A DNA stretch of 41,758 nt from Gammaproteobacteria bacterium. Its GTDB lineage: Bacteria > Pseudomonadota > Gammaproteobacteria > GCA-001735895. Position numbers and translations under genes: made by a program. Shown here in pieces: positions 1 to 41,758 of the stretch. The notes under the pieces were generated by a model. It was not told the DNA's origin and did no database searches. It saw nothing but the letters and a program-made list of their open reading frames with translations. The stretch lies in the NCBI GenBank assembly GCA_009937625.1, contig JAACFA010000015.1, forward strand, positions 1 through 41,758. Reading direction: 5' to 3'. Numbering within the stretch: the first letter of the stretch is position 1; each line of letters starts with the position of its first letter.

Positions 1-181
1 CCAGCAGGCCCGCTTCGACCATGACTTTTAAATGGCGCGATACGCGCGGTTGGCTTTGCCCGAGAATCTTTACCAGTTCCGAAACGCTGAGTTCCCCGCG
101 CGCGCACAGTGCCAGGATGCGCAGTCGCGTATGTTCTCCCGCGGCGCGCAAACCGACTAACAAGGCATCAAGTGTTTGCAT
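1..181 (-). CDS. ArsR-family transcriptional regulator, N-terminal part (SahR-like candidate)
   Basis: The reverse strand reads MQTLDALLVGLRAAGEHTRL and continues as an ArsR-type winged helix-turn-helix: 'RLRILALCARGELSVSEL' then the recognition helix 'LGQSQPRVSRHLKVMVEAGL'. The ATG is at 181 and the gene runs off the left window edge after about 60 codons, so whether it carries an effector or methyltransferase domain is unknown. It is transcribed divergently from metH, with only 61 bp between the two start codons and a perfect palindrome in that gap. In Proteobacteria, ArsR-family SahR proteins control methionine-cycle genes such as metH and sense S-adenosylhomocysteine. The SahR identity is inferred from position; ArsR-fold membership is seen directly. 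Confidence 0.85.
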   Translation of the reverse strand, partial: MQTLDALLVGLRAAGEHTRLRILALCARGELSVSELVKILGQSQPRVSRHLKVMVEAGLL

Positions 182-189
182 TTTAATTT

Positions 190-216
190 TATAATGATAT
201 AAAGATATCTTTATAT
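190..216. promoter_or_regulatory. Shared arsR/metH control region: -10 box and 20-bp palindromic operator
   Basis: Positions 197-216 read ATATAAAGATATCTTTATAT, a perfect 20-bp inverted repeat with no spacer. A perfect TATAAT (190-195, plus strand) lies immediately upstream, with no convincing -35. The palindrome sits between the divergent start codons of the ArsR-family gene (181) and metH (243), where a bound dimeric regulator would block both promoters. The AT-rich block stands out in GC-rich surroundings. The operator role is inferred from symmetry, position and ArsR biology. Confidence 0.7.
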
Positions 217-242
217 GTTAATTTATAAACTGAAGAAGTCAA

Positions 243-3200
243 ATGAAAAATTCCGACATTGGCACAGCGCTGCAACAACGTATCCTGCTACTCGATGGCG
301 CCATGGGTACGATGATTCAGTCACATTCTCTGGGCGAACAAGACTACCGCGGCGAGCGTTTTCGCGACTGGCCGGTGGAACTACGCGGCAATAATGACCT
401 GTTGTGCCTGACGCGGCCGGATATCATCCAGGATATCCACGAAACCTATCTCGAGGCCGGTGCCGATATCGTTGAAACCAACAGTTTTAACTCGACCCGA
501 ATTGCTCTGGCCGATTATCGGATGGAGTCGCTGACCGCGGAACTGAACGAGTCGGCGGCGCGACTGGCGCGTGCCGCGGTAGACCGCTTTAACGAGAAAG
601 CGCCCGGGCAACCGCGCTGGGTCGCCGGTGTGCTAGGGCCAACCAACCGCACCGCAAGCCTGTCGCCGAAGGTCAGCGACCCAGGTTATCGCAACGTCGA
701 TTTCGAACAACTGGTCGAAGCCTATCACGAGGCGGCCAGTGCATTGATTCGTGGCGGCGTCGACCTGCTGTTGGTTGAAACCGTGTTCGATACGCTGAAT
801 GCACGTGCGGCCATATTCGCGATCGAGACGCTGTTTGACGAAATCGAACGGCGCCTGCCGGTAATGATATCCGGCACGATTACCGACGCCTCCGGGCGCA
901 CGCTGTCGGGTCAAACCTGCGAGGCTTTCTGGCATTCGATTCGCCATGTCCGGCCGCTCGCGGTGGGACTGAACTGCGCGCTCGGCCCTGCCGAACTGCG
1001 CCAGTACATCGACCGGCTGGCGGGCATTGCGGATTGCTATGTCAGCGCGCATCCGAACGCCGGCTTGCCCAACGAATTCGGCGGCTACGATCAGGGCGCC
1101 GCCGACATGGCGGCGCATATCGGCGAATGGGCGAACGCCCGCGCATATCGAAGCGATGCGTGCCGCGGTCGACGGCTTAACACCCCGGGTGCCGGTGCCG
1201 CCTGAGCCAGGTTGCCACCTGTCCGGGCTGGAAGCATTCAGCATCGGCGCCGACTCGTTGTTCGTCAATGTCGGAGAACGCTGTAACGTTACCGGATCGG
1301 CGCTGTTCAAGCGCCTGATCATCGAGCAGGATTACGATGCGGCGCTCAAGCTGGCGCGCGAACAGGTCGACAATGGCGCGCAAATCATCGATATCAACAT
1401 GGATGAGGGATTGCTTGATTCGGTGTTGGCGATGCAATATTTTCTGAACCTGATCGCGTCCGAGCCCGATATCTCGCGCCTGCCGCTGATGATCGATTCG
1501 TCGCGCTGGGAAGTGATCGAGGCGGGATTGCGCTGTGTGCAAGGCAAATCGGTGGTCAACTCGATTAGCCTCAAGGCCGGTGAAGACGAGTTCCTGCGCC
1601 AGGCGAGGCTATGCCAGCGTTACGGCGCGGCGGTGGTGGTCATGGCATTCGACGAACGCGGGCAGGCCGATAGCATCGAACGACGCGTCGAAATCTGCGG
1701 CCGCGCCTATCACCTGTTGGTCGATGATCTTGGCTTCAATCCTGCCGACATTATCTTCGATCCCAATATTTTCGCGATCGCGACCGGTATGCCCGAACAC
1801 AACCATTTTGGCCTCGCATTTATCGAGGCGACGCGCGCGATCAAGGCACAGCTTCCGGGAGCGCTGGTCTCGGGCGGGTTGTCGAACGTGTCATTTTCGT
1901 TTCGCGGCAATAACCCGGTGCGCGAGGCGATCCACGCCGTTTTCCTGTATCACGCGATTCAGGCCGGCATGGACATGGGCATTGTCAACGCCGGGCAACT
2001 GGCAATCTACGCCGATATTCCTCCGGTCCTGCGCGAGGCGGTGGAAGACGTGGTGCTAAACCGTGATGCCAACGCCACCGAGCGCCTGCTGGCGATCGCC
2101 GACAGCTACCGCGAACAGGACAGCGAGGGTGAAATCGCCATGGCCGAATGGCGCACATGGCCGGTCGATCAGCGCCTGCAGCACGCGCTGGTCAAGGGTA
2201 TCGCGGACCATATCGAGCACGATACCGCCGAGGCCCTCCAGGTTGTCGAATCGCCGCTGAAACTGATCGAAGGGCCGCTGATGGACGGCATGAATATCGT
2301 CGGCGATTTATTCGGCGCCGGCAAAATGTTCCTGCCGCAGGTAGTCAAATCCGCGCGTGTCATGAAAAAAGCGGTGGCCTGGCTGGAACCGTTGATGCAG
2401 GCCGAGCAGGCAAAAGCCAGCTCCGCCGGTAAAGTTTTGCTCGCGACTGCGAAGGGCGACGTTCACGATATTGGCAAGAACATCGTTGGCGTGGTGCTGC
2501 AGTGCAATGGCTACGAGGTGATCGACCTCGGCGTGATGGTGCCAGCCGAGACCATCTTCAGGGCCGCGCGCGAACACCGGGTAGATCTGATCGGTATCTC
2601 CGGTCTGATTACGCCGTCGCTCGAGGAAATGAGCCACGTGGCGAAGGAGATGCAGCGCCAGGGATTCCAGATACCGCTACTGATAGGCGGCGCTACCACG
2701 TCGAAAATGCATACCGCTGTCAAGATTGCCCCGCATTACGAGCAACCCGTGGTTTATGTCCCGGACGCGTCGCGTTGCGTGGCAGTGGCGAGTCAGCTGC
2801 TAAGCGACCGCCGACGCGAAGAGTTCCTGGCGGGGCTCAACGAGGAGTACGGCCATTACCGCGAACGTTTTCAGGCCAGGCTCGAGCAGCGAGAGTTCCT
2901 GGGCCTGAGCGCGGCACGCTCGAATCGCCTGCAAACCGACTGGAAAAACTACCGCCCGCCCTTGCCGCAGCAACCTGGTATCCACAAGCTGACCGACTTC
3001 CCCATCGCCACACTGGTCGACTATATCGACTGGACCCCGTTCTTTAGCACCTGGCAGTTACGTGCAAAATTCCCGCGGGTACTGGAGCACGACGAATTCG
3101 GCGCCGAGGCGAGAAAGCTGTATGCGGACGCACAGTCGACGCTGGAAGAGTGGATAGACAGCGGCTGCATAAAAGCCAATGCGGTCTACGGTTTGCTGCC

Positions 3201-3906
3201 GGCCAACAGTGTCGATCATGACGATATCGAAATCTACGCCGATCGAGAGCGCAGCAGGGTGCTCGCCCGTGTCACCGGCCTGCGCCAACAGGCGGTGCAC
3301 CCGGGCGATCGCCCCAACCTGTCGTTGGCAGATTTCATCGCGCCACGCGAAACCAGCTGCAGTGACTACGTTGGCGCTTTCGCGGTTACCGCCGGCATCG
3401 GGCTCGACCGGCTAATCGCTCGGTACGAAAAGGACCACGACGTGTACCGCGTAATGATGGCAAAGGCGCTATGCGACCGGCTGGCCGAAGCCTTCGCCGA
3501 GTACCTGCACCAGCAAGTGCGTACCCGGGACTGGGGCTACGCTGACGACGAAAATCTCGACAACACCGCCCTGATTAAGGAGCAGTACCGCGGCATCCGA
3601 CCTGCGCCGGGTTACCCGGCAAATCCGGATCATCAGCAAAAAATCGTCATCTGGGAATTACTCGATGTCGAGGCCGTGACCGGTATCGGCCTGACAGAAT
3701 CGCTGGCAATGTGGCCCGCGGCTTCGGTAAGCGGCTGGTATTTTTCGCATCCGCAGTCGCAATATTTCGCGGTCGGTAAAATCGCGCGCGACCAGGTGGT
3801 CGACTACGCGCAGCGCCGGGCGACCACGCTCGCCGAGGCGGAACATAATCTGGCGCCCAATCTGGGTTACCTGCCTGCGGATCAAGATGAACTCGAAGTA
3901 GCCTGA
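243..3906 (+). pseudogene. metH: Cobalamin-dependent methionine synthase, frameshifted by an internal deletion
   Basis: MetH transfers a methyl group from methyl-tetrahydrofolate via cobalamin to homocysteine. All modules are recognisable in order: homocysteine-binding barrel (frame of 243, with 'DGAMGTMIQ' and the first zinc ligand in 'GLNCALG', Cys245), folate domain ('[11 protein letters not shown]', from about 1270), cobalamin cap and Rossmann domains ('GDVHDIGKN', near 2460) and the AdoMet-reactivation domain ('RPAPGYP', near 3600). The reading frame changes near 1140. Aligned to remembered E. coli MetH, only 4 nt (1140-1143) separate 'GEWANA' from 'HIEAMRAA', where about 45 nt are expected. 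The missing part is the 'VGGCCGTTP' segment carrying the other two zinc cysteines. The loss is therefore about 41 nt, out of frame. As written the gene cannot make an active enzyme; an assembly error is possible. The ATG at 243 follows a weak GAAGAAG ribosome site. Confidence 0.9.
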
Positions 3907-3979
3907 AGTCTTGCTAAATGACTGTTTTAGTGTCATAAATCCGCCCTTGCCAGCCTCCAATGTAAATTCCTGATACTCA

Positions 3980-5005
3980 ATGCCTAACCTGTTCGAACAA
4001 TTACTGGCTGAAAAGTCGTTTCTGCTTGCCGACGGCGCCACTGGCACCACCTTCTTCTCGATGGGTCTGCAAAGCGGCGACGCCCCTGAACTGTGGAATG
4101 CCGACCATCCCGATCGTGTCAGCAGGCACTACCAGGCTTTCGTCGACGCCGGTTCCGACCTGATTCTGACCAATAGTTTCGGCGGTACCCGCTACCGCCT
4201 GAAGTTACACAACGCCCAGGATCGCGTCACCGAACTGAACGTCGCCGCAGCGGCGATACTGCGCCAGGTCGTCGATAACGCCGGGCGGGATGTTGTCGTG
4301 GCGGGTTCGATCGGTCCTACTGGTGAAATCCTGGCGCCGCTCGGCACCCTCGAACCAGAAGCCGCGGTGGCGGCTTTCGCGGAGCAGGCCCTGGCGCTGG
4401 AACAGGGTGGCGCCGACGTCATCTGGGTCGAGACCATGTCATCGCGGGAAGAGGTCGAACTGGCGGTTCGGGGCGCACAGCAAACCGGTTTACCGATCGT
4501 GTTTACGATGAGCTTCGATACCAACGGCCGCACCATGATGGGAGTCGGCGCCGCCGACATGATGGGCCTGCATCATCGCCTCGGGGTGCACGCCTGTGGC
4601 ACCAACTGCGGCATCGGCGCCTCCGAGGTCGTCGCGACGATTCTGAACCTGCAGGCCAGCAAGCCCGAAGGTGAAGACCCGATCCTGGTGGCCAAGGCGA
4701 ATTGCGGCATCCCCGAGTTTATCGACGGTGAAATTCACTACAATGGGACGCCCGAGATCATGGCGCGTTACGCCGTCATGGCGCGCGACGCCGGGGCGCG
4801 CATCGTCGGCGGCTGCTGCGGCACCTCGGCCGAGCATGTCGCCGCAATGCGCCATGCGCTCGATACTATCGCGCCAGGCCCGGTACCGAGCATCGAAGAC
4901 ATCGCGCGCGAGCTCGGCGCCATCAGCGCCGGCGCGGCGGCCCAGGCCAGCGGCCAGCACCAAGTGAAGACGCGCGGCAGTTCACGCCGCCGACGCCGAC
5001 GCTAA
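3980..5005 (+). CDS. bmt: Homocysteine S-methyltransferase, betaine-homocysteine type
   Basis: A stand-alone homocysteine methyltransferase of 341 residues that makes methionine from homocysteine and a simple methyl donor, without cobalamin. The barrel is complete: 'LLADGATGTTFF' near the N-terminus, 'GSIGPTGE', and the three zinc cysteines, Cys210 in 'GTNCGIG' and Cys279-Cys280 in 'VGGCCGTSAEH'. It resembles betaine-homocysteine methyltransferases of marine bacteria; S-methylmethionine as donor cannot be excluded. It lies 73 nt downstream of metH on the same strand, so it could substitute for the broken MetH. The C-terminus ends in a basic tail of six arginines after a low-complexity Ala/Gln stretch. 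There is no strong ribosome-binding site before the ATG, but the homology starts at once, which supports this start. Confidence 0.85.
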   Translation: MPNLFEQLLAEKSFLLADGATGTTFFSMGLQSGDAPELWNADHPDRVSRHYQAFVDAGSDLILTNSFGGTRYRLKLHNAQDRVTELNVAAAAILRQVVDNAGRDVVVAGSIGPTGEILAPLGTLEPEAAVAAFAEQALALEQGGADVIWVETMSSREEVELAVRGAQQTGLPIVFTMSFDTNGRTMMGVGAADMMGLHHRLGVHACGTNCGIGASEVVATILNLQASKPEGEDPILVAKANCGIPEFIDGEIHYNGTPEIMARYAVMARDAGARIVGGCCGTSAEHVAAMRHALDTIAPGPVPSIEDIARELGAISAGAAAQASGQHQVKTRGSSRRRRRR

Positions 5006-5014
5006 TCACACCAG

Positions 5015-5083
5015 TCACCCCCGTGCAGGCGGGGATCTCTTAACACTACTTTGGCAGGGAATTCTCGCTTGCGCGGGAATGAC
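5015..5083. repeat. REP/dRS3-like palindromic intergenic repeat
   Basis: Two palindromic arms lie here. ACCCCCGTGCAGGCGGGGAT (starting near 5017) can fold on itself, and ATTCTCGCTTGCGCGGGAAT (5061-5080) pairs ATTCTCGC with GCGGGAAT apart from one wobble. The pattern 'cccc..gcgggga ... attcccgc...gcgggaatgac' is a familiar interspersed repeat of Proteobacteria, akin to Neisseria dRS3 and to REP elements. It fills the gap between two convergent genes (bmt and the ureohydrolase), a usual site for such repeats, and could serve as a bidirectional terminator. Only one copy is visible in this window. Confidence 0.65.
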
Positions 5084-5105
5084 TTCGACAAAATTTGGGC
5101 GTGCG

Positions 5106-6026
5106 TCAGCTACGGTACTCGACGCCGGGGAACACGCACAGCATCTCGAACAGCAGGTTGGCGGCAACCAGCGACGTGTTGCCGGAGATATCGTAGGCCG
5201 GCGCGACTTCGACCAGGTCACCGCCGACGAGATCGAGCCCGCGGCAGCCGCGCACGATCTCGAGCCCCTGGTGGACGGTCAGTCCCCCGATTTCGGGGGT
5301 GCCGGTGCCGGGCGCGTACGCCGGGTCGAGACCGTCGATATCGAAGGTCAGATAAACCGGCCCCGCCCCCAGCTGCTCACGTACCTCGGCCATCAATGGC
5401 GCCAGCGACCGGTACCCCCTCGGCCAGTCGAAATCCTCCGCTTCGTAACCGCTGGCACGCAGGCCTATTTGCACCATGCGTATCGGCTCGATCAGGCCTT
5501 CCTCGATCGCACGCCGAAACGGCGTCCCGTGCGCGACGCGCTCGCCGAACATGTGATCGTTGATATCCGCGTGCGCATCGACGTGCACGATCCCGAGCGG
5601 GCCGTGTTTCTTGTGCAGCGCTCGCAGTATCGGCAGTGAAATCGTATGGTCACCGCCGAGCGTCAGCGGCTTGCAGTCGTGTCCGAGGATTTCGTCGTAA
5701 GCCGCCTCGATGATGGCGACCGATTTCTGCAGATTGAAGGTATTGATCGCGACATCGCCAATATCGGCTACCTGCAGCGAGTCGAAGGGTGCCGCGCGGG
5801 TCGCCATGTTGTAGGGACGAATCAGGCAAGATTCGGCGCGAATCTGGCGCGGTCCGAAACGCGAGCCGCCACGATTCGAAGTGCCGATATCGAAGGGTAC
5901 GCCAACGAAACCGACATCGAGTCCCTCGGCGCTGACCGCATGCGGTAAACGCATCATCGTGGCGATCCCGCCGAAACGCGGCATCTCGTTACCGCCAAGT
6001 GGCTGATTGAACTGCTTTTCACTCAT
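5106..6026 (-). CDS. Agmatinase/guanidino-acid ureohydrolase family protein
   Basis: A manganese ureohydrolase that releases urea from a guanidino compound. The binuclear metal motifs are complete: 'GGDHTI', 'DAHADIND' and 'DIDGLDP', plus the N-terminal 'GVPFDIGTSNRGGSRFGP'. Length is typical at 306 residues. The start at 6026 is preferred over the in-frame ATG at 6038 because GGAG lies 6 nt before it. It is the last gene of a minus-strand run with a polar amino acid ABC importer (107-nt gap from the permease), so its substrate is probably what that importer brings in: agmatine, guanidinobutyrate or a related guanidino acid. Sequence reading alone cannot separate agmatinase from guanidinobutyrase or guanidinopropionase, so no symbol is given. 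Confidence 0.85.
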   Translation of the reverse strand: MSEKQFNQPLGGNEMPRFGGIATMMRLPHAVSAEGLDVGFVGVPFDIGTSNRGGSRFGPRQIRAESCLIRPYNMATRAAPFDSLQVADIGDVAINTFNLQKSVAIIEAAYDEILGHDCKPLTLGGDHTISLPILRALHKKHGPLGIVHVDAHADINDHMFGERVAHGTPFRRAIEEGLIEPIRMVQIGLRASGYEAEDFDWPRGYRSLAPLMAEVREQLGAGPVYLTFDIDGLDPAYAPGTGTPEIGGLTVHQGLEIVRGCRGLDLVGGDLVEVAPAYDISGNTSLVAANLLFEMLCVFPGVEYRS

Positions 6027-6145
6027 ATCTGACTCCATTTGCTTGCCGCCAGCCGAGCCGCTGTGATCGATTTTAATAGTAGGAACAAGCGTCCGAACTC
6101 ACCGACCCCGTCGTATCGATCATAGGGTTTAGGGTTCACGCCGAT

Positions 6146-6925
6146 CTAGACCCGGAAAGACGCGAGACCCTTCTTGGGTTTAACTTTGACCGCGTCTTGC
6201 GGATAGAGGTGCGCGAGCCAGTGTTTTTCCCAGATACGAAATCCTTTCGAGATCAGTAGCACGATGATCAGGTAAAGCACCGCGGCGGTGATAAAGCCCT
6301 CGTACGCGAGGTAATAGCGTCCATTGAGCCAGCGCCCGACGCCGAGCAAATCCTGGATGGTAATCGTGCTCGCAACCACCGAGCCGTGCAGCATGAAAAT
6401 CACTTCGTTGGAATAGGCCGGCAGCGCGCGCCGGAAAGCGCTCGGCAGCACGATGCGCCGCAGTCGCATCGAGTTGCTGAAACCGCAAGCCTTGGCGGCC
6501 TCGATTTCGCCCTTGCTGGTGGTAATGATCGAACCGCGCAGCAGTTCGGTGGTGTAGGCCGCGGTGTTCAGCGAAAACGCAATCAGCGCACAGTACCAGG
6601 CCTGCGACAGTACCGGCTGCCACAGGGCAGTTTCCCGAATCCACTCGAACTGCCCTAGGCCATAGTAAATCAGGTAAGTCTGCACCAGCAGCGGGGTGCC
6701 GCGAAACAGGTAGGTAAAAGCCCACACCGGTGCATTCAGAAACGGATTATTACCGGCGCGAATGATTGCCAACGGAATCGAAATTATACCGCCGATGATC
6801 AGCGACAGCCCGGTCAACTTCAGCGTTATCCAGGCGCCCAGCAGGAAGCGGTCGAAGTTTTGCGCGATCAGTACGATGTCGATCGGCGACCAGGTATCGA
6901 GGAACTGGATGATGGCTTCACCCAT
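6146..6925 (-). CDS. Polar amino acid ABC transporter permease, HisM type
   Basis: An inner-membrane permease of 259 residues. It has several hydrophobic segments, beginning at 'FLLGAWITLKLTGLSLIIGG', and the cytoplasmic coupling (EAA) loop 'GEIEAAKACGFSNSMRLRRI'. The family forms a heterodimer with a HisQ-type subunit to import lysine, arginine, ornithine or histidine. Its start overlaps the upstream permease gene by 8 nt, which implies translational coupling and a 1:1 complex. The C-terminus is basic ('VKVKPKKGLASFRV'). Substrate is inferred from the neighbouring ureohydrolase and from the LAO-like binding protein. Confidence 0.88.
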   Translation of the reverse strand: MGEAIIQFLDTWSPIDIVLIAQNFDRFLLGAWITLKLTGLSLIIGGIISIPLAIIRAGNNPFLNAPVWAFTYLFRGTPLLVQTYLIYYGLGQFEWIRETALWQPVLSQAWYCALIAFSLNTAAYTTELLRGSIITTSKGEIEAAKACGFSNSMRLRRIVLPSAFRRALPAYSNEVIFMLHGSVVASTITIQDLLGVGRWLNGRYYLAYEGFITAAVLYLIIVLLISKGFRIWEKHWLAHLYPQDAVKVKPKKGLASFRV

Positions 6926-7616
6926 CTTCCGACCTCACGATACCCTTACTGTATTTCTTGTCGAGCCAGCGCAGTCCGGCGTCGGATATCGCGGTCAGCA
7001 CCAGGTAAATCATCAGCACCGCGAACATGAAGGTAAACAACTGGCGCGTCGAGCGCCCCGCGACGAAGCCGTTGTAGACCACGTCCTGCAGGCCGATCAC
7101 CGAGACCAGCGCGGTCGACTTGATCTGCACCAGCCAGTTGTTGGAGAAACCGGGCAACGCGTAACGCACCATTTGCGGCCAGATGATGCGCCGGAAAATG
7201 GTGAAGCGCGACATGCCGCAGGCTACGCCGGCCTCGATCTGACCACGTGGAATCGCGAGAATCGCGCCGCGGAAGGTTTCGGTCATATAGCCGCCGAAGA
7301 CCACGCCGATAGTGCCGACACCGGCGGCGAACTGACTGATTTCGGCGTAATCCCACAAACCGGTCAGGCTACCGATCTGGTTAGCGAGTTCCTGCCCGCC
7401 GAAGAATACCAGCAGTATCAGCACCAGGTCGGGCACACCGCGCACGATGGTGGTGTAACCGGCAGCAGTCTTTTGCGCCAGCAGGTTCTTCGACAGCTTG
7501 GCCCAGGCGCCGAGCAGCCCGAACATGACCGCGATTAACAGTGACAACACCGCTAGCTTGACGGTCACCCAGGTGCCTGACAGCAGTTGCCCCTGGTATT
7601 CGATAATTAAATCCAC
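6918..7616 (-). CDS. Polar amino acid ABC transporter permease, HisQ type
   Basis: A 232-residue inner-membrane permease. It starts with a periplasmic segment and transmembrane helix ('LLSGTWVTVKLAVLSLLIAV'), and carries the EAA loop 'GQIEAGVACGMSRFTIFRRI'. It pairs with the next gene, which it overlaps by 8 nt. The start is GTG at 7616, preceded by AGGA about 10 nt upstream; no ATG fits the family N-terminus better. It is separated from the binding-protein gene by 66 nt that hold a strong hairpin, so permease output is likely lower than that of the binding protein. Confidence 0.88.
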   Translation of the reverse strand: MDLIIEYQGQLLSGTWVTVKLAVLSLLIAVMFGLLGAWAKLSKNLLAQKTAAGYTTIVRGVPDLVLILLVFFGGQELANQIGSLTGLWDYAEISQFAAGVGTIGVVFGGYMTETFRGAILAIPRGQIEAGVACGMSRFTIFRRIIWPQMVRYALPGFSNNWLVQIKSTALVSVIGLQDVVYNGFVAGRSTRQLFTFMFAVLMIYLVLTAISDAGLRWLDKKYSKGIVRSEDG

Positions 7617-7637
7617 GCCGCTGTTTTCCTGTCAGTC

Positions 7638-7671
7638 ACGCCCCGGCCAGGAATGCTGCTGGCCGGGACGT
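7638..7671 (-). other. Intercistronic hairpin between binding-protein and permease genes
   Basis: CCCGGCCAG (7642-7650) and CTGGCCGGG (7659-7667) form a perfect 9-bp stem around an 8-nt loop. ACG (7638-7640) and CGT (7669-7671) extend it after one mismatch. On the minus-strand transcript it falls just after the binding-protein stop codon and before the permease ribosome site. No U-run follows, so it fits an RNA-stabilising or attenuating element better than a full terminator. Comparable elements follow periplasmic binding-protein genes in other ABC operons, where binding protein is needed in excess. Confidence 0.6.
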
Positions 7672-7682
7672 GGATTTAAGGC

Positions 7683-8456
7683 TTAACCGCCAAAGATATC
7701 GAAATCGAAATACTTGGCGTTGATCTTCTGATAGGTACCGTTCGCGCGGATCGCCTTGATCGCCTTGTTCAGGTCATCGCGTAACTGGGTATCCGATTTA
7801 CGAACTGCCATACCGGCGCCGGGGCCGTGACAGGCTTCGTCATGCTGATCGCCGCCGACAAACTCGAAATCCTTACCGGCATCGGTCTTCAGGAAGCCAT
7901 CGTCAGCCGCGATCGAATCTGAAAACTGGGCGTCGATGCGACCGATCGCCAGGTCCTGGAAAACCTCGTCCTGGGTGCCGTAGAGCACCAGTTCGACATC
8001 AGGGAACATCTTTTCCATGTAACACTGATGCGTGGTACCGCGCTGCAATCCGATGCGCTTGCCCGCAAGCCCGCTCTTACTGATTTCGAGCCCTGAACCT
8101 TTTTTGGCGACGAATTTGGCCGGAGTGTTGTAGTACTTGTCGCTGAAATCGACGCGCTTCTTGCGCTCCTCGGTAATCGACATCGAGGCGATAATGGTAT
8201 CGAACTTCTTCGCCAGCAGCGCCGGAATCATACCGTCCCAATCCTGCTCGATCAGCACGCAGTTACGCTTCAGTTCGGCGCAAATCGCTTCGGCGATTTC
8301 GATATCGAATCCCTTCAGGGTTCCGTCAGACTCTTTCCAGGAAAACGGCGGGTAGGCGCCCTCGACGCCGACACGCAGATCGGCGGCCTGCACACTTCCC
8401 ATTCCGAGAACCAGTAGCGCAAGGCTCAGAGATGTGAATATTTTTCTGAACTTCAT
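7683..8456 (-). CDS. Periplasmic lysine/arginine/ornithine-type binding protein
   Basis: A 257-residue periplasmic solute-binding protein of family 3. The signal peptide (about 24 residues) has a basic start, the hydrophobic core 'SLALLVLGMGSVQA' and probable cleavage after 'VQA'. The mature part has the LAO/HisJ pattern: 'GAYPPFSWKESDGTLKGFDI', 'WDGMIPALLAKKFDTIIASM', 'SITEERKKRVDFS' and 'LQRGTTHQCYME'. The ATG has GAGGAAAT upstream at good spacing. Cysteines in 'CAELKRNC' and later could form the disulfide typical of this family. It captures a basic amino acid or guanidino compound for the permeases downstream. Confidence 0.88.
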   Translation of the reverse strand: MKFRKIFTSLSLALLVLGMGSVQAADLRVGVEGAYPPFSWKESDGTLKGFDIEIAEAICAELKRNCVLIEQDWDGMIPALLAKKFDTIIASMSITEERKKRVDFSDKYYNTPAKFVAKKGSGLEISKSGLAGKRIGLQRGTTHQCYMEKMFPDVELVLYGTQDEVFQDLAIGRIDAQFSDSIAADDGFLKTDAGKDFEFVGGDQHDEACHGPGAGMAVRKSDTQLRDDLNKAIKAIRANGTYQKINAKYFDFDIFGG

Positions 8457-8519
8457 GTTATTTCCTCACTTTGGTTGTGTTTCGCTGTGAAACATTCTTA
8501 ATTTATGCCCTTCGGGCGT

Positions 8520-9305
8520 TTACTGCATGGTTCTCGACAGAAACTGTCGAAAACGGTCAGAATTCGGATTCTGGAAAATCTGTTTCGGGTCCCCCTTCTC
8601 CTCGATCATGCCCTCGTGCAGGAACACGACTTCCGAAGAGACGTCTTTAGCAAAACCCATTTCATGCGTCACCACCAGCATGGTGCGGCCTTCCTCGGCC
8701 AGGTCGCGCATGACTTTCAGCACTTCGCCGACCAACTCGGGATCGAGCGCCGAGGTCGGTTCGTCGAACAGCATTACCGCGGGCTGCATCGCCAGACCGC
8801 GGGCTATCGCCACGCGCTGTTGCTGGCCACCGGAGAGCTGGGCCGGGTAATAATCCTTGCGATCGTAAATTCCGACCTTCTGCAGCAGGGCCTCGCCCTG
8901 CTCGATAGCCTCGGCCTTCGGAATTTTAAGCACATGGATCGGCGCTTCGATGACGTTTTCGATTACCGTCATGTGCGACCACAGGTTGAAGCTCTGGAAT
9001 ACCATACCCAGGCGCGCACGCAGACGTTCGACCTGGTGGATGTCCTCAGGCTGATACCGCCCGGCTTTATCGGTATGCATACGGATCTTTTCCCCAGCGA
9101 CATACACATCGCCGGCGGACGGGATCTCGAGCAGGTTGATACAGCGCAGGAAGGTGCTTTTGCCGGAACCGGAGGCGCCCAGGATCGAAATCACGTCCCC
9201 TTTGTGCGCCGTCATTGAAACGCCCTGAATTACCTTGTGATCGCCAAAGCTTTTGTGAAGGTCTACGACTTCAAGCGCCGCCTGGTCGCCTGATGCATTG
9301 CTCAT
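8520..9305 (-). CDS. Polar amino acid ABC transporter ATPase, HisP type
   Basis: A 261-residue ATPase that drives the importer from the cytoplasmic face. Walker A is 'GASGSGKST', the signature is 'LSGGQQQR', Walker B is '[15 protein letters not shown]', and the switch histidine is in 'VVTHEMGFA'. It is the first gene of the five-gene minus-strand run, with GGGAGG upstream of its ATG, so the operon promoter should lie in 9306-9418. The binding-protein gene follows 63 nt downstream, and a short GCCC-TTC-GGGC hairpin (8507-8517) sits right after this gene's stop. Confidence 0.92.
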
Positions 9306-9418
9306 TCGGTTTTACCCTCCCGGGGTTATCGCTATGGGGCGATACTTTCTAGTTATGGCCACATGGTAACACTTTTTTGCGGCGCGCCGCACTATTCGAA
9401 TTGCCGGTCCAAACGGCG

Positions 9419-10288
9419 CTAACTGTGCAGCAAAAGCTCGATCATGCGCAGGGCCTGCGCGCCATAGCCGCCGCCGAACAGGTTTGCATGATTCAAAACG
9501 TGGTAAAGGTTGTAGAGGTCTCGGCGCCTTCGATAACCGGGATCGATCGGAAACCGCTCGCGGTAAGCCGCGAAGAAACGCTCACCCGGGTTACCGAACA
9601 ACTCCATCATCGCCAGGTCGGCTTCGTGATCGCCGTAGTAGCAGGCCGGATCGTATATAACCGGGTTACCCGCCGCGTCGGCCGCCTGGTTTCCACTCCA
9701 AAGGTCGCCGTGCAGTAGCGAGGCCCGCGGCCGGTAGTCGATGAAAAAATTGCCCAGCGCCTCGACCAAACGGTGCCCGGCATCGATCAGGTCGGCATCG
9801 AAGCCGTTGCGCTCCGCGAGCCCCAGTTGAAAACCAAGCCGATGCAGTCGCCAGAACTCGACCCAGTCGTCGCTATAGGTATTGCGCTGCGGTGTGCTGC
9901 CGATGGTATTGTCGCAGTCGAAGCCAAAACGCGGGTGGCAACAATGATGCATCGCGGCCAGCGCCTGTGCCAGCCGCTCCGGCTGCGCGCGACCGCTGAG
10001 CTCGATGTACTCCATCACGATGTAAGCCTCGTCGCCCTGGCAGCCGGTCTGATAAACCTCGGGCACGCGAATCGCGTTGCTGGCGTTTATCGCGTCGAGC
10101 CCGGCGCGCTCGGCTTCGAACATCGGTAGCAGCCGCGCATGATTGGTTTTGACGAAACAGGTCTCGCTGCCGATCTCGACACGGAAGGCGCGGTTGATAT
10201 CGCCTCCCGCAAGCGGCGTGGCGCGAACCTTAGCCGCCGGCAATCCCGACTGCCGTGTCAGCTCAGTAGCCAGTAGCTCCCAGTCCAT
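9419..10288 (-). CDS. Fructosamine-kinase family protein
   Basis: A small kinase-like protein of 289 residues from the fructosamine-3-kinase family (E. coli YniA type), which phosphorylates ketosamines on glycated amines or proteins for repair. Key features are the nucleotide-binding lysine region 'CFVKTNH', the hinge 'YIVMEYIEL', the catalytic loop 'LLHGDLWSGN' and the metal-binding 'IYDPACYYGDHEADLAM'. The start is set by a TGATG overlap with the upstream rluE stop at 10288-10290; a longer upstream extension would be low-complexity sequence inside rluE. The two genes are thus translationally coupled. The physiological substrate is not shown. Confidence 0.87.
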   Translation of the reverse strand: MDWELLATELTRQSGLPAAKVRATPLAGGDINRAFRVEIGSETCFVKTNHARLLPMFEAERAGLDAINASNAIRVPEVYQTGCQGDEAYIVMEYIELSGRAQPERLAQALAAMHHCCHPRFGFDCDNTIGSTPQRNTYSDDWVEFWRLHRLGFQLGLAERNGFDADLIDAGHRLVEALGNFFIDYRPRASLLHGDLWSGNQAADAAGNPVIYDPACYYGDHEADLAMMELFGNPGERFFAAYRERFPIDPGYRRRRDLYNLYHVLNHANLFGGGYGAQALRMIELLLHS

Positions 10289-10824
10289 CAGAGTATCCGG
10301 TACTCGCCGGGCCGCAGTTCGCCCAGCGTCCAGTCGCCGATCGCGATCCTGACCAGGCGCAGGGTCGGGTGCCCGACGGCGGCCGTCATGCGCCGCACCT
10401 GGCGATTGCGTCCCTCGTTTATTTCGAGCTGCAGCCACTGCGTCGGAATCTGTCGGCGCGCGCGTATCGGGGGATCGCGCGGCCATAGCCAGCCGGGTTC
10501 GTCGACAGCGCTGACTCGAGCCGGCCGGGTCAGGCCATCCTTGAGTTCGACCCCGCGCGCCAGCGTTTCCAACGCGGCCTGGTCGGGCTGGCCTTCCACC
10601 TGCGCCAGGTAGCGCTTCGGCATCTTGTGCCGCGGATTCGAAACCCGCGCCTGCAGCGCGCCATCGTCGGTTAACAACATCAACCCCTCGCTATCGAAGT
10701 CGAGCCGGCCGGCGGCATAGACGCCGGGCAGATCGATGTAGTCGGCCAGGGTTTGCTTACCGGGGTCGGGAGAAAACTGGCTCAGCACGCGGAAGGGTTT
10801 ATTGAACAGCAGGCTGGTGGTCAT
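10288..10824 (-). CDS. rluE: 23S rRNA pseudouridine synthase, RluE type
   Basis: A pseudouridine synthase of the RsuA/RluB/E/F family, 178 residues, with no S4 domain. It starts 'MTTSLLFNKPFRVLSQF' and has the catalytic 'GRLDFDSEGLMLL' (Asp42), then 'NPRHKMPKRYLAQVEG', 'INEGRNRQVRRM' and the RluE-like end 'IAIGDWTLGELRPGEY'. RluE modifies U2457 of 23S rRNA. The ATG at 10824 is chosen because it lies 1 nt past the xni stop codon (10826-10828); longer in-frame starts would run deep into xni and match nothing in the family. It is coupled to the kinase-like gene downstream. Confidence 0.85.
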   Translation of the reverse strand: MTTSLLFNKPFRVLSQFSPDPGKQTLADYIDLPGVYAAGRLDFDSEGLMLLTDDGALQARVSNPRHKMPKRYLAQVEGQPDQAALETLARGVELKDGLTRPARVSAVDEPGWLWPRDPPIRARRQIPTQWLQLEINEGRNRQVRRMTAAVGHPTLRLVRIAIGDWTLGELRPGEYRIL

Positions 10825-10825
10825 C

Positions 10826-11725
10826 TTACTCCTGCCGACCAGCAGCCGCATCGAGCCAGGCTTGCCAGCGCGACCTGCGCGCGGCGTCGAAAGCCTGTTC
10901 CTCGAGCATATCATCCAGGGTTGCGCGGTCGATCTCGCCACGCGCGATCTCCACCTGCTGCATTTCGGGTATCCCGCAGTTGATGCGCGTCAGTCCGAGG
11001 CTGATATCGAGCAGGCCTTCGTTCTCGATCAGCGACCGCTGCACCCGCGCCGCGTAGCGAAACTTCATATCGCCGACTTCGTCCAGGTGGCGGCGCAGAT
11101 TGTCGAGGCTATCGTATTTCTTCAACAGGCGCGCCGCGGTTTTCATGCCGATCTCGGGAATCCCGGGAATATTGTCGACCTTGTCACCCGCCAACGCCAG
11201 TTGATCGGCGATTTGCTGCGGGCGCACCCCGAATTTTTTACAGACCGCGCGGTAATCCAGCTTCTTATCGTCGAGATATGACCACCACCAATCCTGTTCG
11301 CCGACCAGCTGAGCCAGGTCCTTGTCCGCAGTCAGGATTGCAAGCGGTAAATGCGGCGATCGATGCCAGGCCGCCAGCGACCCGATCAGGTCGTCGGCTT
11401 CCCAACGATCACTGCTGACGCAGCTGATACCCAGCGCTTCGAGCCATTGCCGGCACCAGGCGAACTGGCGTTTCAGTTCCGCGGGCGCGGGACTGCGATT
11501 TGCCTTGTACTCGGGATAGATTGTCTTGCGCACCGATTGCGCGAGGCTCTCGTCGAAAGCGAATACCAGGCGACCGGGCGCCTGCTCGGTGAGCAGGCGG
11601 TAGACAAAGTCGCTAAAGCCGACGAAGGCCTGGTTGGGCTGCTGATGCACGTTCACCCGTTCTGGCTGCGGGCCAAACCAGGCGCGGAACACGAAAATGC
11701 TGGAATCGACCAGGAACAGGCGCAT
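10826..11725 (-). CDS. xni: 5'-3' exonuclease/flap endonuclease of the Xni type
   Basis: A 299-residue 5' nuclease related to the N-terminal domain of DNA polymerase I. Metal-binding acidic residues appear in 'MRLFLVDSSIFVFRAWFG', 'LVFAFDES', 'WEADDLIGSLA' and 'AILTADKDLAQLV'. A helix-hairpin-helix is seen in 'DNIPGIPEIGMKTAARLLKK'. Preferred start is ATG 11725, directly before the conserved 'RLFLVDSS'; an in-frame TTG lies 21 nt upstream. It heads the xni-rluE-kinase run. Xni and PolA-N cannot be confused here because no polymerase domain follows. The C-terminal 40 residues after 'GIPEMQQ' look lineage-specific. Confidence 0.82.
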   Translation of the reverse strand: MRLFLVDSSIFVFRAWFGPQPERVNVHQQPNQAFVGFSDFVYRLLTEQAPGRLVFAFDESLAQSVRKTIYPEYKANRSPAPAELKRQFAWCRQWLEALGISCVSSDRWEADDLIGSLAAWHRSPHLPLAILTADKDLAQLVGEQDWWWSYLDDKKLDYRAVCKKFGVRPQQIADQLALAGDKVDNIPGIPEIGMKTAARLLKKYDSLDNLRRHLDEVGDMKFRYAARVQRSLIENEGLLDISLGLTRINCGIPEMQQVEIARGEIDRATLDDMLEEQAFDAARRSRWQAWLDAAAGRQE

Positions 11726-11815
11726 TGACTCAATCAAAGATAGCAACTAAGGATTAAAGATTTTACAACGGGGTTTGCTATATTCGCGCGCAAAATTTTC
11801 GACTTTACAATAAAG

Positions 11816-12218
11816 ATGCAACGTTTCATCGCTATTCTGTTTTGCCTGCTGGTGACCGAGCCGGCCTTCGCGGCGACCTCGGTCCAGGATTTGCAGCAAT
11901 TGATTTCGCAGCAGCGCTACGCCACGGCCACGCCAAACGGTGAGCAGGTGATGCAGCTGTTGTCGACCTGGCTGGCCGACTGGGAGAGCCTCGATCACGA
12001 GCGCTATCGACGTCGAGTACAGCAGGCTCAACATATTCAACTACCCCGGCGAAGAAAACCTGATGCTGATGCAGTTCGAGCAAAGCTACCGCAGCAACAA
12101 CCTGAACGTCGATTCGCCGAAAGAGCTTTACCGGCGCAATACCGAGGCGAACTGGCACATCGTTTACGAGGGTAACCGCACATTCCCGGCCCCCGATACT
12201 GCCATCGTCGATAACTGA
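11816..12218 (+). pseudogene. Secreted NTF2-like protein (Cds6/L,D-transpeptidase-associated type), broken
   Basis: The reading frame opens with a clear signal peptide ('MQRFIAILFCLLVTEPAFAA') and runs through the first helix of an NTF2-like domain ('LLSTWLADWESLDHERY', near 11960-12007). The frame then changes. The rest of the domain is in another frame from about 12009 to the TGA at 12218: 'VEYSRLNIFNYPGEENLM', 'FEQSYRSNN', 'YRRNTEANWHIVYEG'. These C-terminal motifs match the NTF2-like domain found on periplasmic L,D-transpeptidase/Cds6-type proteins. About 30 residues normally lie between the two halves, so sequence is missing as well as out of frame. Upstream, 'LISQQRYATA' looks like the start of a lost TPR region. 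Decay or assembly error are both possible. Confidence 0.65.
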
Positions 12219-12329
12219 TTCCGGACAATCATTGATCCCGGCGCAGGAATTCGCGCCTCATGTCATCGCCCTGCCGGGTCGCTTCGTCCCCTTGCGAAGC
12301 CCGCCCCATGTTCGGCCTGCAGCTGTCCG

Positions 12330-12800
12330 CTAGTTGCGATACTTGTGACAACCGACGCAACTGCCTGTCAGCCGGCCAAGCGCATAGTAATTCGGCGGAT
12401 TGGCGCGGGCGTCGCGAATAGCGTTACTTACATCGATCTTGAAATCGTCGATATGCTCGTCAATGACGAGGTGATTGGTGGTGACGCCGCCACCGAATTC
12501 AGCGGTGAGGCCCTTGATCTTGTTTAGCAGGTCGAGGATGCGTTGCTGCTGATCGCCCCTGACGTCCGAGTCTTCCAGCTGGATTTCATCGAGCTGACGC
12601 AGGTAGAAACTGAGCAACACCATCTTGCTCCTTAGCTGGTCTCGCTCCAGGTAAACGTAATCGTTCGGATATGTCGCCTTGCGAATCTGGGCGCAGCCGA
12701 ACACGACGCCAGCACAAAGTAAAGCGACCAGCACCAGTCGCAGCCTGTTATTGCCGCCTGGATTCGGGAAATTCGTTGGGTTCAGGCATTTATATTTCAT
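12330..12800 (-). CDS. Small cytochrome c-type lipoprotein with C-terminal CxxCH
   Basis: A 156-residue exported protein. The hydrophobic segment 'LRLVLVALLCAGVVFGC' ends in a lipobox-like 'VFGC', so the mature N-terminal cysteine is probably lipidated. The body is charged and helical, and the C-terminus carries one haem c motif, 'GSCVGCHKYRN'. A haem site at the very end of a helical protein recalls cytochrome c', but the rest does not match any family I can name. The ATG at 12800 is preferred over an in-frame GTG at 12812. It stands alone between a pseudogene and rlmG. The function is unknown; electron transfer or gas binding at the periplasmic face is possible. Confidence 0.7.
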   Translation of the reverse strand: MKYKCLNPTNFPNPGGNNRLRLVLVALLCAGVVFGCAQIRKATYPNDYVYLERDQLRSKMVLLSFYLRQLDEIQLEDSDVRGDQQQRILDLLNKIKGLTAEFGGGVTTNHLVIDEHIDDFKIDVSNAIRDARANPPNYYALGRLTGSCVGCHKYRN

Positions 12801-12990
12801 ATTAGCTATCACTGACTTCAGGATTGGAGGCCTCGGGCCTGTTACTCGTCAATTGACTGTTTATCGGATTAGTAGATCACCTCATGCTATTCCAGGCATT
12901 GACCTGAATCATGGCCCTGGCGATGAACGACCCGACACCGACTCCCGTAAACGATGTTGCTGGCCCATTCTAGCAGGCCCGGTTCCCGGA

Positions 12991-14148
12991 TTAATTTCTG
13001 ATCGATGCGAGGATAACAAACTTGCTGTTGGCGGCAACGGTTTCGCAGTTGCCGAACAGCTTCTTGAGCTTGGCGTGGTAGCCGAGATGGCGATTGGCGA
13101 CGATACGCACCTCGCCGCCGGCTGCCAACACGCGGCGGGCATCCTTGAACATGCCCCAGGCGATAGCATCTCCCAAGCTGTGCTGCTGGTGAAACGGCGG
13201 ATTGATCAGAACCAGGTCCTGGCTCGCGTCGGGAACGCCCGGCAGGCAGTCCCCGACCGTAAATACCGCGTCCCGAGTCCCCGCGAAAGCGTCCCGAAAA
13301 TTTGCCTCGGCGCTGGCGATCGCCATGAAAGATTCGTCGCTGAATAGCAGGCCCGCGCCGGGATTGAGCGCCGCCGCGACCAGGCCCAGCACCCCGCAGC
13401 CGCAGCCGAGATCGACGATGTGTCGAAAACGCGGGTCCTGCGGCATATGCTCGAGCAACAGCCGGCTGCCGGGATCGAGGCGATCGCGACTGAACAGGCT
13501 GGCGTGATTCTGAATCCTGTAGCTTCGATCGACCACCAGTTCGTAGCTATCGGGGTAGGGACTCTGTCCCTCATTAATCGAGTGATCACGCTCAACCAGG
13601 ATCAAGCGGCTTTTCTTGAAAGCCCGGGTCGTCGTCGTCGGGCCGATGATCGATTCGAACAGCTCGAGCGTGGAATTATGGATATTGCGCGCCATGCCCG
13701 CGGCGATGATATGGGTGTCGCGATGCAGTATCGCACGCAACGCGTAGAGCTGGTGCTCCAGCAATGCCCGCGTCTTCGGAATCTTGATCAACACGCAATC
13801 GACGTCGACGCTCGGAAAATCGATACCCGAGTTGGTTTTTACCTGGTCGACCGCATAACCGTTCGCCAGCAGGTTATCGCGCAGCGCCTGCTGCGCCAGG
13901 AAGGAATCGTTCCAGGAGTAAACCGGATGGTCGGCGAGTGCAACCGCGAGCGCGCCGAAAGCGTCGTTTAGTATCAGCAACCTGCCGTGCCGTGACAATA
14001 CCTGGATATCGGCCAGGTGGTTCAGCAGGAATTCATCGGCCGCATCCCAGGCCTGCAGGTTGTCGTCGCGCGGATTGCGCTGCAGTTCGAATTCGCCCTG
14101 AGGTAGCAGCAGGGTTTTGTGCCGGTCGACCGGTAATGGCTTGTTCAT
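12991..14148 (-). CDS. rlmG: 23S rRNA (guanine-N2) methyltransferase, RlmG type
   Basis: A two-domain methyltransferase of 385 residues, close to the E. coli RlmG length (about 378). The N-terminal degenerate domain ends near residue 210. The catalytic half has the AdoMet motif 'VDLGCGCGVLGLVAA' and the guanine-N2 signature 'DLVLINPPFHQQHSLGD'. RlmG methylates G1835 of 23S rRNA using AdoMet; the paralogue RsmC has a similar core, but the overall fit and the FHQQH ending favour RlmG. Its ATG overlaps the stop of the upstream sterol-desaturase gene by 4 nt (ATGA), so the two are cotranslated. Confidence 0.85.
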   Translation of the reverse strand: MNKPLPVDRHKTLLLPQGEFELQRNPRDDNLQAWDAADEFLLNHLADIQVLSRHGRLLILNDAFGALAVALADHPVYSWNDSFLAQQALRDNLLANGYAVDQVKTNSGIDFPSVDVDCVLIKIPKTRALLEHQLYALRAILHRDTHIIAAGMARNIHNSTLELFESIIGPTTTTRAFKKSRLILVERDHSINEGQSPYPDSYELVVDRSYRIQNHASLFSRDRLDPGSRLLLEHMPQDPRFRHIVDLGCGCGVLGLVAAALNPGAGLLFSDESFMAIASAEANFRDAFAGTRDAVFTVGDCLPGVPDASQDLVLINPPFHQQHSLGDAIAWGMFKDARRVLAAGGEVRIVANRHLGYHAKLKKLFGNCETVAANSKFVILASIRN

Positions 14149-14975
14149 ACCCGACTTCTAAATGGCAGGGCCAGCATACCCGGCAACCGGTCGACCTGCC
14201 GCGGATCGCGAAATTCCGGGATGCCGATCGTCATCGCGTCATGACCCCGTTGCGGTTGATCGATGTAGGTACCGAAGGCCCGATCCCACAGCGACAGGTT
14301 GAAACCGAAGTTGCTGTTGGTTTCATCGCGCAGGATCGAATGATGCACGCGGTGCATATCCGGGGTTACCAGCAAGCCGCGTACCCAGCGATCGACGCTG
14401 CGCGGCAACCGTACGTTGGCGTGATTGAAAAGCGCCATGCCGTTCAGCAGAATTTCGAATACCAGCACTGCGAGCAATGCCGGACCGAGCAGCGCGATTA
14501 CTCCCCACTTGATCAGCATCGAGACCACTATCTCGATGGTGTGAAATCGTGAACCCGTCGTCAGGTCGATATCGAGATCGGCATGATGCACGCGGTGCAG
14601 CCGCCACAGCAGCGGCACCCGGTGCATCATTAAATGTTGCAGGTAAATCGCGAGGTCGAGCAGCAGCACGGCCACCACGACCTCGACCCAGAACGGCAGC
14701 GCCAGCCAGTTGAACAGGCCCCAGCCCATGTCGTTCACCGAATAGGCGATGCCGACGGCCGCGGCCGGGAACAAAAATCTCAACACGACACTGTTGAGCA
14801 GCAGCAAGCCGAGATTATTGGCCCAGCGCTGCAGCTTCGAGACGCTCAAAACCCGCCGCGGCGCAAGCAGCTCCCAAACCAGCATCACGGTAAAGATGGC
14901 CGCAAAGAAACCGAGCCGGTAAGCGACTTCCTGCTCCAGCACCAGGGATTCGATGGTAGATTCCATAACCGGCAT
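14145..14975 (-). CDS. Sterol desaturase/fatty acid hydroxylase-family membrane protein
   Basis: An integral membrane di-iron protein of 276 residues with about four transmembrane segments. The histidine clusters are 'QHLMMH', 'HRVHHAD', 'FNHANV' and 'DMHRVHHS', spaced as in the fatty acid hydroxylase superfamily. It should hydroxylate or desaturate a lipid, but bacterial members act on diverse lipids, and nothing nearby fixes the substrate. It is translationally coupled to rlmG downstream (4-nt overlap), a partner with no obvious functional link. The ATG at 14975 is not preceded by a strong ribosome site; an in-frame ATG lies three codons in (MPVM). Confidence 0.82.
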   Translation of the reverse strand: MPVMESTIESLVLEQEVAYRLGFFAAIFTVMLVWELLAPRRVLSVSKLQRWANNLGLLLLNSVVLRFLFPAAAVGIAYSVNDMGWGLFNWLALPFWVEVVVAVLLLDLAIYLQHLMMHRVPLLWRLHRVHHADLDIDLTTGSRFHTIEIVVSMLIKWGVIALLGPALLAVLVFEILLNGMALFNHANVRLPRSVDRWVRGLLVTPDMHRVHHSILRDETNSNFGFNLSLWDRAFGTYIDQPQRGHDAMTIGIPEFRDPRQVDRLPGMLALPFRSRV

Positions 14976-15079
14976 TTTCAGGCAAAACCCTCGACATTGA
15001 CAGTCAAAATGAAAAAGCGCTTAATCGAGTTTCGGGAAAACACTCGAGATCCGGCGCCGACAACTGAAGGAGTAGATCG

Positions 15080-16423
15080 ATGAATGCAACCACAAGTTCA
15101 CTTGTGGACGCCAGAGGCGTCCCCGTTTCAGATTGCAAGCCCCAATCCCTGCAAGACTACGAGACCGCGCTGTTGCAGTTTCACAGTTATTTCGGCGACC
15201 CTACGGAAACCCTGTCGAAAACCCTGGAGGCAGACCCCGAGTTCGTCCTGGGGCATGTATTTTTCGCCAGCGCCCTGCTGATGATGACCGAACGACAGTA
15301 CCTGCCAATGATCCGCGAGCACGTCGAGGCGGCGGAAGCGCTCGACAGTAAAGCCAACGCGCGCGAACGACAATTGACGCTGGCCGCGCGCCAGTGGATG
15401 GAAGGCGATTGGGACCGCGCCAGCCTGACCTGGGACCAGGTGCTGCTGGATCACCCGCTCGATGCAATGGCACTACAGCTCGGCCATCTAACCGATTTCT
15501 ACCGCGGGGACTGTTTCAACCTGCGCGACCGGGTATGCCGGGTCATGACCAGCTGGGACAAGAGCGTTCCGGGTTACTCCTATATTCTCGGCATGCAGGC
15601 TTTCGGTTTCGAGGAATGCAACCAGTACGACAAGGCCGAACTGGTGTCGAACACCGCGCTGGAAATGGAGGCGCGCGACCCCTGGGCAATACATGCGCTG
15701 GCGCACGTGCTCGAAATGCAGGGCCGCTTCGACGAAGGCAAGACCATGTACCGCGAGCGCGAAAACGACTGGGCGCCCGACAACGGCTTCGCCTTTCATA
15801 ACTGGTGGCACCTGGCCCTGTATCACATCGAGCACGAGGATTTCGACAGCGCCCTGAACCTGTACGACGAACAGATACTGCCGGACGATTCAGACGTCTC
15901 ACTGCAAATGCTGGACGCCAGCGCGCTGCTGTGGCGACTGCTTCTGCAAGGTGTCGAGCCGGGATCGCGCTGGGATCGAATCGCGCAACTGTGGGCCAAC
16001 AAGACCCCGGTCGAGAACGGTTACTATGCCTTCAACGACCTGCATGCCGTCATCTCCTTTGTCGGTGCGGGACGCTTCGACGCCGCCCGCGAAGTGCTGG
16101 CCGCGGTCGAGGCCGCGGCACGTGACAACGCCGGCGTGACGCGCATGATGGCGCAGGATGTCGGTATCGCGACCTGCCGCGCAATGATCGCCTTCGGCGA
16201 GCAGCGCTACGCGGATGTGCTGGACCAGTTGCTGCCGATTCGCACCGTCGCGCATCGCTTCGGCGGCAGCCACGCGCAACGCGATATCCTGACGCAAACC
16301 CTGATCGAATCGGCGCTGCGTGGTGACCGACCCGAGCTGGCGCGCAACCTGATCAGCGAGCGCAAGCTGCACAAACCGTTCACGCCGCTGAGCCAGCGTT
16401 TCGCGTCCAAGCTAGCGGCTTAG
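15080..16423 (+). CDS. TPR protein resembling eukaryotic TTC38
   Basis: A soluble helical protein of 447 residues, with no signal peptide. Helix-turn-helix repeats run through its length. Recognisable elements include 'DPEFVLGHVFFASALLMM', 'MEGDWDRASLTWDQVLLDHP', 'DPWAIHALAHVLEMQGRFDE' and 'NWWHLALYHIEHEDFDSALN'. The 'HALAHVLEMQGR' and 'WHLALYHIE' motifs match the TTC38-type family, whose biochemical function is unknown. A strong ribosome site (AAGGAG) precedes the ATG. The gene stands alone, 83 nt before the antiporter remnant. The cytoplasmic role is not predicted. Confidence 0.75.
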   Translation: MNATTSSLVDARGVPVSDCKPQSLQDYETALLQFHSYFGDPTETLSKTLEADPEFVLGHVFFASALLMMTERQYLPMIREHVEAAEALDSKANARERQLTLAARQWMEGDWDRASLTWDQVLLDHPLDAMALQLGHLTDFYRGDCFNLRDRVCRVMTSWDKSVPGYSYILGMQAFGFEECNQYDKAELVSNTALEMEARDPWAIHALAHVLEMQGRFDEGKTMYRERENDWAPDNGFAFHNWWHLALYHIEHEDFDSALNLYDEQILPDDSDVSLQMLDASALLWRLLLQGVEPGSRWDRIAQLWANKTPVENGYYAFNDLHAVISFVGAGRFDAAREVLAAVEAAARDNAGVTRMMAQDVGIATCRAMIAFGEQRYADVLDQLLPIRTVAHRFGGSHAQRDILTQTLIESALRGDRPELARNLISERKLHKPFTPLSQRFASKLAA

Positions 16424-16506
16424 TACGATAAGAGCTGCTGCGGAGAGATGTTCAAGCAAGATTGCGCCGAGGCCCTGGGCCCGCATCACGATAAACCAGC
16501 CCTGAC

Positions 16507-18422
16507 ATGCTGACAGAAATCCTGGTTCTGCTGTTTCTATCCGTGGTCAGCGTCGCGTTGTTCCGGCAACTCGATATTCCCGCTGTGCTGGGTTACCTGG
16601 TGGTGGGGCTGCTGGCCGGAGACCGCGCCTTCGGCCTGATTCAGGATTCGCATGCGATCGAGCAAATCGCTGAAATCGGCGTCGTGTTCCTGTTGTTCAC
16701 CATCGGGCTCGAGGTCTCCATTCCGCGCCTGATCGCAATGCGCAACATCGTCTTTGGCATCGGCCTGGTGCAGGTGGTGATATCTACTTTAAGCACGCTG
16801 GCACTGGGCATAATGTTCGGGCTTAGCTGGCCGGCCGCGTTTGCCGTTGGTGGCGCGCTTGCGATGTCGTCCACCGCGATCGTCACCAAGCTACTGACCG
16901 AGCAGTACGAACTGCACCTGCCGCACGGCAACATATCGCTCGGCGTGCTGCGATTTTCGCCGAACCGGGCGAGGGCTCGCTACTGGTGCCGATCAGCCTG
17001 GCACTGGCCAAGGGTGCACTCGCCTTCGCGGTAATTTTCTACGCCGGGCAATACCTGATTCGACCCGCTGTACGCATGATCGCCGCCACGCATTCGAGCG
17101 AACTGTTTACGCTGTTCATCCTGCTGATCGCGTTGCTTGCAGCCTGGCTTACCTGGCAACTCGGGCTATCGCTGGCGATGGGTGCCTTCCTGGCGGGCAT
17201 TATGCTCGCCGAAACCGAGTATCAACATCACGTCGAGAATGAAATTCGCCCGTTTCGCGACGTTCTCTTGGGGCTGTTTTTCATTTCCGTGGGATCGCAG
17301 TTCGACTGGCATATCATCCTCGATGAAACGCTCGAAGTAGCGGTTATGACCCTCGGGTTGATCGCCGGCAAGGGGCTTGCGGTTACCCTGATCACCGCCG
17401 TCGCGGGCTACGGCAGGGGGATCGCGATTCGCGCCGGGATTCTGCTCGGCCAGGGCAGCGAGTTCGGTTTTGCGCTGCTGGCAGTCGCCATTACTTCCGG
17501 CCTGCTGAGTCTCGACCTGAGCCAGCCGATCATCGCCGCCATCATTCTCAGCATGGCGATTTCGCCGATGCTGATTCGCCACAACGAAGCCATCGCGCTG
17601 CGCTTCGCGCCGGAATACGCGGGCAGCCTCGACCGCGTCGAACTCGACATCGCGAGCTCCTATTCGGATATGCAAAATCACGTTTTGATATGTGGCTTCG
17701 GTCGCACCGGGCAAAACCTCGCTCAATTCCTCAAGCGCGAAGGCATTCCATTCGTCGCGCTCGAGATCGACACCGAGATCGTACGCGAGGCGCGCGAAGC
17801 GGGCGAGCCCGTATTTCTCGGCGACAGCAGCAACCCGGAGATCTTGCGCCTTGCGGGTATCGAGGCGGCTCGCGTGCTGGTGGTTTCGTTTACCGGGTAC
17901 AAGGCTGCCGAACATATCGCCAAAGCCGTCAGGGAGCTGCGTCCGGAAGTTCCACTGATCATAAGAACCCGCGATGATCTTCATCTCGAGAGCCTGCTCG
18001 AATGCGGCGCCGACGAAGTCATTCCCGACACCATCGAATCGAGCATGATGCTGGCGCGCCACACGTTCGCCGCGTTGGGAGAAGACCCGCGGGCTATCGA
18101 GGAAATGCTGGACGAGGCGCGCGCGGGGCACTACGCCCGGATTCGCGCGTTTTTCCACAGCCTTAAGGATGTTGACCTGCAGACGCCAGACAATCATCAT
18201 CTGCACAGCATCGAGTTACTGCCTCGGTATCACGCGGTCGGGCGCAGCATCGAATCGCTGCGTCGCCTGCAGCAAATCCGGATAATCGGACTGCGCCGCA
18301 ACAACGTTACCAGCGACGATCCGCGTTCAGAGGTTGAGCTCAAGCCCGGCGACGTGCTAATCGTCGAGGGCCATCCGGACGATATACAGGCAGCTGAAAT
18401 CGAAATCATGTCAGGACTCTAG
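16507..18422 (+). pseudogene. Kef/CPA2-type cation:proton antiporter with TrkA domains, frameshifted
   Basis: The gene encodes a monovalent cation:proton antiporter: membrane domain, then TrkA-N ('HVLICGFGRTGQNLAQFLKR', near 17677) and a TrkA-C domain at the end. The first 148 codons are intact through 'LPHGNISLGVL' (to 16950). The frame then changes, and 'FAEPGEGSLLVPISLALAKG' continues in another frame from about 16953. In relatives about 15 residues beginning with 'LFQDLAV' lie between these pieces, so roughly 45 nt, not a multiple of three, are missing from the ion-pathway core. Everything downstream is well preserved, which suggests a recent event or an assembly error. As written, no full antiporter is made. 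Confidence 0.85.
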
Positions 18423-18428
18423 GCCAAC

Positions 18429-19160
18429 ATGACAGACCACCCTTCAGCGAGGGCGCCGGCACTGACGTGGCGGCTGCGGGTCTCGCGGCGAGCGCGCTAC
18501 GCGAAACTGCAAATCAAACCCTATGGCGGGCTGGAAGTCGTTATTCCGACTCGGTTTCCGCGCGCCGATGTTCCTTTCCTGGTGGCGAAACACGCCGACT
18601 GGGCGCGCCGCCAGCTCGACAAGCAGGCCAGGCTGCGGCAATCGATTCGTCCACCGCAGCATCTGGCACTGGCCTACGACAACAGTTCGACCCCGGTGAT
18701 CTATCCCAACCAGTCGCTGGCATTCAACTACGACCTGTTCAGCGAGTCGCCGCTCGAACGAATCGTCATCGAGTCCGATAGCCAACCGCAGCAGATACGC
18801 GAGCTGCGCGCCTGGATTCGGCAGCGGGCCAGGGCATTGTTACCGCAACGCCTGGACGAGATATCGCGCCGGACCGGGCTGGATTTCAGGCGCGTGACGA
18901 TTCGCAGTCAAAAAACACGCTGGGGCAGCTGCTCGAGCCGCGGGCATATCAGCCTCAACGATCAACTGCTGTTCCTGCCCGCCAGTACCGTCGATTACCT
19001 GATGATTCACGAGTTATGCCATACCCACCACCTCAATCATTCGCATCAATTCTGGCAACTGGTAGAAAGCCGCTGCCCCGATTACCGCAGCCACGAAAAG
19101 CTGCTCAGCCGCTCACGCAACCTGGTGCCCGACTGGTTCCTGATGGATCTCTTTAGCTGA
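18429..19160 (+). CDS. YgjP-like zinc metallopeptidase-domain protein (DUF45)
   Basis: A 243-residue protein of the YgjP/SprT-like zincin family. The zinc motif is 'MIHELCHTHHLNHSHQFW', an HExxH variant with a third ligand downstream. The preceding signature 'RSQKTRWGSCSSRGHISLN' is diagnostic. The N-terminal half is a beta-rich domain ('ARYAKLQIKPYGGLEVVIP'). E. coli YgjP has been reported to hydrolyse UTP, while the fold suggests a peptidase, so the activity is open. It starts 6 nt after the antiporter stop codon and was probably cotranscribed with it. Confidence 0.82.
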   Translation: MTDHPSARAPALTWRLRVSRRARYAKLQIKPYGGLEVVIPTRFPRADVPFLVAKHADWARRQLDKQARLRQSIRPPQHLALAYDNSSTPVIYPNQSLAFNYDLFSESPLERIVIESDSQPQQIRELRAWIRQRARALLPQRLDEISRRTGLDFRRVTIRSQKTRWGSCSSRGHISLNDQLLFLPASTVDYLMIHELCHTHHLNHSHQFWQLVESRCPDYRSHEKLLSRSRNLVPDWFLMDLFS

Positions 19161-19241
19161 CAGCCTAACGGCCATCGGCCCGCTTCTTTTATTCTGGAGA
19201 AGATGGATTGTCCGCACCGGGTCATACGGGCCGCGGTACGG

Positions 19242-19739
19242 TTAGTTCGGCTGGCTGCGTTGCATGTACTCGATTTTGTTTTCGATCAACAAGCTCTTGG
19301 CTCGCGACAGGGAGGTCTGGCTGGCAAAGGGCCCTAATTGTACGCGGTGCCAGGTTTCGTCATTGACCACGGCAGACTTGACCGAGGCCTGCAGACCGAG
19401 GAAGGCCAGTTGCGCCTTCAGGCTGTCGGCCTCTTCGGCGCTCTGGAACGATCCGACCTGCAGAATGGACTGGTCCACCGCCTCCTTGTTGATACTCGGA
19501 TTTTCGATCGCGGCGCGCTCTTCGTCGGAAATCGGGATATCGACCTTGCGTTTCGGTAATACCGAGTAGAAATCGATGGTCGGCTTGTTTTCGCTGCCGA
19601 CCTGAGGCTGTTCACTGCTGCTACCCGCACCGCTGTCGACGATTTTCTTATCGAGAAACAGGATGAAGGCGACGAAGGAAAACAGCATCAGGAAAAGGAA
19701 TGTCCAGACCCAGGGCGATGTCGACTGTTTCTGTGCCAT
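19242..19739 (-). CDS. SPOR-domain inner-membrane protein (FtsN-like)
   Basis: A 165-residue bitopic protein: short cytoplasmic tail, one transmembrane helix ('VWTFLFLMLFSFVAFILFL', residues 12-30), a linker, then a C-terminal SPOR domain from about residue 90 ('LQVGSFQSAEEADSLKAQL', 'WHRVQLGPFASQTSLSRA'). SPOR domains bind denuded septal glycan. It follows argS by 9 nt, and argS next to a SPOR protein near priA is a conserved gammaproteobacterial order. The short linker and the lack of recognisable FtsN essential motifs mean it may be a paralogue rather than FtsN itself. Confidence 0.82.
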   Translation of the reverse strand: MAQKQSTSPWVWTFLFLMLFSFVAFILFLDKKIVDSGAGSSSEQPQVGSENKPTIDFYSVLPKRKVDIPISDEERAAIENPSINKEAVDQSILQVGSFQSAEEADSLKAQLAFLGLQASVKSAVVNDETWHRVQLGPFASQTSLSRAKSLLIENKIEYMQRSQPN

Positions 19740-19748
19740 ATTGACGCG

Positions 19749-21500
19749 CTACATTTTTTCGGGCGCGGAAACGCCCATCAGCTTAAGGCCGTTGCGCAAT
19801 ACCTGCCCCACCGCAGACGCCAGCGCGATGCGGGCGTCGCGCAACTCCACGTCGTCGACGATAAACTGGTGCGCGTTGTACCAGGAGTGAAAGTGGTTGG
19901 CCAGTTCACGCAGGTAGTTGACCACCAGGTGCGGTTCGCGGCGCAGGGCAGCGGACTCGACGCGCTCGGGAAACAGGCCCAACTGTTTGACCAGCGCCTG
20001 TTCGTGCGCGTTGTCGAGACGCGCCAGGTTGGCCTCGGCGCTCGATATCTCTAATCCCTTCTCGACGCATTGCCGGTGCACGCTGCAGATTCGCGCATGC
20101 GCGTATTGCAGGTAATAGACCGGGTTGTCGCTCGATTGCTCGCGCGCCAGGTCGAGGTCGAAGTCCATGTGCTGCTCGGCCTTGCGCATTACGTAAAAGA
20201 AACGCGCGGCATCCTGCCCGACGTCTTCGCGCAGCTGCCTGAGGGTGACAAATTCCCCGGAGCGGGTCGACATCGAAATCTTTTCGCCGTTTTCGAACAG
20301 GTTCGCAAACTGCACCAGCTGGATCTCGAGGTCAGCGGCGCTATAACCCAGCGCGCTCAACGAGGCCTTGACGCGGGCGATGTAACCATGATGGTCGGCG
20401 CCCCAGATATTGATGACCTTGTCGAACCCGCGCTCGAACTTGTTCATATGGTAGGCGATATCGGAAGCAAAATAGGTGGTCTGGCCGTTCTCTCTGCGTA
20501 CCACGCGATCCTTCTCGTCGCCAAACTCGGTCGAACGAAACCACAGCGCACCGCTCTGTTCGTATACATGACCGTTATCCTGTAACCGGGTGATGGCGGT
20601 TTCGATCAAACCCTCGTCGCTTAATGAGCGTTCCGAAAACCAGCAGTCGAAATCGACGCCAAAAGCATGCAGGTCGTTGCGGATAACCTCGACCAGCGTA
20701 TTCAGCGCGAGATCGAAGACGATGCCGTAGTCATCCTCGCCGAGCAGGCCGTGGGCATTGGCGATCAGGTGATCGATGTGTTTTTCCTTGTCACCGGCAG
20801 GCGCGTCCTCGAACACGTCGGCATAAACCTGCGCCGCGGGCCGGCGAAAACGCTCACCGTTTTCGCGATGCAGGGTCGCGGCGATATCCCAGACGTAGTC
20901 GCCCTGGTAACCGTTACTCGGGAATTCGATGGATTCGCCACAGAGCTCGAGGTAACGCAGCCAGGTCGAGGTACCCAGTATGTGCATCTGGCGCCCGGCG
21001 TCGTTGACATAATATTCTCTCTGTACCTCGTAGCCGACAAATTCCAGCAGGTTCGCCAGGGTAGCGCCATAGGCGGCGCCGCGTCCGTGACCAACGTGCA
21101 GCGGCCCGGTCGGATTTGCCGACACGAACTCGACCTGGATTCTGCCGCCCTGACCCAGCAGGCTGCGTCCGAAGCTATCGGCCTGCTCCAGAATCCGGTT
21201 GACGATCGACTGGCTGGTGCCGCTGGCGACGAAAAAATTGATGAAACCCGGACCCGCAATCTCGATCCGGTCGATACCGCCGGCGGCAGCGATCCGGTCG
21301 ACGATCAACTGCGCGAGGTCGCGCGGAGGCATGCCTGACGGTTTCGCCAGCATCAGCGCGATGTTCGAGGCGTAGTCACCCTGGGCAGGGTCTTTCGACG
21401 GCGTTATCTGGATATTGTAGCCGAGCCCGGACGGGATCTGCGAAGCCTGTTCAAGCTCGAGCAGAGCCTGCGCGATCAGATCGTTAATGATTTGCTTCAA
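19749..21500 (-). CDS. argS: Arginyl-tRNA synthetase
   Basis: A class Ia synthetase of 583 residues that charges tRNA-Arg. It has the N-terminal tRNA D-loop-binding domain ('DYASNIALMLAKPSGMPPRD'), the HIGH-type motif 'SANPTGPLHVGHGRG', the KMSKS-like 'GEKISMSTRSGEFVTLRQL', and the DALR anticodon-binding domain to the end. The start is not ATG. TTG at 21500 gives 'MKQIINDLIAQAL', which matches the family N-terminus; another in-frame TTG is at 21527. Neither has a strong ribosome site. The SPOR gene follows 9 nt downstream. Confidence 0.95.
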   Translation of the reverse strand: MKQIINDLIAQALLELEQASQIPSGLGYNIQITPSKDPAQGDYASNIALMLAKPSGMPPRDLAQLIVDRIAAAGGIDRIEIAGPGFINFFVASGTSQSIVNRILEQADSFGRSLLGQGGRIQVEFVSANPTGPLHVGHGRGAAYGATLANLLEFVGYEVQREYYVNDAGRQMHILGTSTWLRYLELCGESIEFPSNGYQGDYVWDIAATLHRENGERFRRPAAQVYADVFEDAPAGDKEKHIDHLIANAHGLLGEDDYGIVFDLALNTLVEVIRNDLHAFGVDFDCWFSERSLSDEGLIETAITRLQDNGHVYEQSGALWFRSTEFGDEKDRVVRRENGQTTYFASDIAYHMNKFERGFDKVINIWGADHHGYIARVKASLSALGYSAADLEIQLVQFANLFENGEKISMSTRSGEFVTLRQLREDVGQDAARFFYVMRKAEQHMDFDLDLAREQSSDNPVYYLQYAHARICSVHRQCVEKGLEISSAEANLARLDNAHEQALVKQLGLFPERVESAALRREPHLVVNYLRELANHFHSWYNAHQFIVDDVELRDARIALASAVGQVLRNGLKLMGVSAPEKM

Positions 21501-21643
21501 AGACTGGAACCCGCAACCGGAAGGCAAAAATGAACGGGGATTTTACCCGAGGCGATCAGCCCGGGCCAGCCATCTTTGCAGGCTTTTCTCGGCATCGTAA
21601 CTATTTACGGCAGAATCTTTAAAACCCGCGCCGTATTCCAGGA

Positions 21644-23839
21644 TTAGAGGTCGTAAGCGTCAACGTCGATGCTCCAGCTCACACGCGCGCTGCTCGACAG
21701 CTCCTCGATAGCGGGCATGGCCTGTTTTAACACCGAGCGCAGCACCTGGTAATCCTGCGAGATCAGGCACAGTTGGGCGCGGTAGCGGCCAATGCGGCGC
21801 GTCATCAACGCCGGCATCGGGCCGACGCAGCTGAGCGCGTCGAAACGCCTGGCGTTAGCCAGTAACGCCTTGATGTCCTCCAGTTTTTGCAGCGCGGCCT
21901 TGAGTTCGACGGCATCCGCGCGAAACATTACGACGCGCGCATAGGGCGGGAAACCGAAACTGCGGCGTTCCCGCAGCAGGCTGCCAGCAATTTCGCGGTA
22001 ATCCTGGCGCAACAGCGCCTGCATCAGGGGATGCTCGGTAAACCGCGTTTGCAAAATCGCCTCCCCCTGGCGATCACCCCGCCCGGCGCGCCCCGACACC
22101 TGGAACAGGGTCTGCACCAGGCGCTCGCTGGCGCGATATGACGCGCTGAACAGGGCCTGGTCGGCATCGAGAATCACGCTCAGGGTAATCGCCGGGTAAT
22201 CGTGGCCCTTGGCAATCATCTGGGTGCCGATCAGGATGCAGGGCGCACCGCTTTGCAACTGTTGCAGGCGCGATTTGAGCGCTTCACGAGATGCGATCAC
22301 ATCACGATCGATACGCACAATCGGCGTTTCCGGATAGCGCTGCGCCAGCCCCTGCTCGAGCTGCTCGGTGCCGATGCCGTAGTGCTTGACCTCGTCATGA
22401 CCGCATTCGGGGCAGTTCTCCGGCACCCCCTGGCTGTAGCCGCAATGGTGGCATAACAAGCCGTGCACCGACTGGTGCAGCGTCAGGCGCGCATCGCAAT
22501 GCTGGCACAGCGCCTGCCAGCCGCACTCGTGGCACATTACGATCGGGGCGAAGCCACGGCGGTTAAGATAAATCAGTACCTGGCCGGAAGCCGCCAGGTG
22601 TTGCTCGATACGCGCGAAGGTCTGCGCGCTGCAGCCGAACTCGAAGCGACTGTTGCGCACATCGACGAGTTCCAGGCGCGGCGGCGGAAAGCGGGTTGGC
22701 CGACGATCGATGAAGTAGCGGTAATAGGTATCGCGACTGCAGTTGCAGATGCTTTCCAGCGACGGAGTCGCAGACCCGAGGACGATCGGAATATCGAGCA
22801 TTTGCGCGCGCTTGATCGCGACGTCGCGCGCGTGATAGCGGATCCCGTCTTCCTGGCGATAAGAGTGATCATGCTCTTCGTCGATGATGATCAGGCCGAG
22901 ATCCCCGCATTGCGAAAACAGGCTAGAACGGGTACCGAGCATGATGCTGACCTCGCCACGGCGGAACCGGTCCCAGGCGTGAAACCGCCGGGCCTCGGTC
23001 AGGCCAGAATGCGAAATTTCGAAGCAGGTGCCGAAGCGCTGCTCGACACGTTGAATCAACTGGTTGGTGAGGCCGATTTCAGGTACCAGGTATATCACCT
23101 GTTTGCCGGCATCCAGACACACCTGAATCAGGCGCAGATATATCTCTGTCTTGCCACTGCCGGTGATGCCATCAAGTAAATGCACGGCGAAACTTCCCAG
23201 TCGGGGCTCCAGTTCCCCAAGTATGGTGCTCTGCTCCGGACTTAGCGGCGGGACTTCGGGCGTGGCCGGCGGGTCGGGCGGGCGATCCATCCACCGCCAG
23301 CACAGCAACTGCTTCTCTTCCAGAGACTTAACCACCGGGTGCCAGTTGGGATTGATTTCCTTTAGCTCGGCCGCGGTCAGCCCGGCTTGCCGCTCGAGCA
23401 AGGCCTGGCAAATTTGGTACTGGCGCGGCGACCGTCGGCGAAGCTTATCGATTACTTCCGCGTCGGTCGTGTTCAGCCTCCAGCATTTAACCCGGGTCGA
23501 GCTATACTGCCGCGCACCGCGCAGGTAGCCTGGCAGACACTGGAACACCACATCACCGAGTGGTTGCAGGTAGTAATCCGACATCCAGTGCGCCAGTGAC
23601 AGCATATGCGCGTCGAGCACCGGTTGTTGATCGAGAAGGGCCTGCACCGGCTTGATGCGCGTCCGATCGAACTCGCTGTCGACACTGGCGTCGAGCAGCA
23701 CCCCGGTGCGAATGCCACTGGTAAAGGGCAGACGATAACGGGTGCCCGGGATTGCCGGATCACCCTCCGGTAACGCGTATTCGAACACGCGGTACAGCGG
23801 CAGCGCGATGGCGAAACGGGCGAAACGGGTTTGCGGCAC
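21644..23839 (-). CDS. priA: Primosomal helicase PriA
   Basis: The replication-restart helicase, 731 residues, which reloads the replisome at stalled forks. The N-terminal 3'-end-binding domain is followed by the helicase core: Walker A 'LLDGITGSGKTEIYL', DEEH box 'LIIIDEEHDHSYRQ', and motif VI 'FQVSGRAGRG'. The zinc region has eight cysteines ('CHECGWQALCQHC', 'CHHCGYSQGVPENCPECG'). The start is GTG at 23839, directly before the conserved 'PQTRFARFAIALPL'. A TATGAT on the minus strand (23865-23870) could be its -10. It shares its upstream region with hemH. Confidence 0.95.
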   Translation of the reverse strand: MPQTRFARFAIALPLYRVFEYALPEGDPAIPGTRYRLPFTSGIRTGVLLDASVDSEFDRTRIKPVQALLDQQPVLDAHMLSLAHWMSDYYLQPLGDVVFQCLPGYLRGARQYSSTRVKCWRLNTTDAEVIDKLRRRSPRQYQICQALLERQAGLTAAELKEINPNWHPVVKSLEEKQLLCWRWMDRPPDPPATPEVPPLSPEQSTILGELEPRLGSFAVHLLDGITGSGKTEIYLRLIQVCLDAGKQVIYLVPEIGLTNQLIQRVEQRFGTCFEISHSGLTEARRFHAWDRFRRGEVSIMLGTRSSLFSQCGDLGLIIIDEEHDHSYRQEDGIRYHARDVAIKRAQMLDIPIVLGSATPSLESICNCSRDTYYRYFIDRRPTRFPPPRLELVDVRNSRFEFGCSAQTFARIEQHLAASGQVLIYLNRRGFAPIVMCHECGWQALCQHCDARLTLHQSVHGLLCHHCGYSQGVPENCPECGHDEVKHYGIGTEQLEQGLAQRYPETPIVRIDRDVIASREALKSRLQQLQSGAPCILIGTQMIAKGHDYPAITLSVILDADQALFSASYRASERLVQTLFQVSGRAGRGDRQGEAILQTRFTEHPLMQALLRQDYREIAGSLLRERRSFGFPPYARVVMFRADAVELKAALQKLEDIKALLANARRFDALSCVGPMPALMTRRIGRYRAQLCLISQDYQVLRSVLKQAMPAIEELSSSARVSWSIDVDAYDL

Positions 23840-24382
23840 GCGATTAACTCGAGTTTAAAGTTGAATCATACTCGAATTGACAGCCACGCTCAGCCGCATA
23901 AACAGGTAAAAGTCGAGATTCACTTAGCACGCTTTATTAAAGTCATTTCGAGTAAGTAATTGCTAAATTATTAAGAAATGGTGACAAATGGTTTTATCCA
24001 CATTTTCTGTGGATAAGTCTGTGCATGAAATGCCGACAACGCGCTGCAAGCCGCATTATTGCTCGTCATCTATTAAATTGTTCATTTTTTCGTCGTTTTT
24101 ATTTTTGCTTATAATTCATACACTTACAAAGACTGATCAAATATTGACCGCTAATTCGGGAGAAAATGAGGGACAGATAGGCAGGCACAATCACTCATGT
24201 GCATATCTTCGCACTGTCAATAGTTCCCGGTTATTTTTTTAAATAATTTTATTAATCGAATCAAAATATTTGATCGAAAATTACAATTATCGTTCTGAGT
24301 AAAAAATATTCGCGCCGGATTCCCAGTGACATTGAAAGGCGCGCCGATTAAACTGGCCGCGTTTTTTGACCCGAGTCTAGCC
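23840..24382. other. AT-rich intergenic region with inverted DnaA boxes (candidate replication-linked site)
   Basis: This is the longest gene-free stretch of the window, between divergent priA and hemH. It holds two perfect DnaA boxes facing each other: TTATCCACA (23994-24002) and TGTGGATAA (24008-24016), separated by 5 nt. Two one-mismatch boxes lie at 24020-24028 (TGTGCATGA) and 24198-24206 (TGTGCATAT). A very AT-rich block (about 24231-24290) resembles a DNA-unwinding element. Candidate promoter pieces are TATGAT (minus, 23865-23870) for priA and TTGACA-N16-TAAACA (plus, 23877-23904). It could be an origin, a DnaA-titrating site, or a DnaA-regulated promoter. No dnaA, dnaN or mnmG is present, so an oriC call is tentative. 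Confidence 0.4.
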
Positions 24383-25366
24383 ATGCCCGCCAGAACCGCG
24401 GTACTACTATCCAACCTGGGAACACCCGACACGCTCGAGCGCGCCTCGGTGAAGCGCTTTCTGCGCGAGTTTTTATCCGACCCGCTGGTCGTCAGGCTGC
24501 CGCGGCTGCTATGGCTACCGCTGCTGCACGGCGTCATCCTGCCGTTGCGCAGCGGCAAGACGCTGCAGGCCTACAGCCGCGTCTGGGGCGAGGAGGGCTC
24601 GCCGCTGCTGGCCTACTCCAACCGCCAGCGGCAGGCGCTGCAGCAGAAACTGCTGGAACGGGCGCACGTCGATCTGGTAATGCGTTACGGCAACCCGTCC
24701 TACCTGTCGGTGCTGCGCCTGCTGCGTGACGCCGGAGTCGAAAAGCTGGTGGTGCTGCCGCTGTACCCACAGTACTCGGTGACGACCACCGCGACCAGTT
24801 ACAAGCACCTGATGACCATGCTCAGGCAATTGAACTGGAAGCCAGCCCTCGAATTCATCGGTTATTATCCAGATAATCCGGCCTATATCGACGCGCTGGC
24901 AGAGTCGGTGCGCGAGCACTGGCAGCAACAACAGCGGCACCTACTGATGTCTTTCCACGGCCTGCCGCAGGCCAATATCGACCGCGGCGATCCTTACCAG
25001 CGACAATGCGAGACTACCGCCGGCCTGCTGGCGGCGAAGCTGGGACTGGATGATTCACAGTGGTCGATCGGCTACCAGTCGCGCTTCGGCAAGCAGGCCT
25101 GGATTCAGCCCTATACTTCTGATGTGCTGCAGCAGCTGGTCGGGCGCGGCGTCAAGGCGGTGGACGTCATCTGCCCGGGCTTCTCGGCGGACTGCCTAGA
25201 AACCCTGGACGAGATCGAGGTCGAGTACCGCGAGGAGTTCCTGCACCTGGGCGGTAAGGAATTCAGCTACATCCATGCGCTCAACGACCGCGACGCTCAC
25301 ATCGAAATGATGCGTAGCCTGGTCGAGCCTTTCCTGGAGACCGAAGGCGCGCCCGATTCGGAATGA
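24383..25366 (+). CDS. hemH: Ferrochelatase
   Basis: The last enzyme of haem synthesis by the protoporphyrin route; it inserts iron into protoporphyrin IX. From ATG 24383 it has 327 residues and begins 'MPARTAVLLSNLGTPDTLER', the family start. Active-site motifs are 'LLMSFHGLP' (metal-binding His) and 'ICPGFSADCLETLDEI' (the catalytic acidic helix). 'YPQYSVTTTATSY' is the usual porphyrin-pocket segment. An in-frame GTG at 24326 would add 19 residues with no family counterpart. It is the first gene of a plus-strand run with an SbmA-like transporter and a TANGO2-family protein. Confidence 0.93.
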   Translation: MPARTAVLLSNLGTPDTLERASVKRFLREFLSDPLVVRLPRLLWLPLLHGVILPLRSGKTLQAYSRVWGEEGSPLLAYSNRQRQALQQKLLERAHVDLVMRYGNPSYLSVLRLLRDAGVEKLVVLPLYPQYSVTTTATSYKHLMTMLRQLNWKPALEFIGYYPDNPAYIDALAESVREHWQQQQRHLLMSFHGLPQANIDRGDPYQRQCETTAGLLAAKLGLDDSQWSIGYQSRFGKQAWIQPYTSDVLQQLVGRGVKAVDVICPGFSADCLETLDEIEVEYREEFLHLGGKEFSYIHALNDRDAHIEMMRSLVEPFLETEGAPDSE

Positions 25367-25440
25367 ATTATCAGCGGCGGGCGATGTCAATGAATACTTC
25401 CGTGTCAATACCGCGCTTAACCATCAAAGAGTTTTGAATC

Positions 25441-26715
25441 ATGTTTAAATCTTTCTTCCCGAATCCAAAGCTGTTCTTCATGTCGGTGGTGATTTACGCG
25501 GCCGTCTGCAGTTTCGTCTGGTACAGCTTCAACGAGCATATCGGCGCCGTTCTCGGCTTCGACCTGACGTCGTCCGAGCCGGTTATCGGGCTGGGACATT
25601 TTTTAACCGATTCATTCTTGCTGTTTTATATCTACTACGTTGCCTGCTGCGCCCTGTTCGCGGCGTTCTGGTTCAGGCTGGCCCCACACCCCTGGCAATG
25701 GTGGTCGATCGTCGGTTCGATGCTAATCCTGTTCTCCACCTATTACTCGGTGCAGGTATCGGTTGCGATCAATAACTGGCGGCGGCCTTTTTTCGACCTG
25801 GTGCAAAATGCGCTGGGCGGTTCAGCGTCGCAAAGCGGCGATAATATCGAGGTGACGAAATCAGCAGAGGCAATCTCGTCGGACTCCGCCGGACTCTACG
25901 ACCTGATTCTCGTTTTTGCCGAAATTGCTTTCCTCTTCGTGTTCGTTTTCGTCGTCACTCGCTTCTTCGTGAGCCACTTTATTTTTCGCTGGCGCACCGC
26001 CATGAACGACTATTACACCGCGCAGTGGGAGCGAGTGCGTAAAATCGAGGGCGCCTCGCAGCGGATCCAGGAAGACACCATGCGATTTGCTGAAATCATG
26101 GAAGGCCTGGGGGTTTCGATTGTCGACGCGGTGATGACGCTGTTCGCGTTTCTACCGGTGCTTTGGGCCCTGTCCGAGTATGTAAAAGAGCTGCCCCTGG
26201 TTGGCGAGATTGCCCATCCGCTGTTCGTTGCTTCACTGGTATGGTCGATATTCGGCACCGGCTTGCTGGCGATTGTCGGCATAAAACTGCCCGGCTTGTT
26301 CTTCAAGAACCAGCGCGTGGAAGCCGCTTTTCGCAAGGAACTGGTATACGGTGAGGACGATGATTCTCGCGCTCAACCGATGACGCTGAAAGAGCTGTTC
26401 GCCAACGTACGCAAGAACTACTTCAAGATTTACTTTCATTACATGTATTTCAATGTCGCCCGAGGCATGTACATTCAGGCGGACAATATCTTCGTCTACG
26501 TGCTGCTGATACCGACGATTGCCGCCGGCGCGATTACCTTCGGCATCCTGCAGCAAATACTGACCGCCTTCAGCCAGGTCAGCAATTCGTTTCAGTACCT
26601 GGTGAATTCGTGGACCACGATTGTCGAACTGTTGTCGATTTACAAACGCTTGAGCTCCTTCGAGGCGGCAATCAAGAACCAGCCACTACCGGCCATCGAT
26701 CAACTGGCGACATGA
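25441..26715 (+). CDS. sbmA: SbmA/BacA-family peptide transporter
   Basis: An inner-membrane protein of 424 residues with about seven to eight hydrophobic segments, starting 'MFKSFFPNPKLFF' as in E. coli SbmA (406 residues). Family segments include 'FYIYYVACCALFAAFWFRLAP', 'VAINNWRRPFFDLVQNAL' and 'WRTAMNDYYTAQWERVRKIEGASQRIQEDTMRF' (around residues 180-215). SbmA is a proton-driven importer of peptides such as microcins and proline-rich antimicrobial peptides; no ATPase domain is present. It lies 74 nt after hemH and 40 nt before the TANGO2-like gene, so one transcript is plausible. The natural substrate is unknown. Confidence 0.88.
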   Translation: MFKSFFPNPKLFFMSVVIYAAVCSFVWYSFNEHIGAVLGFDLTSSEPVIGLGHFLTDSFLLFYIYYVACCALFAAFWFRLAPHPWQWWSIVGSMLILFSTYYSVQVSVAINNWRRPFFDLVQNALGGSASQSGDNIEVTKSAEAISSDSAGLYDLILVFAEIAFLFVFVFVVTRFFVSHFIFRWRTAMNDYYTAQWERVRKIEGASQRIQEDTMRFAEIMEGLGVSIVDAVMTLFAFLPVLWALSEYVKELPLVGEIAHPLFVASLVWSIFGTGLLAIVGIKLPGLFFKNQRVEAAFRKELVYGEDDDSRAQPMTLKELFANVRKNYFKIYFHYMYFNVARGMYIQADNIFVYVLLIPTIAAGAITFGILQQILTAFSQVSNSFQYLVNSWTTIVELLSIYKRLSSFEAAIKNQPLPAIDQLAT

Positions 26716-26755
26716 GCCAGCGGCGTTGTGACTGCAGGACAGCGACCGGAAAGCC

Positions 26756-27529
26756 ATGTGCCTGATCCTGTTTGCCTATCGCCAGCACGCGGATTACCCG
26801 CTGATCCTGATTGCCAACCGCGACGAGTATTACGCACGCCCGACGCGTAACGCACACTGGTGGGACGATAAGCCGATGCTGGCCGGGCGCGACCTCGAGG
26901 CTGGCGGCACCTGGCTCGGCATCAGCCGCGAGGGCCGCTTCGCCGCGGTTACCAACGTGCGCGAGCCAGGCGGTATGAAGCCCGGCAAGAAATCGCGCGG
27001 TGAGCTGACGGTGGATTTCCTGGCAGGCGCCACTCCCGCCGAGTCCTACCTGCAGGAACTAACGACAAGGGACGGTGACTATGCCGGCTTCAACCTGCTG
27101 CTCGGCGACAGCCGGGGATTCTGGTTTTACTCCAATCGCGATCACGGCATTCGCCTCATCGAACCCGGTGTTCACGGCATCTGTAACGGCGCCTTCGACG
27201 AACCCTGGCCCAAGCTAAGCTCCGGCAAGGCGGAACTGGCGTCGATACTCGAAGGCGATATCGTCGCCAGCGAGCTGATGGAAATCCTGACAGACCACCA
27301 GACCGCGGCCGACCACGAGTTGCCGCAGACCGGTGTACCGCTCGATGTCGAGCGTATGCTGTCGAGTCGCTTTATCCGCTCGCCCGAGTACGGCACCCGC
27401 GCCTGCACCGTGTTAACCATAGATCGCCACGGCAAGGTCAGTTTCAGCGAACAGAATTTCCGCGACGCCGACCACGGTGGCGAATTGGTAACCGAATCTT
27501 TCTCTCTGGAACCTGGATTATTCGAATGA
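26756..27529 (+). CDS. TANGO2/NRDE-family protein
   Basis: A cytoplasmic protein of 257 residues. It begins 'MCLILFAYRQHADYPLILIANRDEYYARPT', with Cys2 and the diagnostic 'NRDE' at residues 22-25, and has 'WLGISREGRFAAVTNVRE', 'GFNLLLGD' and 'GTRACTVLTID'. The fold is of the Ntn-hydrolase type with an N-terminal cysteine, and full length is kept. The animal homologues TANGO2/HRG-9 are implicated in haem trafficking. Here the gene sits two positions after ferrochelatase, which supports a haem role. It ends 9 nt before the convergent tatD gene. GGAAAG precedes the ATG. Confidence 0.85.
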   Translation: MCLILFAYRQHADYPLILIANRDEYYARPTRNAHWWDDKPMLAGRDLEAGGTWLGISREGRFAAVTNVREPGGMKPGKKSRGELTVDFLAGATPAESYLQELTTRDGDYAGFNLLLGDSRGFWFYSNRDHGIRLIEPGVHGICNGAFDEPWPKLSSGKAELASILEGDIVASELMEILTDHQTAADHELPQTGVPLDVERMLSSRFIRSPEYGTRACTVLTIDRHGKVSFSEQNFRDADHGGELVTESFSLEPGLFE

Positions 27530-27538
27530 CTGGAATCG

Positions 27539-28300
27539 TCAGTCCAGCTTAAACAGGGTTTCGGCGTTACGGTTGAGAGTGGCGGCCAGATCCGCGGCGT
27601 CGCACTGGCGCAATTCAGCCATGGTTCGAAGATGCTCGGTTATATAGGCCGGCTCGTTGAGCTCACCACGATGAGCGGCGCCGGGCTGATCGGGGGCGTC
27701 CGATTCCATCAGCAGCGCGTCGTCGGGCATGGCCGCGACCACGGCGCGCAGTTTGTTGGCGCGCTCGAAACTGACGGTTGCCGCGATGCCCAGCTTGAAT
27801 CCGAGATCATACAGCTGCCGCGCCTGCTGCAGGCTGCCAGCAAAGCTGTGCACGACGCCACCGCTCCCGTGAAGACGCAACAGGCTGATGACGTCGTCCA
27901 TCGCCCTGCGCGCGTGCACGATTACCGGCAGCCGATGGTTCGCAGCCAGCTGCAACTGCTCGGTAAAGAGTTGTCGCTGCCATTGCTCGTCGACCCTCGA
28001 AGCGTAAAAATCGAGGCCGCACTCGCCCACTGCAACCGGCTGCTCGCGCTCGAGCCATTCATCCAGTTCGCGCAGGTGCGCCACCTGGTGCTGCTCGACA
28101 AACCAGGGATGCAAACCGTAGGCTGCATACAAACCCTCATGCGTGGTGCATAGCTGCTTGAGCTTGTCCCAGCGATTCGCGCTGGTCGCCGGAATCACCA
28201 TGCGCCGGACACCGGCCGCGACGGCACGTGCAATCACGGCATCACGCTGTGGGTCGAAGCGGTCATCGTCCAGGTGACAGTGGCTGTCAATTAGTTGCAT
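27539..28300 (-). CDS. TatD-family metal-dependent hydrolase
   Basis: A 253-residue TIM-barrel metallohydrolase. Metal ligands appear in 'MQLIDSHCHLDDDRF', 'VAVGECGLDFY', 'LPVIVHARRA', 'GGVVHSFAG' and 'LLMESDAPDQPG'. TatD proteins are metal-dependent DNases or RNases, sometimes tied to quality control. This copy lacks the usual long C-terminal extension. It is downstream of the phosphoribulokinase-family gene (61-nt gap) on the same strand, and converges with the TANGO2-like gene. Paralogues YcfH and YjjV are hard to separate by eye, so no symbol is given. Confidence 0.87.
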   Translation of the reverse strand: MQLIDSHCHLDDDRFDPQRDAVIARAVAAGVRRMVIPATSANRWDKLKQLCTTHEGLYAAYGLHPWFVEQHQVAHLRELDEWLEREQPVAVGECGLDFYASRVDEQWQRQLFTEQLQLAANHRLPVIVHARRAMDDVISLLRLHGSGGVVHSFAGSLQQARQLYDLGFKLGIAATVSFERANKLRAVVAAMPDDALLMESDAPDQPGAAHRGELNEPAYITEHLRTMAELRQCDAADLAATLNRNAETLFKLD

Positions 28301-28361
28301 GCGGTGGCTCCAGCTGGATACGCTCGAACCCGAGCTCGATACATTCGCGCTCGTAACTTCA

Positions 28362-29252
28362 TCAGTCGTTGCGGCGTTGCATCAGGTCGCTGATGATCGG
28401 GGTTAGAATAATCTCCATCGCCATCCCCATTTTGCCGCCGGGTACGACTATCGTGTTGCGGCGCGACATGAAAGCACCGCTCACCATAGACAGCAGATTG
28501 GTAAAATCGGTGTTGCGTATATCGGGTTTGCGGAAACGGATCACGACGAAACTCTCGTCCAGCGTCGGTATGTCGCGCGCGATAAAAGGATTCGACGTAT
28601 CCACCGTGGCGACGCGCTGGAAATTGATATCGGTTTCGGAAAACTGCGGCGTAATGTATTTAACGTAGTCCGGCATGCGCCGCAAGATACTGTCGACCAC
28701 CTCGTGCTGGCTGTAGCCGCGTTCGGCGCTATCGCGATGAATCTTTTGAATCCACTCGAGATTGACCACGGGCACCACCCCCAGCTTGAGGTCGACATAA
28801 CGCGTCATATCGACCTCGGCAGTCTTCACCAGGCCGTGCAGCCCCTCGTAAAACAGTAAATCAGTGCCAGGCTCGATCTCTTCCCAGGGTGTAAAGTCGC
28901 CCGCCACGCACGCCATGCCGAGGCGTTCGCCATGGCGGCGCGCCTCGTCATCGTCGTGCAGGTAGAAACGCCTCTGCCCGCCACCAGTTTCGCCATAGGT
29001 GCGGAACAGCTGCTGCAGACGCTCAAACCGGTTGGCCTGTTCACCGAAATGACTGAGCCTGACGCCGGCGTTGCCGGCTTCCGCCATCTTCTGCTGCATT
29101 TCAGCGCGGTTGTAGCGATGGAAGCTATCGCCCTCGATAACGACCGAGCTAATATTCTGCCGATGAAAAATCGATTCCAGCGCTTTCTTGACGGTCGAGG
29201 TTCCCGCACCGGACGAGCCGGTGACGACGATTACTGGATGCTTTCTCGACAT
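28362..29252 (-). CDS. prkB: Phosphoribulokinase-family protein
   Basis: A 296-residue P-loop kinase matching bacterial (class I) phosphoribulokinase: Walker A 'VTGSSGAGTSTVKKAL', 'IEGDSFHRYNRAEMQQ', 'YLHDDDEARRHG', 'LLFYEGLHGLV' and 'GVVPVVNLEWIQKIHRD'. The reaction would be ATP plus ribulose 5-phosphate to ribulose 1,5-bisphosphate. No RuBisCO or other Calvin-cycle gene is in the window. Many heterotrophic gammaproteobacteria carry a stand-alone homologue (E. coli prkB), so autotrophy should not be inferred, and the symbol is tentative. GGCGGAG lies upstream of the ATG at good spacing. Two tandem stop codons (TGATGA) end it. Confidence 0.85.
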   Translation of the reverse strand: MSRKHPVIVVTGSSGAGTSTVKKALESIFHRQNISSVVIEGDSFHRYNRAEMQQKMAEAGNAGVRLSHFGEQANRFERLQQLFRTYGETGGGQRRFYLHDDDEARRHGERLGMACVAGDFTPWEEIEPGTDLLFYEGLHGLVKTAEVDMTRYVDLKLGVVPVVNLEWIQKIHRDSAERGYSQHEVVDSILRRMPDYVKYITPQFSETDINFQRVATVDTSNPFIARDIPTLDESFVVIRFRKPDIRNTDFTNLLSMVSGAFMSRRNTIVVPGGKMGMAMEIILTPIISDLMQRRND

Positions 29253-29444
29253 GTTGCTAACTCCGCCTGGCTCGAGCGCCGATTTTAGCCTGTTTTACAA
29301 GCGCCGGCGACGATTGCTACGCCTTCGGCTTTGTAGCTGCAGGTAATATTGTGTAGACTATTTTGGATATTCCTGTCTCATCTTGTCAGCGCTAAAATTC
29401 TTTGGCACTACTTGATCCAAGCGGAGCTATAAACGGATACAAAA

Positions 29445-29472
29445 ACCAGCAGGAGGGGGACGCCTGGCTGGT
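29445..29472 (+). other. Hairpin with ribosome-site-like loop in the SLC13 leader
   Basis: ACCAGC-AGG (29445-29453) can pair with CCT-G-GCTGGT (29463-29472) with one bulged G, leaving a 9-nt loop. An extremely strong Shine-Dalgarno-like run, AGGAGGGGG (29451-29459), is split between stem and loop. No long reading frame starts just after it; the only nearby frame is GTG TTT AGT TAT TGA (29471-29485). It lies 29 nt before the permease's TTG start. A translational control element is possible; chance is also possible. Confidence 0.3.
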
Positions 29473-29500
29473 GTTTAGTTATTGAGGATTCGACCAACCT

Positions 29501-31495
29501 TTGAGCAGATTATCGAGAATACTCAGGACCAGGCTAAAAAGGGTCCGGCTGAAAAAGCTGCGCAGCACAAAATGGTTGGCCGGAATACTTTTCGTCATGC
29601 TGGGCTGGTATGTTACGGGGGTCACTCCAAGCACTGAAATTGCGTGGGTTGCCGGCCTGCTGTTTTTCACCATTTACCTGTTCATCTTCGAAATTGTCAA
29701 GGTTGACGAGGCCGCGGTCACCATCATGGTGCTGCTCGGCGTTTCGTCGCTGCTGGCGCCGGTCATGGGGCTCGAGCAGGGGCTGGTCGACACGCACCAC
29801 CTGTTCGATGGCTTCGCCAGTAACGCGGTGATGTCAATCATAGCGGTCATGATCATCGGTGCCGGACTCGACAAGACTGGCCTCATGAGCAAAGTGGCCG
29901 CCTACATACTGCAGGTCGGCGGCACCTCGGAGAGCCGGATTATCCCGATCGTATCTGGCACCGTCGGCATCATTTCCTCGTTCATGCAAAACGTTGGGGC
30001 CGCGGCGCTGTTCTTGCCGGTGGTGAGCCGCATTTCGGCGCGCTCCGGGCTGCCGATGTCGCGCCTGCTGATGCCGATGGGCTTTACCGCGATCCTGGGC
30101 GGTACCGTCACCATGGTCGGCTCCTCGCCGCTGATACTGCTGAACGACCTGATACTGACCTCGAACCGGGCGCTGCCGATTTATCAGCAAATGAGAACCT
30201 TTGACCTGTTCGCGGTGACGCCGGTGGGGCTGGCGCTAGTCGCTACCGGAATCATCTATTTCGTGCTGGCGGGCAAGTTCGTGCTTCCCAAGGCTTCCTC
30301 CGAAGCCACCGCCGCGGTTACCGGCAGCAGCAAGTACCTCGAGGAAGTTTACGGCGTCAACTATATGCTGTTCGAGGTAAACGTGCCCGCGGATAGCCCC
30401 CTGGTCGGGCAGGTACTAAATGATATCGAATCGATCAACAAGATCCGCGTGATCGCGGTCAAGGCCGCGGGCGCGGGCATGCGCGCAAGCCGCGGCGATA
30501 TTTCGCGCGACGTTGATATCGGCCCAGACTCGGCCCTGGGCGTCCTGTGCTCCCCGGAACACCTGAAAGACTTCGTCGACAAATACGGCCTGACGATTCA
30601 AAAAGGTTTACGGGTGTTTTCAGAAGTGCTGTCTTCGGCGCAGGCCGGAATCGCAGAGATCGTTATCCCCCCGGGCTCGGCGCTAATCGGGAAGTCGGCG
30701 CTGGACGTCTGGATGCGAAAGACCTATGGCCTCGCAATGGTGGCGCTGCATCGCGATGGCGAAACCATGATGGAAGGTGAACATATTCGAGAGATACCCC
30801 TGGAGGCGGGCGACACGATTCTGGCACATACCACCTGGCGCGCGCTGGCGCACCTCGAGCGAGATCGCAACTTCGTCATCGTTACCTCGGAGTACCCGCG
30901 CGAAGAAACCCGCCCCAACAAAGTTGGCTGGGCGACTTTCTTTTTCTCGCTGGCGCTGTTTATGGTGCTATTCACCGACCTGCGGTTGTCGGTGGCGTTG
31001 ATGACCGGCGCGGTCGGCATGGTTATCTCCGGTGTACTCAAGATCGAGGAGGCCTACGAATCGGTATCCTGGAGCACCGTGTTCCTGCTGGCGAGCCTGA
31101 TCCCGCTCGGCCTCGCCGTCGAAACCAGCGGCACCGCGAAATGGATCGCCGAGCAAACCCTGCTGGTGGTCGGCGACATGCCAATCTGGGTGATCCAGGC
31201 CGCGGTCGCGCTGCTGGCAACCTTCTTCACGCTGGTCATGTCGAACGTCGGCGCCACCGTGCTGCTGGTGCCGCTGGCGGTCAACATCGCGATCGGCGCC
31301 GGTGCGAACCCGGCGGTGTTTGCACTGACCGTGGCGATCGCCACCTCCAACTCATTCCTGATACCTACCCACCAGGTAAACGCACTGATCCAGGGCCCGG
31401 GCGGCTACCGCGTTCCCGACTTCATGAAGGCGGGCGGCATCATGAGCATCCTGTTCGTGGTCGTCATGCTGATCATGATGAACATCGTCTTTTAG
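29501..31495 (+). CDS. SLC13/SAC-type anion permease with TrkA-C (RCK) domains
   Basis: A 664-residue inner-membrane permease. Two membrane halves are visible: residues about 25-260 (with 'IISSFMQNVGAAALFLPVV' and 'MGFTAILGGTVTMVGSSPLI') and about 475-664 (with 'VMSNVGATVLLVPLAVNI'). The 'N-V-G-A' re-entrant motifs are typical of the DASS/ArsB superfamily. Between them lie two TrkA-C domains ('YMLFEVNVPADSPLVGQVL' and 'IVIPPGSALIGKSALDVW'). Relatives transport sulfate, dicarboxylates or other anions; the substrate here is unknown. The start is TTG at 29501 with GAGGA upstream; the basic N-terminus ('RTRLKRVRLKKLR') suits an inside-positive tail. Its 3' end overlaps convergent trmB by 23 bp. 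Confidence 0.83.
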   Translation: MSRLSRILRTRLKRVRLKKLRSTKWLAGILFVMLGWYVTGVTPSTEIAWVAGLLFFTIYLFIFEIVKVDEAAVTIMVLLGVSSLLAPVMGLEQGLVDTHHLFDGFASNAVMSIIAVMIIGAGLDKTGLMSKVAAYILQVGGTSESRIIPIVSGTVGIISSFMQNVGAAALFLPVVSRISARSGLPMSRLLMPMGFTAILGGTVTMVGSSPLILLNDLILTSNRALPIYQQMRTFDLFAVTPVGLALVATGIIYFVLAGKFVLPKASSEATAAVTGSSKYLEEVYGVNYMLFEVNVPADSPLVGQVLNDIESINKIRVIAVKAAGAGMRASRGDISRDVDIGPDSALGVLCSPEHLKDFVDKYGLTIQKGLRVFSEVLSSAQAGIAEIVIPPGSALIGKSALDVWMRKTYGLAMVALHRDGETMMEGEHIREIPLEAGDTILAHTTWRALAHLERDRNFVIVTSEYPREETRPNKVGWATFFFSLALFMVLFTDLRLSVALMTGAVGMVISGVLKIEEAYESVSWSTVFLLASLIPLGLAVETSGTAKWIAEQTLLVVGDMPIWVIQAAVALLATFFTLVMSNVGATVLLVPLAVNIAIGAGANPAVFALTVAIATSNSFLIPTHQVNALIQGPGGYRVPDFMKAGGIMSILFVVVMLIMMNIVF

Positions 31496-32165
31496 CAAAC
31501 AGTAAATCCCACACGCCGTGTCCGAGCCGGCGACCGCGCTGTTCGAAGCGGGTTAACGGACGATAGGACGGGCAGGCGGCGTAGCCTTCCGCGTTACCCT
31601 GGTTGTCGAAACGCTCGTCGGCGAGAAACTGCTCGGCTATCCATTCCGCGTAATCCTGCCAGTCGGTGGCGATATGGATAACCGCACCCGGCTTGAGAGC
31701 GTTATATATAAGATCACGAAAGCGGGAGTTGACGATGCGCCGCTTGTGATGGCGTTTCTTGTGCCAGGGATCGGGAAAAAACAAAAACACTCGATCCAGC
31801 GAGGCAGGCGGAATCATGTGCTGCAATACCTCGATTGCGTCGTGCCTGATCAGGCGCACATTATCGAGCCCTTGCCGATGCACCTGGTTCAGGCAGCGGC
31901 CGATACCGGGTTCGTGCACTTCGATACCGAGATACAGGCTGCGGGCATCGGCAGCTGCCATACAAAGCAACGCATCGCCGTTGCCGATACCGATTTCCAT
32001 TTTTACCGCATCGAAACACCGCGGCAAATCAACCCGTTTTTCGGCAAAGTCGATACCGTATATCTGCCAGTAGTTTTGCAATGCGCTTTTCTGCGACGGA
32101 GTAATCCGTCCGCTGCGGCGCACGAAACTGCGTATAGAACGCTTATCGGGATCATTAGTGGGCAT
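31473..32165 (-). CDS. trmB: tRNA (guanine-N7)-methyltransferase
   Basis: TrmB methylates G46 in the tRNA variable loop with AdoMet. The 230-residue protein has the AdoMet site 'KMEIGIGNGDALLCMA', 'YLGIEVHEPGIGRCL', the catalytic-loop signature 'LFFPDPWHKKRHHKRRI', and 'HIATDWQDYAEWI'. The N-terminal tail 'RSIRSFVRRSGRITPSQ' is typical. The start ATG 32165 is 134 bp from the divergent prepilin operon. The last 23 bp overlap the end of the permease gene on the other strand. Confidence 0.93.
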   Translation of the reverse strand: MPTNDPDKRSIRSFVRRSGRITPSQKSALQNYWQIYGIDFAEKRVDLPRCFDAVKMEIGIGNGDALLCMAAADARSLYLGIEVHEPGIGRCLNQVHRQGLDNVRLIRHDAIEVLQHMIPPASLDRVFLFFPDPWHKKRHHKRRIVNSRFRDLIYNALKPGAVIHIATDWQDYAEWIAEQFLADERFDNQGNAEGYAACPSYRPLTRFEQRGRRLGHGVWDLLFAKRRCSS

Positions 32166-32299
32166 TTTGTGACGAGTGTCGCAGGTCGTATATCGTTGTT
32201 TTATGCGGTTTTTTGGGCTATGTACCGTTTATCGGTGCTTTTTTATATCTCATCTTGTTTTACGCGGACTTTTCCCCGAGTTGGATTAGGATTACGGGC

Positions 32300-32809
32300 A
32301 TGAAAAAAAATTCAGGTTTTACCTTGTTGGAGTTACTGGTCTTGTTAGCGGTGCTCGCCATCCTCGTGGCCGTTGGCACTCCTACCATGAGCGAGTTTAT
32401 CAAAAACAATCGCTTGACTACACAGATTAATACGCTGGTGGGCGATCTGGCTTATGCGCGCAGCGAAGCGGTCACGAGAAACTTGCCGGTTGTCGTCTGC
32501 GCGAGCAACAACCAGACGTCGTGCTCTTCCGCCAATTGGGCCGATGGCTGGATCGTCTTTAGCGACATCGACAATAACGGCGATGTCTCCGCCGGTGAAG
32601 TGGTGCTCCGGGCTCAGCAGCTGCTGGAAGGCAATAACACGCTCGTCAGCACGACCGGCAGCAGCGTAGTCTACGACAGTCGCGGATTCTCGCCGAATTC
32701 CAACGGCAGTTTTTCGCTTTGCGACGAGCGCGGGCCGGCACATGTCAAGTCGATCACGATTTCGAATACCGGGCGTGTCAGAAAGGGAGGCAGCGCATCA
32801 TGCACTTGA
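32300..32809 (+). CDS. fimT: Type IV minor pilin, FimT/FimU (GspH) family
   Basis: A type IV prepilin of 169 residues. The class III leader is 'MKKNSG' followed by the conserved 'FTLLELLVLLAVLAILVAVG' helix with Glu5 of the mature protein. PilD would cleave after the glycine and methylate the phenylalanine. The GspH/FimT C-terminal domain has 'VVVCASNNQTSC' and 'WADGWIVFSDIDNNGDVSAGE'. The ATG at 32300 is preferred because it gives a correct short leader; a longer in-frame start at 32213 would not. It opens the minor-pilin operon, fills the FimU/FimT position, and overlaps pilV by 10 nt. Confidence 0.88.
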   Translation: MKKNSGFTLLELLVLLAVLAILVAVGTPTMSEFIKNNRLTTQINTLVGDLAYARSEAVTRNLPVVVCASNNQTSCSSANWADGWIVFSDIDNNGDVSAGEVVLRAQQLLEGNNTLVSTTGSSVVYDSRGFSPNSNGSFSLCDERGPAHVKSITISNTGRVRKGGSASCT

Positions 32810-33276
32810 ACCCACGCAAACAGCTGGGCCTGACTCTGGTCGAGTCCCTGATTGCCCTGCTGGTGATTTCGATCGGCCTGCTGGGCATTGCCGCCCTGCA
32901 GATTAGCTCGATGCAACAGAACGCGAGCGCCCTCAATCATAGCCAGGCAGTCTGGATCGCCTACAACATGGCGGACCGGATCCGCGCCAATATTACCCAG
33001 TTCGGCAACTATGCGGGTATCGATACCGATACCGGCTACTCGGAGGACTGCATGACCGGCACCTGCAATACGAACCAGATGATCACCGCGGACGCCGCCG
33101 ACTGGACGACCCATGTGCAAAATTTGCCCAACGGCAGAGGCATGGTTACCGGCGACCCAACCCGACTCGTGATCTCGGTGATGTGGGACGACGAGGGCAC
33201 CGGAGCCACCGGCACCGGCTGCGATCCGATTAATTCAAACGATTTAACCTGTTACACGGTGACTATGATCCAATGA
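32800..33276 (+). CDS. pilV: Type IV minor pilin PilV
   Basis: A 158-residue prepilin: leader 'MHLNPRKQLG', then 'LTLVESLIALLVISIGLLG' with mature Glu5. The PilV family tail is seen in 'QNASALNHSQAVWIAYNMADRIRAN'. The start at 32800 is set by GGGAGG 9 nt upstream and by the correct leader length. Minor pilins PilV, W, X and the FimU-type protein form the priming complex at the pilus tip with PilY1. The gene overlaps fimT (10 nt) and pilW (4 nt, ATGA), so the block is translationally coupled. Confidence 0.88.
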   Translation: MHLNPRKQLGLTLVESLIALLVISIGLLGIAALQISSMQQNASALNHSQAVWIAYNMADRIRANITQFGNYAGIDTDTGYSEDCMTGTCNTNQMITADAADWTTHVQNLPNGRGMVTGDPTRLVISVMWDDEGTGATGTGCDPINSNDLTCYTVTMIQ

Positions 33277-34298
33277 AAAAGCGAAACTACCAATACGGCA
33301 TATCGATGGTCGAAGTTCTGGTCGCGCTGGTCATCAGCCTGTTTTTATTGGCCGGTATTGTGCAGGTTTATACCGGCAACAAGGCTTCCTACTCTTTCAC
33401 CAATTCGATATCGCGGATCCAGGAAAACGGCCGCTTCGCGCTCGAAACCATGACCCAGGACCTGCGCATGGCCGGCTTTTTCGGTTGCGCCACCTTCGAT
33501 CCCGAAAATCCGGAAAATGTCGTCAATAACCTCGATCCCAACGGCACCGGATACTCCGACGATCACGATTTCATCGGCAACGGCCCGATAGACGGCACCG
33601 ATAACGACGGCCTGAACGGCTCCGACAGCGTGACCCTACGCGGCGTTGCACCGGGCCAGGTCAACGTGCATCCGCCCTATAACGTCTCTACCTCCGCGAA
33701 CATTTTCGTGAATGACAATCTTATGCTGCAGCCGGGCGATATCTCCATGGTCTGCAACTGCCGCGGCTGCGACATATTCCAGATCACCAATACGACCCAG
33801 AGCGCAAATGCGAACCAGATGGCGGTGGTGCACAACACCGGCACTGGCGAACCCGGCAATTACAACCCCGACAACTGCCCGGGGGCCAATGCGCACTGCC
33901 TATCGCAAACCTATGGCGCAGACGCTGCCATGATGAGGCTGCAGAAAGTGACTTATTCCATCGCAGCGGGCGCGAGCGGCGAGCCCGCGCTGTGGCGGCA
34001 GGAATTCGGTGAGAATCCCGAGGAACTGGTCGACGGTATCGACCAGATGCAAGTGCTCTACGGCCTCGATACCGACGACGACGGCTTTCCCAACCGGTAC
34101 GTGACGCGCCCCCAGGTTGCTAATTTGTGGGACGTCATCTCGCTTCGACTGATGTTGCTGGTGCGCTCGGAGGACCAATTTTTCGACGAGACCAATCAAA
34201 CCTATACCTTCAACGGCAACACCGTAACCGCTGCCGATCGTCGCTTGCGGCAGGTTTTCACCACGACCATCGCTCTACGCAACCGGATAGGCTCATGA
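33273..34298 (+). CDS. pilW: Type IV minor pilin PilW
   Basis: A 341-residue prepilin, the largest of the set as is usual for PilW. The leader 'MKKRNYQYG' precedes 'ISMVEVLVALVISLFLLAG', with mature Glu5. The family signature 'QENGRFALETMTQDLRMAGFFGC' follows. Cysteine-rich segments ('VCNCRGC') and an Asp-rich loop ('YGLDTDDDGFPNRY') lie in the globular part. ATGA overlaps tie it to pilV upstream and pilX downstream. It is part of the tip-priming complex in the inner membrane and pilus. Confidence 0.9.
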   Translation: MKKRNYQYGISMVEVLVALVISLFLLAGIVQVYTGNKASYSFTNSISRIQENGRFALETMTQDLRMAGFFGCATFDPENPENVVNNLDPNGTGYSDDHDFIGNGPIDGTDNDGLNGSDSVTLRGVAPGQVNVHPPYNVSTSANIFVNDNLMLQPGDISMVCNCRGCDIFQITNTTQSANANQMAVVHNTGTGEPGNYNPDNCPGANAHCLSQTYGADAAMMRLQKVTYSIAAGASGEPALWRQEFGENPEELVDGIDQMQVLYGLDTDDDGFPNRYVTRPQVANLWDVISLRLMLLVRSEDQFFDETNQTYTFNGNTVTAADRRLRQVFTTTIALRNRIGS

Positions 34299-34822
34299 AC
34301 ACGCCAAGTTACAATCAACAATCGGGCATGGCCCTGATTATCAGCCTGATCATTCTGATCTCGATGACGATACTCGGCGTCGCCTCGATGCAGGCCACGC
34401 GCACCGAGGTCAGCATGGCGGGCAACCAGCGCGAGGCAGGATTGAGTTTCAACGCGACCGAAGCCGGATTAAGCGCGGCCGAGAGGTACATCGAGGACTC
34501 CATTTCGAAAACCGCCTACAACGATCCGGCCATCGGATTGTACGACCGGCTCGAAACGGACCCCGATTACGGCGACAGCACGGTCTGGGACGCTTCCCAG
34601 ATCGCGACGACGACCCTGCCCTTTGTCACCGAACAGCCCCGGTTCATCATCAAGTATCTCGGCGATCGTTCGCAAAACGAAGTCGCGGCGGTCAACATAG
34701 GCGGTTACGGAAGCAGCCAACCGGGTAAAACCGTATCCAACTTCCGGGTGACCTCGAGGGGAGTGGGGCAGACTGCCAATTCATTCCGCTTCATCCAGTC
34801 ATATTATGGAAAAGAGTTCTAG
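34295..34822 (+). CDS. pilX: Type IV minor pilin PilX
   Basis: A 175-residue PilX-type protein. It starts 'MNTPSYNQQSGMALIISLII', lacking Glu at mature position 5, as is common for PilX/GspK-like subunits, and then 'SMQATRTEVSMAGNQREAGLSFNATEAGL' (within residues 34-65), the PilX N-terminal signature. The ATG at 34295 overlaps the pilW stop by 4 nt; longer in-frame starts would lie inside pilW. The stop (34822) is 17 nt before the pilY1 start. It likely caps the minor-pilin complex. Confidence 0.87.
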   Translation: MNTPSYNQQSGMALIISLIILISMTILGVASMQATRTEVSMAGNQREAGLSFNATEAGLSAAERYIEDSISKTAYNDPAIGLYDRLETDPDYGDSTVWDASQIATTTLPFVTEQPRFIIKYLGDRSQNEVAAVNIGGYGSSQPGKTVSNFRVTSRGVGQTANSFRFIQSYYGKEF

Positions 34823-34838
34823 AATCAGGAGAATTCGC

Positions 34839-37800
34839 ATGATTAATTTGTCAAACGTAAAGCTTTCACGGTCGCTGTTGGCCGCCGCGATCACCGTAAT
34901 GTCATTGCACAACGCACAGGCCGCGCCCGGAAACCTGCCCACCGCGCCCCTGTTCCTGTCAACCATCGTCGAACCCAACGTGTTCTTTACCCTCGACGAC
35001 TCGGGCAGCATGGACTGGGAACCGATGATGTCGAGCACGACCGGGCTGGCCACTGGCAGCGGTCTGCCTTTTATCGACGGCAGACTCCGCGGCTACTACA
35101 CTCCGACTTTTAATCACCTCTATGATGCGAGCGGTGAATTTATCTATGTCCTGCCCCCGGCCGACGGCACACATGCTGAATGGGACAAGACATGGGTGGT
35201 GCGCAATCACCTCGGGAACCGGAGCTATTACAATCCAAATATTACATACCAGCCGTGGCCGGGAACCAACGCGGATGGCTCTCCGATGTACGAGGACGCC
35301 GATCCAACCGAGGCGCTGGAGCATCCCGACATACCAAGATCCGCCGGCGGCGAGTGGGTTAACCTGCTCCTCGACCATACGTATACCGAACCCACCGCCG
35401 GCTCCGGCGGCACAGCAACCGCGGGCACCACTTCGACGACCTATTATATTCCGACCTACTACAGATGGTCCCCCGCAGACGGCGACGGCGATGGCGTTAT
35501 CGAGGAATCCGACCTGGTTGGAGCCGCCGTGCTCGCTGCCAGGGTTGAGATTCCGAGAGACGCGACAGATCCCGAGATGATCAATTTCGCCAACTGGTTT
35601 CAGTACTACCGTTCGAGGATGAATGCAACCAAGTCGGTTGTGGGCGGCACGATTAATAATACCGATGCTTCGCGTATGGGCATTCGCATGTACAACACCG
35701 GCCAGATGGAAGACCTCGCAACCATGAGCGATACCGCCCTGAAACGCACGCTACTCCGGGATCTCTACTCGTTTGTGACCCCGGCGAGGGGAACCCCGGC
35801 AAGGACCGCGCTGGAGGCGACCGGTGATTATTTTGCCGACAACACTAGCGGCGCTATCCTGAGCGCGGCCGAGGGCGGGGAATGTCAACAGAACTTCAAC
35901 CTGCTGATGTCGGACGGTTTCTGGAACGGCGGCACCGTCCCTTCTGTCGGCAATACCGATACGGATGGTGCAGGCCCGTACGACGGTAACGCGGCTCAGT
36001 CAAACGATGGCGGTAACTACGCGGATGCTTACAGCAACACCCTGGCCGACGTCGCAATGGATAACTACGAGAACGATTTGCGCACCGACCTTGCCGACCT
36101 GGTGCCTACCCAGACCGGCATTGACGAAGCCGATCACCAGCACCTGGTAACCTTTACCATTGGGTTTGGCTTGAATGGTACGCTCGATCCCTCGGTCGAT
36201 GATCCGCTTGCGGTCGGTTTTACCTGGCCCGAACCCATCAGCAACAGTATTACCACGGTCGACGACATGTGGCATGCCGCCTACAACGGGCGCGGCCGGT
36301 ATCTCAGCGCCCAGAATCCGGAAGAGTTACAGAGGTCGATGTCGGCGGCGATTAACGATATCGCGCAACGCACAGGCACCGCAGCCGCGGTTGCCATCAA
36401 CTCGGCCCAGCTCAGTACCGAGTCGGTAGTCTACCTGGCTCAGTTCAACTCCAATCGCTGGCAGGGCGATATACTCGCCTTCCCGATCGTCGACACGGAC
36501 ACCGGCGAACTCTCCGCGGCACCCAAGTGGAGCGCGGCATCGGATCTGAACGCACGCGACATCGCTACTAAGCCCAGGATCATGATGACGCTCAACGACG
36601 CGCTGCTCGAACCCGACGGCGTCGCGTTCACCTGGTCCGATATCTCGCCCAGCATGATGAATGACCTACTGACCAATCCGACCGGGGGAACCGACCCCGC
36701 TGCGGTCGGCCAGGCGCGACTCGATTTCATTCGTGGCGATCGCAGCAACGAGGGCACCCTCTTCCGTTCGCGCGCGTCGATGCTGGCCGATATCGTCAAC
36801 TCCGGCCCCGTGTTCGTCGGCCCGCCGGGATTGAGCTGGCCCGACGTCGCACCGTTTCCGGAAGACGGCGCGGCCTATTCGGAATTCAAGAACGGTCCCG
36901 CCGCGAACCGCAAGAAAGTCGTTTATGCCGGCTCCAATGACGGCTTGATGCACGCCTTCGACGATGATACGGGCGAAGAACTGTTTGCCTACGTGCCAAA
37001 CCTGCTGAGCTCCAGCGGCATCGGCGAAGGCCTGCACTACCTTACAGACCCCAACTACGGGCACCGGTTTTACGTCGATCAGACGCCGACGCTGTCGGAT
37101 GTTTACATCTCCTCGGGCAGCAGCACCGAGTGGCATACCGTCCTGGTGGGTGCCCTGCGCGGCGGTGGACGCGGATTGTTCGCGCTCAACGTTACCGACC
37201 CGTCGCTGTTCCAGGAAGCCAGTGCCGACAATGTCGTTCTGTGGGAGTTCAGCAACGCAGACGATCCCGATCTCGGCTACACCTACAGCCGCCCGTTCAT
37301 CGCGCTGACCAACGCCGGCACCTGGGTCGCGATCTTCGGCAACGGCTACAACGATCTCGGCAGCGGCGAAGCCAGCCTGTTCATCGTCGATATCGAGGCG
37401 GGCGCGGACGGAGAATGGCAGGCCGGGGACTACGTGAAAATTTCGACCGGCATCGGCACGCCCGCCGACCGCAACGGCATGGCGACACCCGCGCTGGCCG
37501 ATGTCGACGGTAACGGTACCGTCGACCTGGTTTATGCCGGCGACCTTCGCGGCAACATGTGGGTCTTCGACCTGAGCGACACCAATTCCAATTTCTGGGA
37601 TGTTGCCTACCAGAACGCCGGCAATCCGGAGCCGTTGTTCACGACCCCGGCCAATCAGCCGATCACCGCGAAACCGGTACTGGCGAAGCACCCGACCCAG
37701 CCCGATTCGGTGAGCCCGTCGAATCAGCCTAACATCATGGTGTTTTTCGGCACCGGACAGTACCTGGTCGATGCAGACAAGTCCAGCACCGACATCCAGT

Positions 37801-38318
37801 CTTTTTACGGCGTCTGGGACAAGGGCGACGCCGGCCTGGATCGCACCGACCTGATCGAGCAAAGCTTCGACACCAGTTTTACGGTCAAGGTGCTGACCCG
37901 CAACCCGGTTGATTACTCGATCGACCACGGCTGGTATTTAGACCTGCCCGAAACCGGGGAACGCGCGGTGACTTCGCCGATCGCAAGAGGCGATGCCGTG
38001 TTCTTTAATTCCTTCGTGCCCGTCGACGATCCGTGCTCGGTCGGCGGTTTCGGCTTCAAGTTCGCGGTCGACATGGCAACAGGTGGATCTCCGCTTGACC
38101 CGGTTTTCGACAGCAATAACGACGGCGTTATCGATGAATATGACACGGTGAGCAACGGCAATGATACCAGTACCATGGTGGCGGTGAGGCAGGAAGGCTT
38201 TCTGCCCGAACCGGTATTTATAGAGGACCTCGCCTTTACCGCCGAAGAGGCAACCAAGGTAAAACCGCTGAAGAAAGTCCCCGAGGGCCGCTTTTCCTGG
38301 CAGGAGTTAATCCAATGA
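34839..38318 (+). CDS. pilY1: Type IV pilus tip adhesin/assembly factor PilY1
   Basis: A secreted protein of 1159 residues. After a signal peptide ('SRSLLAAAITVMSLHNAQA') comes an N-terminal von Willebrand A-like domain with a MIDAS start 'FFTLDDSGSMDW', then a C-terminal PilC/PilY1 beta-propeller ('VVYAGSNDGLMHAFDDDTGE'). Calcium-binding loops of EF-hand pattern are visible near residue 214 (DGDGDGVIEESD), 888 (DVDGNGTVDLVYAGD) and 1091 (DSNNDGVIDEYD). The start at 34839 has AGGAG 7 nt upstream and is preferred over ATG 34806, which lies inside pilX. PilY1 sits on the minor-pilin tip and acts in adhesion, surface sensing and retraction control. It overlaps the pilY2-like gene by 4 nt. Confidence 0.92.
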   Translation: MINLSNVKLSRSLLAAAITVMSLHNAQAAPGNLPTAPLFLSTIVEPNVFFTLDDSGSMDWEPMMSSTTGLATGSGLPFIDGRLRGYYTPTFNHLYDASGEFIYVLPPADGTHAEWDKTWVVRNHLGNRSYYNPNITYQPWPGTNADGSPMYEDADPTEALEHPDIPRSAGGEWVNLLLDHTYTEPTAGSGGTATAGTTSTTYYIPTYYRWSPADGDGDGVIEESDLVGAAVLAARVEIPRDATDPEMINFANWFQYYRSRMNATKSVVGGTINNTDASRMGIRMYNTGQMEDLATMSDTALKRTLLRDLYSFVTPARGTPARTALEATGDYFADNTSGAILSAAEGGECQQNFNLLMSDGFWNGGTVPSVGNTDTDGAGPYDGNAAQSNDGGNYADAYSNTLADVAMDNYENDLRTDLADLVPTQTGIDEADHQHLVTFTIGFGLNGTLDPSVDDPLAVGFTWPEPISNSITTVDDMWHAAYNGRGRYLSAQNPEELQRSMSAAINDIAQRTGTAAAVAINSAQLSTESVVYLAQFNSNRWQGDILAFPIVDTDTGELSAAPKWSAASDLNARDIATKPRIMMTLNDALLEPDGVAFTWSDISPSMMNDLLTNPTGGTDPAAVGQARLDFIRGDRSNEGTLFRSRASMLADIVNSGPVFVGPPGLSWPDVAPFPEDGAAYSEFKNGPAANRKKVVYAGSNDGLMHAFDDDTGEELFAYVPNLLSSSGIGEGLHYLTDPNYGHRFYVDQTPTLSDVYISSGSSTEWHTVLVGALRGGGRGLFALNVTDPSLFQEASADNVVLWEFSNADDPDLGYTYSRPFIALTNAGTWVAIFGNGYNDLGSGEASLFIVDIEAGADGEWQAGDYVKISTGIGTPADRNGMATPALADVDGNGTVDLVYAGDLRGNMWVFDLSDTNSNFWDVAYQNAGNPEPLFTTPANQPITAKPVLAKHPTQPDSVSPSNQPNIMVFFGTGQYLVDADKSSTDIQSFYGVWDKGDAGLDRTDLIEQSFDTSFTVKVLTRNPVDYSIDHGWYLDLPETGERAVTSPIARGDAVFFNSFVPVDDPCSVGGFGFKFAVDMATGGSPLDPVFDSNNDGVIDEYDTVSNGNDTSTMVAVRQEGFLPEPVFIEDLAFTAEEATKVKPLKKVPEGRFSWQELIQ

Positions 38319-38623
38319 AACATTTAAAATCACATCTTATCCGCATTCTCGTTATCGCCGCCCTTACGCTTCCGTGGGCAACCGCGGAAGCTCTGGAAAC
38401 CTTCGAAAGGGCTGGGGTTATTTCCGAGGTTGGTTACGATAACTTTACCGTCCATAACAAAAAATACCGGATCGCCCCCGGGGCCACCTTGAGCAGCAGC
38501 GACCCGAATCGCAGGAAGTTTGCCGATTTCATGAAGGGAGACCAAATCTATTTCAAGGGAAAAATATTAAACGGCGTTAATTACGTTGATAGCATCGTTT
38601 ATATCGTCCCCGTCGCCTCTTAA
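38315..38623 (+). CDS. pilY2: Small exported protein in PilY2 position
   Basis: A 102-residue protein with a signal peptide ('ILVIAALTLPWATAEA') and a small beta-rich domain ('VISEVGYDNFTVHNKKYRI', 'KFADFMKGDQIYFKGKILN'). It overlaps the pilY1 stop by 4 nt and precedes pilE, exactly where pilY2 stands in Pseudomonas. PilY2 proteins are small and poorly conserved; the assignment rests on position, size and the general fold pattern. Its role in pilus biogenesis is not understood. Confidence 0.68.
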   Translation: MKHLKSHLIRILVIAALTLPWATAEALETFERAGVISEVGYDNFTVHNKKYRIAPGATLSSSDPNRRKFADFMKGDQIYFKGKILNGVNYVDSIVYIVPVAS

Positions 38624-38643
38624 TTTCCTGACGGATTATTATT

Positions 38644-39045
38644 ATGAATCATTCAAAGGGTTATAGTCTGATCGAATTAATGATCGTGATCGCAATTGTC
38701 GGCATTCTGTCGGCGGTTGCTTACGGGATGTATACGGACCATGTGATCTCATCGAATCGCACCGAAGCGCGGGCTGCGCTACAGCAGGCGGCCGGCACCC
38801 TGGAAAAATGTAAAAGCCTGTATGGCAACTACAACGCCGCAAACTGTAACTATGCCGATTTCACGAGCGAGTCGAACTATTACGACATCCGGGCCAACGG
38901 CACCATCACCGGTTCGGCATTCACACTAACGGCGACCCCCGCGGTGGGTTCCCGACAGGTTGCCGATACCGAATGCACTTCGCTAACGCTGACTAACGCA
39001 GGAGTCAAGGGCGGCACCGGGACCGATCCTACCGAGTGTTGGTAA
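38644..39045 (+). CDS. pilE: Type IV minor pilin PilE
   Basis: A 133-residue prepilin with a very short leader 'MNHSKG', then 'YSLIELMIVIAIVGILSAVA' with mature Glu5. The globular part carries four cysteines ('EKCKSLYGNYNAANC' and 'DTECTSLTL...TECW') that can form the D-region disulfides. It is the last gene of the operon, 20 nt after the pilY2-like gene, matching the Pseudomonas PilE minor pilin rather than the major pilin. A hairpin follows the stop. Confidence 0.88.
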   Translation: MNHSKGYSLIELMIVIAIVGILSAVAYGMYTDHVISSNRTEARAALQQAAGTLEKCKSLYGNYNAANCNYADFTSESNYYDIRANGTITGSAFTLTATPAVGSRQVADTECTSLTLTNAGVKGGTGTDPTECW

Positions 39046-39069
39046 CGGCATCGAGTTAACCTCCATGCA

Positions 39070-39110
39070 GGCGGAGTCGATGGTTCGGCTCCGCCAGTTG
39101 TTGTTATAAT
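39070..39110 (+). terminator. Hairpin after the pilin operon and -10 box of the next operon
   Basis: GGCGGAG (39070-39076) pairs with CTCCGCC (39089-39095) around a 12-nt loop, 25 nt after the pilE stop codon. The following bases (AGTTGTTGTT) are only moderately U-rich, so termination may be partial. A perfect TATAAT follows at 39105-39110, 28 nt before the PP-loop gene's ATG, but I see no good -35. This is the only gap between the pilin operon and the sulfur-carrier operon. Confidence 0.45.
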
Positions 39111-39137
39111 CCCGGTTTTTACATCAATACCGGTCCG

Positions 39138-40178
39138 ATGAAAAAAGCAATCGCGCTGATCTCCGGCGGGCTTGATTCTCTGCTCGCCGCCAGGCTGATC
39201 CAGCAACAGGGAATCCACGTCGAGGGAATTAATTTTTACACTGGCTTTTGCGTGGAAGGGCACACTAATGCCATACGCAATCGTGACCGCAGCCGGGTCA
39301 AACGCAATAATGCGCTGTGGGTTGCCGAGCAGCTCGGCATCAAGCTGCACATCATCGACATCGTAGACGAGTACAAGGACGTCGTGATCAACCCGAAACA
39401 CGGCTATGGAGCGAACCTGAATCCCTGCCTGGACTGCAAGATCTTCATGGTGCACAAGGCCTACGAATGGATCCGGGAGCACGGTTTCGATTTCATCATT
39501 ACCGGCGAAGTGGTCGGTCAGCGACCGAAATCGCAGCGCAAGCGCGTGATGCCGGTGATCGCGCATGAATCGGGCGCCGAAGACCTGCTGCTGCGCCCGC
39601 TCAGCGCCAAGAACCTGCCCGAGACGAAGCCCGAACGCGAGGGCTGGGTCGAGCGCGAGGCACTGCGCGACTTCGGCGGGCGTTCGCGCAAACCGCAAAT
39701 GGCGCTGGCAAGGGAATTCGGTTTCGAAGACTATGCCCAGCCGGCCGGCGGTTGCTGCTTTCTCACCGACCAGAGCTACTCGGTCAAACTGCAGGACCTG
39801 TGGGATAACCGCGGCCAACGCGAGTATGAACTCGACGACATCATGCTGCTCAAGGTGGGACGCCATATCCGCCCCAGCAGAGCGTTCAAACTGATCATCG
39901 CGCGCGAGGAGGGCGAAACCAATTTCCTGAGCGGCTATCGCCACCAGTTCCAGACCATCAAGACGGTCAGTCATGCGGGCCCGCTGGCGCTGGTCGAAGG
40001 CGCCCAGCTCGACGCCGCACAGCTCGAACTCGCCTGCGCGATCACCGCACGCTTCAGCCAGGGACGCGATGCCGAATCGGTAGAACTGCGTTTCAGCGAC
40101 CGAGAGCAATCTTCGCGCAGTATTCACGTCAAGCCGCTGGCCGCGGAGCAGATAGAGCAGGACTGGGTTATCGCATGA
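39138..40178 (+). CDS. PP-loop ATPase, MnmA/ThiI-like tRNA thiolase family
   Basis: A 346-residue cytoplasmic protein. The N-terminal PP-loop 'LISGGLDSLLAARL' (SGGLDS at residues 9-14) would adenylate its substrate. Redox-active or metal-binding cysteine pairs are 'NPCLDCK' (Cys97, Cys100) and 'AGGCCFLTD' (Cys206-Cys207). It resembles the MnmA/ThiI-type sulfur-insertion enzymes annotated as tRNA thiolases, but MnmA and ThiI themselves have different domain plans, so its exact tRNA target is unknown. ATGA overlap with the TusA-like gene points to a dedicated sulfur donor. Confidence 0.75.
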   Translation: MKKAIALISGGLDSLLAARLIQQQGIHVEGINFYTGFCVEGHTNAIRNRDRSRVKRNNALWVAEQLGIKLHIIDIVDEYKDVVINPKHGYGANLNPCLDCKIFMVHKAYEWIREHGFDFIITGEVVGQRPKSQRKRVMPVIAHESGAEDLLLRPLSAKNLPETKPEREGWVEREALRDFGGRSRKPQMALAREFGFEDYAQPAGGCCFLTDQSYSVKLQDLWDNRGQREYELDDIMLLKVGRHIRPSRAFKLIIAREEGETNFLSGYRHQFQTIKTVSHAGPLALVEGAQLDAAQLELACAITARFSQGRDAESVELRFSDREQSSRSIHVKPLAAEQIEQDWVIA

Positions 40179-40411
40179 ACGACATCGTCGAAGTAGATGC
40201 GCGTCGACTGTTCTGCCCGCTGCCGGTAATCCGCCTGCAAAACAACATCAACAAAAGCCCGCCGGGCACCCGGGTTCGCATCGTCAGTACCGATCCGGGC
40301 AGCATGAACGACATTCCCACCTGGTGTCGCATCAACGGCCACCAGGTACTGGAAAGCGTCGAGCGGGACCAGGAGTTCGTCTTTCTGGTGCAGAAAGGCG
40401 ATGGGTCCTGA
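40175..40411 (+). CDS. tusA: TusA-family sulfur carrier protein
   Basis: A 78-residue TusA-type protein with the persulfide cysteine in 'RRLFCPLPVIRLQ' (Cys14). TusA passes sulfur from a desulfurase to acceptors such as tRNA thiolases. It overlaps the PP-loop gene upstream by 4 nt and the CDF gene downstream by 11 nt. The position suggests it delivers sulfur to the PP-loop enzyme rather than acting as the housekeeping TusA-BCDE relay, of which no other part is visible. The symbol names the family; a TusA paralogue is quite possible. Confidence 0.83.
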   Translation: MNDIVEVDARRLFCPLPVIRLQNNINKSPPGTRVRIVSTDPGSMNDIPTWCRINGHQVLESVERDQEFVFLVQKGDGS

Positions 40412-41534
40412 TCAGCGGCATCGGACCACCCAACGGGTCACGTTGGTCGGGGCCGCGATCAACTGTGGGCTCGCGGCGCTGCAGATAACTTTCGGGCTGC
40501 TCGGAAAGTCGCAGGCACTGCTCGCCGACGGCATGCACACCTTGTCTGATCTGAGCACCGATTTCATCGTCCTGTACGCCTCCAAGCGCGCCTCCAAGGA
40601 AGCGGACGAAGAGCATCCCTACGGCCATGGGCGTATCGAAACCCTGGCCTCGATGCTGTTGGGAGCGATTCTCGCAGCCGTCGGTATCGGCATCGGCGTC
40701 CGCGGGGTCGAGAGTATCCTCGATCCGCGGTTGATCGATCCCGAACCGATAACCATCCTGTTCGCCGCGCTCGCCATTGTCGCCAAGGAAGGACTTTATC
40801 GCTACACCCTGCGCGCCGCGCGAACGGTACATTCGACCCTGCTCGAATCCAACGCCTGGCATCACCGTTCCGACGCACTGTCGTCGATCGTCGTCCTGAT
40901 CGGCATTACGGCGCAAGTGCTCGGTGTGCCCCACATGGATGCGCTGGCGGCAATCATCGTCGGCGCGATGATCCTGTGGATGGGAGTCAGGCTGGGACGC
41001 ATGGCGCTCTCCGAGCTGATCGATACCGGGCTTGATCTCGGGCTGGTAGAGGACCTGCGCAGCGCGATGCTGGCCGACAGCAGCGTGGTCGGCATCCATA
41101 ACCTGCGCACTCGCTCGATGGGCGGCCAGGGTTATATCGACGCCCACATCGAGGTCGATTCGGACCTGACGGTGTCCGAGGCGCACTACATCGCGCATAA
41201 AATCGAGCACCGCCTGAAGAAGCAGTTTCCGAAGATCATCGACGTGCATATCCACATCGATCCGCTGGACGACGCGATCAAGGATTCGGTACTGGCGCGA
41301 TTACCCGAACGCAGCGTAATCGAAGCGGATCTGCAGCAGGCCTGGAGCGGGATCGAGGCCAGCGGGCAGATCGATCAGATCAAGCTGCATTACCTCGACA
41401 AACTGATCGAGATCGACCTGGTGCTGCCGGCCTCGATGTGCAACCACGAACAACGGGACGCGGTCGACAATCTTCAGCAGAGCGCCAGCAATCTCGATTA
41501 CGTTGGCAAGGTCAACATCTACTACCTCAGATAA
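40401..41534 (+). CDS. Cation diffusion facilitator metal transporter
   Basis: A 377-residue CDF exporter: about six transmembrane helices, metal-site motifs 'LLADGMHTLSDLSTDF' and 'WHHRSDALSS', and a cytoplasmic domain from about residue 210 ('RTRSMGGQGYIDAHIEVDSDL', 'DVHIHIDP'). The protein is about 75 residues longer than E. coli FieF; the extra C-terminal part ('LPERSVIEADLQQAW...VNIYYLR') looks like a second alpha/beta domain. Zn, Fe, Mn or Cd are possible substrates. Its start overlaps tusA by 11 nt, so metal export is coupled to sulfur-carrier expression. Confidence 0.87.
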   Translation: MGPDQRHRTTQRVTLVGAAINCGLAALQITFGLLGKSQALLADGMHTLSDLSTDFIVLYASKRASKEADEEHPYGHGRIETLASMLLGAILAAVGIGIGVRGVESILDPRLIDPEPITILFAALAIVAKEGLYRYTLRAARTVHSTLLESNAWHHRSDALSSIVVLIGITAQVLGVPHMDALAAIIVGAMILWMGVRLGRMALSELIDTGLDLGLVEDLRSAMLADSSVVGIHNLRTRSMGGQGYIDAHIEVDSDLTVSEAHYIAHKIEHRLKKQFPKIIDVHIHIDPLDDAIKDSVLARLPERSVIEADLQQAWSGIEASGQIDQIKLHYLDKLIEIDLVLPASMCNHEQRDAVDNLQQSASNLDYVGKVNIYYLR

Positions 41535-41535
41535 A

Positions 41536-41552
41536 TGCACTATTTTGGTGCA
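41536..41552 (+). promoter_or_regulatory. NtrC-type binding site upstream of glnA
   Basis: TGCACTATTTTGGTGCA matches the NtrC consensus TGCACC-N5-GGTGCA at 11 of 12 arm positions. It lies 130 bp before the glnA start, right after the CDF stop codon. A weaker half-matching site (TGCACGATAAATTGGCA, 41587-41603) overlaps the -35 of the glnA promoter. An upstream strong site plus a promoter-overlapping weak site resembles enterobacterial glnA control by nitrogen limitation. Confidence 0.7.
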
Positions 41553-41597
41553 TGAAGCTCGAAAATGCCCTAAAATCGCCGTTTTTTGCACGATAAA

Positions 41598-41625
41598 TTG
41601 GCATCTTGGCGTTAATCGGTACAAT
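41598..41625 (+). promoter_or_regulatory. Sigma-70-type promoter of glnA
   Basis: TTGGCA (41598-41603) and TACAAT (41620-41625) are each one base from consensus and are spaced 16 bp, 40 bp before the glnA ATG. No sigma-54 -24/-12 pair with correct spacing was found, though the NtrC-like site suggests one might exist in degenerate form. Confidence 0.55.
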
Positions 41626-41665
41626 CCCCCCTGTTTTTAGACCCCCCGATTCTGGAGAATAAATC

Positions 41666-41758
41666 ATGTCTGCTTCTGATGTGTTGAACAAAATTAACGA
41701 GTACGGCGTTAAATTCGTCGATTTTCGCTTTACCGATACCAAGGGAAAGGAGCAGCAC
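41666..41758 (+). CDS. glnA: Glutamine synthetase, first 31 codons
   Basis: The frame reads '[20 protein letters not shown]' then '[11 protein letters not shown]' to the window edge, nearly the same as the start of E. coli GlnA. Glutamine synthetase assimilates ammonia into glutamine. GGAGA lies 8 nt before the ATG. The gene continues beyond the window. The NtrC-like site and promoter upstream support the identity. Confidence 0.93.

Follow-up and report, generated by a model that had tools for sequence, protein, structure and literature searches.

In this study, a three-gene locus was analysed in a stretch of 41,758 nucleotides (hereafter the window), and its first gene probably encodes the cell's tRNA 4-thiouridine synthase for position 8 (s4U8), an enzyme unlike ThiI, in which a PP-loop domain would be combined with an NFACT-R_2 domain gripping the tRNA, a TusA-family carrier would supply the sulfur, and a conserved cysteine set would hold a cluster or serve in catalysis. 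The CDF metal exporter encoded behind this pair would represent a subfamily of its own, often arranged with the pair and able to work without it. The broader claim of the original prediction, namely that a sulfur-insertion enzyme with its own sulfur carrier acts here on tRNA, was well supported by the domains, the fold, the adjacency of the TusA-family gene and the mutual exclusion with ThiI. The following features were located in the window:

39138..40178, + strand: gene 1, putative PP-loop/NFACT-R tRNA thiolation enzyme, 346 aa (Pfam domains)
39162..39179, + strand: PP-loop motif S9-G-G-L-D-S14 of gene 1, identical in 237/239 aligned sequences, the remaining 2 being gaps
39249..39251, + strand: Cys38 of gene 1, Cys in 236/239
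39426..39437, + strand: CxxC motif of gene 1, Cys97 and Cys100, 239/239
39753..39758, + strand: Cys206-Cys207 of gene 1, C207 in 239/239 and C206 in 236/239
39858..40166, + strand: NFACT-R_2 domain of gene 1, RNA-binding (PF18297, 1e-31)
40175..40178, + strand: ATGA stop/start overlap of genes 1 and 2 (ORF coordinates)
40175..40411, + strand: gene 2, sulfur carrier of the TusA family, 78 aa, containing the C14-P-L-P motif (PF01206)
40401..40411, + strand: 11-nt overlap of genes 2 and 3 (ORF coordinates)
40401..41534, + strand: gene 3, CDF metal exporter, 377 aa (PF01545, PF16916)
41289..41531, + strand: extra C-terminal domain of the CDF protein, approximately aa 297-377 (conserved tail; AlphaFold2 elements)
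41666..41758, + strand: start of glnA (ATG at 41666), cut by the window end, a neighbour outside the system (30-residue translation), named glutamine synthetase from its family

The ORF coordinates bore out the overlaps of 4 nt (ATGA) and 11 nt by which the three frames, all on the + strand, had been said to be joined. For the "thiolase" of the earlier name of gene 1, "thiolation enzyme" is the proper term. When start codons were chosen by script, the 4-nt overlap between the PP-loop and TusA genes recurred in 78 of 194 loci and an overlap between the TusA and CDF genes in 42 of 133; the commonest TusA-CDF spacing was -11 (17/133), and spacings of 10 nt or less, overlaps included, were found in 60/133. 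The overlaps across loci are thus more than chance, and the overlapping frames and short spacings suggest that the CDF gene lies on a shared transcript with TusA.

The neighbourhood of the locus was surveyed in a class sample of 276 genomes, in which the NFACT-R_2 marker was made to stand for the complete PP-loop protein; 140 of the 143 matches were fetched (G000, G031 and a second G120 fragment being left out). Of the 134 loci with room, 115 had the TusA-family gene immediately after gene 1 and 19 did not. Among the 129 loci with room for all three genes, 69 had the trio, 41 had the pair without a CDF gene directly behind (in 2 of them it followed further on) and 19 had neither; one locus was without an intact gene 1. 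In the order of the window, the marker was present in 32 of 41 genomes, and 29 of the 30 loci covered, that of the window's own genome included, carried the CDF gene, the exception being L007. Among the best 80 of 219 database loci, 75 of the 78 with enough room had TusA behind gene 1, and 51 of 67 had the trio, a count in which one locus, L050, was wrongly entered as pair only, owing to a run of N; an apparent CDF-GlnA fusion at the same locus was rejected as an artefact of an ORF read through that run. A phylum sample of 299 genomes, which shares the window's own genome and some others with the class sample, yielded 20 fetched loci outside the class, from 30 genomes found; TusA was behind gene 1 in 16 of these, the CDF gene as well in 5, and neither in 4. 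Conservation of the CDF gene with the pair in other genomes, the point on which the original prediction was to be judged, was therefore found, in that the CDF gene stood behind the pair in 69/129 class and 5/20 outside-class loci, and an obligatory partnership was rejected by these neighbourhood counts and by the genome counts below. One genome (G210) held two loci, L145 and L188, on separate contigs, each with PP-loop, TusA and CDF genes, as a true duplication or a mixture of strains.

The partnership of the exporter was further measured with a profile built from 33 proteins of its subfamily, where proteins scoring from about 385 bits upward, together with 3 shortened ones (G031, G046 and G254), were counted. 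The subfamily was present in 137/276 class genomes, namely in 112/141 with the marker and 25/135 without it, and 3 of these 25 have canonical ThiI. In 7 of 16 examined among the 25, the CDF gene lay directly before glnA without the pair (L337, L342, L344, L346, L348, L351 and L352, in which the PP-loop gene is absent). Moreover, in G068 (L283) the PP-loop gene was a remnant with a stop and both TusA and CDF were intact; G196 and G288, of the same genus, keep the full domain. On the PP-loop tree, CDF adjacency (a CDF gene up to 4.5 kb downstream being counted) changed 26 times by parsimony, against a mean of 68 for shuffled labels; the root of this tree scattered the outside-class sequences over more than one clade, and nothing rests on it. 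The CDF subfamily and the marker are therefore strongly associated, yet each can do without the other: the exporter accompanies the locus, which tolerates its absence.

Of 123 class loci, 85 had glnA downstream, and each two of the three parts of this arrangement outlive the third: PP-TusA-glnA in 29/123, PP-TusA-CDF without glnA in 8/123, and CDF-glnA without the PP-loop gene in the 7 of 16 given above. It is nearly an even chance, though somewhat short of one, that the CDF gene belongs simply to a syntenic block round glnA and that no common function extends past the PP-loop/TusA pair, an explanation compatible with gene 1 being the s4U8 synthase. Against such a block stand the overlapping or closely spaced TusA and CDF frames, which suggest a shared transcript, and the occurrence of the trio both at loci not next to glnA and in genomes outside the class.

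Gene 1 itself was composed of an N-terminal MnmA/ThiI-like PP-loop domain (PF03054, aa 3-135, 6e-13; PF02568, aa 3-155, 5e-10) and a C-terminal NFACT-R_2 domain (PF18297, aa 241-343, 1e-31). The protein begins at the PP-loop, and the Pfam scan gave no THUMP match up to E 0.1, no rhodanese domain and no match to the C-terminal domain of MnmA. Gene 1 also fell below the curated cut-offs for ThiI (TIGR00342, 38.9 vs 264.5 bits) and MnmA (TIGR00420, 47.2 vs 237; NF001138, 51.1 vs 284 bits). An AlphaFold2 model built from 29 sequences (mean pLDDT 86) had YcfA, the ThiI-RNA complex 4kr6 and LarE as top-tied structure matches (Z 15 to 15.6); the match to 4kr6 had Z 15.6, rmsd 2.4 and 160 aligned residues, and that to MnmA 2der had Z 13.2 with 29% identity over 156 aligned residues. 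Furthermore, residues 242-346 of the model matched the NFACT-R region of RqcH (8s1u_H) with Z 14.5 and rmsd 2.1 over 103 aligned residues.

The "two Cys pairs" ascribed earlier to gene 1 are real, C97/C100 lying in PCLDC and C206/C207 in GGCCF. Conservation was assessed in 239 aligned sequences, namely that of the window, 218 taken from class-sample and database-scan loci (an organism may be represented twice among these) and 20 from phylum genomes outside the class. C97, C100 and C207 were Cys in all 239, the window included, and C38 and C206 in 236, Cys38 being missing in L276, L280 and L281. In a visual alignment with the MnmA encoded in the window's own genome, NPC97LDC100 fell on NPDIMC (NPDIMCN there) and GGC206C207F on TGICF (STGICFIG there); likewise by eye, C97/C100 were placed at D99/C102 and C207 at C199 of E. 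coli MnmA, with a Cys at the place of the Asp. Gene 1 thus has the D/C-xxC motif and the second catalytic Cys that are required of MnmA (C97-xx-C100 and C207). PMC11784392 distinguishes a D-type (C-DxxC-C) from a C-type (CC-CxxC-C) MnmA and describes the [4Fe-4S] cluster on Asp99, Cys102 and Cys199 as disputed, even for E. coli MnmA. The C-type Cys set of gene 1 suggests an Fe-S cluster. The three proteins that lack both Cys38 and Cys206 (L276, L280 and L281) form one clade with support 0.98; two of their genomes (G090 and G122) are without a TusA-family gene and the third (G230) has one. Repeated co-loss of these cysteines with TusA was rejected, since one clade amounts to a single event.

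Gene 2 matched PF01206 with 75.3 bits (cut-off 28.6), and its C14, P15 and P17 were invariant in 20 aligned sequences. It fell below the NCBIfam TusA equivalog NF001423 (51.1 vs 78 bits) and is, by its sequence, a TusA-family carrier that is not called a TusA ortholog. It was the sole PF01206 match in the assembly of its own genome, in which two DsrC/TusE-family genes were also found, so that this single carrier may serve MnmA too. Across the class sample, a TusA-family gene was present anywhere in the genome in 139/141 marker-bearing genomes vs 81/135 others (table read by eye; Fisher test), and the two marker genomes in which none was found were G090 and G122.

Indirect evidence on the target base came from ThiI. 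Among the 276 class genomes, the NFACT-R_2 marker was present in 141 (G068, holding just a PP-loop remnant, included), full-length canonical ThiI in 20 (18 over the curated cut-off and 2, G277 and G183, just under it) and both in none (Fisher 2.8e-7, ignoring kinship). By family label, 79 families had the marker and 16 ThiI, with none in common. In the phylum sample, 34 of the 299 genomes matched the gene 1 profile, 98 had ThiI and none had both (hypergeometric 5e-7, ignoring kinship). The labels cluster by family and 115/276 class genomes had neither enzyme, so the exclusion could partly reflect lineage. No full-length ThiI was found in the window's own genome, which has a canonical MnmA; s2U34 is thus already served there, and the idea that gene 1 replaces MnmA was rejected. 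Positional replacement of ThiI beside glnA was also rejected, as no glnA lay in the fetched stretch of 4 ThiI loci.

These data bear on whether gene 1 might thiolate not U8 but a different base of tRNA or rRNA, or else a cofactor, the absence of ThiI in its hosts being an accident of lineage. Such a target would accord with the lack of a THUMP domain in the Pfam scan, with PP-loop scores equally close to MnmA and ThiI, with the high rank, in the structure comparison, of the cofactor-directed PP-loop enzyme LarE, and with the action of the NFACT-R domain of RqcH on the ribosome, as stated in PMC8012679. However, ThiI co-occurred with gene 1 or its marker in no genome of two samples, and MnmA in the same genome takes s2U34, which leaves a target other than U8 unlikely.

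For gene 1 as the s4U8 synthase, the mechanism can be inferred from ThiI and MnmA. The NFACT-R_2 domain would grip the tRNA in place of THUMP, and the PP-loop domain, with ATP, would adenylate U8. A cysteine desulfurase would charge TusA, as PMC11784392 records for the E. coli protein, and TusA would hand the persulfide to gene 1, replacing a rhodanese domain or direct contact with IscS; the sulfur would then attack C4 of U8. By analogy with C-type MnmA, the probable role of Cys97, Cys100 and Cys207 is to bind an Fe-S cluster or to serve in catalysis, and Cys38 and Cys206 may join the sulfur relay. If this is true, about half of the sampled class genomes (marker in 141/276) make s4U8, the base of near-UV sensing, by a THUMP-less, TusA-fed enzyme and not by ThiI. 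It would also offer one way for sulfur to reach PP-loop thiolation enzymes that have no rhodanese domain, and a new case in the debate on whether an Fe-S cluster is required in enzymes of this kind. According to PMC8584467, the sulfur source of ThiI without rhodanese is open.

Compared with ThiI, gene 1 has the same SGGLDS motif and adenylating-domain fold (4kr6 top-tied), but it is without THUMP and rhodanese, carries NFACT-R_2, stays under the TIGR00342 cut-off and never shares a genome with ThiI in the two samples. With C-type MnmA, the tRNA 2-thiouridine(34) synthase, it shares the PP-loop domain and the NP(C/D)xxC ... CF cysteine places, whereas it is without a match to the MnmA C-terminal domain, lies under the cut-offs and has a separate MnmA in its genome. 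Burroughs and Aravind reportedly predicted in 2014 (RNA Biol.) that the NFACT-R domain takes part in a tRNA 4-thiouridylation pathway with PP-loop and TusA-like proteins. That pathway reportedly has the same domain set, NFACT-R fused to PP-loop, with an adjacent TusA, and the prediction is not known to include a CDF protein or a ThiI co-occurrence test. The statement of the original prediction that no system of this makeup was described is consequently right only in part: our literature search found no paper on the trio with CDF, and the PP-loop/NFACT-R/TusA part had reportedly been predicted. Three results are new here: gene 1 and ThiI exclude one another, the C-type Cys set is invariant, and the partnership with CDF, now measured, is loose. 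The same search found PF02568-PF18297 as a mark of 4-thiouridylation in PMC9239080 alone, where it is used in this way for a Thaumarchaeon.

Gene 3 matched PF01545 and ZT_dimer (PF16916) and reached 232 bits with TIGR01297 (cut-off 82), and it fell below the cut-offs of all named CDF subfamilies (FieF, 150 vs 420). H46xxxD50 and H154xxxD158 were invariant in 33 aligned CDF proteins; this site was aligned with D45/D49/H153/D157 of YiiP, and HxxxD/HxxxD would, by the usual rule, be of the zinc type. The motif suggests zinc as the metal, and gene 3 would be a divalent metal exporter that frequently forms a unit with the pair and functions without it. An extra C-terminal domain, as proposed earlier, was confirmed: approximately 80 residues past ZT_dimer were claimed by no Pfam family, the tail recurred in aligned CDF relatives with LPxR and LHYL conserved, and the AlphaFold2 model (pLDDT 83.6) predicted a folded helix-strand-strand-helix-strand unit (H304-314, E326-332, E335-343, H349-363, E368-376) with the element order of the first C-terminal domain (CTD). 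A proven duplication of that domain was rejected, since the sequences themselves did not back it (hhalign probability 1.9%, E 0.026). The best structure match was YiiP 8f6k_B (Z 23.8, rmsd 7.6, 273 aligned), which barely probed the last 80 or so residues. Gene 3 therefore resembles FieF/YiiP-type CDF proteins in transmembrane fold, first CTD and metal-site places, but has H for the first D of site A and an extra folded domain of about 80 residues.

The original prediction had tied the sulfur pair to metal stress; on this reading the three proteins act together as a unit, and the CDF exporter keeps thiophilic metals away from the persulfide or Fe-S chemistry by which tRNA is thiolated. Such a unit would be in keeping with the trio in 69/129 class and 5/20 outside-class loci, some of them with overlapping frames, its persistence without glnA in 8/123, the enrichment of the CDF subfamily in marker genomes (112/141 vs 25/135), a conserved Cys set open to possible metal attack and the disturbed iron homeostasis of an E. 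coli tusA mutant, as PMC11302051 reports. However, the coupling was unsupported by the counts: the pair stood without a CDF gene directly behind it in 41/129 loci, the subfamily occurred in 25 marker-less genomes, 3 with ThiI, the CDF gene preceded glnA alone in 7/16, L283 kept TusA and CDF after decay of its PP-loop gene, and CDF adjacency switched 26 times. Furthermore, glnA, which has no evident thiolation link, was an equally conserved neighbour (85/123). We consider this unit improbable; a link to metal stress is possible, is not needed, and is outweighed by the bond of the sulfur pair. Its fullest form, a metal-guarded tRNA thiolation module that replaces ThiI, with the exporter made in step and the extra CTD sensing metal or docking the pair, is very doubtful.

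Two further observations concern the surroundings. Three CDF-like matches lay within about 11 kb in each of two genomes, at G060:C14 and G191:C35. Just upstream of the locus, at 34806-39045 of the window, the Pfam scan found type IV pilus genes: PilY1 (PF05567), a protein with weak similarity to PilY2, and a pilin that matched the family of DNA-uptake-sequence receptors, ComP_DUS.
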